Positions 1 through 64,000 of a DNA stretch of 64,000 nucleotides are shown piece by piece. The number at the start of each line of letters is the position of its first letter. The first letter of the stretch is position 1. Both the position numbers and the translations under genes were made by a program. Location of the stretch: contig NZ_NHRY01000076.1 of assembly GCF_002937115.1 (NCBI RefSeq), forward strand, positions 1 through 64,000, written 5' to 3'. The notes under the pieces were generated by a model. The model ran no database searches, was not told where the DNA came from, and saw nothing but the letters and a program-made list of their open reading frames with translations. Source of the DNA: Rhodopila globiformis. GTDB lineage: Bacteria > Pseudomonadota > Alphaproteobacteria > Acetobacterales > Acetobacteraceae.

Positions 1-57
1 ATCGGGGCGGCAGTCAGACGGGGCATGAAGGCTCCGGTGAATCAGGGCGAGGCGTGA
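1..57 (+). CDS. Possible C-terminal end of a gene that starts outside the window
   Basis: The frame is open from the first base to a TGA at 55-57 and would encode 18 residues ending in NQGEA. There is too little sequence to recognise a family, and a chance open frame of this length is common in GC-rich DNA, so this is only a candidate gene end. Confidence 0.15.
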   Translation: MGAAVRRGMKAPVNQGEA

Positions 58-333
58 GCCTGTGGCCTGCCATATTCAGGCCGCTCCTGACTCGCCAGAA
101 CGGCTCCTGACGGCGGCTGGTCACGGCGATTGCCGCCAGACTGTGGCAAACCAGACTCACCCGCGCCGGGCCACCCATCAACGGAGTCGCCACTTCCGGC
201 GAGGTGTACTAGCTGCATTCGTGACGGTTGCCATACCCGTCATGAATGCACCAGAGCCCTTATGTGTCTTGAGGCCAAATTCTTGCGAAGGCTGAACTGG
301 CCGCCCCCTCCCGGAGGCGGCGCCACCCGTCCC
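58..333. other. Region without recognisable gene
   Basis: About 275 bases with no convincing coding frame. Near 303-325 the minus-strand reading has a GCCGCC...GGCGGC hairpin just beyond the stop of the leftward redox operon. It could act as that operon's terminator, but it lacks a U-run. Confidence 0.3.
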
Positions 334-3129
334 CTACTTCAACCCCTCCGCCAGATACCGCTCCTTACTCCGCCCCTCCTGCACCTTAAACTGCCCAAAC
401 CGCGGCAAAAACTTATCCCAGTCAATCAGATGCGCATCGATCTCCGGCCCGTCGATGCACGCATGCTTCCGCACCATCTTCCCATCGATCACCACCGGCA
501 CCATGCACGCCCCGCACATCCCCGTGGCGTCCACCATGATCGAGTTCAAGCTCGCCACCGTCTTCACGCCATACGGCCGGGTCAAATCCGCCACCGCCCG
601 CATCATCAGCGGCGGGCCGATCGTCACCACCTCGGCGATCCTGCGGCCCTTGCTGGTCTTGTTCGCCTCCAGCATCTCCTGCAGCGGATGCGTCACGAAC
701 CCCTTGACGCCGAACGTGCCGTCATTGCTGGTGTAGATCACGTCCAGCAGCGTCGGGAACTCCCGCCGCAACTGCTCGACGCACTCGTCCTCGCCGACCC
801 AGAACACCAGGGACGCGGACCGGAAGCCGGCGATCAGCGTCACATGGTTCCCCATGCGCAGGTGCTCGCGCATGATCGGGTAAACCGGCGGCAGCCCCAG
901 GCCGCCGGCGGTGAACACTACCGTCTCGTCCGGGCCGTACCGATGCAGCTCGCTCGGCAGCCCCAGCGGCCCGGCGATGCCGGCGAACGCCTGGCCGATC
1001 TTCATGGCGTTGATCGCCAGGGAGCTGGTGCCCATCGCCTGCACCACCAGGGTGATCGTCCCGGCTTTCGTGTCCCAGTCCGCCAGCGTCAGCGGGATCA
1101 GCTCGCCCTTCTCCCACGCCAGCACGCGCACGAACTGCCCCGCCTTGGAAGCCGCGGCGATCAGCGGCGCGTTCACCACGAACTCCTCGATGCCCTCGCC
1201 CAGGTGCACCTTCTTCACGATCGCCTGTGGCGCCTGGCCCAGCCGGGTGTACTTCTCCGCCTTGGCCACCAGTTCCCGGATCTCGGCCGGCGTGAAATTG
1301 TTCTCCCCGACGATCTCCCGCGCCGCCGCCTGGCCGTCACCCGCCGCGCGGATCGCGGTCGAGCCGCCGCGCGCCGCGTCGCCGCCCGAGAACACGCCCT
1401 CGATCGAGGTCTGCTGCGACCCGCGCTGCACGTCGATCGTGCCCCACTTGGTCGTCTTCAGCTCGGGCTCGGCGTCCTTGACGATCGGGTTCGGCGTGTT
1501 GCCCAGCGCCATGATCACCAGGTCGATCGGCATGTGCTCTTTCTTGCCGGTCACCACCGGGCTGCGGCGGCCGGAGGCATCCGGCGCGCCCAGCTCGATC
1601 ACGTCCAGGATCGCCGCCGTCACCTGGTGGTCATCGTTGCCGATGAACTCGCATGGCGCGCGCAGCACCTTCAGGGCGATGCCTTCCTCCAGCGCGTGGT
1701 GCAGTTCCTCGACGCGCACCGGCATTTCCGCCTGGGTGCGGCGATACACGATGGTCACGTTGCCGCCCAGCCGCTTGGCGGTGCGGGCGGCGTCCATCGC
1801 CGTGTTGCCGCCGCCGATGACCATCACATCCTTGCCGCGTGTCATCGGCAGCGGGGTTTCATGGTCCTCCAACTGCCCCTGCATCAGGTTGACGCGGGTC
1901 AGGAACTCGTTGGCCGACATCACGTTCAGGAAGTGCTCGCCGGGCACGTTCATGAAGCGCGGCAGGCCGGCGCCGGTGCCGACGAAGATGCGCCAGAACC
2001 CGGCCTGCTTCAGCTGCTCCAGCGTCGCCGTCTTGCCGACGACGAAGTTGCGCACGAAGCGCCCGCCCAGCCTGGTGATCTTGCCGACGACGTCGTCGAT
2101 CAGCTCGTTCGGCAGGCGGAACTCCGGAATGCCGTAGCGCAGCACGCCGCCGAGTTCATGGAACGCCTCGAACACCGTCACCGGGTGGCCTTCCGCGGCC
2201 AGCAGATAGGCGTTGATCAGCCCGGCGGGGCCGGAGCCGACAACGGCAATCGGCGGCTTTTCCGCGATCGTCCACGGATCGACCAGATCGGCGAGGGTGT
2301 CGTTCGTCAGAGGCAGGCCCAGCGCCTTGGCGCGCTGCGGCAGGAACCACTCGATCTGCCCGATTTCAATCGGCTTGTTGGTGTGGGCGCAGACGCCCTG
2401 GCACTGCAGTTCCTGCGGGCAGACGCGGCCGGTGACGTTGGGCAGCGGGTTGCAGCCCTCGATCAGTTCCAGCGCCTCGCGGAATTTGCCCTTACCCAGC
2501 AGGTCCAGCATCTCGGGGATGTGGATCTTCACCGGGCAGCCGCCCTTGTTCTCCTTGCCGGCGATCTTCAGGCCGATTTCGCAGGGGCGCTCCTCGCACT
2601 GCTTGTCGCGCAGCACTTCCAGCCAGACCAGCAGGTCCACCTCGCGGGCCGAGAAGCCCTGGCCCATGTAGCCCAGGTAGCCCTGGTTCACCAGGCCGAA
2701 GTCCTGCGCCCGTTCCTCGGCCGGGCGCATGTACGGCGGGATCATGTTGTTCATCGGCCAGCCGTCCGACAGGCCCTTGAACATCGGGTAGCGGTCCGAC
2801 AGGTGCTGGTCGATCGCCTTGATGAACTTCCGCTTGTACTTCAGCGGGATCGCCCAGATGAAGCGCAGCAGGATGGTGCTCATGTCGTCGTCGCGGACCA
2901 GCAGGTCCCACAGCGTCCGGGTGAACCGGCCGCCGAGTTCCTCCTGCTGGAACTCCCACGCCACCGCCTGCATGCCGTCGGTGATGAACATCTGGCGGAA
3001 CGCATTCGGTTCCGCCAGCAGCCGCCGGCGCAGCAGTTCGAGCTGTTTCTGGAACAGCTCGACCTCGTCGGTCTGCGACAGGGTTTCCAGTTCGCTGCGG
3101 GTCGCCTCGAACTGGTTGCTGGCGTGCAT
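334..3129 (-). CDS. Fused GltD-like/FNR-like flavoprotein (single-chain NfnBA-like NAD(P)H:ferredoxin oxidoreductase)
   Basis: Probably moves electrons between reduced ferredoxin and NAD(P)H in the cytoplasm. After a helical N-terminal region come GltD-type Fe-S cysteines (about residues 175-250), a glutamate-synthase-beta-like FAD domain (GSGPAG near 296) and an NAD(P) domain (GGGNTAMD near 438). The last third resembles the ferredoxin-NADP reductase-like subunit of sulfide dehydrogenase/NfnA, with a 2Fe-2S-type motif DATGMCGAC...HACIDGPE near 870. In known Nfn enzymes these halves are two proteins; here they are one chain of 931 aa. It directly follows the pyruvate oxidoreductase gene. ATG at 3129 has a GGAG ribosome site 7 nt upstream; a TTG at 3171 that overlaps the upstream stop (TTGA) would add 14 residues. 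Electron bifurcation is inferred from architecture only. Confidence 0.8.
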   Translation of the reverse strand: MHASNQFEATRSELETLSQTDEVELFQKQLELLRRRLLAEPNAFRQMFITDGMQAVAWEFQQEELGGRFTRTLWDLLVRDDDMSTILLRFIWAIPLKYKRKFIKAIDQHLSDRYPMFKGLSDGWPMNNMIPPYMRPAEERAQDFGLVNQGYLGYMGQGFSAREVDLLVWLEVLRDKQCEERPCEIGLKIAGKENKGGCPVKIHIPEMLDLLGKGKFREALELIEGCNPLPNVTGRVCPQELQCQGVCAHTNKPIEIGQIEWFLPQRAKALGLPLTNDTLADLVDPWTIAEKPPIAVVGSGPAGLINAYLLAAEGHPVTVFEAFHELGGVLRYGIPEFRLPNELIDDVVGKITRLGGRFVRNFVVGKTATLEQLKQAGFWRIFVGTGAGLPRFMNVPGEHFLNVMSANEFLTRVNLMQGQLEDHETPLPMTRGKDVMVIGGGNTAMDAARTAKRLGGNVTIVYRRTQAEMPVRVEELHHALEEGIALKVLRAPCEFIGNDDHQVTAAILDVIELGAPDASGRRSPVVTGKKEHMPIDLVIMALGNTPNPIVKDAEPELKTTKWGTIDVQRGSQQTSIEGVFSGGDAARGGSTAIRAAGDGQAAAREIVGENNFTPAEIRELVAKAEKYTRLGQAPQAIVKKVHLGEGIEEFVVNAPLIAAASKAGQFVRVLAWEKGELIPLTLADWDTKAGTITLVVQAMGTSSLAINAMKIGQAFAGIAGPLGLPSELHRYGPDETVVFTAGGLGLPPVYPIMREHLRMGNHVTLIAGFRSASLVFWVGEDECVEQLRREFPTLLDVIYTSNDGTFGVKGFVTHPLQEMLEANKTSKGRRIAEVVTIGPPLMMRAVADLTRPYGVKTVASLNSIMVDATGMCGACMVPVVIDGKMVRKHACIDGPEIDAHLIDWDKFLPRFGQFKVQEGRSKERYLAEGLK

Positions 3130-3167
3130 GAAGCGCTCCAGCTGTCCGTTACCGGAGACGTGCGTGC

Positions 3168-6100
3168 TCAATGGATGATCTCCGCGTCACAGTTGGCCGA
3201 TACTTTGGCGATGCGCGCCTTCAACTCCGGCGTCACCGCCACATGGTCGAGCGCGCCCGGGATCAGCCGCCCGACTTCCTTGGTCTGGCCGTCGACGACG
3301 ATCTTGGTCTTCTCGAACAGTTCGCCCAGGTCCTGGTAGCAGGTCTTGCAGTTCGTGCACTTGGCCTGGTCTGCCTCGGCCAGGGTCACGACCGCATCGC
3401 CCGCCCCGTTCGGCTTCGCCGCCGCAGCCGCAGCCGGCGCCGCCGCCGGAGCCGCCGCGAACATCGTGCCGCCGAAGCCCCCGGACGCCGGCGCGTTGGA
3501 CGACGCCGCCAGTTCCGACATTGCCTTGGCGATCTGGTCCAGCGAGCCCTCCCGGTCGCGCATGGCTTCCGTGTAGCGCTGCTGCATCTCCGCCAGCACC
3601 GCCTTGTGCTCGGCTTCGCTCTGCTGCACCGGCAGGCCGGCCAGGTGCTGCAAGGTCCGCCAGTACTTCCGCCGTTCCTCCACCAGGTGGATGATCGGCG
3701 TATCGACCTCCAGCTTCACCAGCCGCGCCTTCTGGTCGGTGGACAGCACATACGCCACCTTGCCTTCCCGCGCGGCGGGCGGCAGCGTGACGTATTCATG
3801 CACCGGCACGCCGTCGGCGTCGGCCGGCAGCTTGCGGAAGTGCTTCTTGAACCGCGCCTCGCCCAGGGCGAAGTCGGCCGGCGTGAACGGCACGGTCAGC
3901 AGCTTGGTCAGGCCGTCGCCGTCGACATACTCCATCGACTGCGTCGTCCAGTCCTTGTCCTGGTCGGGGTTGCCCTCCAGCGAGAACCACTGGCTCAGCC
4001 TGTCGCCCCGCCGCGGATCGTGCACGAACACCGGGTTCATGCGGCTTTCCACCGCCATCCGGGCGTGCTCCGCCGCCTGCGCGTCGCCGATGCCGTGCTC
4101 GGCCTGGCACGGCGTATAGACGTCCATCACCGCCGGCGAGTCCGAGTAGTTCAGGAACGCCAGCATGTTCTTCATGAAGTGGCCCTGCAGCGCCGTCGCC
4201 GTCTGCACCACGAACACGTTCGGGTGGAACGCCGCGATCAGCGCCAGTTCCTTGCGGTCCTCCTGCTTGCCGGCCTGCGCCGCGCCGAACCGGGTCAGGT
4301 CGGAGTCCTGCGCCGAGAAGCTCGCCGTGGACGCCTGCCCACCCGTGTTCGAGTAAACCCCCGAGTTCAGCACCACCATTTTGATCGGCGAGTCCTGCAC
4401 CAGCACCCGCGACACCGCGCCGAAGCCGATGTCGTAGGTCGCCCCGTCACCGCCGATGGTGAGAACCGTCGGCAGCAGCGCCAGCTCGTCCTTGGTGAAC
4501 TGGCTCCACCGGAAGAACTTGAAGTAGGCGTCGTGCGTCACCGGGTCATAGGCGTCCTGGATCTCCAGCCGCGCCGTCCGCAGCGCCCGGAAATCGGTCG
4601 CCGCCTCGGCGCTCAGCCCCTCGAAGATGCCCTTCGCGACCGGCGCCGAATCCTGGAACAGGCTGTTCACCCACGGGTCGTTGTACGGGTTGAACGGGAA
4701 GGTCGAGGCGAACACGCTGCTGCAACCCGTGGCGTTGGCGATCACTGCGTTCGCCGGGCCGTTGCCGCTCGGGCCGCTTTCGTACAGGTACAGCCGCTTC
4801 TCCAGCGTGCCGATGACGTTGCGGATACGCTCCGCCCGCGCCGTATCGGTCACGGTGGGAAGCTTGTCCGTCAGCCGCTCGATCAGGCTTTCCAGCTCGC
4901 GCATATGCGCCTTCCGCCGCGGCTCATGCAGCGCGCGGTTGGCCGCGACCACCAGGCGGATCGCCGTCACCTCGCCGCAGCCGCGGCAGGCGCCGTGGCC
5001 GCCGGTCATGGCATAGTAGTTGTCGCGGTCCAGCAGCATCCGCTTGGCATCGCCGTCGCTGCCCACCGCGCCCTCGATGAAGCGGGACGGCGAGTTCGGC
5101 GTGCGGCTGAGGAACTCGAAGCGGGTCTGCAAGGTGTCCAGCAGTTCCGCATCCTGCTGCCGCTCGACCAGAGCGCCGGGGCCGCAGACCTCGATGCACT
5201 CCAGGCAGCCGCTGCACTTCCACGGATCGACCGCGGCCGAGAACAGCCCGCCGCTGCCGGCGGTCGCCTTCTCCATGGCGTCGAAGAACGGACGGGTGCG
5301 CGCCACCGGGAACGAAGCCAGCGCCTCGGCCACGCGGCCCAGGTTGCGCTTCAGCACGGCGTTGTCGATTTCCATCGTCTCGACCGCCTTGGCCACCAGC
5401 GTGTGCAGCGCCGGCGTGTCCTTGGTCTGGCGATAGGCTTCGCGGACGGACTCGGCCAGGGCGAACACCTTGTCGCGCATCGCCGCCCGCTGCGCCTCGG
5501 CCACGTCCATGTGCTTGATCGCGGTCAGCAGCAGGTCGTGGATCTCATGCACGGTGTTCGGGATCGCCGCGTCCGGGCAGACCACGGCGCATTCCATGCA
5601 CCCGGTGCACTTGGATGCGTCGAACTCCGGAACGTTCAGCCGGAACAGGCCCTTGTCCTTCCACGCCGCGCTGCCCGCCGGCATGAACAGGCCAGTGCCC
5701 GGCAGCACCGCCGCCTCCGCAACCGTGCCGTCGCGGAAGTGGCTGGCCACGACGTCGTCGTAGTACTCGGCGTCGAGGAACGCCGTCGCCGAGGCCGGCA
5801 TCAGCGCCTTGCACATCGAGGCCGAGATCGACACGTTGCGCGTCGGCTTGTTCGCCACCGTCTGCTCGGCTTCGAGGAACTCCGGCGCGGTGTAATCGAC
5901 ATGCGTGGTGGCCTCCAGGCCCTCGCGCATCACCGCCATGTTGCTCTCGACGATCGCGCCGCCCTTGGCGCCGAACTTCTTGCTGATCTGCTGGCGGATC
6001 TTCTCCAGCATCGCCTCCTGCGAGGCATCCGCGACGATACGGTCCACATGCCCGCACACCGCGCCGATGAAGGCGATGCCCATCATGCGGGTCTGCAGGT

Positions 6101-8144
6101 CCGCCGTCGGCGCATGCTTGCGCGCCACCGCGAACGCGTCGATCACGTAGAAGCGGATCTTCTTGTCACGGATGGTCTGCCGCGCATGCGGCGGCAACTC
6201 GCGCCACACCTCCAGCGGCGGCAGGTTGCTCTGCAGGATGAAGCTGCCGCCCTCGGTCAGCCCGCGCAGCGGGTTGGTGTGGGCGAACACCTTGTGGTCG
6301 GGGGAGACGACGATCTCGATCTCCTCCAGCTCGGCGTTGGCGATCTTCACCGTCTCCGGGCTGAGGGTGATGTAGTAGTTCGTCGGCGCGCCGCTCTTTT
6401 CCGAGCCGTACTTCGGCGCCGCCTGCGAATGCATGTCCAGCGCGCCGGCCAGGATGTCGGTCAGCAGCTTGCCGGTGGCGATGGTGCCGTAGCCGCCCAC
6501 CGAGTGGAAGCGGATGCGGAACGCGCTGGCCGGCAGCAGATGCGGGTTCGGTTCCGTCGGCAGCCCCATCATCTCCGTTTCCGGATAGGCGGCCTTCATC
6601 TTCTCCTGCAGCGCCTGGATGCGCGGCGACTTCGTCTCGGTGAAGAACTGCGAGCCCAGGTACACCAGCGGCGCGCTGTCCACACGCTCCATGTTCTTGA
6701 ACGCCGCGACCATGTGGCGCGGCTGCAAATCATGCGCACCGAGGCCGAAGATCGCCGTGGTCAGGCGCGGCAGCTTGTCGATCGCCGGGATGCCGGCATG
6801 GCGGACGCCATCAGCATTCTCCCGCGCGCGGAACAGCGCCTGGGTGACGAAGCCGGTCAGCGCCGTGACGTCGGAGCGTTCCAGCACCGTCACGGCGGTC
6901 TTGCCGCGCAGCGCCTCGATCAGCTCGGCCTCGGGGAACGGCTGCAGCAACTTGACAGAAATGACGCCGACTTTCTTGCCCTGCTTGCGCAGGTGCTCGG
7001 CCACCGCCTGGGCGTCGTCGGTGACCGAGCCCAGGCCGATCACCACATGCTCGGCGTCGTCGCACATGTACGTATGGATGGGCTTGTAGACGCGGCCGGT
7101 CAGCGCGGCGTATTCGTCCATCGCCTGGCGCACGAAGCCCGGCACCGCGGCGACGAAGTGGGTGCGATGGTCCGCGGCGCCTGCCTGGAAGTCCGGCTGG
7201 TTCTGCACGCCGCCGGTCAGGCCCGGGTTGTGCACGTCGACCAGCGCCGGCACACGCGGACGGGTGCCCTTCTGGAAGGCGTTGACCCATTGGCGCTTCC
7301 ACTGGCTGTGCAGCTCTTCCGGCACCCAGCCCAGGGTATTGGCGACCAGCTTGCCGTCATTGTCAGCCTCGACGTCGGCCGCGTTCGCCGTCAGGTAGGC
7401 GCGCAGCTCGCCCAGGTCGGTCGGCACGAAGTCGCCTTCGTGGCGGGCCAGGTACTGGCGCAGCTGGAACACGCGCCCCTTGGCGCCGAACAGCATGTCC
7501 TGCGCCACGGTGGGGCAGGGGATGCGCCCGGCCGGGTCACCGAGGTATTCCCGCAGCAGCTCCGGCTCCGGCAACTGCGCCTCGCACAGCATGTGGCTGG
7601 TGGCGAAGCCGTCCATCGCGTTGGCCACCGGGATCAGCGACAGCGCGCTGGCCTTGTAGGAGATCGCCGCCAGGTCCGCCGCTTCCTGGGGATTGCTGCC
7701 GAACAGGATGGTGTAGCCGGAGGACAGCAGCGCATACACGTCGTCATGGCCCGCCATGACGTTCAGCGAATGCTTGGAGACGACACGCGCCGCCACCTGC
7801 AGCACGAAGCCGCCGACCTTCTTGCCGACGGTGACGTAGTGCGATTCGAGCCCGTACAGGATGCCCTGGCTGGACGAGGCATTGGAAACGTACTTGCCGC
7901 CGGTCAGCGCCGCGCCGAGCGCGCCGCTCTGGGCGGAATGCTCGCCCTCGGGTTGGACGAAAAACGGATGCTGGCCCCACACGTTAACGCCGCCGCCGGC
8001 GCGAAAGGCTTCATAGAGCTCGGAAATTTCTGTCGAGGGCGTGATCGGATAGCCAATAACCCCGCCGCAGACCTGCTGCATGACATGGGCGACGGCTCCG
8101 TTGCCATGAATGACGACCGGAGTACCAGGGTACTTGAAACTCAT
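3168..8144 (-). CDS. nifJ: Long-form pyruvate (2-oxoacid):ferredoxin/flavodoxin oxidoreductase
   Basis: Oxidises pyruvate (or another 2-oxoacid) and CoA to acyl-CoA and CO2, reducing ferredoxin or flavodoxin. Order of parts: pyrimidine-binding domain (YPITPSTEISE near residue 35), domain II (about 340-470), gamma domain (SVGGYGTIATG near 555), two ferredoxin-like clusters (CTGCMECAVVCP near 845 and CSGCLECIEVCGP near 976), then the ThDP domain (CRGCGE near 1051, GGDGATYDIG near 1227). Ordinary NifJ is about 1170-1200 aa. This protein has 1658 aa, with long inserts and a C-terminal module carrying CTNCKTC (near 1595) and a last Cys near the end, a possible third cluster. A low-complexity Ala/Pro linker precedes that module. 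First gene of a two-gene operon with the Nfn-like protein. The exact 2-oxoacid substrate is not readable from sequence. Confidence 0.88.
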   Translation of the reverse strand: MSFKYPGTPVVIHGNGAVAHVMQQVCGGVIGYPITPSTEISELYEAFRAGGGVNVWGQHPFFVQPEGEHSAQSGALGAALTGGKYVSNASSSQGILYGLESHYVTVGKKVGGFVLQVAARVVSKHSLNVMAGHDDVYALLSSGYTILFGSNPQEAADLAAISYKASALSLIPVANAMDGFATSHMLCEAQLPEPELLREYLGDPAGRIPCPTVAQDMLFGAKGRVFQLRQYLARHEGDFVPTDLGELRAYLTANAADVEADNDGKLVANTLGWVPEELHSQWKRQWVNAFQKGTRPRVPALVDVHNPGLTGGVQNQPDFQAGAADHRTHFVAAVPGFVRQAMDEYAALTGRVYKPIHTYMCDDAEHVVIGLGSVTDDAQAVAEHLRKQGKKVGVISVKLLQPFPEAELIEALRGKTAVTVLERSDVTALTGFVTQALFRARENADGVRHAGIPAIDKLPRLTTAIFGLGAHDLQPRHMVAAFKNMERVDSAPLVYLGSQFFTETKSPRIQALQEKMKAAYPETEMMGLPTEPNPHLLPASAFRIRFHSVGGYGTIATGKLLTDILAGALDMHSQAAPKYGSEKSGAPTNYYITLSPETVKIANAELEEIEIVVSPDHKVFAHTNPLRGLTEGGSFILQSNLPPLEVWRELPPHARQTIRDKKIRFYVIDAFAVARKHAPTADLQTRMMGIAFIGAVCGHVDRIVADASQEAMLEKIRQQISKKFGAKGGAIVESNMAVMREGLEATTHVDYTAPEFLEAEQTVANKPTRNVSISASMCKALMPASATAFLDAEYYDDVVASHFRDGTVAEAAVLPGTGLFMPAGSAAWKDKGLFRLNVPEFDASKCTGCMECAVVCPDAAIPNTVHEIHDLLLTAIKHMDVAEAQRAAMRDKVFALAESVREAYRQTKDTPALHTLVAKAVETMEIDNAVLKRNLGRVAEALASFPVARTRPFFDAMEKATAGSGGLFSAAVDPWKCSGCLECIEVCGPGALVERQQDAELLDTLQTRFEFLSRTPNSPSRFIEGAVGSDGDAKRMLLDRDNYYAMTGGHGACRGCGEVTAIRLVVAANRALHEPRRKAHMRELESLIERLTDKLPTVTDTARAERIRNVIGTLEKRLYLYESGPSGNGPANAVIANATGCSSVFASTFPFNPYNDPWVNSLFQDSAPVAKGIFEGLSAEAATDFRALRTARLEIQDAYDPVTHDAYFKFFRWSQFTKDELALLPTVLTIGGDGATYDIGFGAVSRVLVQDSPIKMVVLNSGVYSNTGGQASTASFSAQDSDLTRFGAAQAGKQEDRKELALIAAFHPNVFVVQTATALQGHFMKNMLAFLNYSDSPAVMDVYTPCQAEHGIGDAQAAEHARMAVESRMNPVFVHDPRRGDRLSQWFSLEGNPDQDKDWTTQSMEYVDGDGLTKLLTVPFTPADFALGEARFKKHFRKLPADADGVPVHEYVTLPPAAREGKVAYVLSTDQKARLVKLEVDTPIIHLVEERRKYWRTLQHLAGLPVQQSEAEHKAVLAEMQQRYTEAMRDREGSLDQIAKAMSELAASSNAPASGGFGGTMFAAAPAAAPAAAAAAKPNGAGDAVVTLAEADQAKCTNCKTCYQDLGELFEKTKIVVDGQTKEVGRLIPGALDHVAVTPELKARIAKVSANCDAEIIH

Positions 8145-8204
8145 CGACTATATGCCCCGTTATCTGTCTGAGCCGCATCGTACACGCGTGGACGGCCCGC
8201 AGCA

Positions 8205-8218
8205 TTGCGCAAGATCAA
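8205..8218 (-). promoter_or_regulatory. Putative FixK/FNR-type operator upstream of the pyruvate oxidoreductase operon
   Basis: TTGCGCAAGATCAA matches the FixK2-type consensus TTG(A/C)-N6-(T/G)CAA exactly and FNR (TTGAT-N4-ATCAA) at 8 of 10 positions. It lies 61 bases before the ATG of the leftward operon, a suitable place for a class II activator site. Oxygen-sensitive PFOR is a plausible target of such a regulator. Assigned by eye. Confidence 0.45.
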
Positions 8219-8454
8219 AGGCATTACCCGGGTCCGGGGAAGGTCGGCCAGACGATTCAATGCCAGAATTGTGCATGGCTGCCTCCCATCTGTTGCGGAT
8301 CGTTCTTCCTGTGGCCGATTTGCGCAATTAACGGAAAGTCTGAAAATCTTGTAAATCTATGTAAAGACATGACACAAATATTGGGGTCGTCAGCAATGAA
8401 ATGACGGCATCATTTACTGGCACGTTATGGTCTGGACACGGGGTCCACCGCTAA

Positions 8455-8659
8455 GAGCCTGTTTGAGTCAGTTATTTCAATAACTTGAGCCACAACTGTA
8501 GTATCCATCCTGCCGTCGTTGGTGGTTCTGAGCCGGAAGGTGCCGGTTTGGCGCTCGCCCAATGGTTGCTTGCACAGGGGCGATGGGCCCCTCCCAACCG
8601 GCCTTTGGCCTTTCGGCCTTTCCTGCCAACCCGTTGAAATTGCTTACTCAATCAGGCTC
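8455..8659. mobile_element. 205-bp MITE-like element with terminal inverted repeats and TAA target duplication
   Basis: Left end GAGCCTGTTTGAGTCAG and the reverse complement of the right end, GAGCCTGATTGAGTAAG, begin 26-bp inverted repeats matching at about 22 positions. TAA lies directly outside both ends (8452-8454 and 8660-8662), as expected for a 3-bp target duplication. There is no coding capacity. The GAGCCTG end and TNA-type target resemble the IS1031 group of the IS5 family, so it is probably a non-autonomous derivative; the family assignment is inference. Confidence 0.65.
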
Positions 8660-8662
8660 TAA

Positions 8663-8779
8663 TTTGACTGTGTCAAAAACTGAGAGATAGTCAATATTAT
8701 CAATGGGTTACGGGGGCACCTAGTTTGCGAGAAAACGTCGTAATTTCAATGTGTTAGGCGGAAACTGGCACAGTCAAAC
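8663..8779. mobile_element. Short (117 bp) inverted-repeat element, possible second MITE
   Basis: The left end starts TTTGACTGTGTC and the right end, read in reverse complement, gives GTTTGACTGTGCC, about 12 bp of inverted repeat. TAA flanks both sides (8660-8662, shared with the left neighbour, and 8780-8782, shared with the right neighbour). The interior is AT-richer than the genome and non-coding. It may be an internally deleted IS; parent family not recognised. Confidence 0.4.
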
Positions 8780-8854
8780 TAAGGGCCCGCCCGGGAATAA
8801 CCGAGCGGATTGAGGGGGATTCCTGCTCGGACGCTGAAGTTGTAGTGTTCCGTG

Positions 8855-9367
8855 ATGATCGACCAAGAGCAGATCCATGGGCGTTTCACGGCGATAGCAC
8901 CGCATCTCGACGAGCGATCCCGCCGCTTGTTGGCAGCAACCGAAGCGCGTGCGGCGGGCTACGGTGGCATCACCGCGGTATCGCAGGCCACCGGGGTTGC
9001 GCCGAGCACGATTGTGCGCGGCCTGCGGGACCTGACGGTGGAGCCCCCGCTGGCGCCAGGCCGGGTGCGCCGGCGAGGCGGCGGGCGCAAGCCGCTGGCG
9101 GACAACGATCCGACGCTGCGGGCTGATCTGCTGAAGCTGGTGGAGCCCGAGGCGCGCGGCGATCCGATGTCGCCGTTGCGCTGGACCTGCAAGAGCCTGC
9201 GCCGGCTGGCGGACGAACTGACGGAGCTTGGCCACCAGGTCAGCCGCACCGTCATCGGCACGATACTGAAGGCGGAGAAGTTCAGCCTGCAAGGCAACCG
9301 CAAGACCCGCGAGGGGGCAAGCATCCCGACCACGATGCGCAATTTGGCCACGTCAACACCAGCGTGA
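8855..9367 (+). CDS. ISAzo13-like transposase, N-terminal part (frame-split)
   Basis: N-terminal DNA-binding half of the transposase: a helix-turn-helix region (YGGITAVSQATGVAPSTIVRG, read here in part) followed by a basic GRKPL segment typical of ISAzo13 transposases. The frame ends at 9367, while homology continues in the -1 frame from about 9330. At that point a G-run after the TREG codons is one base short for continuous reading. Either one G was lost (inactive element) or the two parts are joined by -1 slippage. A GTG one codon upstream of the ATG is an alternative start. Confidence 0.7.
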   Translation: MIDQEQIHGRFTAIAPHLDERSRRLLAATEARAAGYGGITAVSQATGVAPSTIVRGLRDLTVEPPLAPGRVRRRGGGRKPLADNDPTLRADLLKLVEPEARGDPMSPLRWTCKSLRRLADELTELGHQVSRTVIGTILKAEKFSLQGNRKTREGASIPTTMRNLATSTPA

Positions 9368-10080
9368 CGACGGCGCTGGCCGCGGGCCAGCCGGTGATCT
9401 CGGTGGACACCAAGAAGAAGGAGTTGGTTGGCGATTTCAAGAATGCGGGCCGGACATGGCGGCCACGGGGCGATCCCGAGGAGGTGCAGGTCTACGACTT
9501 CCTCAACGACGCGCTCGGTCGGGCGATCCCGTATGGCATTTACGATCTGGCGGCGAACACAGGTTGGGTCAGCGTCGGCATCAACGACGACACCGCCGCC
9601 TTTGCGGTGCAGACGATCCGCCGCTGGTGGCAGGACGTCGGCCGCCAGCGCTATCCGAAGGCGCATCGCCTGGTGATCACTGCCGATGGCGGTGGCAGCA
9701 ACGGCGTGCGCGTGCGGCTGTGGAAACGCGAACTGCAACGCCTGGTCAACGAACTGGGCATTGCCATTGAAGTCCATCACCTGCCACCCGGCACCAGCAA
9801 GTGGAACAAGATCGAGCATCGCCTGTTCTCCTCCATCAGCATGAACTGGCGCGCCACGCCACTGGTCAGCTACCGCGTCATCATCGATCTGATCAGCGCC
9901 ACCACCACCAAGACCGGGCTGAGCGTGCGCTGCGAACCCGATCCGGCTGACTATCCGCGGGGCACTGCGGTTTCGGAGGAGGAGATGGATGCCCTCAACA
10001 TCGTCCGCGACAGCTTCCATGGCGAGTGGAACTACACGATACGGCCGCAGACCGTATCAGATCGCGCGGTTATTCCCTGA
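9364..10080 (+). CDS. ISAzo13-like transposase, C-terminal DDE part
   Basis: Catalytic half. VISVDTKKKELVG supplies the first Asp, ITADGGGSNG the second, and PPGTSKWNKIEHRLFS the Glu, in the order expected for an RNase-H-fold DDE transposase of the ISAzo13 family. In the true reading it continues upstream of its ATG, where HPDHDAQFGHVN is in frame, so it is not an independent gene. The C-terminus runs to within 7 bases of the right end of the element. Confidence 0.7.
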   Translation: MTTALAAGQPVISVDTKKKELVGDFKNAGRTWRPRGDPEEVQVYDFLNDALGRAIPYGIYDLAANTGWVSVGINDDTAAFAVQTIRRWWQDVGRQRYPKAHRLVITADGGGSNGVRVRLWKRELQRLVNELGIAIEVHHLPPGTSKWNKIEHRLFSSISMNWRATPLVSYRVIIDLISATTTKTGLSVRCEPDPADYPRGTAVSEEEMDALNIVRDSFHGEWNYTIRPQTVSDRAVIP

Positions 10081-10160
10081 CAGGCCCTAAGGCCCGCATT
10101 GGCGTTACCAAGGAGACGGCCATCCCCGATCGTCATGCCGGGCGAAGCAGGCTGCTCCTT

Positions 10161-10278
10161 CCCGTCATGGCGGCTACCCGGGACAAGCCTGGGCACAGGC
10201 TCCGGGCCGCCATCCACGCCTTTCTGCCGCTTCAACACCGACAGGCGTGGATGCCGGGCCTGCGGCCGCCATGACGGG
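10161..10278. repeat. Large REP-like palindrome
   Basis: CCCGTCATGGCGGC at 10161-10174 is the exact reverse complement of GCCGCCATGACGGG at 10265-10278. Nested inside, CCATCCACGCC pairs with GGCGTGGAT. The whole can fold into a long imperfect cruciform. The core (CGTCATGGC...GGGACAAGCC) recurs near 18480, so this looks like a dispersed intergenic repeat family. Confidence 0.6.
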
Positions 10279-10312
10279 ATAGCAACGACAGCCGCTATTT
10301 TAACGCCTATCG

Positions 10313-10376
10313 GGCGGAGGCCCACCATCCACGTCTTCTGGTGATATTCGGCACCGCCAGGCGTGGATGGTCCGCC
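10313..10376. repeat. Second REP-like palindrome
   Basis: ACCATCCACG pairs with CGTGGATGGT and the outer GGCGGA with TCCGCC, with a small bulge. It shares the ATCCACG/CGTGGAT core with the neighbouring palindrome, so the pair forms a two-unit cluster between the IS and the next gene. Confidence 0.5.
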
Positions 10377-10516
10377 TTCATGGACCATGACGCGGAGCGG
10401 CCGGTGCTCCGCGCCCAGTGACGCGGTGATCCCATCACGGACCGCAAGGCTCCGCATCATCCCGTTCGACGTCCGCGTCCTGGCGTTCCTTGCCCCGGCG
10501 TTCCTTGGGGCGTCGT

Positions 10517-10546
10517 GCCGCCGCAATCGCGCGGCGGCTTTCGTTT
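10517..10546 (+). terminator. Intrinsic terminator-like hairpin (rightward)
   Basis: GCCGCCGC and GCGGCGGC form an 8-bp perfect stem with a 6-base loop, followed by TTTCGTTT. It would stop rightward transcripts coming from the IS and sits just beyond the end of the leftward small secreted gene, so it insulates the two. Confidence 0.5.
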
Positions 10547-10577
10547 CGTCGTCAGCGCGTGAAAACCCCGGCGCGCC

Positions 10578-10946
10578 TCAACGCTTGTGGAAGTCCATGG
10601 TGTCGCCTTCCGAGGTCAGCTTCAGCACCCGGCCGTTGGCGGCGAGTTCGTACTGGTCGGTTTCCGGTTTCACGGTTCCGGTCTTGACCTTGGACTGCGT
10701 CGGCGTGAACACAATTGTTCCGGTGCCGTGTTCAGCGGGCGTCTGCGTATAGGTGCCCTTCATCTCCCGCACCACCTTGTTGTGTTGCAGCGTCCGGCTG
10801 CTCCAGGCGCCGTCCGGCGAGACCGTCATGTCGATCGTTACGCCGCTGCCGAGCGTGGCGTGCCAGCGACCCGCCACGCTGGCGTCGGCCAGCACGGCGG
10901 TGGTCATTGCGATTGAAAACAGAGCGGCAAGAACCGGTATGCGCAT
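10578..10946 (-). CDS. Small secreted protein of unknown function
   Basis: 122 aa with a clear signal peptide (MRIPVLAALFSIAMTTAVLA) and a mature part rich in beta-strand-like alternation (VAGRWHATLGSGVTIDMTVSPDG). This is reminiscent of small lipocalin-like or DUF periplasmic proteins, but I do not recognise the family. The start is set by an AGGAGG ribosome site 6 bases before ATG at 10946; the longer frame upstream lacks such a site. Single gene, no obvious partner. Confidence 0.6.
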   Translation of the reverse strand: MRIPVLAALFSIAMTTAVLADASVAGRWHATLGSGVTIDMTVSPDGAWSSRTLQHNKVVREMKGTYTQTPAEHGTGTIVFTPTQSKVKTGTVKPETDQYELAANGRVLKLTSEGDTMDFHKR

Positions 10947-11202
10947 CGTATCCTCCTGAATGAACGTAATTGGCGCGCGGGCAGCGGGACCTCGGCGAGG
11001 ACCGGGCAGGGGAACGCGGCCTGTTCCGTCCGGTTGCCTGTCCGGACCGGCCGGCCGGAACCCGGACGGACGGTGAGAAGTTGGTGATGCCGGCCGCAAG
11101 GGGATTACAGCCGGCATTCAGCCGTTACAGTAATCCGGGCCACCACGGAAGGGCGCGGCGACGGCCGTGCCGCAAAACAGCAAAAGGTTGAAAAGGATGA
11201 AC

Positions 11203-11481
11203 ATGCGTCTTCCGTTCGTGCTGCTGACCGTCGCCGGCCTCGGCGTCGGCTATACCGCCCCCGCCAATGCCATCGGCTGCATCAGCGGCGGCGTCGCCGG
11301 CGCCGTGGCCGGCCACATGGCCCATCACGGAGTCTTGGGCGCCATCGGCGGTTGCGTCGCCGGACACGAGTACCACAAGCACCACAAGCAGGCCGCCCAG
11401 CAGCAGAACGTTCAGCAGCAGAACACGACGGGCGCCCCGGAATCCGCCAGCCAGGGCACCCAGCCGGAGCGAACCCAGTAG
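11203..11481 (+). CDS. Small exported glycine-zipper-like protein
   Basis: About 92 aa. N-terminal hydrophobic signal sequence (LPFVLLTVAGLGVGYTAPANA), then a GxxxG-rich stretch (GGVAGAVAGHMAHHGVLGAIGGCVAGH) like glycine-zipper envelope proteins, then a His/Lys/Gln-rich hydrophilic tail. AAAAGG lies 6 bases before ATG 11203; ATG 11197 is the alternative. Probably envelope-associated; function unknown. Confidence 0.55.
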   Translation: MRLPFVLLTVAGLGVGYTAPANAIGCISGGVAGAVAGHMAHHGVLGAIGGCVAGHEYHKHHKQAAQQQNVQQQNTTGAPESASQGTQPERTQ

Positions 11482-11542
11482 CGCCATGGCGCACCATGGA
11501 CCCGACCGGATCACACGGTGATCCGGCCGGGCCGACCGGGCC

Positions 11543-12928
11543 CTAACCGCCCGGCAGGGCGTTCAACGCCGACCTGACCATCTGCGTGTTGTCGCCATCC
11601 GCCGGCAGCTTGCCCAGCAAGCGGCTCCAGTAGCGCCTGGCCTCCTCCGGCCGGCCGTCATGGGCCGCGACCATGCCCAGGTACCATAGCACCTCAGGCT
11701 CGTCCGGAGCGACCTGCTCGACCTGCTTCAGCAGGGCGACAGCGCGCGGCGGCAGCGCGTCGGCCGGCTTCAGACCGCTCAGCAGGCCCTCGATCGCCTG
11801 CAGGCGCAGCGCCAGGCCGTCCGGCTTCAGCGCCAGCGCACGATCGTACGCCTCCGCCGCCCGCTCGCGGTCATGCATCACCACGTAGGCATAGCCGAGG
11901 CGCATCCAGCCGTCGGCGTCATCCGGCTCGATCTCCAGCCGGGCTGCCAGCTTGGCGGCCATGGCGGCCACCATGGTCTTCTGTTCACTTTCCGGCACGA
12001 TCGCGACGGCATCCGTGCTGTCGGCCTCGGCTACGGCCGTGGCGGGCGGCAATCCCCGGGCGAGCACCGGCAACGGCACGCCGGCGGCCTTCGCGGCCTG
12101 GGCGATGCGCTTGGCAATCTCCTCGCGCAGCGGTGAATCGTCCGGGATATCGGCCAGCAGGGCCTGCATCTGCCGGATGGTGCCGGCCGGCTCGCCGGCC
12201 TGTCCGGCGGCCAGCGCCAGGTAGTAGCGGGCGACCTCGTTCCGCGGATCGTCTTCCAGCGCCGCGGTGAAGGCGTCGTGCGCCGCCGGCGTCACGATCC
12301 CGTCCGCCTGCATCACCAGCATCTCGCCAAGGCCCACCTGGACGTCGGGACTGACCAGGTTCAGCGCCAGGGCATGGCGATAGGCGTCCACCGCGATGGT
12401 CCAGCGGCGCAGGCTGCCGGAGGCCCGGGCATACAGCACCCAGCGCTCGGCGTCGTCCGGATCGGCCTCCAGCTTCGCCGCCAGGCGGGCCGCGGTGCGC
12501 GCCAGCTCGGCGTGCTCCAGCACCGGCGTCGGCATGTCCCCGGCGAGCGGCGGGCGTGCGACGAACACGATGCCCGGCGGCTCGGGCGCGCCGAGCAGCG
12601 CATACAGGCCGACGGTGCCGCCGACGAGGAACACCGCCACCAGCGTCGCCATGATCGGGCTGCGGTCGTGCCATCCCGGCGCCGGGCGCAGCGGGATCGT
12701 ATCGGTGGTAAGCACGCGGCGCTGGATTTCCACCCGCGCCTCGGCGACGTCCGCCTCGCTCAGCAGGCCGCGCGCCACGTCGCGGTCCAGCTCTCGCAAC
12801 TGGTCGCGGTACACCATGCGATCGTAATAGCCACGCCCCCGCACGGTTTCCGGTTGCCGCAGCATCGGCAGCACCAGCGGCAGCAGCGCGACCAGCAGCA
12901 GGAGGGTGAAGAGCAGCGACAGAAACAT
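11543..12928 (-). CDS. ccmI: c-type cytochrome biogenesis protein CcmI (CycH-like)
   Basis: 461 aa. CcmI is the inner-membrane chaperone that holds apocytochrome c for the CcmFH haem ligation complex. An N-terminal membrane segment (about residues 2-22) is followed by the typical CcmI-1 motif (YYDRMVYRDQLRELDRDV), a second membrane segment near 90-110, and a periplasmic TPR region (WVLYARASGSLRRW, WMRLGYAYVVMHDRERAAEAYDRAL). ATG 12928 has GGGGGA about 7 bases upstream; the longer frame to 13039 adds a low-complexity stretch and is unlikely. No other ccm gene is next to it here, whereas ccmI is often last in a ccm operon. Confidence 0.82.
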   Translation of the reverse strand: MFLSLLFTLLLLVALLPLVLPMLRQPETVRGRGYYDRMVYRDQLRELDRDVARGLLSEADVAEARVEIQRRVLTTDTIPLRPAPGWHDRSPIMATLVAVFLVGGTVGLYALLGAPEPPGIVFVARPPLAGDMPTPVLEHAELARTAARLAAKLEADPDDAERWVLYARASGSLRRWTIAVDAYRHALALNLVSPDVQVGLGEMLVMQADGIVTPAAHDAFTAALEDDPRNEVARYYLALAAGQAGEPAGTIRQMQALLADIPDDSPLREEIAKRIAQAAKAAGVPLPVLARGLPPATAVAEADSTDAVAIVPESEQKTMVAAMAAKLAARLEIEPDDADGWMRLGYAYVVMHDRERAAEAYDRALALKPDGLALRLQAIEGLLSGLKPADALPPRAVALLKQVEQVAPDEPEVLWYLGMVAAHDGRPEEARRYWSRLLGKLPADGDNTQMVRSALNALPGG

Positions 12929-13164
12929 CCGTTTTCCCCCGGAGGAGCCGCCTGCCACGGTTGACGCGTCACCGCCTGAGGTTGGTCCCCCGGTGCTGTT
13001 CTGCTCACCCCGGCCGGCCGCTTCATTGACCTGGATCAAGGCGGGGCCTGACCGCCGCCGTAACCTTTACGGCGGCAAGGGGGTCTCGTTTTGACAGTCC
13101 ACCGCGCACCGACAGCGTCCCGCGCAGCAAGCCGGCCCGCCGGCCCGGGCCGATCGGCCCGCCG

Positions 13165-14589
13165 ATGATTATACCGGTCAGGCTGCTGCGCGACAGGCCG
13201 TTGCAGCAGCAGCTGTATGAGCAGGTGCGGGCCTTGATCCTGTCCTCCCGGCTGCCCGCCGGCATGCGCATGCCCTCCACCCGCATGCTGGCCGGGCAGT
13301 GCGCGGTGTCACGGATCACCGTGCTGCTGGTGTATGAGCGGCTGATCGCCGAGGGCTACCTGCGGACGGTCCCCGCCAAGGGCACCTTCGTGCACGGCCT
13401 CGGCACCGATGGCCAGGCCGCCGCGCCGGACGATGCCGCGCATCCGGCCGGCGCGGCCGAGGCGCCTGTGGGCCGATCGGATGGGCGGTTGTTCCCGGCG
13501 GCGCGGTGGCGCGCGCTGGTGCGCGGGGCGCTGGATCACCTGGACCGGCTGGCGGACGGCGCGGACCGGGGCGAGCCGGTGCTGCGCCGGGCGATCGCGC
13601 GCTGGCTGTCGAACGCGCGCGGGATGGCGGTCGAGGCCGAGCAGGTCGTCCTGGCGCATGGCCGCCGGCACGCGCTGCATATCGCCGCGCACCTGCTGCT
13701 GCGGCCCGGCAGCCGGGCGGTGGTCGAAACCCCGGGCGACGCGGACGCCGCGCTGCTGCTGGCCGGCACCGGCGCCACGCTGGTGGCGGTGCCGGTGGAC
13801 GCGGACGGCTTGCGGACCGGCCAACTGCCCGCCGGGCCGGTTGCCCTGGCGCTGCTCACCCCCGAGCACCAGCAGCCCCTGGGCGCGGTCATGAGCCTGG
13901 ATCGGCGGCAGGCCCTGCTGGCCTGGGCCACGACCGCCGGCGCCGTGGTGGTTGCCGACGAGTGCGCCGCCGAACTGCGCTACCAGGAGGCGGATGTGCC
14001 GCCGCTGATGCAGCTCGACCGGGACGGGGTAGTGATCCAGGTGGGCGATTTCGCGGCCTCGCTCGGGCCGGCGGTGACTCTGGGCTACCTGGTGGTGCCG
14101 CCGCGCCTGGCCAGTGTTGCCCATGAAGCCAGCCGGGTTATGGGACCCTATGAGGGGCGGCTGGAGGCGGCGGCGCTGGCGGGCCTGCTGGACAGCGGGT
14201 TCTACGCCCGGCACCTGCATCAGGTGCGGCAGATCTACCTGCGCCGGCGCGACGCGCTGGTCCGCGCGCTGCGGCGGCAGTTCGGCGAGGACACCGGCAT
14301 CGCCGGCCTGGCGGCAGGGCTGCACCTGGCCTGGACGCCGCCGTCGGCGCTGGGTGGCGCGGATGCGGTCGCCGCCGCGGCCCGGCGGACAGGGCTGGAC
14401 GCGGGCTGCGTCGAGGACCGGGTGGTGCTGCTTGGATTCGGCGCCGGGTCTGAGCGGCAGCTGGAGGCCAGTGTCGAGGCGATGGCGGGCATCCTGGCCG
14501 CGCCAGGGACGCAGGTATGCGGCGGGCTCGCGGCGCCGGATCGCCGCCCGGGGGATCGTCCGCCGGCGGATGGCGGTATGATGTCGTAA
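13165..14589 (+). CDS. MocR/GntR-type regulator with an aminotransferase-like domain lacking the PLP lysine
   Basis: 474 aa. An N-terminal GntR winged helix (about residues 8-75: PLQQQLYEQVRALILSSRLP, then a recognition region ending GTFVHG) is followed by a fold-type I aminotransferase-like domain. In MocR proteins the PLP-binding lysine lies in a GTFSKTLAP-like motif; the matching segment here reads VGDFAASLGPAVTLGY, so the lysine is replaced by Ala298. The effector domain therefore cannot form the usual PLP aldimine. It stands alone, convergent with the SDR gene, so its target is not evident. The start lacks a clear ribosome site. Confidence 0.75.
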   Translation: MIIPVRLLRDRPLQQQLYEQVRALILSSRLPAGMRMPSTRMLAGQCAVSRITVLLVYERLIAEGYLRTVPAKGTFVHGLGTDGQAAAPDDAAHPAGAAEAPVGRSDGRLFPAARWRALVRGALDHLDRLADGADRGEPVLRRAIARWLSNARGMAVEAEQVVLAHGRRHALHIAAHLLLRPGSRAVVETPGDADAALLLAGTGATLVAVPVDADGLRTGQLPAGPVALALLTPEHQQPLGAVMSLDRRQALLAWATTAGAVVVADECAAELRYQEADVPPLMQLDRDGVVIQVGDFAASLGPAVTLGYLVVPPRLASVAHEASRVMGPYEGRLEAAALAGLLDSGFYARHLHQVRQIYLRRRDALVRALRRQFGEDTGIAGLAAGLHLAWTPPSALGGADAVAAAARRTGLDAGCVEDRVVLLGFGAGSERQLEASVEAMAGILAAPGTQVCGGLAAPDRRPGDRPPADGGMMS

Positions 14590-14623
14590 CGGACCGGGAC
14601 AGGGATGTGGCGGGAGGCTCTGG

Positions 14624-14725
14624 TTGCTGTGCCTGGTCGTCGTGCCGCTGGTTGCGTCCGCCTGCATGGCGCCTGCGGCCTGGCGGCTGTGCTTCGTCGT
14701 CAATGGTCCACCCGGGGCGTATTGA
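14624..14725 (+). CDS. Possible 33-aa lipoprotein-like peptide (TTG start)
   Basis: A GGGAGG ribosome site stands 6 bases before a TTG, which opens a 33-residue frame with a hydrophobic stretch and a lipobox-like VASAC. Very short and with a rare start codon, so it may be chance. The following 280 bases up to the SDR gene hold nothing I can support. Confidence 0.18.
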   Translation: MLCLVVVPLVASACMAPAAWRLCFVVNGPPGAY

Positions 14726-15007
14726 GGGGGGATGATGTCGCAATCGTCGCCGTCGCGCAGCCGGTGGGCGTGGCTGACCCGGAGCAGTTGGTAGCGGACC
14801 GCCCTGCGGCCGCCATAACGGGCTCAGGCGTCCGGAAGCGCATTTTCATGAAAGAGGACGAGGAATCCGCGGGCCACGAAGATGTCCGAGGACAGAGCGT
14901 AGCTTGCCTGACGCGCAAGACGAAGCGGTTTGCCGACGAAACGAGAAGGCCGGTTGCCGGCCCCGAACCGCCTCCCGGCCGGTAGCCCGGGGTCGGCCAG
15001 CCGTCTT

Positions 15008-15760
15008 CTACATCGCCAGGAATCCGCCATCGACATAAAGTTCCGCGCCCGTGACGTACGACGCCTCGTCGGAGGCCAGGAACAGCACGGCGTTGGCGAC
15101 CTCGTCCACCTCGCCGGCACGGCCGAGCGGCACCGCCTTCAGCATCCGCGCGCGCACCTCCGGATCCGCCGTGGCGCCGGATGTGCGCATCGGCGGCATC
15201 AGTCCGGGATGCACGGAATTGCAACGAATCCGGTCCTTGCCGAACTGCACCGCGGTCGATTTCGTCATCGTCCGCACCGCGCCTTTCGAGGCATTGTAGC
15301 TCATGTGCACGAAAGCCTGGCCGACGACGCCGGAGATCGATGACAGGTTGACGATGGAGCCGCCGCCGTTCTTCTGCATCTGCGGCACCACCGCGGCGAT
15401 GCCCAGGAACACGCCGGTGGCGTTCACCGCCATCACCCGCTCCCAAAGCCCGGAATCCAGCATGTCGTTGGTGGCGCTGCCGCTGATGCCGGCGTTGTTG
15501 ACCAGGATGTCCAGCCGCCCGAAGGCGCGGACCGTTTCCGCAACAATCCGCTTCCAGCCGGCTTCATCGGTGACGTTCAGCGCCATGAACAGCGCCTTGC
15601 CTCCGCCGGCGTTGATGCCATCGGCCACGGCGCGGCCTTCGTCCTCCAGCATGTCGGCGACGACGACGGCGGCGCCCTCCTTGCCGAAGCGGCGGGCGGT
15701 CGCCGCGCCCATGCCGGACGCCGCGCCGGTGATGATGGCGACCTTGTTCGCGAGCCTCAT
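15008..15760 (-). CDS. SDR-family oxidoreductase
   Basis: 250-aa classical short-chain dehydrogenase/reductase. Rossmann cofactor motif TGAASGMG near residue 14, NNAG near 88, catalytic Ser in VNLSSISG and Tyr/Lys in YNASKGA near 155. The C-terminus DGGFLAM is typical. Asp at the end of strand 2 (VVVADM) favours NAD over NADP. The start at 15760 has AAGGGGA upstream; the 13 residues of extra frame before it are unlikely. Substrate unknown. Confidence 0.82.
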   Translation of the reverse strand: MRLANKVAIITGAASGMGAATARRFGKEGAAVVVADMLEDEGRAVADGINAGGGKALFMALNVTDEAGWKRIVAETVRAFGRLDILVNNAGISGSATNDMLDSGLWERVMAVNATGVFLGIAAVVPQMQKNGGGSIVNLSSISGVVGQAFVHMSYNASKGAVRTMTKSTAVQFGKDRIRCNSVHPGLMPPMRTSGATADPEVRARMLKAVPLGRAGEVDEVANAVLFLASDEASYVTGAELYVDGGFLAM

Positions 15761-15875
15761 GACCGTTCCCCTTCTTGCTTGTGGAGGGGACTGTGCCACC
15801 GGCAGTTCGGCTTGGCTACCGGTTGGTACCGTGACGTGATGAGCGCCCGTTCAGGACCGATGGCCGTCCGCTTCG

Positions 15876-16289
15876 CTATGGCTCACCGCAGGCCTGCTCC
15901 CCGGGCGTGACGCGCATCAGGTTTTGTGCTGCCTCCGGAATATCGGCCTGCGGCGACCGCGCGGCCAGCAGGTGCAGCATGCAGAGATCGTTGTAGTATT
16001 CCGTCTGGGCATCCTGGATCTGCTGCCGCGTCCCGCCGGGCACATGCAGCGCCTTGCCGGCCTCGGCCAACCGCTCGGCCAGCGCAACGGCCTCGCCGGC
16101 ATGGCGATCGACGAACGCGCCGACAACGATGGTATGGACCGGCGGCGAGGAAGCCGGCTGGGTAGCGGCGACCGGGGCAAATTCCGTCCGGACGTGTCCC
16201 TCGGCGGCCAGTTGCCGCATCCCCAGGCCGAAGACAATGAAGATTCCGGTGCAGAACAGGAAACAGAGAAGGCTTTGCAGGGGGCGCAC
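15876..16289 (-). CDS. Membrane-anchored hypothetical protein
   Basis: About 137 aa. One N-terminal hydrophobic segment (LQSLLCFLFCTGIFIVFGLG) acts as anchor or uncleaved signal. The rest is a soluble, probably periplasmic region with a conserved-looking YYNDLCMLHLLAARSP stretch and a second Cys near the end. GTG 16289 with AAGGAG 5-6 bases upstream is preferred over an unsupported ATG 14 codons upstream. Family not recognised. Confidence 0.5.
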   Translation of the reverse strand: MRPLQSLLCFLFCTGIFIVFGLGMRQLAAEGHVRTEFAPVAATQPASSPPVHTIVVGAFVDRHAGEAVALAERLAEAGKALHVPGGTRQQIQDAQTEYYNDLCMLHLLAARSPQADIPEAAQNLMRVTPGEQACGEP

Positions 16290-16587
16290 GATCGCTCCTT
16301 CAGGTTCGAGAGCCCGTTTCCTGCCTGTCACACTATTGTCTGGATGAACCCATTGCCTGGGTTGCGCTCCATTACCACAGCAACGGAAGAAACGAAACCA
16401 AATTCGTCACCACAGGCGCAGGTTCCATGGCGTGCCGCGGCCTGACCCTGGGCATCTGCCTCACCCGTTCCGTCGCCCGGGTGAGGGCAGACGCTTCAAA
16501 ATCCAGGGCAGTGGGCCTGCTCACAGATCGGGGCGGCGCGCGGGGCTAGGGTCCGCAGGCGAACCCGCACCCGAGAGGAACGATTCG

Positions 16588-17412
16588 ATGCAGATCGACT
16601 TGAAGTTCCACAGGATACCGAGACGGGCAAGTCCCGGAGGCGATCAGGTCCAGGCCCGGCCGGCCGCCAGCTTGCCCCACGCTCATGTCGCCGCCGGGCG
16701 CCCACCGATCGGCGTCCCATCCGTTACGGGACGGCGCGCCGGCCCGGTGCGACTGCCTTGGGTTCGCCGGGGATTGCGGCCGATCGTCGTCGTGGCGGTC
16801 CTGGGCGCTCTCGGCGCGTGCGGCAACCATGCGACGCACGATGCAGGCACCGCGTGCTATCGGGCCCACGAGTATGCGCCCCCTGGTCCACCCGGTGATC
16901 CGTGGGGGCCCTATGTTCGCGAGGCGTCCGCTCGTTTCGGGGTGCCCGAGCCATTGATCCGGCAGGTCATACGGAAGGAGTCGGGCGGCCAGGCGACCGT
17001 CGTTTCCCGCGCCGGCGCTGGCGGCCTGATGCAACTGATGCCTGCCACCTACGATGCGTTGCGGGCACGCTACAGCCTGGGCTGCGACCGGTTTGATCCG
17101 CATGACAACATCCTGGCCGGGACCGCATACCTGCGCGAAATGAAGGACCGCTTCGGCGAGGCGAATTTCCTTGCCGCCTACAACGCCGGTCCCAATCGCC
17201 TGGACCAGCACCTGAAGTCCGGCGCTGCGCTGCCCGACGAGACGGATCGCTACACCGCGTCGAACGCTCTGCCGCTGCATCCCGCTGCATCGTTGCCGCG
17301 CCCGGTTCCCCTGCCAACAGGGTCCCGGCCAGGGCCGGATGACGGGCGCCCGGGACAACCCGCGGCGGACCGCCGCCCACCGCGCAAGGCTCCGGCCCTG
17401 GAAGACATCTAG
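16588..17412 (+). CDS. Lytic transglycosylase, SLT domain, probable lipoprotein
   Basis: Cleaves peptidoglycan glycan strands in the periplasm. Residues from about 108 carry the SLT fold: FGVPEPLIRQVIRKESGG (catalytic Glu), GAGGLMQLMP, and NILAGTAYLREM...FLAAYNAGPNRLDQ. Before it lies a hydrophobic PIVVVAVLGALGACG with a lipobox Cys. That segment begins about 63 residues after the ATG, unusually far, so a GTG at 16747 (VRLPWVRRGLRP...) may be the true start. The C-terminus is a disordered Pro-rich tail. Confidence 0.75.
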   Translation: MQIDLKFHRIPRRASPGGDQVQARPAASLPHAHVAAGRPPIGVPSVTGRRAGPVRLPWVRRGLRPIVVVAVLGALGACGNHATHDAGTACYRAHEYAPPGPPGDPWGPYVREASARFGVPEPLIRQVIRKESGGQATVVSRAGAGGLMQLMPATYDALRARYSLGCDRFDPHDNILAGTAYLREMKDRFGEANFLAAYNAGPNRLDQHLKSGAALPDETDRYTASNALPLHPAASLPRPVPLPTGSRPGPDDGRPGQPAADRRPPRKAPALEDI

Positions 17413-17647
17413 CTATTACCTGACAGAACTGAAAACGCCAGGTACCGGTCGCCTGCGGCACGTCGCCGCTGCCGTGCGCAGGTCTCGATGCCCCTGCCGC
17501 TTGCCAAACGGCAGGGTCGCGACGATCCTGCGTGCATCCAGGCGCGCGAGACAGGACAGCCCCGTCCGGCGCACATCTGCCTCCGCCCTGGCGCAGGCCG
17601 ACGTGTGCCGTTTCCCGTGCCGCCTGCCGTGAAACGAAGGGGGAACC

Positions 17648-18304
17648 ATGTTGACCATCTACGGCGTCTACCGCTCCCGCGCTTCCCGCCCGGTCTGGCT
17701 GGCGTACGAGATCGGCCTGCCGTTCCAGCACGTGCCGGTGATCCAGGCCTACCGGCTGAGCGCGCCGGATGCGGCGGATGCGCCGCTGAACACCCGCTCG
17801 CCGGCGTTCCTGCGGGTCAACCCCAACGGCCACATCCCGACGATCGACGACGACGGCCTGGTGCTGCATGAATCCCTGGCGATCAACCTGTACCTGGCGA
17901 AGCGCTACGGCGGGGCGCTGGGGCCGGCCAGCGTCGCAGAGGATGGCCAGATGGGCATGTGGGCGCTGTGGGCCGCGACCGAGGTCGAGCCGCATTCGCT
18001 GCAGATCCAGTATCACCGCATGAGCTATCCGCCCGCCGAGCGGGACCCGAAGGTCGCCGAGGCCGCTGTGGCGGCGCTGCGCAAGCCGTTCGCCGTGCTG
18101 GACCAGAAGCTGGCCGGGTCCGGCTTCCTCGTCGGTGGGCGTTTCACCGTGGCCGACATCAACGTCGCCGAGGTGGTGCGTTACGCAATCGCCGCACCGG
18201 AACTGTTCAAGCCCACGCCGGCACTGCGCGGATGGCTGGAGGCCTGCCATGCCCGCCCGGCCTACAAGCGGATGATGACCGAGCGGGAGCGCGAGCCGGC
18301 ATAG
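17648..18304 (+). CDS. Glutathione S-transferase family protein
   Basis: 218 aa. An N-terminal thioredoxin-fold domain ([38 protein letters not shown] with the cis-Pro; [17 protein letters not shown] with the Glu-Ser that binds the glutathione gamma-glutamyl group) is followed by a helical C-domain with [17 protein letters not shown] (N-capping box). GAAGGGG precedes the ATG. No linked catabolic genes, so the substrate is unknown. Confidence 0.85.
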
Positions 18305-18479
18305 GCACGCCGGTATCGCTGACGTCCGCCCGCTGCCGTGCCGGCTCCGACGGGGCCGGCCGATGGGCTTGCGGGCATCGGGCGCTGTGCAGGGGGCGCA
18401 GCGACTGCAACGCGCCGCCACGCTGCAGCGGACCACAAGCAGGTTGCGGGCGTCGCTCCGGGAGGCTGGCCGCCCGGAT

Positions 18480-18511
18480 CGTCATGGCCGGGACAAGCCG
18501 GGCGATGACGG
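18480..18511. repeat. REP-like palindrome
   Basis: CGTCATGGCC...CGATGACGG pairs end to end and shares the CGTCATGGC...GGGACAAGCC core with the palindromes near 10.2 kb. It sits in the intergenic space between the converging GST and acetate-transporter genes. Confidence 0.45.
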
Positions 18512-18582
18512 GAAGAAGACGAAGGTCGGGTACCGCGTCACCCGGCCGGTTGTAAGCCAGCCGGGTCCACGTTACGCCAGGG

Positions 18583-19167
18583 TCAGGCGGCCTGGCGCAG
18601 CCCCTGGATCTGCGGCGCCTGGGGGGCGCCGATTGGCAGGATGGTGCGGCCATGCGTCTCGTTGATCACCTCGGCCGACGCCAGGTAGAACGCCAGCACT
18701 GCAGTGATCAGGCCGCCATAGCCGCCGTACATCTTCAGGTTGGCCATGCCGAACAGATCGCTGGCGGCCAGCAGGAAGAAGGTGATCCACAGCGCGAGGA
18801 ACACCATCTGCAGCACGCGGTTGGCGGCCATGCTGCCGAACCACATCATCAAGCTGAACACGCCCCACGCGGCCAGCCACCAGCCGACGAACTGCGCCGG
18901 CACGCCGGTGTGGAAGAACTGCACGAACAGCGCGAAGGCCCACCAGAACGCGCCGTAAGCGCAGAACGCGACGAAGCCGAAGGTGTTGCCGCGCGGCATT
19001 TCCATCAGGCCCGCGGCAAACTGTGCGGTGCCGCCGAAGGCGAACGCGGTGGCCAGCACCATCGGCACGGCTGCACCGCCGAACCAGCCGGCATTGACCA
19101 TGCTGAGCATCCAGGTGGTCAACGCGAACCCGGTCAGGCCGAGTGGCGCGGGATTGGCTAGTTTCAT
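18583..19167 (-). CDS. satP: Acetate/succinate uptake transporter, GPR1/FUN34/YaaH family
   Basis: 194 aa with six hydrophobic segments. The N-terminal family signature (NPAPLGLTGFALTTWMLSMVNAG, in part) is close to the NPAPLGL motif of SatP/GPR1. Likely an inner-membrane carrier or channel for acetate and other short carboxylates. ATG 19167 is chosen; the 17 residues upstream in the open frame have no family match. An FNR/FixK-like site lies 92 bases upstream of the start, suggesting oxygen-linked control. Confidence 0.85.
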   Translation of the reverse strand: MKLANPAPLGLTGFALTTWMLSMVNAGWFGGAAVPMVLATAFAFGGTAQFAAGLMEMPRGNTFGFVAFCAYGAFWWAFALFVQFFHTGVPAQFVGWWLAAWGVFSLMMWFGSMAANRVLQMVFLALWITFFLLAASDLFGMANLKMYGGYGGLITAVLAFYLASAEVINETHGRTILPIGAPQAPQIQGLRQAA

Positions 19168-19258
19168 CCCGAAGGGTCTCCTCAATCTTGAGTTGTAGGT
19201 GTCTACCGAGCTTACCACAGCATTGCCAACTCATGACAATGTTTCGTCCGGTCTGTCT

Positions 19259-19272
19259 TTGATTCAGATCAT
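19259..19272 (-). promoter_or_regulatory. Putative FNR/FixK-type operator upstream of the acetate transporter
   Basis: TTGATTCAGATCAT matches FNR TTGAT-N4-ATCAA at 9 of 10 positions and FixK TTGA-N6-TCAA at 7 of 8. It lies about 92 bases before the transporter ATG, which is read leftward. The rest of the 19.17-19.55 kb gap shows no gene. Confidence 0.45.
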
Positions 19273-19554
19273 TGACGACTTCGGCGTTTTCCGCCTGTCG
19301 CCATTCCAGCTTGATGTTTGGCAAATACACTGCGGATGCGCCGGCGAAATCGCCACCGCCGACAGGCGCCACCGTCACACCGGCCCGGTGCCACAAAACG
19401 CCCGTCGCAGGACCCCGCCCGGCTCCGGTCAACGATCCCAGCGGCCCCGCCGAACGAAAACGCCTGGCGGCAGGCCGGGACGACGCGCGCCCAACACGTG
19501 AAAGAAACGAACCGGCCGCGTCCCGCCGAACCCAGCGGGACGCGGTCCGTTCCG

Positions 19555-20769
19555 CTACGCCTTCAAAATCTTCGCCACCCGGTTCGGCCGCAGCCGGAAC
19601 GCATCCGGCAGCCCCTTGCCCAGCAGCGGACGCAGGTACAGCCGAAAGGCGTCGGTCACGTCGGTGCCGTTCGGCGCAATGAACTCATCCGGCATCGTCC
19701 GCGTCTTGCCGGCCACCGACTCCAGCGGCACCAGCTTGTAGTCGACTGAGTAATAGCCGGTCCGCTCGATCGTGACCGAGCCGTTGGAGTCGCCATACAT
19801 CGCGTACTGCACCGCCTTCTCGCCGACTTCCCGCGCCTCGCGCTGGTCGACGTCGGAAACGCAGCCGATGAACGAGCGCTGCAGGTAGCCGAAGGTGTCG
19901 CCGCGCACGCGGCTGATGCCCAGCTTGGTCTTGACCGCGTCGGTCAGCAGTTCCGCCAGCGCGCCGGTGCCGGAAAGCTGCACGTTGCCATGCGCGTCGC
20001 GCTCGATCTCCTTCGCCAGCCTGGTGACAACCGGCTGGCCGGATTCGTCGTGGATGCCTTCCGACACGGCGACGACGCAACGGCCGTACCGATCCATGGC
20101 GTTCTTGACGTCGGAGAGGAAGCTTTCCACCCGGAAGGTGCGCTCCGGCAGGTAGATCATGTGCGGCCCGTCGTCGGGGAACTTCTTGCCCAGCGCCGCG
20201 GCGGCGGTCAGGAACCCGGCGTGGCGGCCCATGACGACGCCGATATAGACTCCGGGCAGCGAGCGGTTGTCCAGGTTGGCCCCCAGCACCGCCTGCACCA
20301 CGAACCGCGCCGCCGAGGGGAAGCCCGGCGTATGGTCGTTCAGCACCACGTCGTTGTCGATCGTCTTCGGGATATGCACCACCCGGATCGGGTGATCGGC
20401 CTTTCGCGCCTCCTCGGCGACGATGCGCACGGTGTCCGACGAATCATTGCCGCCGATATAGAAGAAATACCGGATGTCGTGCGCCTTCAGGACCTTGAAG
20501 ATCTCCTGGCAATACTTCAGGTCCGGCTTGTCGCGGGTCGAGCCCAGCGCCGAGGACGGGGTGTCGCCCACCATCTCCAGGTTGTGGGTGGTCTCCTGCG
20601 TCAGGTCGACGAAGTCCTCGTCGACGATGCCGCGCACGCCGTGCAGCGCGCCGTAGACCAGGTTGACGTTTCGATGCTTGCGCCCTTCCAGCACGACGCC
20701 GACGAGCGACTGGTTGATGACCGCGGTGGGGCCACCGCCTTGAGCCACCAGAACTTTTCCTTGCAGCAC
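19555..20769 (-). CDS. pfp: Pyrophosphate-dependent 6-phosphofructokinase
   Basis: 404 aa. Phosphorylates fructose 6-phosphate with PPi, reversibly, giving fructose 1,6-bisphosphate. The N-terminus VLVAQGGGPTAVINQSLVG binds the phosphoryl donor. GGNDSSDT near residue 106 and PKTIDND near 134 are in the form seen in PPi-type enzymes (Lys in PKTIDND, where ATP enzymes have Gly). Also GVVMGRHAGFL and a long C-terminal part. The likely start is GTG at 20769 with GGAG upstream; the open frame continues to 20946 without homology. The nearby FBP aldolase supports a glycolytic/gluconeogenic role. Confidence 0.87.
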   Translation of the reverse strand: MLQGKVLVAQGGGPTAVINQSLVGVVLEGRKHRNVNLVYGALHGVRGIVDEDFVDLTQETTHNLEMVGDTPSSALGSTRDKPDLKYCQEIFKVLKAHDIRYFFYIGGNDSSDTVRIVAEEARKADHPIRVVHIPKTIDNDVVLNDHTPGFPSAARFVVQAVLGANLDNRSLPGVYIGVVMGRHAGFLTAAAALGKKFPDDGPHMIYLPERTFRVESFLSDVKNAMDRYGRCVVAVSEGIHDESGQPVVTRLAKEIERDAHGNVQLSGTGALAELLTDAVKTKLGISRVRGDTFGYLQRSFIGCVSDVDQREAREVGEKAVQYAMYGDSNGSVTIERTGYYSVDYKLVPLESVAGKTRTMPDEFIAPNGTDVTDAFRLYLRPLLGKGLPDAFRLRPNRVAKILKA

Positions 20770-20882
20770 AGCATTTGCTCCGCTGATGAGAGGACGTGAA
20801 ATCGGTTCGGTTCCGCACGGCACTATGCGCACCAACGGTGCAGTCCGTAAAGCCGTCAATGCAACCGCCGGACAGGAAGATC

Positions 20883-22184
20883 TCAGTCCAGCAATGATTG
20901 CCGGGCCGACAGGAACTCCTCCACCGCTGCGACCAGCGCATCGCACGCGGCATCGTCGATGGGCAGCGACAGGGTCATCATGCCCCGGCGCGCCAGCCAG
21001 ATGCCCTGCGCCAGCATGTCGAAGAAGAACAGTTCCTTCAGTTTCGGATTCGCCGCCGCCGCGGCCTCGGGCGTGGTGACCGGGTCGGGCGTGGCGTGCA
21101 CCGCCAGCATCGAGCCCAGGCCGGTGAACTGCAGCGGCGCATCGGCGGCGCGGCAGGCGGCGTTCAGCCGGTCCCGCAGCGCGTCGCCGCTTGCGTTCAG
21201 CGCCAGGGCCGCCTCTGGCGTATAGACCTCGGTCAGGCCCGCCAGCCCCGCCGCCATGGTCAGCACGTTGTTGTTGAACGTCCCGGCATGCGGCAGCGCG
21301 TCACGGCGCCTGGGGTCGAAGCGGTCCATGATCTCGCCGCGGCCGCCGAACGCGCCGAACGACATCCCGCCGCCGACATATTTCCCCAGTGTCGTCAGGT
21401 CGGGCTTCACCCCCACGGCCGATTGCAGCCCGCCGGGAGCGAGGCGGGACGTCATCACCTCGTCGAACACCAGCAGCGCGCCGACGCGGGCGGTTTCCTG
21501 CCGCAGCATCGCCAGGAAGTCCGGCCGCGCGGGGATGCAGCCGCCGCTGCCGATCATCGGTTCGACGATCACCAGGGCGAGGTCTTCGGTGATCAGGGCG
21601 CGGGTCCGCTCACTCTCATTATAGGGTGCCAGCACCGTCTCGATCGGCAGGTTCATCGGCGATCCGCCGCCGGCGAAGCCGAACACCGCGCCGTGGTAGG
21701 CGCCGTTGAACGCCATCACCTTGCTTCGGCGGGTGAAAATCCGCCCGAGCGAGATCGCCAGCAGGTTCGCCTCGGTGCCGGAGTTGGTGAAGCGCACCCG
21801 CTGCAGGCCGAACCGCTCGCAGACCGCGCGGGCGAAGCGGGCTTCATCCATATTGGAGGCGCCCAGGCTGATGCCCCCCTCCAGCGCCCGGTCGATCGCG
21901 GCGCGGATCACCGGATGCGCGTGGCCGTACAGACCGGCGGTGTAGTCGCCCAGGAAATCGACATACTCGTGCCCGTCGGCGTCCCATAGCCGGCAGCCCT
22001 CGGCACGCGCCATCGCCAGCGGGAAGGGGGCGTAGTGCAGCACAGTGCGGGTGTTGCCGCCCGGCATGACCGTGACCGCCTCCAGCCAGCGGGCCAGGCT
22101 GAGCGGGTTGCGGGCGAGGTAGCGTTCCCTGGCCTCGTCCAGGGCCGCGTCGATCGCGGCGTTGCGCAGACGGGGGTCGCTCAT
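20883..22184 (-). CDS. Class III aminotransferase, glutamate-1-semialdehyde aminomutase-like
   Basis: 433-aa PLP enzyme of the HemL/aspartate-aminotransferase-family group. PGGNTR near residue 41, NSGTEAN near 134, LLVFDEVMTSR near 237 (Asp to the pyridine N), and the PLP lysine in TLGKYVGGG (Lys268). Members aminate or isomerise amino acids or aldehydes; true HemL is unlikely to be decided from sequence alone, and the insert pattern fits the broader aspartate aminotransferase family. ATG 22184 is divergent from apt, 104 bases apart. Confidence 0.8.
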   Translation of the reverse strand: MSDPRLRNAAIDAALDEARERYLARNPLSLARWLEAVTVMPGGNTRTVLHYAPFPLAMARAEGCRLWDADGHEYVDFLGDYTAGLYGHAHPVIRAAIDRALEGGISLGASNMDEARFARAVCERFGLQRVRFTNSGTEANLLAISLGRIFTRRSKVMAFNGAYHGAVFGFAGGGSPMNLPIETVLAPYNESERTRALITEDLALVIVEPMIGSGGCIPARPDFLAMLRQETARVGALLVFDEVMTSRLAPGGLQSAVGVKPDLTTLGKYVGGGMSFGAFGGRGEIMDRFDPRRRDALPHAGTFNNNVLTMAAGLAGLTEVYTPEAALALNASGDALRDRLNAACRAADAPLQFTGLGSMLAVHATPDPVTTPEAAAAANPKLKELFFFDMLAQGIWLARRGMMTLSLPIDDAACDALVAAVEEFLSARQSLLD

Positions 22185-22288
22185 GGCTTCCAGTCTGCTG
22201 AATCGGCGGTCCTGTGGCAACCAGGGGCTGGCGAGGCGGCAAGGCCCGCTTTATAGGGTGCGCCGCACTGACTGAAGGACCCGGGCTG

Positions 22289-22804
22289 ATGGACCTGAAA
22301 GACCATATCCGCGGGATTCCGGATTTTCCCAAGCCCGGCATCCTGTTCTACGACATCTCCACGCTGCTGCGGGAGGCTGATGCCTGGCAGGTGGCGATGG
22401 GCCGCATGGCCCGGGCGGTGCGGGCCTACATGCCGGATTTAGTGGCGGGGATGGAAAGCCGCGGCTTCCTGGTCGCCGCGCCGCTGGCGCTGAAGCTGGG
22501 CTGCGGCTTCATCATGATCCGCAAGCGCGGCAAGCTGCCGGGCGACACCATCGGCTACAACTACGCCCTGGAATACGGCGAGGACCGTGTCGAAATCCAG
22601 GCCGACGCGGTGCAGCCCGGGCAGCGCGTGGTGGTGGTGGACGACCTGCTGGCGACCGGCGGCACCATGGCGGCCGGCATTGCGCTGCTGCGCCAGGTGG
22701 GCGCGGTGGTGCCCGCCGCCGCGACGCTGATCGAGCTGGCGGCGCTGAACGGCCGCGCCAAGCTGGACGTGCCCTGCGAGGCGCTGGTCACCTACGCCGA
22801 CTAA
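22289..22804 (+). CDS. apt: Adenine phosphoribosyltransferase
   Basis: 171 aa. Makes AMP from adenine and PRPP in purine salvage. The N-terminal [18 protein letters not shown] is the Apt signature, ESRGF binds substrate, and [14 protein letters not shown] near 113 is the PRPP-binding loop. Full length for the family. Followed by a strong GC hairpin, so probably monocistronic. Confidence 0.94.
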
Positions 22805-22823
22805 TCCGCGGGACCGCCCCCAT

Positions 22824-22845
22824 CGGCCGGCATTGCCGCCGGCCG
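22824..22845 (+). terminator. Strong GC hairpin after apt
   Basis: CGGCCGGC and GCCGGCCG form an 8-bp perfect stem with a 6-base loop, 20 bases after the apt stop. It is followed by TTGCTTCC, a weak T-tract, so termination is plausible but not certain. Confidence 0.4.
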
Positions 22846-23060
22846 TTGCTTCCGCGCCTCCGCCGGGCGCGCGGGACGGCCTGGGTTGGCGGCATCGTTG
22901 CAATATCGATCGCACCCCGCGGAAACGCATCGCGACGATCACCGTGCGCGGTCGGCGGAGATTGCGCCGGCCGCGAGCGCTATGCCAATACTGGTGCGGG
23001 TTCGAGGCAACCGATCCAGGCCGCCGCCGCGCCGTTTGCCCGCAGCGGCCACAAACAGGG

Positions 23061-23966
23061 ATGACAGACATGGCCAATGACAAGATGCTGGCGCAGATGT
23101 CCACCAAGGGCGGCTTCATCGCCGCACTGGACCAGAGCGGCGGCTCGACGCCGGGCGCGCTGCGCCTCTACGGCATACAGGACAGCGCCTACAGCGGCGA
23201 CGCCGAGATGTTCCGGCTGATGCACGAAATGCGGGTGCGCATCGTCTCCGCCCCCGCCTTCACCGGCGAGAAGGTCATCGGCGCGATCCTGTTCGAACGC
23301 ACGATGGACGGGGAGGCGCATGGCAAGCAGGTGCCAACGTTCCTCTGGGAAGATCGTGGCGTCGTGCCGTTCCTGAAGGTGGACAAGGGGCTGGAGGCCG
23401 AGACCGACGGCGTCAGCCTGATGAAGCCGATTTCCGGCCTGGACGCGCTGCTGGAGCGGGCGGTGAAGCTGGGCGTGTTCGGCACCAAGATGCGCTCGGT
23501 CATCAACCTGCCGTCGAAATCGGGCATCGCCGCCATCGTGAAACAGCAGTTCGAGATCGCCGAGCAGATCGGCCGCCACGGGCTGGTGCCGATCATCGAG
23601 CCGGAGGTGTCAATCAAGAGCCCGGACAAGAAGGGGGCCGAGGCGATCCTGAAGGACCAGCTGACCCGGCACCTGGACGCCCTGCCGGACAGCCGCAAGG
23701 TGATGCTGAAGCTGACGATTCCGACGGAGACCGACCTCTATCTCGGGCTGACGAAACATCCGCGCGTGGTGCGGGTCGTTGCGCTGTCGGGCGGCTATTC
23801 ACGGGCCGAGGCCTGCAGGCTGCTGGCAAGCAACCACCGCATGATCGCGAGCTTCTCGCGGGCGCTGACCGAGGGGCTGAAGGTGTCGATGAGCGACGCG
23901 GAATTCGATGCCGCGCTTGGCGAGTCGATCGACGAGATCTACCGGGCCTCCATCAACAAGGTCTGA
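23061..23966 (+). CDS. Class I fructose-bisphosphate aldolase
   Basis: 301 aa. Reversibly cleaves fructose 1,6-bisphosphate to DHAP and glyceraldehyde 3-phosphate. It belongs to the short bacterial class I group: KGGFIAALDQSGGSTPGALRLYG at the N-terminus (in part), FERTMDG, FLKVDKGL, PIIEPEVSI, KVMLKLTIPTE (Schiff-base Lys region) and ALSGGYSR for phosphate binding. ATG 23061 precedes a second in-frame ATG at 23070. The 250 bases before it are GC-rich with no gene. Confidence 0.88.
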   Translation: MTDMANDKMLAQMSTKGGFIAALDQSGGSTPGALRLYGIQDSAYSGDAEMFRLMHEMRVRIVSAPAFTGEKVIGAILFERTMDGEAHGKQVPTFLWEDRGVVPFLKVDKGLEAETDGVSLMKPISGLDALLERAVKLGVFGTKMRSVINLPSKSGIAAIVKQQFEIAEQIGRHGLVPIIEPEVSIKSPDKKGAEAILKDQLTRHLDALPDSRKVMLKLTIPTETDLYLGLTKHPRVVRVVALSGGYSRAEACRLLASNHRMIASFSRALTEGLKVSMSDAEFDAALGESIDEIYRASINKV

Positions 23967-24076
23967 GGCGCGGCCGTGACCGCATGAGCCCGGCGCCTGC
24001 CGGGCCGTGCGCGGCCGTGACAGGAAGGGCGCGGCGCCGTCGTGGCGGCGCGCCTGATTTCATTCTGGTTTTTTAC

Positions 24077-24565
24077 ATGTCCGAGGTTTCGTTTCGTATC
24101 AGACCGGCTCGGTCGATTGCTGACATTGAAGCGGCGGTGCGCCTGTTCGAGGCTTATGCCGCCTCACTGGGGATCGATCTCGGTTATCAGGATTTCACCG
24201 CTGAGCTGGCGAGCCTGCCCGGGAAATACACCCCGCCGGCCGGCGAGCTTCTGCTGGCGCGGGACCATCATGGCAAGCCGCTGGGATGCGTTGGGCTGCG
24301 GCCGCTGGCGCCGGCGGGATGCTGCGAGATGAAGCGGCTCTACGTCGCGCCCCATGCCCGCGGCCATGGCCTGGGCCAGGCGCTGGTTGACGCGATCGTC
24401 GCGGCGGCGCTGCGCATCGGCTATCGCGAGATGCGGCTGGATACGCTGCCCACCATGACCGAGGCGATCGCGCTTTACCGCAAGGCGGGGTTTGCGCCGA
24501 TCGAGCCGTATTACGACACGCCAGTGGCGGGCACGGTGTTCCTGGCGCGGCCGCTCGCCGGCTGA
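24077..24565 (+). CDS. GNAT-family N-acetyltransferase
   Basis: 162 aa. Acetyl-CoA-dependent acyltransferase of the GNAT fold: LARDHHGKPLGCVGLRPL (beta 4), EMKRLYVAPHARGHGLGQAL with the R-x-x-G-x-G/A pyrophosphate loop near residue 97, then DTLPTMTEAIALYRKAGF. Close in style to GNATs with a MEL/MKRLYV strand. Acceptor unknown. No clear ribosome site before ATG 24077; upstream in-frame residues do not look conserved. Confidence 0.8.
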   Translation: MSEVSFRIRPARSIADIEAAVRLFEAYAASLGIDLGYQDFTAELASLPGKYTPPAGELLLARDHHGKPLGCVGLRPLAPAGCCEMKRLYVAPHARGHGLGQALVDAIVAAALRIGYREMRLDTLPTMTEAIALYRKAGFAPIEPYYDTPVAGTVFLARPLAG

Positions 24566-24729
24566 GCGGAGGCTGTGCCGCGGCTTGCTGCTGCGCATTT
24601 CCGCGAACCCTTGCCGTTACCCGCGCTCCGCCGCGCCCGGTTGCCGGCCGGGTCACGGCCACGCGGGTTCGTGACGCAGCAACGGCCAGTCAGGCCGATG
24701 CCGGAACAGCGCAAAAACTTCGTGTCCCG

Positions 24730-24754
24730 GGAACGAATACAGTGGGCACACGTT
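24730..24754 (+). promoter_or_regulatory. EcfG-type (general stress response) promoter
   Basis: GGAAC at 24730-24734 and CGTT at 24751-24754 are separated by 16 bases, an exact match to the alphaproteobacterial EcfG (PhyR/NepR pathway) promoter GGAAC-N16/17-CGTT. It lies about 39 bases before the DUF2383 start codon, leaving a short leader. Confidence 0.6.
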
Positions 24755-24792
24755 GCCCTCGCACGCTTGCCTGGCAGCCAACAGCATAGGAA

Positions 24793-25239
24793 ATGACAAT
24801 GGTAACGACTGTAGGAACTGAAACGACTTACCAGGATCTGGTGGAAAACCTTCTGCTGCTCGAGCACGATGCGATCGCCGCCTATGACCAGACGATCGAG
24901 CGGCTGACAAACGCGGCCTACAAGCAGAAGGTCGTGTCCTTCAAGGCTGATCACGACCGCCACGTGCAGGAACTGACGCAGCTTGCCACGGCCGCCGGGG
25001 CGACAGCGCACCGGGAAGGCGATGTTAAGCAGTTGTTGACGACGGGCAAGGTCGCGCTGGCCAGCATCATGGGCGACGGCGCCATCCTGACTGCCATGCG
25101 CACCAACGAAGAGGATACCGTGACGGCGTACGAACGGGCCTCTCGCCACGCAGAAGCACCGCAGGATGCGCGGCGGATTTTTGAGCGGGCGCATGCCGAC
25201 GAACTGCGCCACCGCGAGTGGATGTCGAACCCGGCATAG
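24793..25239 (+). CDS. DUF2383 (PA2169-type) ferritin-like four-helix protein
   Basis: 148 aa, all-helical, with ferritin-like carboxylate/His spacing: LENNLL-like start (LVENLLLLEHDAIAAYDQTIE), DHDRHVQEL near 55, and ERAHADELRHREWM near the end. DUF2383 proteins are small stress-associated proteins with this fold; metal binding is plausible but unproven. An EcfG-type promoter directly upstream places it in the general stress regulon. ATG 24793 follows TAGGAA; ATG 24799 is an alternative. Confidence 0.8.
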   Translation: MTMVTTVGTETTYQDLVENLLLLEHDAIAAYDQTIERLTNAAYKQKVVSFKADHDRHVQELTQLATAAGATAHREGDVKQLLTTGKVALASIMGDGAILTAMRTNEEDTVTAYERASRHAEAPQDARRIFERAHADELRHREWMSNPA

Positions 25240-25444
25240 GCATCCCGGCGCAACCTGCCGTAGTCCGGCGGGCCCGGCCCCAGCCAGGCCGCCGCGATCG
25301 GATTTTATGATGGGGGCAACGACTGGTTCGGTGTCAGCTGGTTCCGGCTGGGTGACCCGTTCATCGTCCGGGACTGCCGAAGGAAGCCATCGGGATGTAA
25401 CCGGACAATAAACGCTGCGGCACGGCCCTGCCGGTCCGAACTGC

Positions 25445-25690
25445 GTGCATCTATGCTGCGACGTGCAACGCCTGTTCGCTGAGGAAACGGACTGGCACAC
25501 GTCGCGTGTCCTGCTGCCCGCGCTGCGCATGGCCTGCGCGCACCCGGCGCAGACGATCTGTACCCGGTTCATCCCGGCCGCCCGCGCTGGTGAGGGCCAC
25601 GGCAGCTGGCGCCGCCGGCCGAGGTGATCGACAAGTACGTCTACTCGCCCTGGGTCGAGACCACATTGCAGGATCGGCTTCGGCAGCGGG
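25445..25690 (+). pseudogene. Remnant of a cysteine hydrolase (isochorismatase family)
   Basis: The frame starting near 25445 reads CCDVQRLFAEETDWHT...TICTRFIPAARAGEGHGSW, resembling the N-terminal catalytic-Asp region of isochorismatase-like hydrolases. It then breaks. In another frame from about 25617 PAEVIDKYVYSPWVETTLQDRL follows, the next conserved block of the same family (Lys region). The residues between are missing, and the catalytic Cys block (GxETDVCV) is absent. So this is a deleted and frameshifted fragment. No database check was possible. Confidence 0.5.
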
Positions 25691-25913
25691 GCACCTTGTC
25701 GGCGCCGCGATGGTGGCGCCGGGTGCCGATCACATGGCGCATCTGCTTGCCTGGGCGATCGAGCAGGGACAGACGGCGCGCGACCTGTTGCGCCTGCCGT
25801 TCTATCACCCGACGCCGGAGGAGGGACTGAAACCGGCGCTGCGCGACATCTGCCGCCAGGTTCATGCCGAGACTCCGGCTGACCAGGGCGAAGGATTTCC
25901 GCCCGGCGCGTGA
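25691..25913 (+). pseudogene. C-terminal remnant of a pyridine nucleotide-disulfide oxidoreductase
   Basis: One frame reads GHLVGAAMVAPGADHMAHLLAWAIEQG...LLRLPFYHPTPEEGLKPALRD, the dimerisation-domain tail of dihydrolipoamide dehydrogenase/mercuric reductase-like proteins (LPFYHPxxEEGLxxALRD). The FAD and NAD domains are absent, so only about 70 C-terminal residues survive, fused directly to the hydrolase remnant upstream. Confidence 0.5.
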
Positions 25914-26036
25914 CACCCGCGCGGGCGGATGGAGCTGTCCGTTCCGAATTCAATATTATGGCCGGCGTTGCCGAAACGGCATAGTGCGCCGCCGCGTTCG
26001 CTTCGATCATCCGGCCATGCGAGGAACCAGTACAGC

Positions 26037-27953
26037 ATGATGCCGCGCCCGCTTCCGGCCGCCCCCGCCAGCGCCGTCCGGCGGCCTGCGCGCCGGGCCT
26101 CCGTCGCCCTGGCGATCCTGCTGCTGGCCGGATGCAGCGGGCCCGTTCGCATCGTCAAACTGGACCAGCAGGACGCTTATAACTGGCTGAACCGCAGCGC
26201 GCTGACCGGCGACCGCTTGAGCGAGACGACGCGGACCGTGCTGCGGCGGCACAACCTGTCGCAGAGTTATGCCTATTACCCATCAGAAACCATCGCCGTG
26301 CTGCACGCCGAAGTCGTTGGCCATCCGGACGCCTGGAGCGACCTGTTCGCGCTGGCTGAACTCAGCTACGCGACCGCGGAGAAGGAGCAGTCGCCGGCAC
26401 GCTATCTGGCCGCGGCGATCTATGCCTATGCGTTTCTGTTCCCTGAACCCGGCGGCGAACGGCCGAATCCGTACGATCCCCGGTTCCGCCAGGCCTGCGA
26501 CCTGTACAACATGGCACTGACGATGGCGCTGTCGCCTCCGGGCGGCGGCGAGGTGTCCGCCCGGCCGGGGGGTTACCACCTGCCGTTCGGAACGATCGAC
26601 ATCGCCATGGACCAGGACAGGCTGGAATGGGGCGGACGGAAACTGGGTGGTTTCATACCGACCGGAACGACCAAGGTGATCGGCCTGCGGAACCAGTATC
26701 ACAGGCCCGGCATCGGCGCCGCGGTGGCCGCGCAGGTCATTCGCTCCGATTCAGCGGTGCGCGGCATGCAGGTCGCGCCCCGGCTGCGGATTCCGGCAAG
26801 CTTCGTGCTGACGATTCCCGCGCCGCGCCGGCAGCTTGCGAGCGGGTCATTGCACGGGACGCTGGCGGTCTATGACATTTTCGATTCCGCTTCCGTTGCG
26901 ATCGACAACCAGCCGGTGCCGATCGAGTATGACCAGACCGCGGCCCGGGTGATCAGCCTGGGCCAGACGCCGATCCTGCGCAACGAAATCAACGCCTTCC
27001 TTTACGGCGACCTGCTGAACACCAGCCCGCGGCTGGTCGGCCTGGAGCCGCACCGCAAGGGCCGCATGCCGGTTGTCCTGATCCACGGCACCGCCTCCAG
27101 CAACGTGCGGTGGGCGGACATGATCAATGATCTGCTGGAGGATCCGCAGATCCGCGCGCATTACGAGTTCTGGGCGTTCACCTATGCCAGCGGCGCGCCG
27201 ATCCCGTATTCGGCGCTGACGCTGCGCGACACTTTGCGGCAGGCGCTGGCGGCGCTGGGCGGCAAGGCCAGCGATCCGGCGCTCGGGCACATGGTGCTGA
27301 TCGGGCATAGCCAGGGCGGGCTGCTGGCGAAGATGCTGGTCATCGATCCCGGAGACGCATTGTTCCGCAAACTCAGCAAGCGTCCGCTCGACCAGTTGAA
27401 GCTGGACGAGGAGTCCCGGACGCTGCTGCGGCGCGGACTGTTCCCGACGCCGATGCCGGAAGTCGAGCGGGTGATTTTCATCGCGACACCGCAACGGGGA
27501 AGCTACGTGGCCGCGTTTTCGGCGGCGCGTCTGGTGGCGCGGCTGGTGACGCTGCCGCTGGCGGTGACCAAGGCGGGCGCCAGCATCGTAACCGGCAACG
27601 CCGACGCGCTGACATTCGATCCATCCAGGTTCCGCGTCGGCAGCATCTACGGGATGTCGCCGGGCAACCCGTTCATCAAGGCGCTGGCGGATACGCCGGT
27701 GGCGCCCGGGATACATGCCCACTCGATCATTGCGGTCCAGGGCAACGGGCCGGCGGAGTCCGGCGACGACGGCGTGGTGAAGTACAAGAGCGCCCATATC
27801 GGCGGGGTGGATTCCGAGCTGGTCGTCCGCTCGGGGCATTCCACTCAGTCGAATCCGGTCACGATCGCCGAGGTGCGGCGGATTCTGCTGGTGCAACTGG
27901 CGGCTGACTGCCCGGCGCTGGGGTGCGCCGGTGCCGTGACTGTGGCGCAATGA
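26037..27953 (+). CDS. Lipoprotein alpha/beta-hydrolase
   Basis: 638 aa. A signal peptide with lipobox (ALAILLLAGCSG) places it on the envelope. The middle has a helical region (LFALAELSYATAEKEQSPARYLAAAIYAYAFLF, in part) before the hydrolase fold: VVLIHGTASSN (oxyanion region), the nucleophile elbow GHSQGG near residue 423, and a late SGHSTQSN that may supply the His. Likely a lipase or esterase of unknown substrate. ATG 26037 has GAGGA upstream. Its stop overlaps the ATG of the next gene (ATGA), so the two are translationally coupled. Confidence 0.75.
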   Translation: MMPRPLPAAPASAVRRPARRASVALAILLLAGCSGPVRIVKLDQQDAYNWLNRSALTGDRLSETTRTVLRRHNLSQSYAYYPSETIAVLHAEVVGHPDAWSDLFALAELSYATAEKEQSPARYLAAAIYAYAFLFPEPGGERPNPYDPRFRQACDLYNMALTMALSPPGGGEVSARPGGYHLPFGTIDIAMDQDRLEWGGRKLGGFIPTGTTKVIGLRNQYHRPGIGAAVAAQVIRSDSAVRGMQVAPRLRIPASFVLTIPAPRRQLASGSLHGTLAVYDIFDSASVAIDNQPVPIEYDQTAARVISLGQTPILRNEINAFLYGDLLNTSPRLVGLEPHRKGRMPVVLIHGTASSNVRWADMINDLLEDPQIRAHYEFWAFTYASGAPIPYSALTLRDTLRQALAALGGKASDPALGHMVLIGHSQGGLLAKMLVIDPGDALFRKLSKRPLDQLKLDEESRTLLRRGLFPTPMPEVERVIFIATPQRGSYVAAFSAARLVARLVTLPLAVTKAGASIVTGNADALTFDPSRFRVGSIYGMSPGNPFIKALADTPVAPGIHAHSIIAVQGNGPAESGDDGVVKYKSAHIGGVDSELVVRSGHSTQSNPVTIAEVRRILLVQLAADCPALGCAGAVTVAQ

Positions 27954-28930
27954 AGCGGCCGATGCGGCGTGGGTTGAACGCGGTCCTTGCCGCGCTGGCC
28001 GTCGCCGGGGGGGTGTGGGGCGCGTTGGCGCTGTATTTCGGGTTGCGCGCCCCGCCGCCGGTCCCGGACGTGCTGGCCGCCGGATTCGCGCTGACCATGG
28101 CGGCGTGCCTGCTGGGCCTGCCGGGCTGGCGCCGGTGGGCCGCCGCCGCGGGCCTGTTCGCCCTTGTGCTGGCATGGTGGGCCAGCCTGACGCCATCGAA
28201 CGACCGCGTTTGGGAGCCGGAATACAGCCGGACCGCGTCGGCGAGCCGCGACGGCGATACGATCCGGCTCCATAACATCAGGAACGCGGCGTGGTTGCCG
28301 GACGGCACGCTCCGGCCGCACTATCATGACGCGGATTTCCGGTTGAGCCAGCTGAATGAGGTCGATCTGGTCTGTTCCTACTGGGCCGGCGACGCCATCG
28401 CCCACGTCTTCCTGTCGTTTGGCTTCCGCGATGGCCAACATCTGGCGGTTTCGGTCGAAACCAGGCGCGAGCGTGGCAAGCCCTGGTCCGCCCTGGCCGG
28501 CTTCTTCCGTCGCTACGAGCTGATCTACGTCGTCGCCGATGAGCGGGACCTGATCGGCGCGCGCACCGACGCCAGGCGCGAGCGGGTGTACCTGTACCGC
28601 CTGCGGGCCACGCCGGCCGAACAGCGCGCCCTGTTCCTGAGCTACGTCGACCGCATCCATACGCTCGCGGAAAGGCCCGAATTCTACAACACGTTGCTGA
28701 ACAACTGCACGACCAACGTGGTGGACCGCGCCAACGCAGCGGCGCGGGTCATCCCGTATAGCTGGATGCTCCTGTTCAGCGGCCATGCAGACCGTTACGC
28801 TTACGACTTGGGGCGGATGGACAGCGATCTGCCATTCGATGCCCTGAAACGCGCCAGCCTGATCCATCGCCCGGACGATGCGGTGCAGGACGCCGATTTC
28901 TCCCGCGAAATCCGCCGCGGATTGCCATGA
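27950..28930 (+). CDS. DUF4105-domain membrane protein
   Basis: 326 aa. Three N-terminal hydrophobic segments (about residues 8-25, 38-55, 60-77), then a soluble region with the DUF4105 pattern: DGTLRPHYHDADF, HVFLSFGF, YRLRATPAEQRALFLSYVDR, and EFYNTLLNNCTTNVVDR with the conserved NCTT Cys. DUF4105 is thought to be related to NlpC/P60-like thiol hydrolases, which would make Cys/His catalytic; this is inference. Coupled to the lipoprotein hydrolase, suggesting a joint role in lipid or envelope turnover. Confidence 0.72.
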   Translation: MKRPMRRGLNAVLAALAVAGGVWGALALYFGLRAPPPVPDVLAAGFALTMAACLLGLPGWRRWAAAAGLFALVLAWWASLTPSNDRVWEPEYSRTASASRDGDTIRLHNIRNAAWLPDGTLRPHYHDADFRLSQLNEVDLVCSYWAGDAIAHVFLSFGFRDGQHLAVSVETRRERGKPWSALAGFFRRYELIYVVADERDLIGARTDARRERVYLYRLRATPAEQRALFLSYVDRIHTLAERPEFYNTLLNNCTTNVVDRANAAARVIPYSWMLLFSGHADRYAYDLGRMDSDLPFDALKRASLIHRPDDAVQDADFSREIRRGLP

Positions 28931-29032
28931 GCGGATCGTGTCTTCTGCCCGATAGTTGAACCGATCGCGAGGCGTGGCGGCCAAACCACGCGCGCCGCGC
29001 CGCGTTCCGCCTGCGAGCGAAAGGCGGGCGCA

Positions 29033-29296
29033 ATGAAACGCGTGGAAGGAACAGTGCTGTTCACCCAGGAAAGCCGGTTCATGCTGGAGACGGACGCCGG
29101 CGAGCGGCATCTGTTCATCCTGTCGCACAAGGCCTCGGCCGAGGCGCAGCAACTGCCGCCGTTGCAGCATCGGCAGGCGCGCGTGCGCGTCACTTATGAC
29201 AACGATCCGGCCATCATCGGCTACGCCGCCCATGCCATCGATGTGCTGCCGGAACAGCGTCGCGGCCAGGGGGCGCGGCAATGGGCGCGGCAATGA
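29033..29296 (+). CDS. Small hypothetical protein ahead of formate dehydrogenase subunits
   Basis: 87 aa, no signal or membrane segment: a beta-rich first half (RVEGTVLFTQESRFMLETDAG) and a basic tail. Its end overlaps the start of the FeS-subunit gene by 16 bases, so it is cotranscribed and probably coupled to it. Family not recognised; it could be an OB-like small accessory protein of the formate dehydrogenase. The overlap could shrink if the FeS gene starts at its second ATG (29293). Confidence 0.55.
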   Translation: MKRVEGTVLFTQESRFMLETDAGERHLFILSHKASAEAQQLPPLQHRQARVRVTYDNDPAIIGYAAHAIDVLPEQRRGQGARQWARQ

Positions 29297-30192
29297 TCGC
29301 CGGCCTGCCGCTGAGCAACCGGGTCCGGGACTATCCGGAATCGGAATTCCGCCATCCGCTGCCGCATGAAGCGGAACTGACCGCCGGCGTTCGTATCGAG
29401 CCCGGAAGGTCGTACGGGTTCTTCACCGACACCACGGTCTGCATCGGCTGCAAGGCCTGCGAGGTGGCCTGCAAGGAATGGAACAACCTGCCCGCCGACA
29501 ACCTGGGACTGACCGGCGACAGCTACGACAACACCGGCCATCTTTCGGCCAACACCTGGCGTCACGTCGCGTTCATCGAGCAGATGGCCGACAGGCCGAC
29601 GGAGATGCGCCCGTTCCAGAGCAACTGGTTGATGATGAGCGATGTTTGCAAGCATTGCCACAACCCGCCCTGCATGGAGGCATGCCCGACCGGCGCGCTG
29701 TTCAAGACCGAATTCGATACGGTGGTCGTGCAGCAGGATATCTGCAACGGCTGCGGCTATTGCGTGCCGGCGTGTCCGTTCGGGGTGGTGGACCTCAATC
29801 CACTCGACGGCAAGGCGCATAAATGCACGTTGTGCTACGATCGCCTGAAGGGCGGCCTGGAGCCGGCTTGTGCCAAGTCCTGTCCCACCGATTCGATTCA
29901 GTTCGGTGAGGTCGCGGATCTGCAGCAGCGCGCGGCGAAACGCCTGGAGCATCTGCATGCGGTAGGCGTTCCGTCAGCGTATCTGTATGGCGCGCCGGAC
30001 GGACCGGGCGCGACAGGCGGGCTGAAGTATCTCAACGCCTTCTTCCTGCTGACCGACCGGCCGGAGGTTTACAACTTGCCGGAAGCGCCAACGCGTCCGT
30101 CGGACCGCGTCGCGCCGAGCCTTTTGAGCGGCCTTGCCGCCGTTGCAGGCCTGGCTGTTGCCGCTGTAGCGCTGTTTTCCCGACGCGATTGA
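29281..30192 (+). CDS. fdhB: Formate dehydrogenase iron-sulfur subunit, membrane-anchored
   Basis: 303 aa. Transfers electrons from the molybdopterin subunit to the membrane subunit through four Fe-S clusters. Cys groups in order: CIGCKACEVACKEW, CKHCHNPPCMEACP, CNGCGYCVPACPFG and CTLCYDRLKGGLEPACAKSCP, the DMSO-reductase-family FeS subunit pattern. A C-terminal hydrophobic helix (LLSGLAAVAGLAVAAVALF) anchors it, as in FdnH/FdoH. No Tat signal. Followed after 21 bases by the NrfD-type gene. Confidence 0.87.
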   Translation: MGAAMIAGLPLSNRVRDYPESEFRHPLPHEAELTAGVRIEPGRSYGFFTDTTVCIGCKACEVACKEWNNLPADNLGLTGDSYDNTGHLSANTWRHVAFIEQMADRPTEMRPFQSNWLMMSDVCKHCHNPPCMEACPTGALFKTEFDTVVVQQDICNGCGYCVPACPFGVVDLNPLDGKAHKCTLCYDRLKGGLEPACAKSCPTDSIQFGEVADLQQRAAKRLEHLHAVGVPSAYLYGAPDGPGATGGLKYLNAFFLLTDRPEVYNLPEAPTRPSDRVAPSLLSGLAAVAGLAVAAVALFSRRD

Positions 30193-30213
30193 GCCCTGGG
30201 GAGCGAGACCCGC

Positions 30214-31206
30214 ATGAACTTCATTCCCTTGCCTTCGCCTAGCGCTGCCCGGCCGGTGTCGGACGCCTATGACGGCACGACGTATTACGGACGGCCGGCC
30301 CTGAAGCCGGCGCCGTTCGAGAATTCAGTGGTGGGAAGCTACATTTTTCTTGCCGGGTTGTGCGGCGTGGCGCAGGTGATTGCAACCGTTGCCGATGTGG
30401 CCAGGGCGCCGCGGCGCGAGGGGCTGGTGCGCCGTGGACGCTTGCTGTCGATGCTGGCGCCGACGCTTGGCTCGGTCCTGTTGGTCTATGACCTGCACAC
30501 GCCAAAACGTTTCTACAACATGCTGCGGATCGCCAGGCCGACGTCGCCGATGTCGATCGGTACGTGGATTCTGATGGGATTTTCCATCTTCAGCGGTGCA
30601 ACCGCCGCAGCGCAGGTCGCGGCCGATTGGGTGAGGCCGGGCTGGGCGCGGCTGCTGCATGGGATCGCCCGGACTACCCAGGTTCCTGCCGCGGTGGCCG
30701 GCGCGGGACTGGGCACCTATACCGCTTCGCTGCTGTCGTCCACCAGCACGCCGCTTTGGGCGGCCGCGCCGAAATCCCTGGCCGTGCAGTTCGGCAGTTC
30801 ATCCATGGCATCCGGTGCCGCCGCGCTGGCGATGGCGGAACGGCACGCCGGCAGCAGGAGCCTGGCGCGCAAGCTGGATACGCTGGCACTGGCGGCGCTG
30901 GCGGTGGAACTGGGCGCGTCGGTGGTTTCCGAGGCAACGTACCGGACCCGGGGGATCTCGGCGGCGGAGGATGCCGCGGCGGATACCCGGACGATCGCGC
31001 AGATCGGCACGATCGCGCCGTTTGCGCTGCAAATGCTCGCGGGAAAAGGCAAGCGCAGCGCGGGAATATTGAGTGACCTGGCTTCGCTGGCGATCCTCGC
31101 CGGCAGCTTCTGCCTGCGCACGGGAGTGATGGAAGCCGGCGACGAATCCGCCCGGCGGCCACAAGACTATTTCCGTTTCGCCAAGCCGGGCAACCTGCCG
31201 AAGTAA
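30214..31206 (+). CDS. nrfD: NrfD/PsrC-type membrane subunit
   Basis: 330 aa, polytopic. The N-terminal soluble part has the YYGRPALKPAPF pattern, then hydrophobic segments such as VVGSYIFLAGLCGVAQVIATVA and TWILMGFSIFSGATAAAQVAA. The YDLHTPKRFYNMLRI loop resembles the NrfD LDLGRPERFLYLLL loop. This family exchanges electrons with quinones without haem. It replaces the cytochrome b subunit (FdnI) of classical formate dehydrogenase. Ends 58 bases before the stop of the convergent catalytic gene. Confidence 0.8.
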   Translation: MNFIPLPSPSAARPVSDAYDGTTYYGRPALKPAPFENSVVGSYIFLAGLCGVAQVIATVADVARAPRREGLVRRGRLLSMLAPTLGSVLLVYDLHTPKRFYNMLRIARPTSPMSIGTWILMGFSIFSGATAAAQVAADWVRPGWARLLHGIARTTQVPAAVAGAGLGTYTASLLSSTSTPLWAAAPKSLAVQFGSSSMASGAAALAMAERHAGSRSLARKLDTLALAALAVELGASVVSEATYRTRGISAAEDAAADTRTIAQIGTIAPFALQMLAGKGKRSAGILSDLASLAILAGSFCLRTGVMEAGDESARRPQDYFRFAKPGNLPK

Positions 31207-31231
31207 GTTTGCCGGGATATGGTCTGGGCAC

Positions 31232-31253
31232 CGGCGGGAGGCGATGCCCGCCG
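31232..31253. terminator. Hairpin between convergent formate dehydrogenase genes
   Basis: CGGCGGG pairs with CCCGCCG (7 bp, 8-base loop) in the 58-base gap where the FeS/NrfD operon meets the catalytic gene. Without a U-run on either strand it may serve as a weak two-way terminator. Confidence 0.35.
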
Positions 31254-31264
31254 CTTGCACTCGC

Positions 31265-34200
31265 TCAGTCCTCCGCTATCAGCGAGGCGAAACGTTCGCG
31301 CGCCTTTTCCAGCGGCTCCCATTTCGGTCCGCCGATGGGATAGTGCGTGCCGTACACGACGCTGATGACACTGTTGAGCTGGTTCATGCGCTCGACGTCC
31401 TTCTGTGCAGGCGCGGCATTTCCCGTCTGGTGGAGCAGCGCACCGCGATAGGCGCACAACGCGATCGTAGCGGCTGAGAAATCATGTCCGATGCGATCGG
31501 GCTTGTCCGCAAGCAGCTTGTCGATTCGCCGCAGCACCTCCTGTCCCGACGGCGCCTTGACCGGTGGGGTCTTCGGCATGGGCTGACTTGCGGAGCCACC
31601 CAGCCGCCCTTTGCGCAGATTGCAGGTCAGCGCCTTGGTGCTGTGGATGCTGGTGTTGGCGTCGCCGAAAATCGCCAGAAGCACGTTGGCGATATCGCCC
31701 CGGGCATAGCCTTCCCAGCCGAACACCCAGGGCATGCCGATCTGATAGACCGTGCGGCCATCAATGGTGAACGGGCGCAGGCGGTCAGTGATCATCGCCT
31801 TCACCTCGATCTCGCCCCGCAACGTGGACAGCACCACCCAGTCGAGCTGCGCGACCCCTTTTTCCTGCGCCAGTTCCGGCGGAACTTCCACGAAGGCCTC
31901 CGGCTGCAGCTCAGCCGTGTGCGGCATTGCCCGCGTGGAGAGGCCGCCGCAATGCAGTTCCGTCAGCCGATAGGTGGTGAACACATAAGGAAACCGAGGG
32001 TCCGCCGGTGCATGGTATTCGTTGCCGGGCCGCGGCCACGTCTTCGTTGCCGGATCGACCTGGCGCTTGTACAGCGGATTGGCGATCGGGCTTTCCATCG
32101 GCTCGTAATGAACCGGCAGCGGACCGTCTTTCAGGCCCGACGGCACGAAGATCTGTGACCGGCCATGCGGCACCATAATGAACGGATCCGTCCCAGCCAG
32201 AGCCTCCATTCCCTGCGGGTTCTTCGACCAGTCCGGCCGGTACCCGGGGGGCTTGGTTTCGACGAAGTCCGGGACATCATTGCCGTCCCACTTGCCCTCG
32301 GCGTCGTTCCACCAGACCAGCCGCTTGGCCTCCGACCATGGACGACCTTCGGGATCCGCCGAGGCGCGGTTGTACATCTCCCGCCTGTTCGACGGCCAGG
32401 CGAAACCCCAACCCCGGTGGTTCGTTTCCATGCCGATAGCGTCTGGCTGACGTGCCCGCGCCTGGTTATGGTCGGCGCTTGGCGTGATGCCGGCATATAG
32501 CCATCCGCCGCAGGCGGTGGACCCGTCGTCCTTCAGTTCCTGAAAGCTGGCGACAAGCTTTTTGTCCGCCCACGTGCAGCCGTTGATTTCCTGCAGCACC
32601 TGCAGCGCATCCGGCTCCTGCTGCTTGCCTCTCAGCCGATAATCCCAGGTCAGCGCCTGGATCGGCCTGTCCCTCGCTTCGGTGCTGTCGGCGTACAGCT
32701 GTTTCAGCCGGTTGCCCAGATGCACCATGAACCAAAGGTCGGAGCGGTTGTCGCCCACTGGTTCCAGGATCTTGTCGTGCCACTGCACCAGGCGGCCGGT
32801 GTTGGTCAGCGTGCCGTCCTTTTCGGCCGGCGCGCAGGCCGGCAGCAGGAATATTTCGGTACTGATGTCCTCTGGACGCAGTTCACCACGCTGCACCAGA
32901 CGCCCCTTCTTCCAGAAGCTTGCTGTTTCCGTCTCGAAGCTGTCGCGCACGACCAGCCACTCCAGCTTCGCAAGGCCGCGTTCTATCAGGTCGGAATTGA
33001 CCGAGCCCACCACCGGATTCTGCCCGAACACGAACATGCCGCGCGTGACCCCGTCACAGGTAGCCAGGGAAATCGGCAATTGCGAATGATCGCCTGTCAG
33101 TTTCGGTAAGTATGAGAAGCAGAATTCGTTATCCGGCGTGGCATTGTCGCCGTACCAGGCTTTCAGCAGGCTGACGAAGTATTTCGGGAAATTGTGCCAC
33201 CAGCCGGTCGGAACTGTTTCGGCTTCCAGCAGGTCCTTCAGGCTGTGATGCGGTTTGTGCGCATTCGGCTGTGGCAGATACGTCGGCAGCATGTTGTACA
33301 GTGTCGGGATATCCGTGCTGCCCTGGATGCTGCAATGGCCGCGCAGCGCCATGATCCCGCCACCCGGCCGCCCCATGTTGCCCAGCAGGGACTGTATGAT
33401 GCAGCAGGCGCGGATGATCTGCACGCCGGTTTCATGATGTGTCCAGCCGACAGCGTAACAGAACGAGCTCGTTCTGTCACGGCCTGAATTGCTCGTCAGC
33501 GCCTCGCAGACTCGCAGGAATGTATCCCTGGGGCAGCCGGTGATCCGCTCGACGGCCTCGGGCGTGTAGCGCTCATAGTGGCGCTTCAGGATCTGATAGA
33601 CGCAGTTCGGATCGTGGAGAGTCGGATCCTCCGGCGGTGGATGATGGCTCTTGCGCGCGCCGAACAACGTTTCGGTGGTGCTGGTATGATGCCCGGCATG
33701 GTGTTCGGCCAGAGGCGAGGGCTCCGGCTCGCCGGCCGGCTGCCAATTTTCTACGTTGTAGCATCCGTCCTTGTCCCGGAAGCCGGAGAAATAGCCTTCC
33801 AGGTCCTCGGGTCCCTTGTACTTGTAAGTGATGACCGCCGCGATGTTGGTGTACGCCATCACCCACTCACGGAACCATAGGTCGTCGGCCAGAATGTACC
33901 GTATGATACCACCCAGGAAAGCGATATCAGTCCCCGACCGGATCGGCGCGTAAGTGTCCGATAACGCCGAGGTGCGCGTGAACCGCGGATCGACATGGAT
34001 AATCGTCGCGCCACGCTGCTTGGCCTGCGTAACGAACCGGAACCCGACCGGATGGTTCTCCGCCATGTTGGAGCCCATGATGACGATGCAGTCCGCATGC
34101 GCCAGGCTCCAGAGCTGCATTGTCGCCGCACCGCGTCCAAAGGAGGCACCCAGACTGGGGACCGACGCGGAGTGTCAAATTCGCGCCTGGTTCTCGATCC

Positions 34201-34768
34201 CCACCATCCCCAGGCCGCCGCCGAAGAATTTCTTGATGAGGTAGTTCTCTTCGTTATCCATCGTGGCACCGCCGATGGAGGCGATGCCCAACGTGTGGTT
34301 GACCGCCGAGCCATCGGGCAGAGTATGGGTGAACGTCTCATCGCGCGTCCGCTTCGTGATCTGCGCGATTCGTTCCATCGCCCAGTCGAGCGGCTTCCGT
34401 TCCCATTTTGTCGAATGCGGCGCGCGATATTGCACGTAATTCAACCGTAGCGGGCTGGTCAGCAGGCCGAGGGTGCCGGCGCCTTTGGGGCAAAGCGTGC
34501 CCTGGTTGATCGGGCTCCGCGGGTCGCCTTCGACGTGAATCGGCCGGCCCTTCTTCGCATAGACAAGCTGGGAACAGCCTACGGCACAGAACGGACAAAT
34601 GCTGGTGCCGACCGTGTCGGCATCCTCAAGCCGGGGACGCAACGTCTTCGACTGGGTGCTCTGGGCGGCGGTGGAGTAGGGGCTTTCGCCGGCAAACTGC
34701 CTCGGCAAGGACCAGTCGTTCATAAAACCCTGGACACGATCGGCAATCTTTCGGCGCATGCGAGGCAT
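31265..34768 (-). CDS. fdhA: Formate dehydrogenase catalytic subunit, selenocysteine-containing
   Basis: 1167 residues counting the in-frame UGA (34175-34177) as selenocysteine 198. Oxidises formate to CO2 at a Mo/W-bis-pterin centre. N-terminal 4Fe-4S motif CPFCAVGC...LCPKGAG, then NQARI-Sec-HSASVPSLGASFGRGA, which aligns with the NQARV-Sec-HGP site of FdnG, then SNMAENHPVGFRF and a C-terminal pterin-binding domain. Without UGA readthrough only 197 residues would be made, while the rest keeps full coding quality in the same frame. A SECIS hairpin follows the UGA. No Tat signal is seen, unlike FdnG. AAGGAG stands 8 bases before ATG. Transcribed towards, not with, the FeS/NrfD genes. Confidence 0.9.
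34130..34177 (-). promoter_or_regulatory. Bacterial SECIS element in fdhA
   Basis: Directly after the UGA the RNA can fold with a lower stem CCGCGUC/GACGCGG (7 bp) and an upper stem GG-U-CCC/GGG-UG-CC around the loop CAGUCU. The bulged U and the GU in the apical loop are the features SelB needs in E. coli fdhF/fdnG SECIS elements, and spacing from the UGA is similar. Confidence 0.75.
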
Positions 34769-34952
34769 CGGCTGGTCTCCTTCGCTTCGCCAACGCCGCG
34801 CTGCGCCAGTGGTTTCAGCAGCGCTCGACTATTGAGCGTGTCCGCCAACGAAACTGCGACGTGACCGAATGGCTGAGCGGTTACGGAAAGCTCGGCGTCA
34901 AAATCAGCGCCTCGGCATGTCGTTGCAAAACCGGCGGTGGATTTTGTCGCCG

Positions 34953-35231
34953 CTAGAAGGCGTTGTCATCCCACCACACCGGATTCGCCGCGCCCGTGCG
35001 ATTAGCCCGCGAATCGTAAGGCGGCTGAACGGGAGCCCAGACCCCGACCGGCAGTTGGCCAATGTTGAACAAGGGCCGCGGAGCGCCGGCTATGGGGGGA
35101 GGCGCGGTATATGGCGCCATCAACGACTCACTGGCCGTCGGCGCCGTTTCCCGGGCAGGATTGGATTGGGCCAATGCCGCGGATGACAACACCATGGCCG
35201 TGCCGAGCGTCAGTGCGAAGATCGCCTTCAT
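34953..35231 (-). CDS. Small secreted hypothetical protein
   Basis: 92 aa: signal peptide MKAIFALTLGTAMVLSSAALA, then a short Pro-rich mature part (YTAPPPIAGAPRPLFNIGQLPVGVW) ending PVWWDDNAF. GGAGGA lies 6 bases before ATG 35231. The upstream 35.23-35.47 kb gap includes an AT-rich patch near 35355-35375 that may hold its promoter. Family not recognised. Confidence 0.5.
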   Translation of the reverse strand: MKAIFALTLGTAMVLSSAALAQSNPARETAPTASESLMAPYTAPPPIAGAPRPLFNIGQLPVGVWAPVQPPYDSRANRTGAANPVWWDDNAF

Positions 35232-35470
35232 CGTCGTCCTCCGAGTCCTGATCTGTGATGCGTGCGCCACAGCGAAGACCAAAACTGCCGCACTCACCGG
35301 CTCTGATATGATATTGTGATGGGGAGCTTTATGACCCAGGTCACCCACGGATCATTTTAATAATATCAACTTAGCTTGAAGGACGGCGATTACAGCGTCA
35401 CGACCGTCAGATCTGCCCAACTGCGAGAGCCTGTCTGGATGGTTGGCAGGGCGGCCACTGGGATGCGCGG

Positions 35471-36085
35471 CTATACGTGCAACAAAGCGTATGGTCGGCC
35501 GGTCGGCTTTTCAATATGATGTGCAACGTTAAAAACTGGCATCCCGCCTGGGGTCTTGCCCTCGTAACGGCCGCGGTGCGCGTGGCCGTGCAGCACCGCG
35601 TTCACCCTGAACCGGTCAATCGTCTTGGCCAGGCGCGAACACCCCAGGAACGGGAAAAATTTCCGGCGGTTCACACCGGATCGTTTCGGAAATTGGTGCG
35701 TAATGAAGCACCACGACGGTGCGCTGCGTTGGCGTCCGCCGCATCGCGTTTTCCAGCGACAGCGCTTCCTGCACCGTTTCAGCGACGAACTGCTTGATCG
35801 CCGGTTCGCCGAACGAGCCCAGCATGCGCGTGCCGAAGCCACCGGCAAATCCCTTGATGCCGACGAAGCCGACGCCATCAATGATGCAGGATTGGCCTTC
35901 CAGCAGGTGCACGCCGGCACGGCGAACGATTGCCCGCACCTCATCGACGTGGCCGCATTCGTAATCATGATTGCCCAGCACCGCCACCACCGGGATGGTG
36001 CAGGAACGCAGGCTGTCCGCCAGCAAGCATGCCTCGGCCGGGTCCTTGGTCGGACGCCGAATTCCGGTATAGCAACAAAGCGCAT
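35471..36085 (-). pseudogene. Metallophosphoesterase pseudogene
   Basis: A start reading MRFVAI runs straight into a region matching the family only from PAEACLLADSLR onward, so the first metal-binding motifs (DxH and GDxx) are lost by an internal deletion. Downstream VVAVLGNHDYECG (GNHD motif), GVGFVGIKGFAGGFG and VVVLHYAPISETI are intact in one frame. Then a run of five A (35655-35659; U-run in the mRNA), one base too long, shifts the frame. FLGCSRLAKTIDRFRVNAVLHGHAHRG (GHxH motif) continues in the other frame. One deletion plus one single-base insertion make a decayed gene. Confidence 0.65.
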
Positions 36086-36331
36086 AGGTGCCGCCAACGA
36101 GGAACGGCAGGCCGCGTAGAACGCCTCGGCGGCCGGCGGGGCGAGCGGGCCGGCCTGCTGCGCCTCGATCGTCATGTTTCACCGTGGGCATGCATGGCGC
36201 CATAACACGGCGCGGCCGGGATGGTTTCGCGCCCGTCGGATTGCGGCCTCCGTTATTGACAACTGAAACGGCTGCGACCAATGGCGGCGTCCGCCGCTGC
36301 CAGCATCGCATCGGCCGAAGGAGATGACGCA

Positions 36332-36751
36332 ATGGCCGCCGGGCGCGAAACGGAACCTGTCATCGAACGCATCGAAGCACGGCTTGAGCGGATGGATCTG
36401 CCGCTCGAGGCAGCGTTGAAACAGGCTGGGCTGCCAACGGATTTTCTCGACAGGCTGCGCGCTGGCAAAATGCCGATCCCGCGCGGGCGGCGCCTGGTGA
36501 AGCTTGCCGAGGCGCTGGGAACATCGGTATCCTATCTTGTCGGCCTGGATCCGGATGTTCCGCCGCCCCAGGAATTGCTGGAGGAGGAGCAGGGTTCGTT
36601 CGGCCTTTTGGCCGGTGACGAGGAGGCACTGCTGGGGGCGTATCGCCGCCTGGATGTACCGTCACGTGCTGCCGCGCTGCACGTGCTGCTCAAAATGGCG
36701 GGTCCGGAACCGGAGCCTGATGTCAAAAGGACGTCCCGTCGCAAGGACTGA
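36332..36751 (+). CDS. XRE-like helix-turn-helix regulator
   Basis: 139 aa. Residues about 10-65 form an HTH_XRE-like domain (LERMDLPLEAALKQAGLPTDFLDRLRAGKMPIPRGRRLVKLAEALGTSVSYLVG, quoted by its ends), including the LAEALGTSVSYLVGLD end seen in phage-repressor-like regulators. The C-terminal acidic half has no recognised domain. AAGGAGA lies 6 bases before ATG 36332. Target unknown; the divergent metallophosphoesterase remnant or the DUF1800 operon are the nearest candidates. Confidence 0.7.
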   Translation: MAAGRETEPVIERIEARLERMDLPLEAALKQAGLPTDFLDRLRAGKMPIPRGRRLVKLAEALGTSVSYLVGLDPDVPPPQELLEEEQGSFGLLAGDEEALLGAYRRLDVPSRAAALHVLLKMAGPEPEPDVKRTSRRKD

Positions 36752-36920
36752 AAAAAGCGGGACGTGCCGGCCATGTCGGATCGCCCGTCATGGGTCATGC
36801 TCGTCGCAGTCAGCCTATACCTGCTATAACTGAGTCGATGGAATGTTTGGCGATAAAAGTGTCGAATTGACCAGCAGGCTTGTGCCCAAAGCATTGGTCC
36901 ATCCAGGATGGGGAGACGTC

Positions 36921-38687
36921 ATGGAAGCTGATTCAGCAACGACCAACTGGATCGGCAACCTGACGCCGATCGGCGCCTCGGACTGGACATATGATCGGGC
37001 GCGCCATTTGCTTGATCGCGCCGGCTTCGGCGGCACGCCGGACGATATCACCCGGCTGTACAGGATGGGGCCCGAGGCCGCGGTCGCTTTCCTGGTCGAT
37101 CTGCCGCCGAACGATGATCCGAAGCTGGCGGCGTTCGACGAGTCGCCGATCTACGATCCAACATTGCGCAATTTTCCGCCAACGCGGCCGACAGCCACGC
37201 GGCTGGCGGCGAAGGCCGGCTCGGCAATGGGCGTCAGCGTCAAGCCATCAGGAGATCGGCGTTTGCAGCCGGTGGTTGACCGCTTCTTCTACTGGCTGCG
37301 TGCGAGCAGCCTGGAGACGAAGCGGCTGGCGCACTGGTGGGCCGAATGCATGCTGCTGAGCGATCAGCCGCTACGTGAGAAAATGGCGCTGTTCTGGCAC
37401 GGTCATTTCGCGACCGGCGCGGACAAGGTGCGCGACTATCGCAAGATGAAGGTGCAACTCGCGCTGCTGCGCGCCCAGGGCACCGGCAATTTCCGCACTC
37501 TGCTGGTGGGCGTGGCGAAGGATCCGGCGATGCTGGTGTTCCTGGATGCCGGCCGCAACGTCAAAGGCGCGCCCAATGAGAATTTCGGCCGTGAGGTCAT
37601 GGAGCTGTTCACCATGGGCGTCGGCAACTACACCGAGCAGGATGTGCGCGAGGGCGCGCGTGCTTTCACCGGCTGGATCGACGACGACCTGATCTTCGGC
37701 TTCGACGCCAGCAAGCACGACGCCGGCATGAAGACGTTCCTTGGTCATACTGGTCCGTTCGACGGCGTCGCAGTGCTGGATATCATCCTAGAGCAGCCGG
37801 TGACGTCGGTTTTCATCGCCAGCAAGATGTATCGTTTCCTGGTGAACGAGGATCCCTCGCCGGATCTGCAGCAGCGGCTCGGCGCGGTGCTGCGCGACGG
37901 CAACTATGAGATACGGCCGTTCCTGCGGACGCTGTTCCTGTCGCGGGATTTCTACAGCGTCGCCAGCATGGGCGCGCAGATCAAGGGGCCGGTGGAGCTG
38001 ATCGTATCGACCTACCGCCAGCTGGGCCTGACGGCGTTGCCGGGCATCCCGGACATCAACAGCGCCAGTGACGCGCTTGGGCAGGTGCTGCTGAATCCGC
38101 CGACGGTGGCGGGCTGGGCGCAGGGCCGCGCCTGGATCACGCCGGCGACCCTGATCGAGCGCGGCAATTTCGCGCGGGACGTGCTGTTCCCGGACCAGAT
38201 CGATTTCACCGACCCGAATCTCGATCCGGGGGCGCAGATCCGCGAGGTCAACGCCCGTATCCTGCGCGGCATGAACGTTGCCGCCGCAACGACCGAGGAA
38301 GCGCCTGGCGGCAGCGCGATGATGGGCGAGCGGGCGATGGCCAATGTCGAGGCGAGGCAGGAGGAGTTCAACACCCGCCTGGGCAGCCTGCACGGCTGGC
38401 AGCAGGCAGTGCGCAAGGTAAAGCCGATCGTTCGGGCGCCGGCACAGTTCAGCCTGGCCGAGATCGTGTTGCAGGCCGAGGCGCGCACCACCGCCGATGC
38501 GGTCGACGTGCTGCTGGTGCGGTTCCTCGGCGTGCCGGTCGACGATGGCGCGCGGGCAACGCTGATTGCGTTCCTTGATGCACAGCTTGGCACCTCGGAT
38601 ATCGCGCAGGCGCAGACCTATCTCGAGGAGCCGCTGCGGCTGACCACGCACCTGATCATGAGCAGGCCGGAGTACCAGCTCGTCTGA
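36921..38687 (+). CDS. DUF1800-domain protein
   Basis: 588 aa. DUF1800 signature: HLLDRAGFGGTPDDITRLYRMG at the N-terminus (in part), RLAHWWAECMLLSDQPLREKMALFWHGHFAT, NENFGREVMELFTMGVGNYTEQDVREGARAFTGW and a C-terminal VAGWAQGRAWI. Function unknown. These proteins are nearly always encoded next to DUF1501 proteins, as here (21-base gap). No Tat signal is visible, so export may depend on the partner. ATG 36921 has GGGGAG upstream. Confidence 0.86.
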   Translation: MEADSATTNWIGNLTPIGASDWTYDRARHLLDRAGFGGTPDDITRLYRMGPEAAVAFLVDLPPNDDPKLAAFDESPIYDPTLRNFPPTRPTATRLAAKAGSAMGVSVKPSGDRRLQPVVDRFFYWLRASSLETKRLAHWWAECMLLSDQPLREKMALFWHGHFATGADKVRDYRKMKVQLALLRAQGTGNFRTLLVGVAKDPAMLVFLDAGRNVKGAPNENFGREVMELFTMGVGNYTEQDVREGARAFTGWIDDDLIFGFDASKHDAGMKTFLGHTGPFDGVAVLDIILEQPVTSVFIASKMYRFLVNEDPSPDLQQRLGAVLRDGNYEIRPFLRTLFLSRDFYSVASMGAQIKGPVELIVSTYRQLGLTALPGIPDINSASDALGQVLLNPPTVAGWAQGRAWITPATLIERGNFARDVLFPDQIDFTDPNLDPGAQIREVNARILRGMNVAAATTEEAPGGSAMMGERAMANVEARQEEFNTRLGSLHGWQQAVRKVKPIVRAPAQFSLAEIVLQAEARTTADAVDVLLVRFLGVPVDDGARATLIAFLDAQLGTSDIAQAQTYLEEPLRLTTHLIMSRPEYQLV

Positions 38688-38708
38688 CGAAACGGGAGAG
38701 GAACGGAT

Positions 38709-39950
38709 ATGGTTGCACCCCATGAACATCGCGGCGGCCCGGCGCGGCGGGACATCCTGCGCGGCGCTCTGTTCGGCTCCGGCGTGGCGCTACTGGGCAA
38801 TTCGGCGACCCCGGTGGTGCTGAGTTCCCCCGCGCGGGCCGCAACGCCAGCGGCGAACGAACGGATTCTGGTGGTGGTCGAGCTGTCCGGCGCCAACGAC
38901 GGGCTGAACACGGTGGTTCCCTATGGCGACGATGCCTACTACCGGGCGCGACCGAAGCTCGGACTGCCGGCCAGGAACCTGCGCAGAATTGACGATCATT
39001 TCGGTTTCCAGCCGCGCATGGCCGGGTTCGAGCGCCTGTACAAGGACGGCCAGATGGCGATCGTCCATGGCGTCGGCTACGATCATCCGTCGTTCTCGCA
39101 TTTCACTTCGATGTCGTACTGGCACACCGGCGCACCGAACAGCGGCGATGCCTATGGCTGGCTCGGTCGGCTGGCGGATGCGATCGATACAACCGGCAAC
39201 GGTGATTTCCTGGTGGACATCCAGTCGGGCCAGTCGCTGGCGGTGCGGGCGCAGCACCACGTGCCGCTGGTGTTCGACGATCCGGCGCATTTCAGCCGCG
39301 GCGCGTTCTACGACGAGCAGGTGGCGATGCGGAGCCTGTCGCCCGGCGGCAAGCCGCGCAATGCGAGCGAGGCATTCCTGTTCCAGGTGGCGCACAGCGC
39401 GCAGACGGCCGAGCAGCGGGTGCACGAGGCTTGCAGCGCCTACCGCACGCCGATCGATTACGGCCTGGTGCGGTTCGGGCTGGAGCGCGTCGCAGCTTTG
39501 GTTGCCGCCGGCTTCGCGACGCGGATCTACTACGTATCGTATCCGCGCAACGCCTTCGATACGCACGTGTACCAGGCTGACACGCATGCCCGTTTGCTGA
39601 TGTACGTCTCCGACCACATCGCCGGGTTCATGCAGGACATGCAGCGGCTGGGGCGGGCCGGCGACGTTACGGTGATGGTGTTCAGCGAGTTCGGACGGCG
39701 GGTGGCGGAGAACGCCAACCTGGGCACCGACCACGGCACGGCGGCGCCGGTATTCGTCATCGGCGCCCCGGTGCGCGGAGGCCATTACGGAGAAGTTCCG
39801 AGCCTGACCGATCTTGACGACGGCAACCTGAAGTTCACCACCGATTTCCGCCGCGTGTACGCGACGATGATTACGCAGTGGATGGGGTGCCCGGACGCGA
39901 CGGCGGTGTTGCGGCAGGACATGGCGCCGCTCGGCATCATGGGCGCCTAG
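38709..39950 (+). CDS. DUF1501-domain protein with Tat signal
   Basis: 413 aa. The N-terminus RRDILRGALFGSGVALLGNSA...PARA is a twin-arginine signal. The mature part has the sulfatase/alkaline-phosphatase-like DUF1501 motifs: VVELSGANDGLNTVVPYGDDAYYRARP (in part), GVGYDHPSFSHFTSMSYWHTG, VMVFSEFGRRVAEN and GTDHGTAAPVFVIG (metal-binding His/Asp). Second gene of the DUF1800/DUF1501 operon; probably a periplasmic or surface enzyme of unknown activity. Confidence 0.86.
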   Translation: MVAPHEHRGGPARRDILRGALFGSGVALLGNSATPVVLSSPARAATPAANERILVVVELSGANDGLNTVVPYGDDAYYRARPKLGLPARNLRRIDDHFGFQPRMAGFERLYKDGQMAIVHGVGYDHPSFSHFTSMSYWHTGAPNSGDAYGWLGRLADAIDTTGNGDFLVDIQSGQSLAVRAQHHVPLVFDDPAHFSRGAFYDEQVAMRSLSPGGKPRNASEAFLFQVAHSAQTAEQRVHEACSAYRTPIDYGLVRFGLERVAALVAAGFATRIYYVSYPRNAFDTHVYQADTHARLLMYVSDHIAGFMQDMQRLGRAGDVTVMVFSEFGRRVAENANLGTDHGTAAPVFVIGAPVRGGHYGEVPSLTDLDDGNLKFTTDFRRVYATMITQWMGCPDATAVLRQDMAPLGIMGA

Positions 39951-40140
39951 CGCCTCGGCATGGTCTATTGATGGTTCCAGACCTCTGCGGCCGGCCCACT
40001 TCCGGTGGATCGAATACCTGCGGTGCGGCCTCCGTCCACGCGGTGATCGCATTTTTGCACAGGCACGGTAACAAGCCGGCTTGCCTTTCCGGCGTTCGTC
40101 CACGTAGCCTGCATCGTCAAAGCAAGGCGCGGGGGCAACG

Positions 40141-42483
40141 ATGGGAAACGGGCGTCTGTGCGCAGTCATCATCAGCATACTTGTTGCTTTATCGTTACTT
40201 AATGCCGCATCCCTGAGGGCACAGACCCCCGCTTGGCCGCACACCCTCACCCTCGACGGGGCCAGCGTCGTCGTTTATCAGCCGCAGGCCATCGAATGGC
40301 CCAGCCATGAGACGCTGACCACGCGCGAGGCCATCGCCATCACCTTGCCGGGCGAGAAAAGTCCCGTTCTGGGCACGACCGAAATTTCATTCTCTACCCA
40401 CACCGACGCCGCCACGGACGAGGTCATCCTGACCGACCCGCAGCTGATCGCTTCGCATTTCCCGGCCTTGGACACCGGGCAGGCGGCGCGGCTCGAGGCG
40501 CGGATCAGGAATGCCTTGCCGGGCATCCGCGCCCGTCCGGTGTCGCTGCAGACTGTGCTGCTCAGTCTGAAGCAGACGGCGAAACCGGACAATGTCGCCG
40601 TCGACAACACGCCGCCCGTCATTTTCTACAGCGCCCGGCCGGCCATCCTGGTGATGTTCGACGGCGAACCGGTGATGGCGCCAATCGGCCAGACGGGCTT
40701 GACCTTCGCGGTGAACACAAACTGGGACGTGTTCTCCGAAGGCCGGCATTGGTACCTGCTGGCCCACGGAACCTGGCTGGCTGCGGACGCTTACACCGGG
40801 CCCTATGTGCCGGTTACGAAACTGCCAGCGGCATTCTCCACCATTCCGGCGGACGAGAATTTCGCTGCCGTCCGCAAGGCAATTCCACCGCCGCATAACT
40901 CCACGATCGCACCGGCGGTGTTCGTCAGCACCAGGCCATCGGAGATCATCATAACCGACGGGCCGCCGCAGTTCGTGCCGGTCTCGGGAACCGGCCTGCA
41001 GGTGGTCAGGAACACGCACAACACGCTTTTCTTCCAGCCATCGGACGGCAAATTCTTCCTGCTGACGTCCGGCCGCTGGTTCGCCTCGCACGGCCTGGAC
41101 GGACCCTGGCGTTTCGCCAGCAACGACTTGCCGCCGGATTTCGGGCTGATCCCGCCAAACGGACCACAGGGAGCGGTGCTGGCCTCGGTGCCGGGCACCA
41201 GCCAGGCGCAGCTTGCGGTGCTGCAGGCGCAGGTGCCGCGCCAAGCCACGCTGAAGAAGGACAGCGCGAAGCTGAACGTGGTCTATGCCGGGCCGCCACA
41301 ATTCAAGCCAATTCCTGGCGCACCGATGACCTATGCCGTCAACACGTCGTATGAGGTGATCGGGACCGCCGGGGCATATTACGTCTGTTACCAGGGCGCC
41401 TGGTTCACCGGCCCGTCGCCAATGGGTCCCTGGGTGCTGGCGACCAGCGTGCCGCCGGTGATCTATACTGTTCCACCCAGCAGCCCGCTGTACAACGTGA
41501 CCTATGTCAAAGTCTATGGCGCGACGCCCGCGGCCGTCACCTATGGCTACACCGCCGGCTACCTGATGGGCTTCGTTTCGGCAGGCGTCATGGTCTATGG
41601 TACCGGCTATTATTATCCACCGGTGGTACTGCCCGGCCGGGTACCAATCTATTACTCATACCCAATGTCCTATGTGGGGAACCTGGCTTACAACCCGGCG
41701 ACAGGGACGTGGGCGCGTGGCGGCACCGTCTATGGACGTTACGGCAGCGTCGCGACCGGCGGCGCATACTATAACCCTGGCACCGGGGCCTATGGCCGTG
41801 CCGGAACGGCGTATGGCCCCTATGGCGAGGCGCGCGGATTTTCCTACTACAACCCGTCAACCGGCGGCTATGCGCGCGGCGGCACCACCTGGAACGCCGG
41901 CGGCGGCTATGCGCAGGGCAGCTACTACAATCCGCGCACCGGCGTCAGCGGATCAACCACCCAGAACGCCAATCCTTATGCCCGGTGGGGCTCCAGCACC
42001 TTTGCGGGACCGAACCAGACGGTGCGTACCGAAAGCGGCAGCAACGCTCGCGGCTCGGCCGGCGCCTTTACCTCCACCACCGGCGCCGAGGGCGCGGCCT
42101 ACCGCGGCGCGGGCGGCAACAGCGGCGGTGCGATACGGACCCAGAACGGTGACGTTTATGCCGGCCATGACGGCAATGCTTACCAGCACACGTCCAATGG
42201 TTGGTCGAAATGGAGCAATGGCGGCTGGCAGCCCGTGACGCCGCCCGCGGGCACGTCGTCCGCGACGCGGCAACAGGCGCCAGGCGGCACCGCCGGGCAG
42301 GCGCAGAACCGGACGGCGCCGGGCCAGCGCGCGGGGCGCCAGTCGATCGACAGTTCCTCGTATCAGCAACTCGAGCGCGATCGCCAGGCTCGTTTCGCCG
42401 GCAACCAGCAGCGCCTTGGCGAAACAGGTATGGGCGGCCGGTTCGGCGGGCGTGAGGGCGGCGGCTTTCGCTTCAGGCGTTGA
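40141..42483 (+). CDS. Large secreted repeat protein of unknown function
   Basis: 780 aa with a signal peptide (AVIISILVALSLLNAASLRA). Residues about 157-235, 259-336 and 379-443 are three diverged copies of one module (pattern P-x-F-x-P-I-x-GT-x-L-x-x-x-x-NT ... GxWF ... GPW ... LP-x-x-F-x-x-IP). After a short hydrophobic stretch with many Tyr/Pro, residues about 516-616 hold four YYNPxTGxYxRGGTxYGxYG repeats, followed by Gly/Ser/Thr-rich low-complexity sequence and a charged C-terminus. Likely surface or periplasmic. The next gene, 36 bases on, also encodes a secreted protein. Confidence 0.65.
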   Translation: MGNGRLCAVIISILVALSLLNAASLRAQTPAWPHTLTLDGASVVVYQPQAIEWPSHETLTTREAIAITLPGEKSPVLGTTEISFSTHTDAATDEVILTDPQLIASHFPALDTGQAARLEARIRNALPGIRARPVSLQTVLLSLKQTAKPDNVAVDNTPPVIFYSARPAILVMFDGEPVMAPIGQTGLTFAVNTNWDVFSEGRHWYLLAHGTWLAADAYTGPYVPVTKLPAAFSTIPADENFAAVRKAIPPPHNSTIAPAVFVSTRPSEIIITDGPPQFVPVSGTGLQVVRNTHNTLFFQPSDGKFFLLTSGRWFASHGLDGPWRFASNDLPPDFGLIPPNGPQGAVLASVPGTSQAQLAVLQAQVPRQATLKKDSAKLNVVYAGPPQFKPIPGAPMTYAVNTSYEVIGTAGAYYVCYQGAWFTGPSPMGPWVLATSVPPVIYTVPPSSPLYNVTYVKVYGATPAAVTYGYTAGYLMGFVSAGVMVYGTGYYYPPVVLPGRVPIYYSYPMSYVGNLAYNPATGTWARGGTVYGRYGSVATGGAYYNPGTGAYGRAGTAYGPYGEARGFSYYNPSTGGYARGGTTWNAGGGYAQGSYYNPRTGVSGSTTQNANPYARWGSSTFAGPNQTVRTESGSNARGSAGAFTSTTGAEGAAYRGAGGNSGGAIRTQNGDVYAGHDGNAYQHTSNGWSKWSNGGWQPVTPPAGTSSATRQQAPGGTAGQAQNRTAPGQRAGRQSIDSSSYQQLERDRQARFAGNQQRLGETGMGGRFGGREGGGFRFRR

Positions 42484-42519
42484 GCCGGCCCAGGCCGCGC
42501 CGGAACAGGAGGGAAACGC

Positions 42520-42993
42520 ATGTCGTTACTTGACCGCTTAGCTGCCGCAGGGCCGGGCCGTTTCGTCGCCGTCGTGCTTTGCTGTGTGGCCGGACAGGCA
42601 GCCGCGCAGCAACCAACACAGGCCCAACGCGACGCCATAAAGGAGTCCTGTCGCTCGGATTACCAGGCGTATTGTGCCAGTGTCCCGTCAGGCGGCGAGG
42701 CATCGTTGCAATGCCTGCAACAGCACCTGACCGGCCTGTCGCCATCTTGCCAGTCGGCGGTAAGCGCCGTCAGTACGCAACATGCGCCCACGGCCATGCA
42801 GGCACCACCGCCAGCGATGTCACGACGGCAGCAGGCCACGATGATGCGCCGGGCCTGCGGGCGCGACTTCGCAAAGTATTGCAGCGAAGTCAAGCCCGGC
42901 GAGGGCCGGGCGCTGGCCTGCCTGGAGGGAAATCAGTCACGCTTGTCCCCAGCCTGCAAGAGCGCCCTTGCCGAGTTGCACGGCGCCCGATGA
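42520..42993 (+). CDS. Secreted cysteine-rich repeat protein
   Basis: 157 aa. A signal peptide (FVAVVLCCVAGQAAA) is followed by two Cys-rich repeats: CRSDYQAYCASVPSGGEASLQCLQQH...LSPSCQSAV and CGRDFAKYCSEVKPGEGRALACLEGN...LSPACKSAL. Each has the C-x6-C-x13-C-x~11-C spacing of the Golgi-apparatus-protein-1-like cysteine-rich repeat found in many Proteobacteria. AGGAGG precedes the ATG. Probably cotranscribed with the upstream repeat protein. Function unknown. Confidence 0.72.
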   Translation: MSLLDRLAAAGPGRFVAVVLCCVAGQAAAQQPTQAQRDAIKESCRSDYQAYCASVPSGGEASLQCLQQHLTGLSPSCQSAVSAVSTQHAPTAMQAPPPAMSRRQQATMMRRACGRDFAKYCSEVKPGEGRALACLEGNQSRLSPACKSALAELHGAR

Positions 42994-43053
42994 AGGCACC
43001 GCCGCGGTCCGTCCGGACCCCGAACGGTTCCGCGCGCGGCGGGACGGCCGGCG

Positions 43054-44247
43054 TCACGCGCGATTGGCTTTCTCGGCGGCGTAGCGCTGATTGGCCGCCT
43101 CGACGGCCCTGGCGTGGATTTCGGCCAGTTCCGGCCGCGCGGCACTGGCGATCCGTGCCGCCTCGGCCGTGCTTTGCGCCTGGCCCTGGAAGCGCGGCAT
43201 CACGTGGCGCGCGATCAGTTCATAGCTCTTCTGCGTCGCCTGCCAGTTCGCCCAGTTGTGGCCGAGCAGAAGATAGCAGCCGAAACCACCGTTCGACTGC
43301 CTGATCAGGCGGTCGATCTGCGCCGCGCACTCATCCGGCGTGCCAATGACGCCGATGCCGGACTCATTGATGAATGAAATCATCTCCTGGACCGTGTTCC
43401 CTGTCACCGTCATCTGCGGAAACGCTGCAACGGTCTGCAGATAGCGGAACCAGTGCTCGATGCCATACTCAACGTCGCGCAGCGCCTGTTCTTTCGTTTC
43501 GGCGCAATGCATCGGGCCGACCAGACGCCATTTCGAGCGATCAACGGTCTTGCCGTGGGCCTTCGCCTCTTCCTCGATGATGGTCCAATGGTGCGCGAGC
43601 GCGTCGAAGCCGGACGCAAGCGTCGCGCCCACCGACAGCAGGCCGACCCCATGTCGTCCCGCCAGCTTGGCCCCGGTCGGCGAGGCCACCGCGGCGACGC
43701 CGATGTCGAACAGCGGGTTGGAATAGGGACGGATGTGCAGCCGCGCGTCGCGCAGGTCCCAGCGGTCGTTGCGGAACGTCACAGGCTCGTCGCTCGTCAG
43801 CAGGCGCATGATGACGCCTAGGCTGTCTTCGAGCAATCCGCGGGTCTGCGCCTGCGACAATCCGATCATGGCGCCGTCGGTGGGCAGTGATCCGGGGCCG
43901 GCGCCGAACATCATGCGGCCGCGGGTAAGGTGGTCGAGCAGGACGATGCGCTGTGCCACCCACAGCGGATTGTGGTAGGATAGGCTGATGACCCCGGTTC
44001 CCAGCCTGATGTGCCGCGTGCGCTCGGCTGCGACCGCGATCATGATCTCCGGTGACGCGCTGATCTCGGACCCGGCGGAATGGTGCTCGCCGAACCACGC
44101 CTCGTCATAGCCGCAGCGGTCGAGCAGGCCGATCAGGTCAAGGTCGTTCTGCAACGCGAGCGTCGGGTTGACGCCGGGCTTGTGGAACGGAGCGAGGAAG
44201 ACGCCAAAGCGCAGCCGGGATGTCACGGACGTTCTCCTTTGGGTCAT
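43054..44247 (-). CDS. LLM-class flavin-dependent monooxygenase (luciferase-like)
   Basis: 397 aa, bacterial-luciferase-like TIM barrel using FMNH2 from a separate reductase. Motifs: FGVFLAPFHKPG at the start, YDEAWFGEHHSAG near residue 48, TGVISLSYHNPLWVAQRIVLLDHLTRGRMMFGAGPGSLPTD (in part), and PLFDIGVAAVASPTGAKLAGRHGVG. Resembles limonene/alkanal monooxygenase-type LLM enzymes. Divergent from the P450 with a shared 344-base gap, so the two may act on one terpenoid- or hydrocarbon-like substrate. ATG 44247 is preferred; the longer frame is basic and unconserved. Confidence 0.8.
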   Translation of the reverse strand: MTQRRTSVTSRLRFGVFLAPFHKPGVNPTLALQNDLDLIGLLDRCGYDEAWFGEHHSAGSEISASPEIMIAVAAERTRHIRLGTGVISLSYHNPLWVAQRIVLLDHLTRGRMMFGAGPGSLPTDGAMIGLSQAQTRGLLEDSLGVIMRLLTSDEPVTFRNDRWDLRDARLHIRPYSNPLFDIGVAAVASPTGAKLAGRHGVGLLSVGATLASGFDALAHHWTIIEEEAKAHGKTVDRSKWRLVGPMHCAETKEQALRDVEYGIEHWFRYLQTVAAFPQMTVTGNTVQEMISFINESGIGVIGTPDECAAQIDRLIRQSNGGFGCYLLLGHNWANWQATQKSYELIARHVMPRFQGQAQSTAEAARIASAARPELAEIHARAVEAANQRYAAEKANRA

Positions 44248-44591
44248 GGGCCGCTCCGCCGGCGGGCGGAGGAGCAAGGGGGGCAGCTTGGCCCTTGCGC
44301 TCCGGCCGATCAACCGTTGTTCAGGATGTTGTGTTCCGGTCTATGGCTTTTACCTGCGTCGAAGGCCACGATGTTTGCTTTCGTCAATCGGAAATGCTAC
44401 GCCGGCAGTGACTGGCGTGACCGATGCCGCGGCCTTCTGGATGGGTGCAGGAAGAACCTCGCACGCACGAACGCCGATCGGCAGGCGCCGGCGGCGCGTC
44501 CGTCTGCTATCTTTGCGCAACGAAACTGCCGGAATGGCCAGCGAACCCGGTGCCGCCGGGACTCATAATAAAAGCCCATGGAGAAAAGCCA

Positions 44592-45845
44592 ATGAATGCA
44601 CCTGTCGACGTCGATCACAAAGCCCGAGCCTGGTCTTTGCCGCTCGATCGGCTGGATGTCAGTGACCCACAGCTTTATTACGATGACGTCTGGCCGCCGT
44701 ATTTCGAGCGGCTCCGCCGCGAGGACCCGGTGCATTTCACGCCGGAAAGTCCGTACGGCCCTTACTGGGCCGTGACGAAATATCGCGACATCGTCCAGGT
44801 GGAGGTGAACCACAAGGCGTTCTCCTCGTCCGATGACGTCGGCGGCGTCATGATCAACGACGCGCCGAAGGGCCTGGAGCGTACCAGTTTCATTCGCATG
44901 GACCCGCCCGAGCACGACGACCAGCGCAAGGAAGTCAGCTCGACGGTCAATCCGATCACGCTGGCGAAAATGGAAAGCCTGATCCGCGAGCGCACCAACA
45001 TGGTGCTGGACAGCCTGCCGCGCGGGGAACCCTTCAACTGGGTCGAGCGGGTTTCAATCGAGCTGACCTCGATGATGCTGGCGACGCTGTTCGACTATCC
45101 GATCGAGGACAAGGCACGGTTGATCCGCTGGTCGGACACTTTCATCTGCGACATCAACGCGCCGGACGCGCCGGTGCGGTCCGAGGAAGCGCGCTTCGCC
45201 GAGCAAATGCGTTTCGCTGAACATATGAACGAGCTGTGGGAAGAGCGCGCGCGGAAGCCGAAAAGTTTCGACGTGATCTCGATCATGGCGCATGGCGACG
45301 CAACCAGTAAAATGACGCTGCGCCAGCGCATGGGAATCCTGATACTGTTCCTCGTCGGCGGCAACGACACCACGCGGAACTCGATGTCCGGCGGGTTGCT
45401 TGGGCTGAGCCGGTTCCCCGGGCAGTTCCAGAAGCTGCGGCAGAACCCGGAACTGGTGACCAGCGCGGTGCCGGAAATCGTGCGCTGGCAGACGCCGGTC
45501 ATCCATATGCGCCGCACAGCGCTGGAGGACGCCGAAATCGGTGGCAAGCAGATCAAGGCCGGTGACAAGGTGGTGATCTGGTACATCTCCGGCAATCGCG
45601 ACGAAACGGTTATCGATCGGCCGGACGAACTGATCGTCGATCGCAAGCGCCCGCGCGAGCACATGTCGTTCGGATTCGGTATCCACCGCTGCCTGGGCAA
45701 CCGTCTGGCGGAACTGCAATTGCGCATCCTGTGGGAGGAAATCCTGCGTCGCGACCTGAAGATTGAGCTGCTGGACAGGCCGGTCTACGCCTGGTCGAAC
45801 TTCCTGCATGCCATCCGGAATCTGCCTGTGCGTATCAGCGCCTGA
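44592..45845 (+). CDS. Cytochrome P450
   Basis: 417-aa soluble bacterial P450 monooxygenase. Helix I LFLVGGNDTTRNSMSGG (acid-Thr pair near residue 255), ExxR in VPEIVRW, and the haem loop FGFGIHRCLGNRLA with the axial Cys near 366. The style (HMRRTALEDAEIGG, YISGNRDETV) is that of CYP families that hydroxylate steroids, fatty acids or terpenes such as linalool, cymene or terpineol. No ferredoxin or reductase gene nearby, so redox partners are supplied from elsewhere. Confidence 0.88.
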   Translation: MNAPVDVDHKARAWSLPLDRLDVSDPQLYYDDVWPPYFERLRREDPVHFTPESPYGPYWAVTKYRDIVQVEVNHKAFSSSDDVGGVMINDAPKGLERTSFIRMDPPEHDDQRKEVSSTVNPITLAKMESLIRERTNMVLDSLPRGEPFNWVERVSIELTSMMLATLFDYPIEDKARLIRWSDTFICDINAPDAPVRSEEARFAEQMRFAEHMNELWEERARKPKSFDVISIMAHGDATSKMTLRQRMGILILFLVGGNDTTRNSMSGGLLGLSRFPGQFQKLRQNPELVTSAVPEIVRWQTPVIHMRRTALEDAEIGGKQIKAGDKVVIWYISGNRDETVIDRPDELIVDRKRPREHMSFGFGIHRCLGNRLAELQLRILWEEILRRDLKIELLDRPVYAWSNFLHAIRNLPVRISA

Positions 45846-45882
45846 GGGCTCGGCACTGGCTGTAGCGAAGCCGCAACGGAAC

Positions 45883-47082
45883 CTACGGCAACGTCTGGTA
45901 CCGCCGTGCCCAGTCCGCCCGCCAGCCTGGAAGGTCCGGGCCTGGCATCGGGCGGCCGATGAGATAGCCCTGGATCATGTCGCAGTCGGTGCCGCGCACG
46001 TACAGCCAGTCGTCCGGATCCTCCACGCCCTCGGCAACCGTCTTCAGGCCCAGTTGCCGCGCAATGCCCAGGCTGGCATCGAACATCGCCTGCAACGCCG
46101 GGTCGCCGGCCGCGCCGTGCACGAAGCCGCGGTCGATCTTCAGCTCGCTGAACGGCACGTCGCGCAGTTGCGCCAGCGACGAATGACCGGTACCGAAATC
46201 ATCAATCGACAGGCCAACGCGCTTCAGCCGCAGCCGCGTCAGGATGTCCAGCGAGGTCACCCGGTCGCGCATCAGCTGGCTCTCGGTAACCTCCAGCACC
46301 AGTCGTTCCGGTGCCATACCGGCGGCCGCCAGCCGATCGGCGACAAGGTTCGGGAAATCCAGCGCCAGCAGGTTGGCCATCGAAACGTTGACGGCGACAT
46401 CAAGCCGCAGGTCCGTATCCTGCCAGGCACGGGCCTGGTGAAGCGCTTGCTCCAGCACCGCCTGTGTCAGGTCGTCGATCAGTCCAGACCGTTCCGCAAG
46501 GGGCACGAACTGGTCCGGGAACACCAGCCCGTCCGCCGGATGCTGCCAGCGTACCAGGCACTCGACTCCAGTCAGCGCCCCGTCTGCGCGGCCGACCTTG
46601 GGCTGGAAGTGACAGACCAGTTCTCCGTCCGCAATGCCGCGGCGCAGATCCTCCGGCCGATAGATCCTGCCGGGTGCCGCGCGCGCGGGGTGGCTTGTCG
46701 GGATAAGGGTCTCCCACCGGTGCAATAAATCCCGCAGGCGATCCAGCGCAACCGGTTTCTGCAGGGCACCCAGAACGTTCAGGCAGTGCGCGGCGGCCAG
46801 TCGTTCCGCGGTCTGCAGGATGCGCCGGTCCTCGCCGCTGACCAGCGCCAGCGCGCCGTTGTAGCCCAGTTGCCCCAGTTGGCGGATCAGTTCGATGCCG
46901 TCCATTTCCGGCATCTGCAGGTCGCACAGGATCAGGCAATCGTTGCAGCCATGCGCCTGCAGCGCGGCCAGTGCATCCTGCGCGCGCTCGAAACAATGGA
47001 CGTCGATGACCCCAAGGCGGCCGAGTTGGCGCGACAGCAGGCTGCGGGCGAAGGCATCGTCGTCGATGATCAGAGCTGTCAT
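45883..47082 (-). CDS. Response regulator with EAL (c-di-GMP phosphodiesterase) output domain
   Basis: 399 aa. N-terminal receiver with phospho-acceptor Asp54 (LILCDLQMPEMDG) and Lys109. The EAL domain starts near residue 140 with the signature variant ECLVRW (Cys for the usual Ala), then NVSMANLL, LEVTESQL, SIDDFGTGHSSLAQL, KIDRGFV and TVAEGVED: the metal and catalytic residues look complete. Predicted to hydrolyse c-di-GMP when phosphorylated. Its ATG overlaps the stop of the hybrid kinase (ATGA), making it the last gene of the kai operon and the likely output. Confidence 0.86.
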   Translation of the reverse strand: MTALIIDDDAFARSLLSRQLGRLGVIDVHCFERAQDALAALQAHGCNDCLILCDLQMPEMDGIELIRQLGQLGYNGALALVSGEDRRILQTAERLAAAHCLNVLGALQKPVALDRLRDLLHRWETLIPTSHPARAAPGRIYRPEDLRRGIADGELVCHFQPKVGRADGALTGVECLVRWQHPADGLVFPDQFVPLAERSGLIDDLTQAVLEQALHQARAWQDTDLRLDVAVNVSMANLLALDFPNLVADRLAAAGMAPERLVLEVTESQLMRDRVTSLDILTRLRLKRVGLSIDDFGTGHSSLAQLRDVPFSELKIDRGFVHGAAGDPALQAMFDASLGIARQLGLKTVAEGVEDPDDWLYVRGTDCDMIQGYLIGRPMPGPDLPGWRADWARRYQTLP

Positions 47083-50000
47083 GATGTCCCGCTTGTGGCG
47101 CCGCGCGGCCGGTGCTCCAGTTGGTCGCCAATACGCTCCTGCACCGCGGCCATGGCGGCGGAGAATGTTGGCAGACACGCCGGGACCGCGTTTAGATCGC
47201 CGGCATTTCCGGCCTGCTCCAGGACTGCGCAGATCTCGCCCAGAAGCAGCGCCCCGACCGCGCGCGACGATGATTTCAGTCTGTGGGCGACGGCGCCGAC
47301 GCGCGCGGCATCGCCGTCCGCGGCCGCCTGTGCCAACTCGCCCGCCAGGCGTTCCGCCGATCGGCTGTAGTCGGCGAGGATCGCGGCGATCACGTCGGGA
47401 TCATCGCCCACGATCGCGGCCAGCGTATGACTGTCGAATGCCGCCGGCGCGGCGGCGGGCGCCGCCACGTCACCGCCGGTGGCCGCCTGTGGCGAAGGCG
47501 CGCCCGACAGCACGTCCTGCAGCGCCGCGTGCAGGTCGCGCAGCAGCGTCGGCTTGGTCAGGTATGCATCGATACCAATTGCGCGGGCCCGCTCGGCTTC
47601 GCCGCGCAGAGCGTTGGCGCTGAGTATCACGACGGGAGTCCGCCGCGCGCCGGCCTCTTCCTGCCGGATCGCCGTGGTCAGCTGGTAGCCGTCCATGTCC
47701 GGCATGGAGACATCGGTCAGCACCAGGGCGTAGTGCCCGCCTCGCCATTTTTCCAGCGCCTCGCGCCCGTTGCTGGCCGTTTCGGCAGCGTATCCCAGCA
47801 GGTTGAGCTGGCGCAGGATCACCGTCCGGTTGATTTCGTCGTCCTCGGCCAGCAGGATCAGTCGTCCCTGGGCGCGGGCCTCGGCCACCGTCGGCGGTGG
47901 CGCCGCCGGCAGCAGCGCGCCGATTGGCTTTGCCGCGGCCAGGGCGCTGCGGGGCAGGCGTCCGGCTGCGGCGGCCACCGCGCGCAACAGCGCTTCGTGC
48001 CGCATCCATCCCAGGTCGAGCCCGGTCTCGTCGCCAGGGTCCAGCCAGGCCCGCCAACGCTGCGCGCGGCGCAGCAGAAGCCAGTGGACATGGGCCGGCG
48101 CGGCGGCATCGTTGCGTGTCCGTCCGGCATCGTGGATCACCACCACCGTGCCGCCCAGCGTCCGCGCCAGGGCCATCGCCGCCGCCGGGTCGGCCGCCGC
48201 GTGCACATACGCTCCGCCGGCGGAGAGATAACGTTTCATGTCGGCCGCATCGGGGCTGTCGGCGCTCCAGGCCAGGACGCAATCGATGCCCGACAGGTCC
48301 GGCATGGCCGCCACCGGCCGATCGGCGATTTCGAACGGAAGAGTAATGGTGAAGGTGCTGCCTGCCCCCGGCGCGCTGGCCACCGCGATGCCGCCCTGCA
48401 TCAGGTCGATCAGGCGCCGGGTGATGGCAAGCCCCAGCCCGGTGCCGCCATAGCGGCGCGTGGTCGAGGTTTCGGCCTGGGTGAACGGCGTGAACAGCCG
48501 ACCCTGCGTTTCTGCCGACATGCCGATGCCGTTGTCGACAACGCAGATACGGATCCGCAATGGCGTTGCCTGCGCCACGTCCACCCGGATCGTTACGCGG
48601 CCTTGGATCGCGGGCCGTCCGGCGCTGAACTTGATGGCGTTGCCTGCGACGTTGAACAGCACCTGGCGCAGCCGCGTGGGATCGGCCAGCAGCCAGCGTG
48701 GACATTCCGGTGCAATAACGGCAGACAGATCGACGCGCTTGTCCAGGGCGATCGGCGCCAGAGAATTGCAGACGTCCTCGACGAGTTCCGCCAACGCGAC
48801 CGGCGCGCGGTCCAGGTCCAGCCGCGCGGCCTCGATCTTGGAAAAGTCGAGGATGTCGTCGATCAGCATCATCAGGTTGATCGCCGAATCGCGGATGATC
48901 CCCACCGCCTCGGCCTGGCGCGGCTGCAAGTGGTCCAGCGCCAGCACCTCGGCCATGCCGATGACGCCGTTCAGCGGGGTGCGAATCTCGTGGCTCATCA
49001 TGGCCAGGAAAGAGGACTTCGCGCGATTGGCTGCTTCCGCCGCGTCCCTGGCCTCACGCAGTTGCGCCTCGGCCAGCTTGCGGCTGGTTAGGTCGCTGTG
49101 CGTGCCGACGATACGGGCCGGCATGCCGGCCGCATCGCGTTCCACCACCTTGGCGCGGCTCAGAATCCAGCGGTAGCTGCCGTCACGGCTGCGCACGCGA
49201 AACTCCGCTTCGCAGGTGCCATTCGTTGCAAAACGCCGCAGGTTGTCGCGCACAATCGCGTCCCGATCCTCGGGATGCAGCAGCGCGAGCCAGGCATCTA
49301 CATGCGGAACGAAGCCTTCCGGCATGTAGCCCAGCATGCTCAACCAGGACGGGCTGAAAGTAATTGCGCCCGTTGTGACGTCCCAGTCCCAGATGCCGTC
49401 GCTGCTTGCCTCGGCCGCGTGGGCATAGCGTTCCTCGCTGACCCGTAGCCGTCGATTGGCCTCTTCGAGCGCGCTGGTCCGTTCCCGTACGAGGCGTTCC
49501 AGATGCGTGCGGTACAGCGCCAGTTCCTGTTCAGCTTTCTTACGATCGCTGACGTCGCGCATGCTGCAATACAGCAGCCGGCCGCCCGGCAAATCGGCCA
49601 CGCGGTTCATGACTTCGGCGTCGAACAGCGTGCCGTCGCGCCGGCGGATCCGGGTCTGCACCAGCGGCGAGTGCGCCATTGATGCGCGCAGCCGGCGCCA
49701 TGCGACCTGGTCGTCGAAGTTCACGTCCCAGTCCCAGACATGCGAGCCCAGGACTTCGCTGCCCGACGCCCGCAACATGGCCATGAGGCGGGAATTGGCA
49801 TCGATCAGGCACCCGTCGTCCGTAACGACTGCGATACCATCGGCGGCGCGGTCGAACAGGGTGCGGTGCTTCTCCGCCTCGGCTGCCAGCAGCGCGGTCT
49901 GCTCGGCAACGCGCTGTTCGGTTCGCCGCCGTTCCGTCAGGTCGGTCATGCCGCCAATCAGCCGTACCGGCTTGCCGAAGGCGTCGCGGATTACCTGTAC

Positions 50001-50873
50001 GCGGTGCAGGACATAGGCATATTCGCCGTCCCACCGCAGGAAACGATATTCGGCCGACCACGATGTTGCATCTCCATCCATCGCCCGGTGGATGCCGGCG
50101 ACGATGCCGGCGCGGTCGTCGGGATGGATCCGGTGCCGCCAAGCGTCGGTCGTCGGGCTGTCATGCTCGCGGCTGAGCCCGGTCAGGGTTTCGAAACTGT
50201 CGCTCCACCACATTGTGCCGGCGTTGCGATCCCAGTCCAGGATGGCGTCGTTGGTTGCGTTCGACAACAGCCGGAAACGCTCCTCGCTGGCACGTAGCGC
50301 CTGCTCCGCCAGTTTGCGGCGCGTAATGTCGATGTGCATCACCACCGCGCCCTCGGCGTCGCCGTTGCCGAGCGGGGTGACGATCAGGTGGAACCAGCGC
50401 TGCTCGTCCGGGGCGTGGCAGGGATATTCGTTGTCGAAACGCGGAGCTTTCCGGCCGATGACGGCGCGGATGCCGGCCGCGACAGCCGCCGCCTCGGCGG
50501 CGCAGTCGCCGGTCGCCCGGTCGCAGACGTCGAGATAGTTCTCGCCGGCACCAAACTCCGGCGAGGGGTAGCTGTTTGCAATCGCAAAGCAGCGCCAGGT
50601 CTCGTTGACGACGACGATGTGGCCTTGCGCATCCAGCAGCGCGATGTGGGCGGGCAGGGCGTTCAGGATCGAAGCTCGTTCGGTGGCGAAACGGCGCTGC
50701 TCGTGCTCGCTGTGGCGCAGATGCGCCTGGGATGCAGGCAGCAGATAGGTGGCGCCGGAGTCGGCATCCAGCACGGCATCGACACTGCCGCCGGTCAGCG
50801 CCTGGATGCGCTGCTGCGTTTCGTGCAGGACATGGACGAGGCGGGTCAGTTCTTGTGGCGGGGCATCGAACAT
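47079..50873 (-). CDS. Hybrid sensor histidine kinase: 4 PAS-HisKA-HATPase-REC-HPt
   Basis: 1264 aa, cytoplasmic (no membrane segment). About four PAS/PAC modules (60-190, 195-320, 335-460, 485-610), then HisKA with SHEIRTPLNGVIG (His near 627), HATPase with NAIKFSAG, VDNGIGM and GGTGLGLAI, a degenerate receiver-like stretch, a true receiver with VLTDVSMPDMDGY (Asp near 1054), and a C-terminal HPt with AHRLKSSSRAVGA (His near 1197). A complete phosphorelay in one chain that can pass phosphate to the downstream receiver-EAL protein. It begins 14 bases after kaiB, an arrangement seen in kaiC-kaiB-kinase operons of other Alphaproteobacteria. Confidence 0.9.
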   Translation of the reverse strand: MFDAPPQELTRLVHVLHETQQRIQALTGGSVDAVLDADSGATYLLPASQAHLRHSEHEQRRFATERASILNALPAHIALLDAQGHIVVVNETWRCFAIANSYPSPEFGAGENYLDVCDRATGDCAAEAAAVAAGIRAVIGRKAPRFDNEYPCHAPDEQRWFHLIVTPLGNGDAEGAVVMHIDITRRKLAEQALRASEERFRLLSNATNDAILDWDRNAGTMWWSDSFETLTGLSREHDSPTTDAWRHRIHPDDRAGIVAGIHRAMDGDATSWSAEYRFLRWDGEYAYVLHRVQVIRDAFGKPVRLIGGMTDLTERRRTEQRVAEQTALLAAEAEKHRTLFDRAADGIAVVTDDGCLIDANSRLMAMLRASGSEVLGSHVWDWDVNFDDQVAWRRLRASMAHSPLVQTRIRRRDGTLFDAEVMNRVADLPGGRLLYCSMRDVSDRKKAEQELALYRTHLERLVRERTSALEEANRRLRVSEERYAHAAEASSDGIWDWDVTTGAITFSPSWLSMLGYMPEGFVPHVDAWLALLHPEDRDAIVRDNLRRFATNGTCEAEFRVRSRDGSYRWILSRAKVVERDAAGMPARIVGTHSDLTSRKLAEAQLREARDAAEAANRAKSSFLAMMSHEIRTPLNGVIGMAEVLALDHLQPRQAEAVGIIRDSAINLMMLIDDILDFSKIEAARLDLDRAPVALAELVEDVCNSLAPIALDKRVDLSAVIAPECPRWLLADPTRLRQVLFNVAGNAIKFSAGRPAIQGRVTIRVDVAQATPLRIRICVVDNGIGMSAETQGRLFTPFTQAETSTTRRYGGTGLGLAITRRLIDLMQGGIAVASAPGAGSTFTITLPFEIADRPVAAMPDLSGIDCVLAWSADSPDAADMKRYLSAGGAYVHAAADPAAAMALARTLGGTVVVIHDAGRTRNDAAAPAHVHWLLLRRAQRWRAWLDPGDETGLDLGWMRHEALLRAVAAAAGRLPRSALAAAKPIGALLPAAPPPTVAEARAQGRLILLAEDDEINRTVILRQLNLLGYAAETASNGREALEKWRGGHYALVLTDVSMPDMDGYQLTTAIRQEEAGARRTPVVILSANALRGEAERARAIGIDAYLTKPTLLRDLHAALQDVLSGAPSPQAATGGDVAAPAAAPAAFDSHTLAAIVGDDPDVIAAILADYSRSAERLAGELAQAAADGDAARVGAVAHRLKSSSRAVGALLLGEICAVLEQAGNAGDLNAVPACLPTFSAAMAAVQERIGDQLEHRPRGATSGTS

Positions 50874-50887
50874 GCGACTGGTTCCGA

Positions 50888-51181
50888 TCAGACCGCGTCG
50901 GGCGCGATGCCGAGCGCATCGAGCACGGCCGACGGTTCCGTCAGGTCACCGGCGATGGCCAGGATCGGCGCTTCGGCGGCGACGACGAGATACGGCGTCA
51001 TCAGCACGCCGTCGGCGAGCGCCCGCTTCGGGTTTTCGAACACGTCGACTATTTCTATACAGGAACAGTCCGCCAGGTGCCGGCGGCAGAGCGCCGTCAG
51101 GTTGCCGATGGCGCGTTGGGAATTGGGCGCCTGGCCGGCGACGTACAGCCTGAACGTGAACGGACGGACTGCGTCATGCAT
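50888..51181 (-). CDS. kaiB: KaiB-family clock protein
   Basis: 97 aa, full length for KaiB. FTFRLYVAGQAPNSQRAIGNLTALCRRHL, quoted by its ends, gives the thioredoxin-like N-terminal half, and IEIVDVFENPKRALADGVLMTPYLVV matches the KaiB strand-helix with the TP motif. KaiB binds the KaiC CI ring and, in cyanobacteria, sequesters SasA/CikA partners. The ATG (51181) lies inside the end of kaiC with 8 bases of overlap, so translation is coupled. An ATG 18 bases upstream in the same frame is possible. Confidence 0.88.
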   Translation of the reverse strand: MHDAVRPFTFRLYVAGQAPNSQRAIGNLTALCRRHLADCSCIEIVDVFENPKRALADGVLMTPYLVVAAEAPILAIAGDLTEPSAVLDALGIAPDAV

Positions 51182-52898
51182 CACAGGCTGCTCCCGCATC
51201 GGGCTTCTGTGGCGTGTCGGCGGTCCGCAGCGCCCGCAGTTCGGCTTCGGCGCGGGCGATGTCGGTGGTGCGCTCGGTCTCCGCCTCGGAAAGCGTCTGG
51301 CGTTCGTTGACGTTGGCGGCAATTTCGCGCTGCAATGTCCTGAGCCGCACCTCGAGCTCGGCAGCCTGGGATTCGAGGACGAGGCGGCGCTGCGCGGCGG
51401 CGGCCGAGCGCTCGGCGTTGGCCAGACGCTCGGCGCGTTCCCTGGCCCACCGCTGGGCGCCCATCAGCACCTCGCCGCCGGCGGTATAGACATCGGTCAG
51501 CGTGACGCCGGCGCTGCTCAGCAGCAGTTCGCGCACCTGGTTGGAATGGCCGGTGCCGCGGGCCTTGACGATGGAAATGCCGCGGTTTCGCTCGCCGGCC
51601 TGGATCACGTAGCTGAGGTGGATCCAGGTGTCGGCGACGGTCGAGATCTGCAACGGTGTTCCGTCCGAATCCGGAATGGCGCGGTCCAGCAGGCTGGTGC
51701 ACACCAGTGTTATACCCTCGGCCTTGGCCCAGTCCACCAAGCGTTCCGCGACGCTGTGCGCGGTGGTGCGGTTGCCGGATTTCGACAATGCGGAAAGCGG
51801 ATCAATCACGACGCAGCGCGCGCCGTGCGCACGCGCCATGGTCGTTATTTGCATGAGATGGATTTCCGCGCTGCCGCTACTGCCGCGCGCCGAGGCCATG
51901 CGCAGCAGGCCGCAATCGACGGCACCGCCCAGGTGAACGCCGACCGAGGAGAGGTTGCGGATCAGCTCGTCGGAGCGGGAATCGAAGCTGACGAACAGGG
52001 ATTTTTCGCCCCGCCGGCACGCGGCCTCGACGAAGGCGCCGCACAGCGTGGTCTTCGCTGTGCCCGGCGCGCCGGTCAGCAGCACGCTGGCGCCGCGGAA
52101 ATAACCGCCGCCGAGCATGGTATCCAGACGCTCGACGCCGCTGGAAACGCGTTCGTGGCTGGCGGGACAGTCGGTTTCCAGGCTGGAGGTGTAGGCGACG
52201 TCGATGCCGCCGGGGCCGATGAGGTACGGCACCTCGTTTTCCTCGAAGCCGGAGCCGCGGTACTTGACGATCCGCATGGTACGCTGCGACGTCCCGTCCA
52301 TCAGTTCGTGGCCGAGGACGATCGAGCAGTCCACCATGAACTGCATGAAGTCGAGCACCTTGGGCGTGCTGTCTTCCCAGTCGTGGGAGTACACCTTGGC
52401 GGTGACCAGCGCGGTCAGGCCGCGGCGCAGCAGCCAGTCGTGCAGGCGGTAAAGCTCCTGGCGGATCTGCGCGGCGTCGCGCATCAGCACGAGAATGACG
52501 TCGATGGCGTCGAAGACGATCCGCTTCGCGCACAGTTCCTCGGTCTTGGCCTGCAGCATGGCGAGCATGCCGCCGAGATCGAAAGCGCCGGACAGGATCA
52601 TGTCGTGGTTGGGCTGGGCGTCGAAGAAGAACAGCTGCCCGGGTTCCAGCGACGCCACCTGCCAGTCGAATTTCCCCGCGTTGGCGAGGATGCGGCGGGA
52701 GTTTTCCTCGAACGCAACGAATATGCCGGGCTCGCCGTCGCGCGCGCCGTTGATCAGGGTCTGCAGCGCGAACACCGTCTTGCCGGATCCGGCGTTGCCG
52801 GCCAGCAGTGTGGCGCGGCCCCGCGGCAGGCCGCCGCCGGACAGCGCGTCGAAGCCGCGGATTCCGGTCGGGGTCTTGATCAGCGTTTCGGTTGTCAT
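51174..52898 (-). CDS. kaiC: KaiC-family ATPase/autokinase
   Basis: 574 aa, duplicated RecA-like domains. CI: Walker A GNAGSGKT (34-41), paired Glu in FEENSRRI (64-65). CII: Walker A GAPGTAKT (276-283), phosphosites S419-T420 in the conserved ISTVADT context, matching S431-T432 of cyanobacterial KaiC. The CII paired glutamates (E318/E319 there) are Asp306-Ser307 here (FDSRSDELIRN). The tail beyond about 475 is a long charged coiled coil, unlike the KaiA-binding tail of cyanobacteria; no kaiA is present. First gene of the operon. ATG 52898 (MTTETL) is preferred over 52910. Confidence 0.9.
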   Translation of the reverse strand: MTTETLIKTPTGIRGFDALSGGGLPRGRATLLAGNAGSGKTVFALQTLINGARDGEPGIFVAFEENSRRILANAGKFDWQVASLEPGQLFFFDAQPNHDMILSGAFDLGGMLAMLQAKTEELCAKRIVFDAIDVILVLMRDAAQIRQELYRLHDWLLRRGLTALVTAKVYSHDWEDSTPKVLDFMQFMVDCSIVLGHELMDGTSQRTMRIVKYRGSGFEENEVPYLIGPGGIDVAYTSSLETDCPASHERVSSGVERLDTMLGGGYFRGASVLLTGAPGTAKTTLCGAFVEAACRRGEKSLFVSFDSRSDELIRNLSSVGVHLGGAVDCGLLRMASARGSSGSAEIHLMQITTMARAHGARCVVIDPLSALSKSGNRTTAHSVAERLVDWAKAEGITLVCTSLLDRAIPDSDGTPLQISTVADTWIHLSYVIQAGERNRGISIVKARGTGHSNQVRELLLSSAGVTLTDVYTAGGEVLMGAQRWARERAERLANAERSAAAAQRRLVLESQAAELEVRLRTLQREIAANVNERQTLSEAETERTTDIARAEAELRALRTADTPQKPDAGAACDA

Positions 52899-53301
52899 GG
52901 ATGATCCCAAAGCCTGTTGCGTCGGCGCATCGGGGCGCGCGGCCGCGCCGGTTCGCCCCGGGCGGGCAGGTTTCTACTGGACATCGGGCCCAGGGAACCA
53001 GCGGCGAAACGGCAGGCCAGGAACGGAGTGATCCCGCGCGAACATGGGCGACGAAGCACAGCGAACACGCCCGCCGCAACGAGATCCGTACCAATGATCC
53101 CGTTGAAACGGGCGTGATGCTTCAGCGCGCCCGACCTCCGGCGCGAAGGTTGCATGGCATTACGGACCTACATTGCGAAACTGTAGGTTTCCTAGTCCCT
53201 GCCGGTATAGTTAGCAACCAAAATGAGCCGTGCGAAACGACAACGACCGGCGATGTCAAACGATTACGAGGCATTGCTGGCCGTGACCGGGCAGAAACGT
53301 T
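52899..53301. other. Intergenic region upstream of the kai operon
   Basis: About 400 bases with no convincing gene. It must hold the leftward kaiC promoter. The stretch 53170-53230 is AT-richer than its surroundings and has a short inverted repeat (CTACATTG...CTGTAG). No EcfG or FNR-type motif was found by eye. Confidence 0.4.
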
Positions 53302-54552
53302 TCATGCGAAAGACTCCGTCATCGCCGAATAGACCAGCGTGCGCAGGTCGCGGCGCAGCGTCAGCCTGGCGTCAGAGCCGATGACCTGGGTCATGAACAC
53401 CACGGCGAGTTCTTCCTTCGGATCGATCCAGAACGCGGTCGAGGCGGCGCCGCCCCAGAAATATTCGCCCAGCGTGCCCGGCAGGCGGGTCCTGGCAACG
53501 TCGATGTTGACGCCGCAACCGATGGAAAAACCGACGCCGGCATAGGACGCCTCGCTGAACATGCCCGGCGGCGCCATCTCGGCGACTTCCCGGTTGCCGG
53601 GCAGGTGGTTCAGGCTGAACAGCGCGACGGTCTTGGGGCTGAGGATCTGCACGCCGTCCAGCGTGCCGCCATTCAGCATCATCCGGCAGAACCGCATGTA
53701 GTCGTGCGCGGTGGAAACCAGCCCGCCGCCGCCGGATTCCAGGGCCGGGGGCGCGGCAAAGAAGCTGTTGCCGGCGTCGTCCTGGACCTTCAACCCACCA
53801 CCGTTCCCCGGCATGTAGCAGGAGCCGAGGCGGCCGAGCTTTTCCGGCGGGCAGCAGAAGGCGGTGTCGGTCATGCCCAGCGGCTCGAACAGGCGGTTGC
53901 GCAGGAATTCGCCGAAGCGCATGCCGCTGAGCTTCTGCACGAGATAGCCGATCACATCGATGGAAACGGAATAATTCCAGGCAGTGCCGGGGGAGAATTC
54001 CAGCGGCAGCGTCGCCAGCTGCTCGATCATGGCATCCAGCCCGCCCTCGGCGTTGAAATCGGCGACATGGGCGCGGCGATAGGCGTCGTCCACGGCGGTG
54101 CGGTTCAGGAACCCGTAGGTCAGGCCGGAAGTGTGGGTTGCCAGGTCGATGACCTTCATCGGGCGCTCGACCGGGGTCGTCATGTAGGCCGGGCCCGCGA
54201 CCGGCACGATGCTGGGCATGCCGGTGGCGTAGACGCCAAGATTCTTCCACGACGGAATATAGGTGGCGACGTCGTCGTCAAGGCCGATCTGGCCTTCCTC
54301 GACCAGCATCATCAGGGCGACGGCGGTGATCGGCTTGGACATGGAGTAGATGCGGAAGATCGCGTCCTCACGCATCGGCTTGTCGCGCTCGATGTCGATG
54401 GAGCCGGCCATGCCGAGGTGGGCGAGCGCGCCGCGGCGGTAGATCATGGTCAGGATGCCCGGCAGCTTGCCGGTGTCGACGTAGCGCTGCCGCATCACCG
54501 CGTCGAGGCGGGCGAGGCGCGGGGCTGAGAAGCCAATCGAGGCTGGGTTCAC
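53302..54552 (-). CDS. Serine hydrolase, beta-lactamase (class C-like) family
   Basis: 416 aa. Penicillin-binding-protein fold hydrolase: SxxK nucleophile motif S70-M-S-K73 (IYSMSKPITAV), YxN-like WNYSVSIDVIGYLV near 186, and FWGGAASTAFWIDPKEELAVVFMTQ near the C-terminus replacing the KTG strand. This pattern fits EstB-like esterases and D-aminopeptidase-like proteins more than true beta-lactamases. No signal peptide is visible, so it is probably cytoplasmic. Divergent from the SMP-30-like gene. Confidence 0.82.
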   Translation of the reverse strand: MNPASIGFSAPRLARLDAVMRQRYVDTGKLPGILTMIYRRGALAHLGMAGSIDIERDKPMREDAIFRIYSMSKPITAVALMMLVEEGQIGLDDDVATYIPSWKNLGVYATGMPSIVPVAGPAYMTTPVERPMKVIDLATHTSGLTYGFLNRTAVDDAYRRAHVADFNAEGGLDAMIEQLATLPLEFSPGTAWNYSVSIDVIGYLVQKLSGMRFGEFLRNRLFEPLGMTDTAFCCPPEKLGRLGSCYMPGNGGGLKVQDDAGNSFFAAPPALESGGGGLVSTAHDYMRFCRMMLNGGTLDGVQILSPKTVALFSLNHLPGNREVAEMAPPGMFSEASYAGVGFSIGCGVNIDVARTRLPGTLGEYFWGGAASTAFWIDPKEELAVVFMTQVIGSDARLTLRRDLRTLVYSAMTESFA

Positions 54553-54790
54553 CGATAGTCCTCCGCTGGAAGTACCAGGGGTGTATTAACCCGCGGAACG
54601 GGGGTATGTTGTCAAATGACCGGGCGGCCCGGCGGCTTTGATCGCTTGCGCTGCGGCGGGATGTGGACGGAGCCGCAACGAAACTCCCGGGCGATTGACA
54701 GCCGGCGCGCGGCGGCGATACGTTTCGATTCGCTATATCCGTCCTGACATAACGACGTGCTACGTTCAAAACAAAAGAATGGGGGAAGGA

Positions 54791-55792
54791 ATGCGGCATC
54801 TCGAACAGACATCCCTGTCCGTTCTACGCAAGACGGGTTTCGCCGCCGGCATCCTGGGGTTCCTGTGCGCGGCGCAGGGCGCTGCCGCCCGGGAGGTCAT
54901 CGTTCCGGGCACGACCGATTTTCCCGAAAGCCTGGCGTCGGACCAGGCCGGCAACCTGTATTTCAGCGGCATCGCCGGCGGGCGCGTCTTCAAGGCCACG
55001 CCTGGCGAGAACGAGGCGAAGGAATGGATCAAGCCCGGCAGCAACGGGCTGTCGTCGGCCCTGGGCGTGTTGGCGGATGACCGGTCCAACACCCTGTTCG
55101 TGTGCTCGACGGACATGAGCTGGGCGGGAATCCATGCACCCGCCGGCAACACGCCCACGGCCCTGAAGACCTACGACCTGCAGACCGGCAAGCCGATCGG
55201 CAGCATGGCCCTGCCGGCTTCGACGCTGCTGAAGCAATCGAACCTGTGCAACGACATCGCCGTGGCGTCCGATGGAACCGTCTACGTCACCGACAGCCTG
55301 TCCGGCCACATCCTGCGGCGCAAGCCGGGCGGGACCGAACTGGAAGTCTGGGCGCACGACAAGCGGTGGGACGTCAAGGGCCCGCAGCTTGACGGCATCG
55401 CCATCCTGGCCGACGGCGCCGTCTATGCGAACATTTTCCAGGGTGACGGCCTGTATCGCGTCGCGGTGAACAAGGATGGCAGCGCCGGAACGATCACCAA
55501 GCTGAAGACGTCGAGGCCGCTGTATCACTCCGACGGCATGCGCCCCGCCGGGCCGAACACGCTGCTGATGGTCGAGGGCGAGGGCAAGGGAAACCTCGAC
55601 CTGATCACGATCAAGGGCGACACCGCCAACGTCGAAACGATCAAGGGCGGCTTCGAAGGGCCGGTCGGCGTGGCGAAGGTCGGCGATACGGCCTATGTGC
55701 TGGACGCGCCGCTGAAATACCTGTTCGACCCGGAGATGAAGTCGAAGAAGCCGCCGCCGTTCAAGGCGGTGTCTGTCGAGTTGCCGAAGTAG
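54791..55792 (+). CDS. Secreted SMP-30/gluconolactonase-like beta-propeller protein
   Basis: 333 aa. A signal peptide (KTGFAAGILGFLCAAQGAAA) is followed by a six-bladed propeller-like sequence: FPESLASDQAGNLYFSGIAGGRVFK, quoted by its ends, then LCNDIAVASDGTVYVTDSLSGHILR and LDGIAILADGAVYANIFQGDGLYRV. The ND and D-G positions match the metal site of SMP-30/gluconolactonase proteins. Likely a periplasmic lactonase or sugar-binding protein. A GGGGGAAGGA purine-rich site abuts ATG 54791; ATG 54779 would add four residues. Followed by a long hairpin. Confidence 0.75.
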   Translation: MRHLEQTSLSVLRKTGFAAGILGFLCAAQGAAAREVIVPGTTDFPESLASDQAGNLYFSGIAGGRVFKATPGENEAKEWIKPGSNGLSSALGVLADDRSNTLFVCSTDMSWAGIHAPAGNTPTALKTYDLQTGKPIGSMALPASTLLKQSNLCNDIAVASDGTVYVTDSLSGHILRRKPGGTELEVWAHDKRWDVKGPQLDGIAILADGAVYANIFQGDGLYRVAVNKDGSAGTITKLKTSRPLYHSDGMRPAGPNTLLMVEGEGKGNLDLITIKGDTANVETIKGGFEGPVGVAKVGDTAYVLDAPLKYLFDPEMKSKKPPPFKAVSVELPK

Positions 55793-55810
55793 ATCGTTCC
55801 GCCTTCAGCG

Positions 55811-55844
55811 AGGCAATCCCGCAGGCGCCGTCCGGGGATTGCTT
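55811..55844 (+). terminator. Hairpin after the SMP-30-like gene
   Basis: GCAATCCC at 55813-55820 pairs perfectly with GGGATTGC at 55835-55842, extendable by a few pairs on the outside, with a 14-base GC-rich loop. It lies about 20 bases beyond the stop codon; there is no U-run. Confidence 0.4.
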
Positions 55845-56023
55845 CGCGCGCCCGCGAGTCTGATCTTCCGCGCCTCATGGCCTGCCAGGGTTGCCGCAGG
55901 GGCGCGACTGCCGCTATGCCTTGGGGCGAGCAGGCGGTCACAGGCATAAACAGCACGCAGAAATCATTCAGCCGCCTGACTCCCGGTTTTCCGATCGAGG
56001 AATGACAAGAAGGGGTTGCGGCC

Positions 56024-57421
56024 ATGCCTCACGACGCCCTGCGCGGTATCCTGTCGATCGCCGGCCTGCACGCCGGCAGCGTCACCTTCACCGGCGGCAG
56101 CGACCCGGTGCTGCCGACGCCGTTCCGCATCGGCACCGCCGGCGCGGCCACGCTGGCGGCGACCGGGATCGCCGCGGCGGAGCTGTGGGACTTGCGCACC
56201 GGGCAGCGGCAGGACGTCGCCGTCGACGTGCGCCAGGCCGCGGCGTCGTTGCGCAGCAGTCACTACCTGACGGTCGCCAACGCCGAGGTCTCCGCCGCGC
56301 GCAATTCTATCATGGGCGTCTATCCGGCGAAAAACGGCCGCTGGAGCTACATCCATACCAACTTCCCCAACCACCGCGCCGCCGCCTTGCAGGTGCTGGG
56401 CGTCGCCGACGACCGCGACGCCGTGGCACGCGCGATCGCGAACCGGGATGCCGCGGCGCTTGAGGAAGCGATCATCGCCGCCGAGGGCGCGGGCGGCATG
56501 GTGCGTTCGGCAGCGGAATGGTCCGCGCATCCGCAGGCCGCCGCGATCGCCGCGCTGCCGCTGCTGGAGATCGTGCGCATCGGCGACAGCCCGCCCGAAC
56601 CGCTGCCGCCTGGCAACCGCCCGCTGTCGGGTATCCGCGTGCTCGACGTGACCCGCGTTCTGGCAGGCCCGACCTGTGCCCGCACCCTGGCCGAGCATGG
56701 CGCGGACGTGCTGAAAATCACCGCGGCGCATCTGCCGAGTCTCGGCTACCAGGAGTACGACACCGGGCACGGCAAGCTCTCCGCCGAGCTCGATCTGCGC
56801 ACGCAACGGGACCGCGCGGCGCTGCTCGGGCTGATCCGCCAGGCCGACGTGTTTTCCCAGGGCTACCGTCCCGGCAGCCTGGCCGCCCGCGGCCTGTCGC
56901 CCGAGGCGCTGGCGGCGATCCGGCCCGGATTGATCTACGTGTCGCTCAGCGCGTTCGGCCACGCCGGACCGTGGGCATCGCGGCGCGGCTTCGACACCGT
57001 GGTGCAGACCGTCAGCGGCATCACCACGCGGCAGGCCGAGGTCATTCCGGGAAAAACGCCGGGACCACAGTTCTACCCGGTGTCGGCGATCGATTATTGC
57101 ACCGGATACCTGATGGCGTTCGGCGCGATGGTCGCGCTCGGCCGCCGCGCCCGCGAGGGCGGCAGCTGGCTGGTGCGCATTTCCCTGGCGCAGGTCGGCC
57201 GGTGGATCGTCGGCCTGGGCGAGGTTCCGGCCACGGCCGCCCGGGACGCGCCGGCGGAATTCACGGCGCAGGAACTGGATCGCTGGTCGATGGTCAGCGA
57301 AACGCCGGCCGGCCCGCTGCGGCACCTCAGGCCGGTGGTGCAGATGGCGGAAACGCCGCCCCATTGGGCGCGCCCGTCCGTTCCGCTGGGTTATCATCAG
57401 CCGGTGTGGCCGGATCGGTGA
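56024..57421 (+). CDS. CaiB/BaiF-type (family III) CoA-transferase
   Basis: 465 aa. Transfers CoA between carboxylic acids. The family III core is clear: GIRVLDVTRVLAGPTCARTLAEHGADVLKI near residue 205 (quoted by its ends), KLSAELDLRTQRDRAALLGLI, DVFSQGYRPGSLAARGLSPEAL and PGLIYVSLSAFGHAGPW. A 200-residue N-terminal extension with its own GTAGAATLAATGIAAAELWDLR repeats features of the same fold. Convergent with the DpgC-like gene (13 bases between stops), suggesting related CoA-ester chemistry. Confidence 0.83.
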   Translation: MPHDALRGILSIAGLHAGSVTFTGGSDPVLPTPFRIGTAGAATLAATGIAAAELWDLRTGQRQDVAVDVRQAAASLRSSHYLTVANAEVSAARNSIMGVYPAKNGRWSYIHTNFPNHRAAALQVLGVADDRDAVARAIANRDAAALEEAIIAAEGAGGMVRSAAEWSAHPQAAAIAALPLLEIVRIGDSPPEPLPPGNRPLSGIRVLDVTRVLAGPTCARTLAEHGADVLKITAAHLPSLGYQEYDTGHGKLSAELDLRTQRDRAALLGLIRQADVFSQGYRPGSLAARGLSPEALAAIRPGLIYVSLSAFGHAGPWASRRGFDTVVQTVSGITTRQAEVIPGKTPGPQFYPVSAIDYCTGYLMAFGAMVALGRRAREGGSWLVRISLAQVGRWIVGLGEVPATAARDAPAEFTAQELDRWSMVSETPAGPLRHLRPVVQMAETPPHWARPSVPLGYHQPVWPDR

Positions 57422-57434
57422 GCGGGCCGGGCGC

Positions 57435-58748
57435 CTACGACCGCCGGCTCTGCGCGCCCCAGTTCTGCTCCAGGTTGCGGATCAGTGCCGCGCTGAAATG
57501 GCAGGCCGCCTGTTCCCGTGCGTAAACGGCGCAGTAGCGGCGGAACAGGTCCAGCGGCTCGACCCCGACGCGGAAGGCGCGGCGATTGCCGATGGCGCCG
57601 ACCGATCCGGCGCTGGTCAGCATTGTTACGGTGCGGTCGATCGCGGCATCCATCTCGGAAGGTGAAACGATCTCGTCGCAGATCAGCCGCCCTTCCGGCG
57701 TGTCGCATTCCACGCGCCGCTCCGCCTGGATCAGTTGCCGCGCCAGGCGGTCGCCGATGAAGCGCGGCAGGCGCAGGTTGGCGGCGCCGGGGATGATGCC
57801 CTCCTTCCGGGCCGGCAACGTCATGAACGCGTCAGCCGCGGCCAGCACGTAATCCATCGTCAGCAGCATCTGGCAGTGGCCGCCGATGGCCCAGCCCTCG
57901 ACCGCGGCGATCCAGGGCTTCTCGATCCCGGCGCCGGTCACGTCATCCGGCACCGAGTCCGCGGTGGCGACGCCGCGCAGGAACTTGTGCATGAAGCCCA
58001 GCTCGCGTTGCGTATACCAAACCAACGGGATCGTGCCGTGATACAGGTGCGTCAGGTTGATGCCGCTGCCGAAAATCCGCCTCCCGGCATATTTGGCGTG
58101 CTGCACTTGCTGTCCACGCAGCACCGCGATCTCGGTGCCGGGGTCCAGCGTGGCGACGTCGACGCCGGTTTCCATCGCAACGATGGTGCCCTGGTCCTCG
58201 GCGTTCAGGTAGCGCGGATTGCTCACCAGCAGGTGCGCCGCCCGGCCGCGGCGTTCCACCCGCACGGCGCCCAGGTCAACGAACCCGTCGGCGTCCAGCC
58301 GCTTCAGCGCATCGGCCGCCTCCGGCCGCGGCAGCAGCATCGTGTGGCAGAGATGGGTGCCGCAGGCGGGATGAGCCAGGATGCGGGACAGCAGGATGGC
58401 CTGGTCGATTTCCAGGCCCTCCTTGTCGCGCAATGGCCGTTCCGCCTCCGCGACAAGCTGGGCACGGTCCGGCACCAGGCCGGGGACAGCCTCGGCGGCC
58501 GACAGCACAAGATCCTCGACCCGGACGAAGCGGGAGAAGCCGGCGGTCAGCGTGGCGTAGAGCGTTTCCACGTGCTGCGCGAGGAAGCGTTCCCGCGCCG
58601 CCCGCGCCTCGCGGTGAATCGTTGCGGCCGCTTCCGTTTCGGCCGGGCCGCGCTGCGGGGGCAGGGCAGCCAGGCGCTGCCGGCACTGGCGCCAGAACTG
58701 GCCGAAGCTGGCGCTGTCGGCGGCGAAGTCGGGGGTTGTCGTGGGCAT
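57435..58748 (-). CDS. DpgC-like enoyl-CoA hydratase/isomerase-fold protein (possible aryl-acetyl-CoA dioxygenase)
   Basis: 437 aa. A roughly 190-residue helical N-terminal domain precedes a crotonase core: WIAAVEGWAIGGHCQMLLTMDYVLAA, quoted by its ends, with oxyanion Gly, then ARKEGIIPGAANLRLPRFIGDR, CDTPEGRLICDEIV and a C-terminal EQAACHFSAALIRNLEQNW. Length, N-terminal domain and RKEGIIPGAANLRL match DpgC, the cofactor-free 3,5-dihydroxyphenylacetyl-CoA 1,2-dioxygenase of glycopeptide pathways, as I remember it. No DpgA/B/D or NRPS genes are nearby, so the substrate here probably differs. ATG 58748 has GGAG upstream. Confidence 0.75.
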   Translation of the reverse strand: MPTTTPDFAADSASFGQFWRQCRQRLAALPPQRGPAETEAAATIHREARAARERFLAQHVETLYATLTAGFSRFVRVEDLVLSAAEAVPGLVPDRAQLVAEAERPLRDKEGLEIDQAILLSRILAHPACGTHLCHTMLLPRPEAADALKRLDADGFVDLGAVRVERRGRAAHLLVSNPRYLNAEDQGTIVAMETGVDVATLDPGTEIAVLRGQQVQHAKYAGRRIFGSGINLTHLYHGTIPLVWYTQRELGFMHKFLRGVATADSVPDDVTGAGIEKPWIAAVEGWAIGGHCQMLLTMDYVLAAADAFMTLPARKEGIIPGAANLRLPRFIGDRLARQLIQAERRVECDTPEGRLICDEIVSPSEMDAAIDRTVTMLTSAGSVGAIGNRRAFRVGVEPLDLFRRYCAVYAREQAACHFSAALIRNLEQNWGAQSRRS

Positions 58749-58800
58749 GGTCACCACTCCGGTCAGGCAGGCCGACGGGCGCCGTGGCGACCGTCCGGTC

Positions 58801-59172
58801 TCAGGCGCCGTTGCCTTGAATGAAGCAGATGATGGTTCGTCCGGACCAGCAGGCCACGGCCTCGCCTGTCGGATTATCGTGGCGGTGCAGGATGGCGTCT
58901 TCCGGAACGTCCACCCAGGCGAACGGCGGGTTCTGCCACCGCGCGAACTCGCCGCCGATGAAGGCCTGGTAATGGCCGTTGACGATGCGGTACTGCACCG
59001 TCCGGCAATCCGAACGGTCGCAGCACGACTCGTTGGTTCTCGGCTGGTGCAAGCTGCGGAACCAGGGTGCCAGCGCCGGATCGGCGTAGGGCGGAGGCGC
59101 TGCGCGCAGCGGCGCGGGACAGCAATACAAGAGACCTAGCGCGGCAAGGGCAGGGAATACCCGCTTGGGCAT
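58801..59172 (-). CDS. Secreted cysteine-containing hypothetical protein
   Basis: 123 aa: a signal peptide (VFPALAALGLLYCCPAPLRA), then a short domain with ESCCDRSDC and VACWSGRTIICF, Cys groups likely joined by disulfides in the periplasm, and Trp/Phe-rich strands (GEFARWQNPPFAWVDVP). Similar short proteins with a CCD-x-x-DC motif are common in Alphaproteobacteria but uncharacterised. It lies 52 bases upstream of the DpgC-like start and may share its transcript. Confidence 0.6.
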   Translation of the reverse strand: MPKRVFPALAALGLLYCCPAPLRAAPPPYADPALAPWFRSLHQPRTNESCCDRSDCRTVQYRIVNGHYQAFIGGEFARWQNPPFAWVDVPEDAILHRHDNPTGEAVACWSGRTIICFIQGNGA

Positions 59173-59374
59173 CCGGTCGATCCTCCTGGCGTCGTCACTT
59201 TAATACAAGATGTAGGCGTGCCGGTGCCGCGCCAACTGTTTCCGTAACCCCGGTTCGCGAAAGTGAACGCCCGGAAATCCAACCGACAGGATCCCGCGCG
59301 GAACCCGCCGTCCCGTCCTGCCTTCGGCCGATCGGGTCTTGCGATTTCGCTCGCGCATCCCAACTACCATCCAC

Positions 59375-59818
59375 ATGGATGGTACACAGATGGTTTCAGC
59401 CGGCGACAAAGCCCCAGGGCCGCGACAGCGCGAGGTGGACAGCGAGAAGATCACGATCAACCTCGGCTACGTCGATCTCGGTCATATCGACCTGATGGTG
59501 CGGGATGGTTTCTATGCCAACCGGACGGATTTCATCCGCACGGCGATCCGCAACCAGATCGATCGCCACGCCGAGGCCGTCCGCCAGTCCGTTACCCGCA
59601 ACGTGCTCGACCTGGGCCTGAGGCGCTACAGCCGCGCCGAGCTGGAGGCGCTCCGCGATGCCGGGGAAAAGCTTGACATCAAGGTGCTGGGCCTGGCGGT
59701 CATCGCCGACGACGTGACCGCGGACCTGGCGCGCGCCGCCATTGCCTCCGTCACCGTGCTCGGCGCGCTGCATGCCAGCCCCGCTGTCCGCGCCGCCCTC
59801 GCCGATCGGCTGCGGTGA
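59375..59818 (+). CDS. CopG-like ribbon-helix-helix regulator
   Basis: 147 aa. EKITINLGYVDLGHIDLMVRDGFYANRTDFIRTAIRNQI, quoted by its ends, is a ribbon-helix-helix with the strand (KITINL) and the FYANRTDFIRTAIR helix. A longer C-terminal part follows (RAELEALRDAGEKLDIKVLGLAVIADDV) as in RHH regulators linked to polyhydroxyalkanoate genes. The PHB depolymerase follows at once; the stop overlaps a possible GTG start of that gene. Probably controls the depolymerase. Start uncertain (59375 or 59390). Confidence 0.72.
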   Translation: MDGTQMVSAGDKAPGPRQREVDSEKITINLGYVDLGHIDLMVRDGFYANRTDFIRTAIRNQIDRHAEAVRQSVTRNVLDLGLRRYSRAELEALRDAGEKLDIKVLGLAVIADDVTADLARAAIASVTVLGALHASPAVRAALADRLR

Positions 59819-59850
59819 GCCCCTATCGTCCTGCCCTGGAAAGTCCCCTG

Positions 59851-60930
59851 ATGAAGAAACTTCCGAACGAGATGCTCGAAGCTGCCCGCCTGGCCAAGGC
59901 CGGCCAGGTGACCGAGGCGACCGCGCTGATCCAGCGGCTGCTCGGGCGGCACGCGCCGGCGGGGTCCGAGGGATGGCACGACATGCTCGCGCGTGCCGGC
60001 GACTGGCTCCATGGCACGCAACTGCATGATCGGCCGCTTCCCGCATCACCGGGGGCAGACGGCGCAAACGCCGGCCGATTCCTCGACCAGACCTTCAGCA
60101 ACCATGCCGGCAGCCGCCCCTACAAGCTGTTCGTGCCGAGCGGATACCGCGGACAATCCGTGCCACTGGTGGTGATGCTGCACGGCTGCACCCAGTCGCC
60201 CGACGATTTCGCCGCCGGCACGCGCATGAACGTGGCGGCCGAGGGCGAGACCTGCCTCGTTGCCTACCCGGGGCAGACCAGCGCGGCCAACGGGCAGAAG
60301 TGCTGGAACTGGTTCAAGAGCACCGAGCAGCGGCGCGGCGCGGGCGAGCCGTCGCTGATTGCCGGGATCACCCGGGAAATCATGCACCAGTACACGGTGG
60401 ATCCGCGGCGCATCTATATTGCCGGCCTGTCAGCCGGCGGCGCCGCGGCCGCGGTGCTGGGCCATGCCTATCCCGACCTGTTTGCCGCCATCGGCGTGCA
60501 TTCCGGCCTCGCCTGCGGCGCGGCGCGCGATATGCGGTCGGGCTTCATGGCGATGCAGCACGGCAGCGCTGGCATGGCGCAAGCGGCTGGGCACGGCACG
60601 ACGCGGCATCCGGTGCCGGCGATCGTATTCCATGGTGATCGCGACACGACGGTCAATCCGCGCAACGGCGACGCCGTGGTGGCGCAGGCGGCGGCCGGCC
60701 TGGCGGTGAGGACGCACACCACCAGCGGCCGGGTTCCTGGCGGCCACGCCTACAGCCTGCATGTAAAGACCACCCCGGCCGGCCGGACGGTGAGCGAGCA
60801 GTGGATCATCCACGGCGCCGGCCACGCCTGGTCCGGCGGCAGCCCGGCCGGCTCCTTTACCGACCCGAAAGGGCCGGACGCGACCGGGGAAATACTGCGG
60901 TTCTTCCTGGCACATCCGCAGCCAGCCTGA
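59851..60930 (+). CDS. PHB depolymerase-family esterase
   Basis: 359 aa. A short helical N-terminus (LPNEMLEAARLAKAGQVTEATALIQRLL) is followed by the esterase_PHB fold: YKLFVPSGYRGQSVPLVVMLHGCTQSPDDFAAGTRMN (in part, oxyanion HGCTQ), lipase box GLSAGG near residue 200, Asp in FHGDRDTTVNP and His in HGAGHAWSGG. No signal peptide, so it may act inside the cell or leave by another route. ATG 59851 has GGAAAG upstream; GTG 59815 overlaps the regulator stop and would add 12 residues. Confidence 0.83.
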   Translation: MKKLPNEMLEAARLAKAGQVTEATALIQRLLGRHAPAGSEGWHDMLARAGDWLHGTQLHDRPLPASPGADGANAGRFLDQTFSNHAGSRPYKLFVPSGYRGQSVPLVVMLHGCTQSPDDFAAGTRMNVAAEGETCLVAYPGQTSAANGQKCWNWFKSTEQRRGAGEPSLIAGITREIMHQYTVDPRRIYIAGLSAGGAAAAVLGHAYPDLFAAIGVHSGLACGAARDMRSGFMAMQHGSAGMAQAAGHGTTRHPVPAIVFHGDRDTTVNPRNGDAVVAQAAAGLAVRTHTTSGRVPGGHAYSLHVKTTPAGRTVSEQWIIHGAGHAWSGGSPAGSFTDPKGPDATGEILRFFLAHPQPA

Positions 60931-61090
60931 GCTGGATTGGCTCCCACGCGGTCTTGACTCATCAAACCGGACAAGAACAGGCTGCATTCCATGTCGAATA
61001 CATCCGTCTTCCTGCGGAAGCCGGGTGCCATTGTGGCTATGCGCGCCGCCGCCCGCCAACCCGGCGCGCGGCCTATCCGGGAGACTGGCG

Positions 61091-61960
61091 ATGCAGGATG
61101 ACGACCTCAGGCCCTCGAGCAACATCGACGACCGTCGCGGCCAGGGCGGCGGGGTCAACCTGGGCCGTGGCGGGCTGGGCATCGGCACGATCATCATCCT
61201 GGGGCTCATCGGCTGGGCGCTGGGCATCAATCCGGCGGTCCTGATCAACGGGGCGCAGATGCTCGCCGGTGGCGGTGGCACCACCCCGGTCAGCCAGCAG
61301 AGAAGCGGGCCGGTCGGCACGCCGGACGACCGGATGGGGCTGTTCGTGGCGAAGGTCCTTGGCGAGACCGAGGATGTCTGGTCGCAGATCCTGCCCGCGC
61401 AGGCCAACCGCCGCTACCAGAAGCCGATCCTGGTGCTGTTTTCCGGCGCGACCGGCTCGGCGTGCGGCCTGGCGCGCTCGGCGATGGGGCCGTTCTATTG
61501 CCCGGATGACCGCAAGGTCTACCTGGACACGTCGTTCTTCCAGGACATGCAGCGCCGCATGGGCGGCGGCGGCGACTTCGCCTATGCCTACGTGATCGCC
61601 CACGAGATCGGCCACCATGTCCAGAACCTGCTGGGCGTGCTGGCGCAGACGCAGGCGATGGACCGCGCCTCGGCCAACGCGATTTCGGTGCGGACGGAAC
61701 TGATGGCGGACTGCTTTGCCGGCGTCTGGGCCAACTGGATGAACCGGCGGCATGCCAACATCGATGACTCGGATGTGCGCCAGGCGGTCAACACCGCGGC
61801 GGCCATCGGCGATGACCGGTTGCAGCGGCAATCGCAGGGCTACGTCGTGCCGGACAGCTTCACGCACGGGTCCTCGGCGCAGCGGGTGCGCTGGCTGACC
61901 ATCGGCCTGCGCAGCGGCAACATACGGGCGTGCGATACTTTTTCCGTGCAGGGATTATGA
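61091..61960 (+). CDS. YpfJ-like neutral zinc metallopeptidase
   Basis: 289 aa. One membrane segment (IGTIIILGLIGWALGINPAVLI, about residues 27-50) and a periplasmic domain with the zinc motif HEIGHHVQ near 174, preceded by YCPDDRKVYLDTSFFQDM and followed by RTELMADCFAGVWAN (third ligand Glu). Matches the putative neutral zinc metallopeptidase family (YpfJ/PF04228) over full length. Substrate unknown. A GC hairpin (GCGCGCCG/CGGCGCGC near 61040-61070) lies between it and the upstream depolymerase. Confidence 0.87.
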   Translation: MQDDDLRPSSNIDDRRGQGGGVNLGRGGLGIGTIIILGLIGWALGINPAVLINGAQMLAGGGGTTPVSQQRSGPVGTPDDRMGLFVAKVLGETEDVWSQILPAQANRRYQKPILVLFSGATGSACGLARSAMGPFYCPDDRKVYLDTSFFQDMQRRMGGGGDFAYAYVIAHEIGHHVQNLLGVLAQTQAMDRASANAISVRTELMADCFAGVWANWMNRRHANIDDSDVRQAVNTAAAIGDDRLQRQSQGYVVPDSFTHGSSAQRVRWLTIGLRSGNIRACDTFSVQGL

Positions 61961-62160
61961 TCGCCTGTCGCGGGTGATGGTGGCACGGTCAGGACCGGTA
62001 CCGGTGGCAGCCATGCGTACCGGGTCTGGTCTGCCACAATGATGCCTTGACGTCTCCCAGCATCGGTCACAGGGCAAAATTAGCTTCCAACTGTGCCTCA
62101 GGGCACAGACCAGCCACCTCGCATGCGGGCATGGTCGGGTCATGGAAATGGAGGCTTGCC

Positions 62161-62241
62161 ATGCTCGCTTACCTCAAGGCTGTTGTGCTGATCGCCATGC
62201 TGCTGGGAACCTACCTCGCGCTGGTCCCTTTGGTGGCATAA
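62161..62241 (+). CDS. Small hydrophobic membrane peptide (26 aa)
   Basis: An ATG with a GGAGG ribosome site 6 bases upstream opens a 26-codon frame that is almost one transmembrane helix (LKAVVLIAMLLGTYLALVPLV), ending in TAA. Strong initiation signal plus single-helix content is typical of real small membrane proteins. The same frame is open for 38 codons upstream but that part is polar and has no ribosome site. Function unknown. Confidence 0.45.
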   Translation: MLAYLKAVVLIAMLLGTYLALVPLVA

Positions 62242-62306
62242 GACCGTGATTATCGTGGAAGCGCGGCGCGGCTGTGCCGACCGCGCCGCCGGGAATGGAT
62301 CGCTGG

Positions 62307-62702
62307 CTAACCCTGGTGTCGCAGGCTGTCCGGCACCTTGCCGCCGTTCTCGGCCAGCTTCTGCATCACGGCTGCATGCAATGCGATGTTCTGTTCGGCG
62401 GTGCCGTCCGCGCCGGCATGAACGTTCAGTTCGTTCCCGAGTTCTTTCCGCGCTCCGAGGCTGGAATCAAGGTCGAGCAGTTTCAGAAGATCGACGATCG
62501 AGCTCTGCCAGTTGCCGCCGCCGCCCTTTTGCGACGCCATCTGTGTCAGCACCTGGCCGACATCGACGGCGCCTGGCGGTGGCGCGGTGGGAAGGCTGCT
62601 GGTCGAGGTCGGTGCCGGCGCGGCGGTGTCGCCCCCGGCGGTTGTGGTGCCGGCCGCGCCCGGGTGGAAGATTTTTTCCATGATTGAACCAAAGATGCTC
62701 AT
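62307..62702 (-). CDS. DUF3597-domain protein
   Basis: 131 aa. MSIFGSIMEKIFH at the start, a Thr/Ala/Pro linker, then VDVGQVLTQMASQKGGGGNWQSSIVDLLKLLDLDSSLGARKELGNEL (quoted by its ends), the DUF3597 core resembling LysM-associated phage-like small proteins. Function unknown. ATG 62702 follows GGAGA; the longer open frame upstream has no family match. It is divergent from the response regulator across a 266-base AT-rich gap. Confidence 0.78.
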   Translation of the reverse strand: MSIFGSIMEKIFHPGAAGTTTAGGDTAAPAPTSTSSLPTAPPPGAVDVGQVLTQMASQKGGGGNWQSSIVDLLKLLDLDSSLGARKELGNELNVHAGADGTAEQNIALHAAVMQKLAENGGKVPDSLRHQG

Positions 62703-62968
62703 GTTATGTCTCCGTCTGACTGCATCTTCACAAAGTCGTACGGCACGAGGCAGGTTCCCAGGGGCCATTATGGCGGGGACGAACGAAAAGCGCAGGTGCG
62801 TTAACCGGCTGTTAACGAATTTGTTAGACAAGTCATGAAATAGCATCTTTCACGGCAATTTGTTTCAATTGCTCCAGATCGCGCGAATTTTCTTTGCGGG
62901 TGTTTACTTAGTGCGATATGCGGATAACATATCGTTCAAAGTCTGCTTGCAACCAAAGGAAAACAGGC

Positions 62969-63712
62969 ATGTCGGCGGCACGGCCTATTTTAATCGTCGA
63001 GGATGACGAAGCGGTGCGACAAATGCTGGTGGAACACGTCGCGGCGACGGGTGAGTTCCAGTCGGTCGAAGCCGCAACGTTGGGCGAAGCCTCGCGCTAT
63101 CTCGACGACGCTGACTCGCGGTTCGATTCCATCATCCTGGACATCAACCTGCCGGATGGCGACGGTCGTGATTTCTGCGCCAGGGTGCGCCGGCAGGGCC
63201 ACCGGATGCCGATCATCATGCTGACCGGCGCGACGACCGAGGAAGACGTGGTGCTCGGGCTGGACTCGGGGGCGAACGACTATGTCAGCAAGCCGTTCCG
63301 GGCCAGCGAATTGATGGCGCGGCTGAACGCTCAGCTTCGTACGTTCGACAGCAGTGAGGACGCCGTCTTCACCATCGGCCCGTACACCTTCAGGCCGGCG
63401 TCGAAACTGCTGGTGCGCGCCGACAAGAACCAGAGGATCCGCTTGACCAGCAAGGAAGTTGCGATCCTCAAATACCTGTACCGTGCGGGCGATCGCGTCA
63501 CGTCACGCCAGGTCCTGCTGAACGAGGTCTGGGGCTACAATACCGGCATAACCACGCATACGCTGGAAACCCATATCTATCGCCTGCGCCAGAAGATCGA
63601 GGTCGATCCGGATGACTTCTGCATTCTTGTCACGGTGCCCGGCGGCTACCGGCTGAACGCGGCGGCCACGGTTGGAGAGGGCTCAACCGCCGGGCGCCCG
63701 CTGACCTCGTAG
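62969..63712 (+). CDS. OmpR-family response regulator
   Basis: 247 aa. Receiver with acidic pair EDD (11-13), phospho-acceptor Asp58 (IILDINLPDGDG), Thr in MLTGAT and Lys in YVSKPFR. A winged-helix Trans_reg_C domain (about 140-235) has LTSKEVAILKYLYRAGDRVTSRQVLLNEVW and THTLETHIYRLRQKIE (quoted in part). DNA-binding transcription factor; no sensor kinase gene is adjacent, so it is an orphan here. AAAGGA stands 8 bases before ATG 62969. Confidence 0.87.
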   Translation: MSAARPILIVEDDEAVRQMLVEHVAATGEFQSVEAATLGEASRYLDDADSRFDSIILDINLPDGDGRDFCARVRRQGHRMPIIMLTGATTEEDVVLGLDSGANDYVSKPFRASELMARLNAQLRTFDSSEDAVFTIGPYTFRPASKLLVRADKNQRIRLTSKEVAILKYLYRAGDRVTSRQVLLNEVWGYNTGITTHTLETHIYRLRQKIEVDPDDFCILVTVPGGYRLNAAATVGEGSTAGRPLTS

Positions 63713-63732
63713 GTCAGGCGGTCGCCCGGGTG

Positions 63733-64000
63733 CTATGGAATGATGGGCCAGCGGGTTGCCCGGATGTGCGTCTGGGCAATCGGCTTTGATGGTGTCAGGG
63801 CTTCGAGCGCTTCAACAACCGAGCCGTAGTGCTGGCTGCGCCCGTTCACCGGCTGCACGTAGACCCCGCCGGCTTCCTGCCAGATGATCCAGCGGCAGGG
63901 GAGGCTGCCGAAGGGATACACAGCCAGGACTTCCTCATACTGTTCATTGTCCGAGCCATGATCCAGGCGAACGACCATGCGCATGGCATGCGCTTCCGAC
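63733..64000 (-). CDS. Hypothetical protein, possibly cut by the window edge
   Basis: At least 83 aa (ATG 63984), with the frame open to the window edge, so the true start may lie outside. Contains EEVLAVYPFGSLPCRWIIWQEAGGVYVQ and ends RATRWPIIP. No signal or membrane segment. Family not recognised. Confidence 0.45.
   Translation of the reverse strand, partial: SEAHAMRMVVRLDHGSDNEQYEEVLAVYPFGSLPCRWIIWQEAGGVYVQPVNGRSQHYGSVVEALEALTPSKPIAQTHIRATRWPIIP

Follow-up and report, generated by a model that had tools for sequence, protein, structure and literature searches.

What the KaiBC proteins of bacteria other than cyanobacteria control is an open question. In the operons of R. palustris and R. 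sphaeroides (KaiBC; PDB 8DBA, 8FWI), kaiC, kaiB and a kinase gene lie in this order on one strand, KaiA is missing from the cluster, and KaiC ends in a long C-terminal tail (PMC4794148). The R. sphaeroides proteins have been described as an hourglass-like system (PMC10076222), and GGDEF/EAL proteins encoded next to kaiC or kaiB were noted in 2011 (PMC3164672). Here we describe an operon of Rhodopila globiformis that shares these features of gene order, KaiA absence and KaiC tail, found in a stretch of 64,000 nucleotides that we call the window. Its last two genes recall PvrS/PvrR and RocS1/RocR of Pseudomonas aeruginosa, in each of which a hybrid kinase goes with a REC-EAL phosphodiesterase.

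Operon layout

The sequence-only reading had described four coupled minus-strand genes, and re-derivation from the sequence gave the same genes and junctions: kaiC, kaiB, a hybrid kinase gene and a REC-EAL gene, arranged head to tail over 52898-45883 (Table 1), with an 8-base overlap between kaiC and kaiB, 14 bases between kaiB and the kinase gene, and an ATGA overlap between the kinase and REC-EAL genes. Chance does not account for four long frames that belong to known families and overlap or nearly touch at their junctions. KaiA is absent among the operon genes, as had also been stated. The flanking genes are a P450 gene and a beta-lactamase-fold gene; in GC and third-position GC the four genes resemble their flanks, which gives no sign for or against recent foreign origin. 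A promoter scan returned 0 promoter-like sites versus 0.8 in shuffles, and is thus uninformative in either direction.

Table 1. Coordinates of the operon features in the window.
Feature	Position	Strand	Description
kaiC	52898..51174	minus	574 aa; re-derived from sequence
kaiB	51181..50888	minus	97 aa; divergent KaiB; re-derived from sequence
Hybrid histidine kinase	50873..47079	minus	1264 aa; re-derived from sequence
REC-EAL response regulator	47082..45883	minus	399 aa; PvrR/RocR-like predicted c-di-GMP phosphodiesterase
Kinase leader + PAS1 (residues 1-198)	50278..50873	minus	~50% identity to Fodinicurvata kaiBC-linked kinase

KaiC has an altered CII site

The KaiC ATPase domain (PF06745) occurs twice in KaiC (287 bits, cut-off 26.6; Pfam), and the protein scores above the cut-off of NCBIfam NF006799 (471.5 bits, cut-off 408) and below that of TIGR02655 (266 bits, cut-off 546). 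Its best solved relative is R. sphaeroides KaiC (8dba), whose C-terminal tail of 93 residues compares with about 95 here. The CI site is intact, with Walker A GNAGSGKT and the catalytic Glu pair in VAFEEN. The Walker A of CII reads GAPGTAKT (GTAK), which fails the GxxxxGK[TS] pattern, and the catalytic Glu-Glu pair is replaced by D306-S307, positions matched to E318/E319 through L148 and the numbering of the solved KaiC 7dy1. The CII phospho-site is retained as adjacent S419-T420, in ISTVADTW. KaiB contains the KaiB domain (PF07689; 45.5 bits, cut-off 27; Pfam) and also matches PDB KaiB structures, and its 48 bits do not reach the clock-KaiB equivalog cut-offs of 110 and 145 (NCBIfam).

An altered CII (GTAK in Walker A, Asp for the first catalytic Glu) is shared by a small group of KaiC proteins, those of the window, Fodinicurvata, G231, G352, G073, G477, G478, G840 and G842. 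The second catalytic Glu is Ser in two members, those of the window and Fodinicurvata, and the latter has Ala at the second phospho-site. The wider group was recovered in both KaiC trees, with weak inner support and values possibly node-shifted by re-rooting; the pairing of the window and Fodinicurvata proteins in the CII tree is printed with support 0.993, a value possibly one node off after re-rooting. The altered CII active site in a small KaiC group is what is new here. Either of two substitutions in S. elongatus KaiC, E318D or E318A, abolishes rhythm, and E319 binds a magnesium ion (PMC2777353). With Asp-Ser in place of the catalytic Glu pair of CII, the window KaiC is more likely to act as an ATPase or conformation switch than as a phosphorylation timer.

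Hybrid kinase and REC-EAL protein

By Pfam, the kinase contains PAS stretches at about 70-187, 199-311, 345-443 and 504-592, followed by HisKA (618-682), HATPase (731-848), REC (1006-1118) and HPt (1165-1246). It is an unorthodox hybrid kinase, with the last four domains in one chain together with the H, D and H of a relay (H628, D1054 and H1197 by motif). The last protein consists of REC (4-120) and then EAL (144-378) (Pfam), with D54 and K109 of REC and E174, N232, E264, D294, D295, K315, E351 and Q371 of EAL present by motif. The motif residues of the kinase, REC and EAL domains we take to have the roles usually given to them. The EAL domain can be aligned with the chains of MucR and RocR; RocR is the second-best PDB match of the protein and the best one covering both domains, and PvrR is its best NCBIfam match, at 279 bits below the equivalog cut-off of 580. 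We predict that it is an active c-di-GMP phosphodiesterase. Of 20 congeners searched, five encode REC-EAL proteins 40-43% identical to it; two of these genes (in G010 and G019) directly adjoin a hybrid kinase gene, and domain searches of the five stretches found no kai genes.

With regard to possible contacts with KaiB, the kinase has no KaiB domain of the SasA type by Pfam. A model of residues 1-198 shows helices and a PAS fold, with the leader at low confidence, and neither KaiB nor thioredoxin is named among the 50 matches listed for it. The CikA-type pseudo-receiver, a KaiB dock (PMC12632262), offered an analogy for residues 850-1004, a segment between HATPase and REC without a domain assignment. 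Pfam matched nothing there at E up to 10, and hhalign gave this segment a probability of 5.9% against the REC profile, compared with 0.1-2.5% for five shuffles and four other domains and 99.3% for a true REC.

Relatives of the operon

The exact four-gene set was not found elsewhere in searches with KaiB, KaiC and the REC-EAL protein. The KaiB searches covered 59 relatives and 385 class genomes; the KaiC search of a species-contig collection, which reaches close relatives only, gave 127 pattern matches and one relative; and the REC-EAL search covered 35 genomes, 20 of them congeners, at E up to 1e-70. KaiC was also sought in the Fodinicurvata order (61 genomes, E up to 1e-60), with 8 matches, one of which, in G429, is a contig-end fragment, and in 9 genomes of the G231 order. 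The operon kaiB was found in 0 of 32 congeners, several of which are drafts that fall short of completeness (64% at the lowest).

The nearest relative, the locus of Fodinicurvata fenggangensis (L054), has the same kaiC-kaiB-kinase order, with identities of 58% for KaiC, 47% for KaiB and 50% over 195 aa for the kinase N-terminus; its kinase, however, has 706 aa, an unlike catalytic half (only 25% identity) and no HPt that we could find. No EAL gene is present among the ORFs tested beside the Fodinicurvata kaiBC. Within the altered-CII group, the kaiC-kaiB-kinase order is kept in four loci: the window, L054, L183 and L184, the last two from one genus. The sequence-only reading had made its proposal depend on conservation of the EAL gene with kaiBC. 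Such conservation is missing in a narrow sense, from the 32 congeners and from Fodinicurvata, yet genes for EAL proteins are again found next to related kaiC genes in differently built loci (L087, L126); in G478, for instance, a GGDEF-EAL gene adjoins kaiC. The operon resembles an input module of the Fodinicurvata kind, kaiC-kaiB-(leader-PAS1), to which a relay and output of PvrR/RocR type have been added.

An N-terminal kinase query was matched in 31 of 385 genomes (own included), chiefly through its PAS part. PAS1 identity reaches 55% in kinases without kai neighbours, and kai-linked PAS1 copies do not cluster together in the tree. The leader is also present in a Methylosinus plasmid kinase, with no kai gene in the 12.5 kb of sequence covered. 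In G840 and G842, both from one genus, the kinase that follows kaiC-kaiB has a PAS1-family domain; in G231 of the same genus, such a domain is part of a PAS-GGDEF-EAL protein adjoining kaiC. In its strong form, the idea of PAS1 as a Kai-specific reader was rejected, PAS1 being an ordinary PAS family that is not exclusive to kai loci.

c-di-GMP genes near kaiB

Among loci from KaiB searches, 17 of 49 have kaiB linked to GGDEF or EAL genes. GGDEF genes lie near kaiB far above expectation, with expected numbers calculated from genome-wide GGDEF and EAL counts and from how long the signalling run is; signalling genes do cluster in general. EAL genes alone adjoin in 2 of 43 loci versus 0.36 expected (P ~0.05), a marginal excess. 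This count excludes the window and loci chosen by similarity: from 52 loci, the window, five reached through Fodinicurvata (L054, L125-L128) and three congeners (L140-L142) were removed. Six further kaiB loci have no EAL gene. Of 35 genomes with KaiB, 29 are in the 43-locus count, and 5 + 1 (G536) were examined separately; the five have one GGDEF and no EAL gene, and the G536 locus has GGDEF and no EAL. L104 (G199, a weak KaiB match) was left uncounted, having no kaiB by profile; L129 is a duplicate of L100, L130 is without kaiB, and some survey loci stop at a contig edge or have kaiB without kaiC (for example, L135 and L143).

The sequence-only reading held that a Kai timer joined to a c-di-GMP phosphodiesterase in a single operon was not well described. 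This was too strong, because the linkage of kaiB to GGDEF/EAL genes recurs and was already in print (PMC3164672). Given this recurrence, c-di-GMP may commonly be an output of Kai proteins in bacteria other than cyanobacteria.

Discussion

We consider the chances about even that the operon encodes a KaiB/KaiC-gated phosphorelay setting the c-di-GMP level. KaiB/KaiC, as an ATPase ring that responds to nucleotide state, would act on the kinase, most likely at its conserved leader-PAS1 N-terminus; phosphate would pass from H628 to D1054, H1197 and D54 of the REC-EAL protein, whose phosphodiesterase activity would change upon phosphorylation. That the kinase reads KaiB/KaiC and relays to the EAL protein had been proposed from the sequence alone, and this part is favoured by the coupled genes, the intact His-Asp-His-Asp set and EAL residues, the predicted phosphodiesterase and the N-terminus held in common with the Fodinicurvata kaiBC-linked kinase. 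Also in its favour are the KaiC and KaiB identities to that locus, the PAS1-family domains at the kai loci of G840, G842 and G231, the GGDEF-EAL gene beside kaiC in G478, the kai-free REC-EAL/kinase pairs of G010 and G019, and the excess of GGDEF genes near kaiB. Against it stand the 0 of 32 congeners with the operon, the Fodinicurvata locus with no EAL gene among the ORFs tested, the occurrence of PAS1 outside kai loci and of the leader in the Methylosinus kinase, the lack of a SasA-like KaiB domain in the kinase and the marginal EAL adjacency. Adjacency is in any case no proof of phosphotransfer: the neighbouring PvrS and PvrR of P. aeruginosa showed no interaction in a two-hybrid assay (PMC3842833). 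The further claim, that c-di-GMP is timed, is unsupported because residues on which rhythm in Synechococcus depends (PMC2777353) are changed in the CII site.

A true daily or hourglass timer that acts through CII autophosphorylation, as proposed for R. palustris and R. sphaeroides, is unlikely as the source of c-di-GMP timing: D306/S307 stand at the positions of E318/E319, where substitution of E318 abolishes rhythm in S. elongatus (PMC2777353), the CII Walker A is GTAK, the second phospho-site is Ala in Fodinicurvata, and R. sphaeroides KaiC retains its Glu pair, even though the window KaiC keeps S419-T420 and an intact CI Glu pair and resembles, in tail length too, the R. sphaeroides protein of the hourglass-like system (PMC10076222). 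The kinase and REC-EAL protein could instead be an independent PvrR-type pair that senses its own PAS signals, with kaiBC merely a co-expressed neighbour. This is favoured by the REC-EAL relatives in five congeners, two beside a hybrid kinase and none with a kai gene found in its stretch, and by a PAS1 not exclusive to kai loci. We nevertheless hold this to be improbable in view of junctions that overlap or nearly touch throughout, a leader-PAS1 common to a second kaiBC-linked kinase with a different catalytic half, and the kaiC-kaiB-kinase order in four loci. A special case of the gated phosphorelay, in which KaiC without phospho-cycling reports energy or stress and the EAL protein alters surface attachment under energy limitation, agrees with intact CI ATPase motifs beside an altered CII and with the stress-response role mentioned for L. 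pneumophila KaiC2 (PMC5520375); in this specific form it is very unlikely.

More broadly, we tentatively suggest, as a somewhat doubtful generalization, that KaiC proteins with an altered CII may form a KaiB-gated ATPase switch, not a clock, in which kaiC, kaiB and often a PAS1-family domain are kept while partners are swapped (PAS1 hybrid kinase, HPt relay to REC-EAL, PAS-GGDEF-EAL), and which may have been wired to c-di-GMP more than once. With its altered site, this KaiC offers a natural test of the need for any phospho-cycling in KaiC function. Input, relay and an enzyme output that can be measured are combined in one operon, with c-di-GMP measurable in kaiC mutants, which makes the question of KaiBC targets directly testable.

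Among known systems, the R. sphaeroides operon differs in that its third gene encodes an HWE kinase and the stretch seen shows no EAL protein to which it would relay; its KaiC, unlike that of the window, keeps both CII Glu residues. PvrS/PvrR and RocS1/RocR are without kai genes, and PvrS, unlike the window kinase, has no HPt of its own (PMC3842833). While the account of kaiBC neighbours in PMC3164672 contains no case of a separate kinase with an HPt that serves a REC-EAL output, those neighbours share with the window the placement of kaiBC beside a gene for a c-di-GMP enzyme.

A four-gene kai operon with a complete relay on paper

Re-derivation from the sequence recovered the four minus-strand genes that the sequence-only reading had described, with the junctions it had claimed: kaiC and kaiB overlap by 8 bases, 14 bases separate kaiB from the kinase gene, and the kinase and REC-EAL genes overlap at ATGA. 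The operon is flanked by a P450 gene on the opposite strand and a beta-lactamase-fold gene.

Genes of the operon in the window, re-derived from sequence
Gene	Position	Strand
kaiC	52898-51174	minus
kaiB	51181-50888	minus
hybrid kinase	50873-47079	minus
REC-EAL	47082-45883	minus

KaiC contains two ATPase domains, and its tail extends for ~95 residues past position 480; its closest solved relative, R. sphaeroides KaiC (8dba, 338 bits), has a tail of 93 residues. KaiB is divergent, yet scores above the Pfam cut-off and is matched by solved KaiB chains. The kinase combines four PAS domains with a full HisKA-HATPase-REC-HPt set. On paper the predicted relay is complete, because the kinase has H628, D1054 and H1197 and the REC-EAL protein has D54. 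The EAL catalytic positions are also present; PvrR is the nearest NCBIfam model, with a score under the equivalog cut-off, and an alignment to RocR spans residues 3-381.

Elsewhere in the 7.25 Mb, 278-contig genome there are two further kaiC loci of note. On contig C197 (L050:6801-8663), in a kaiC-kaiB-kaiB-kinase array, the first kaiC domain is split among different reading frames, through either disruption of the gene or faulty assembly. Contig C245 (L051:6765-10050) carries a third kaiC-like gene, here with no kaiB, and after it a HisKA-HATPase-REC gene; the pair resembles the Ramlibacter kaiC-kinase pairs of PMC3164672.

The KaiC active site and the mode of action

The Walker A motif and catalytic Glu pair of CII, the second ATPase domain, were compared across 56 aligned KaiC rows. 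Eight rows carry GTAK in Walker A, and ten have Asp in place of the first Glu: these eight, the CII half of L087 (the locus of genome G231), whose first open frame gives GGPGTAKT, and the distant L051. The second Glu is Ser in the KaiC of the window and of Fodinicurvata. Glu-Glu is kept in the remaining rows, save those of loci L130, L103 and L051 (53 rows and L185). The altered column corresponds to E318/E319, as the Glu pair of locus L148 aligns to residues 318-319 of solved KaiC 7dy1. In S. elongatus KaiC, according to excerpts of PMC2777353, E318 is the catalytic Glu of kinase activity, E318D and E318A are both arhythmic, and E319 coordinates magnesium; the excerpted PMC5520375 describes all cyanobacterial KaiC groups as having the Glu pair and Walker A.

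As judged from the alignment, no other evidence weighs as heavily against a phosphorylation timer in the operon as these CII changes. Although the phospho-site S419-T420 is retained and a Glu-to-Asp change need not have the same effect in another KaiC as in S. elongatus, an active site altered at the E318/E319 positions makes it unlikely that KaiBC is a timer here. A Kai-gated relay has, in our estimation, about an even chance: KaiC and KaiB would most likely shift conformation with nucleotide state, the kinase would read that conformation, perhaps via its N-terminal leader and PAS1 (the first PAS domain), and the relay would set REC-EAL phosphodiesterase activity, which phosphorylation could either raise or lower. 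An AlphaFold model of kinase residues 1-198 (two sequences; pLDDT averaging 67.7 and <60 in the leader) contains a PAS fold along with helices. Of 112 Foldseek matches at E <= 0.001, the 50 listed were PAS, LOV and sensor proteins and a few uncharacterised ones, none bearing a KaiB or thioredoxin name. In P. aeruginosa, a two-hybrid interaction was not found between the neighbours PvrS and PvrR (PMC3842833), and gene order alone is therefore a poor ground for claiming phosphotransfer.

Origin and distribution

Of 20 congeners searched, five have a REC-EAL protein with 40-43% identity to that of the window. A hybrid kinase directly adjoins the gene in G010 and G019 and lies ~3 kb away in G008 and G006; in G002 the contig ends at this stretch. 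Domain searches of the five stretches found no kai genes, so similarity suggests that the operon combines a kaiC-kaiB-(leader-PAS1) input module, PAS1 with its leader, with a PvrR-like relay and output.

The window kaiB was found in none of 32 congeners. Nine of these carry a different KaiB, and all nine loci were fetched: eight have kaiC-kaiB-kaiB, then a kinase or PAS-domain gene, the ninth (L194, on a short contig) shows only a receiver and a PAS gene beside kaiB, and an EAL gene was not found at any. The best other KaiB among 385 class genomes has 44% identity. A species-contig scan returned one relative, Fodinicurvata fenggangensis (kaiC 58%, kaiB 47%), whose 706-aa kinase is 50% identical to the window kinase over the N-terminal 195 residues and 25% over the catalytic stretch. 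A leader-PAS1-like N-terminus (39% to window kinase residues 8-191) was also seen in a kinase of Methylosinus trichosporium plasmid pOB3b1 (L055:5410-7701), with no kai gene seen within 12.5 kb.

Across the nine loci of the KaiC group to which the window belongs, an EAL protein lies in the run with kaiBC in three, a hybrid kinase is present in six, with the window counted for both, and one locus has neither. G478 has consecutive GGDEF-EAL, kaiC and kaiB genes, HK-REC precedes kaiC-kaiB in G352 and G073, and no signalling neighbour was seen at the G477 kaiC locus. G231 has the order PAS1-PAS-GGDEF-EAL, kaiC, kaiB, with kaiC in two overlapping frames (L087:6900-8469); in G840 and G842, of the same genus, kaiC (45%) is intact and a kinase with a PAS1-family domain and REC, after kaiC-kaiB, takes the place of the PAS-GGDEF-EAL gene.

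c-di-GMP genes at kaiB loci

Same-strand signalling runs include an EAL domain at 4/52 kaiB loci (the window, L087, L126 and L159) and a GGDEF domain at 16/52. In a reduced survey of 43 loci, without the window, three congeners and the five loci to which Fodinicurvata had led, EAL occurs at two (0.36 expected, P about 0.05) and GGDEF at 15 (0.94 expected; matched in 0/200,000 simulations); by family, the counts are 2/24 and 7/24. Six loci added from the same KaiB search gave two with GGDEF and none with EAL, so that 17/49 have either domain, as do 18/66 when every fetched kaiB locus other than the window's is counted, including those of congeners and those chosen by similarity. The arrangement kaiB-kaiC-kaiB-GGDEF-kinase is frequent in loci of other classes. 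In several families of the phylum, kaiB-kaiC(-kaiB) with a nearby GGDEF gene and kinase (L145-L152, not all members, L154, L155, L160, L189 and L197) has a diguanylate cyclase in place of the phosphodiesterase. On the conjugative Rhizobium sp. BG4 plasmid pRPC2 (L167:5977-13413), kaiC-kaiB-HWE kinase, a hypothetical gene and, two genes past the kinase, an EAL-domain gene share one strand.

Comparison with known systems

The linkage of Kai proteins to a c-di-GMP enzyme, initially thought little described, had been anticipated: a 2011 paper (PMC3164672) already noted that kaiBC is associated with GGDEF/EAL neighbours. In the excerpted text of a 2026 study (PMC13001216), altered c-di-GMP shifted the Synechococcus clock, and the KaiB-KaiC binding rhythm in vitro was unchanged by added c-di-GMP. 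The literature searched, which mostly lay outside subscription journals, yielded no description of a kaiBC operon that relays through an HPt to REC-EAL. The operon is real and coherent, a variant among known kaiBC-signalling clusters with an instructively different KaiC active site.
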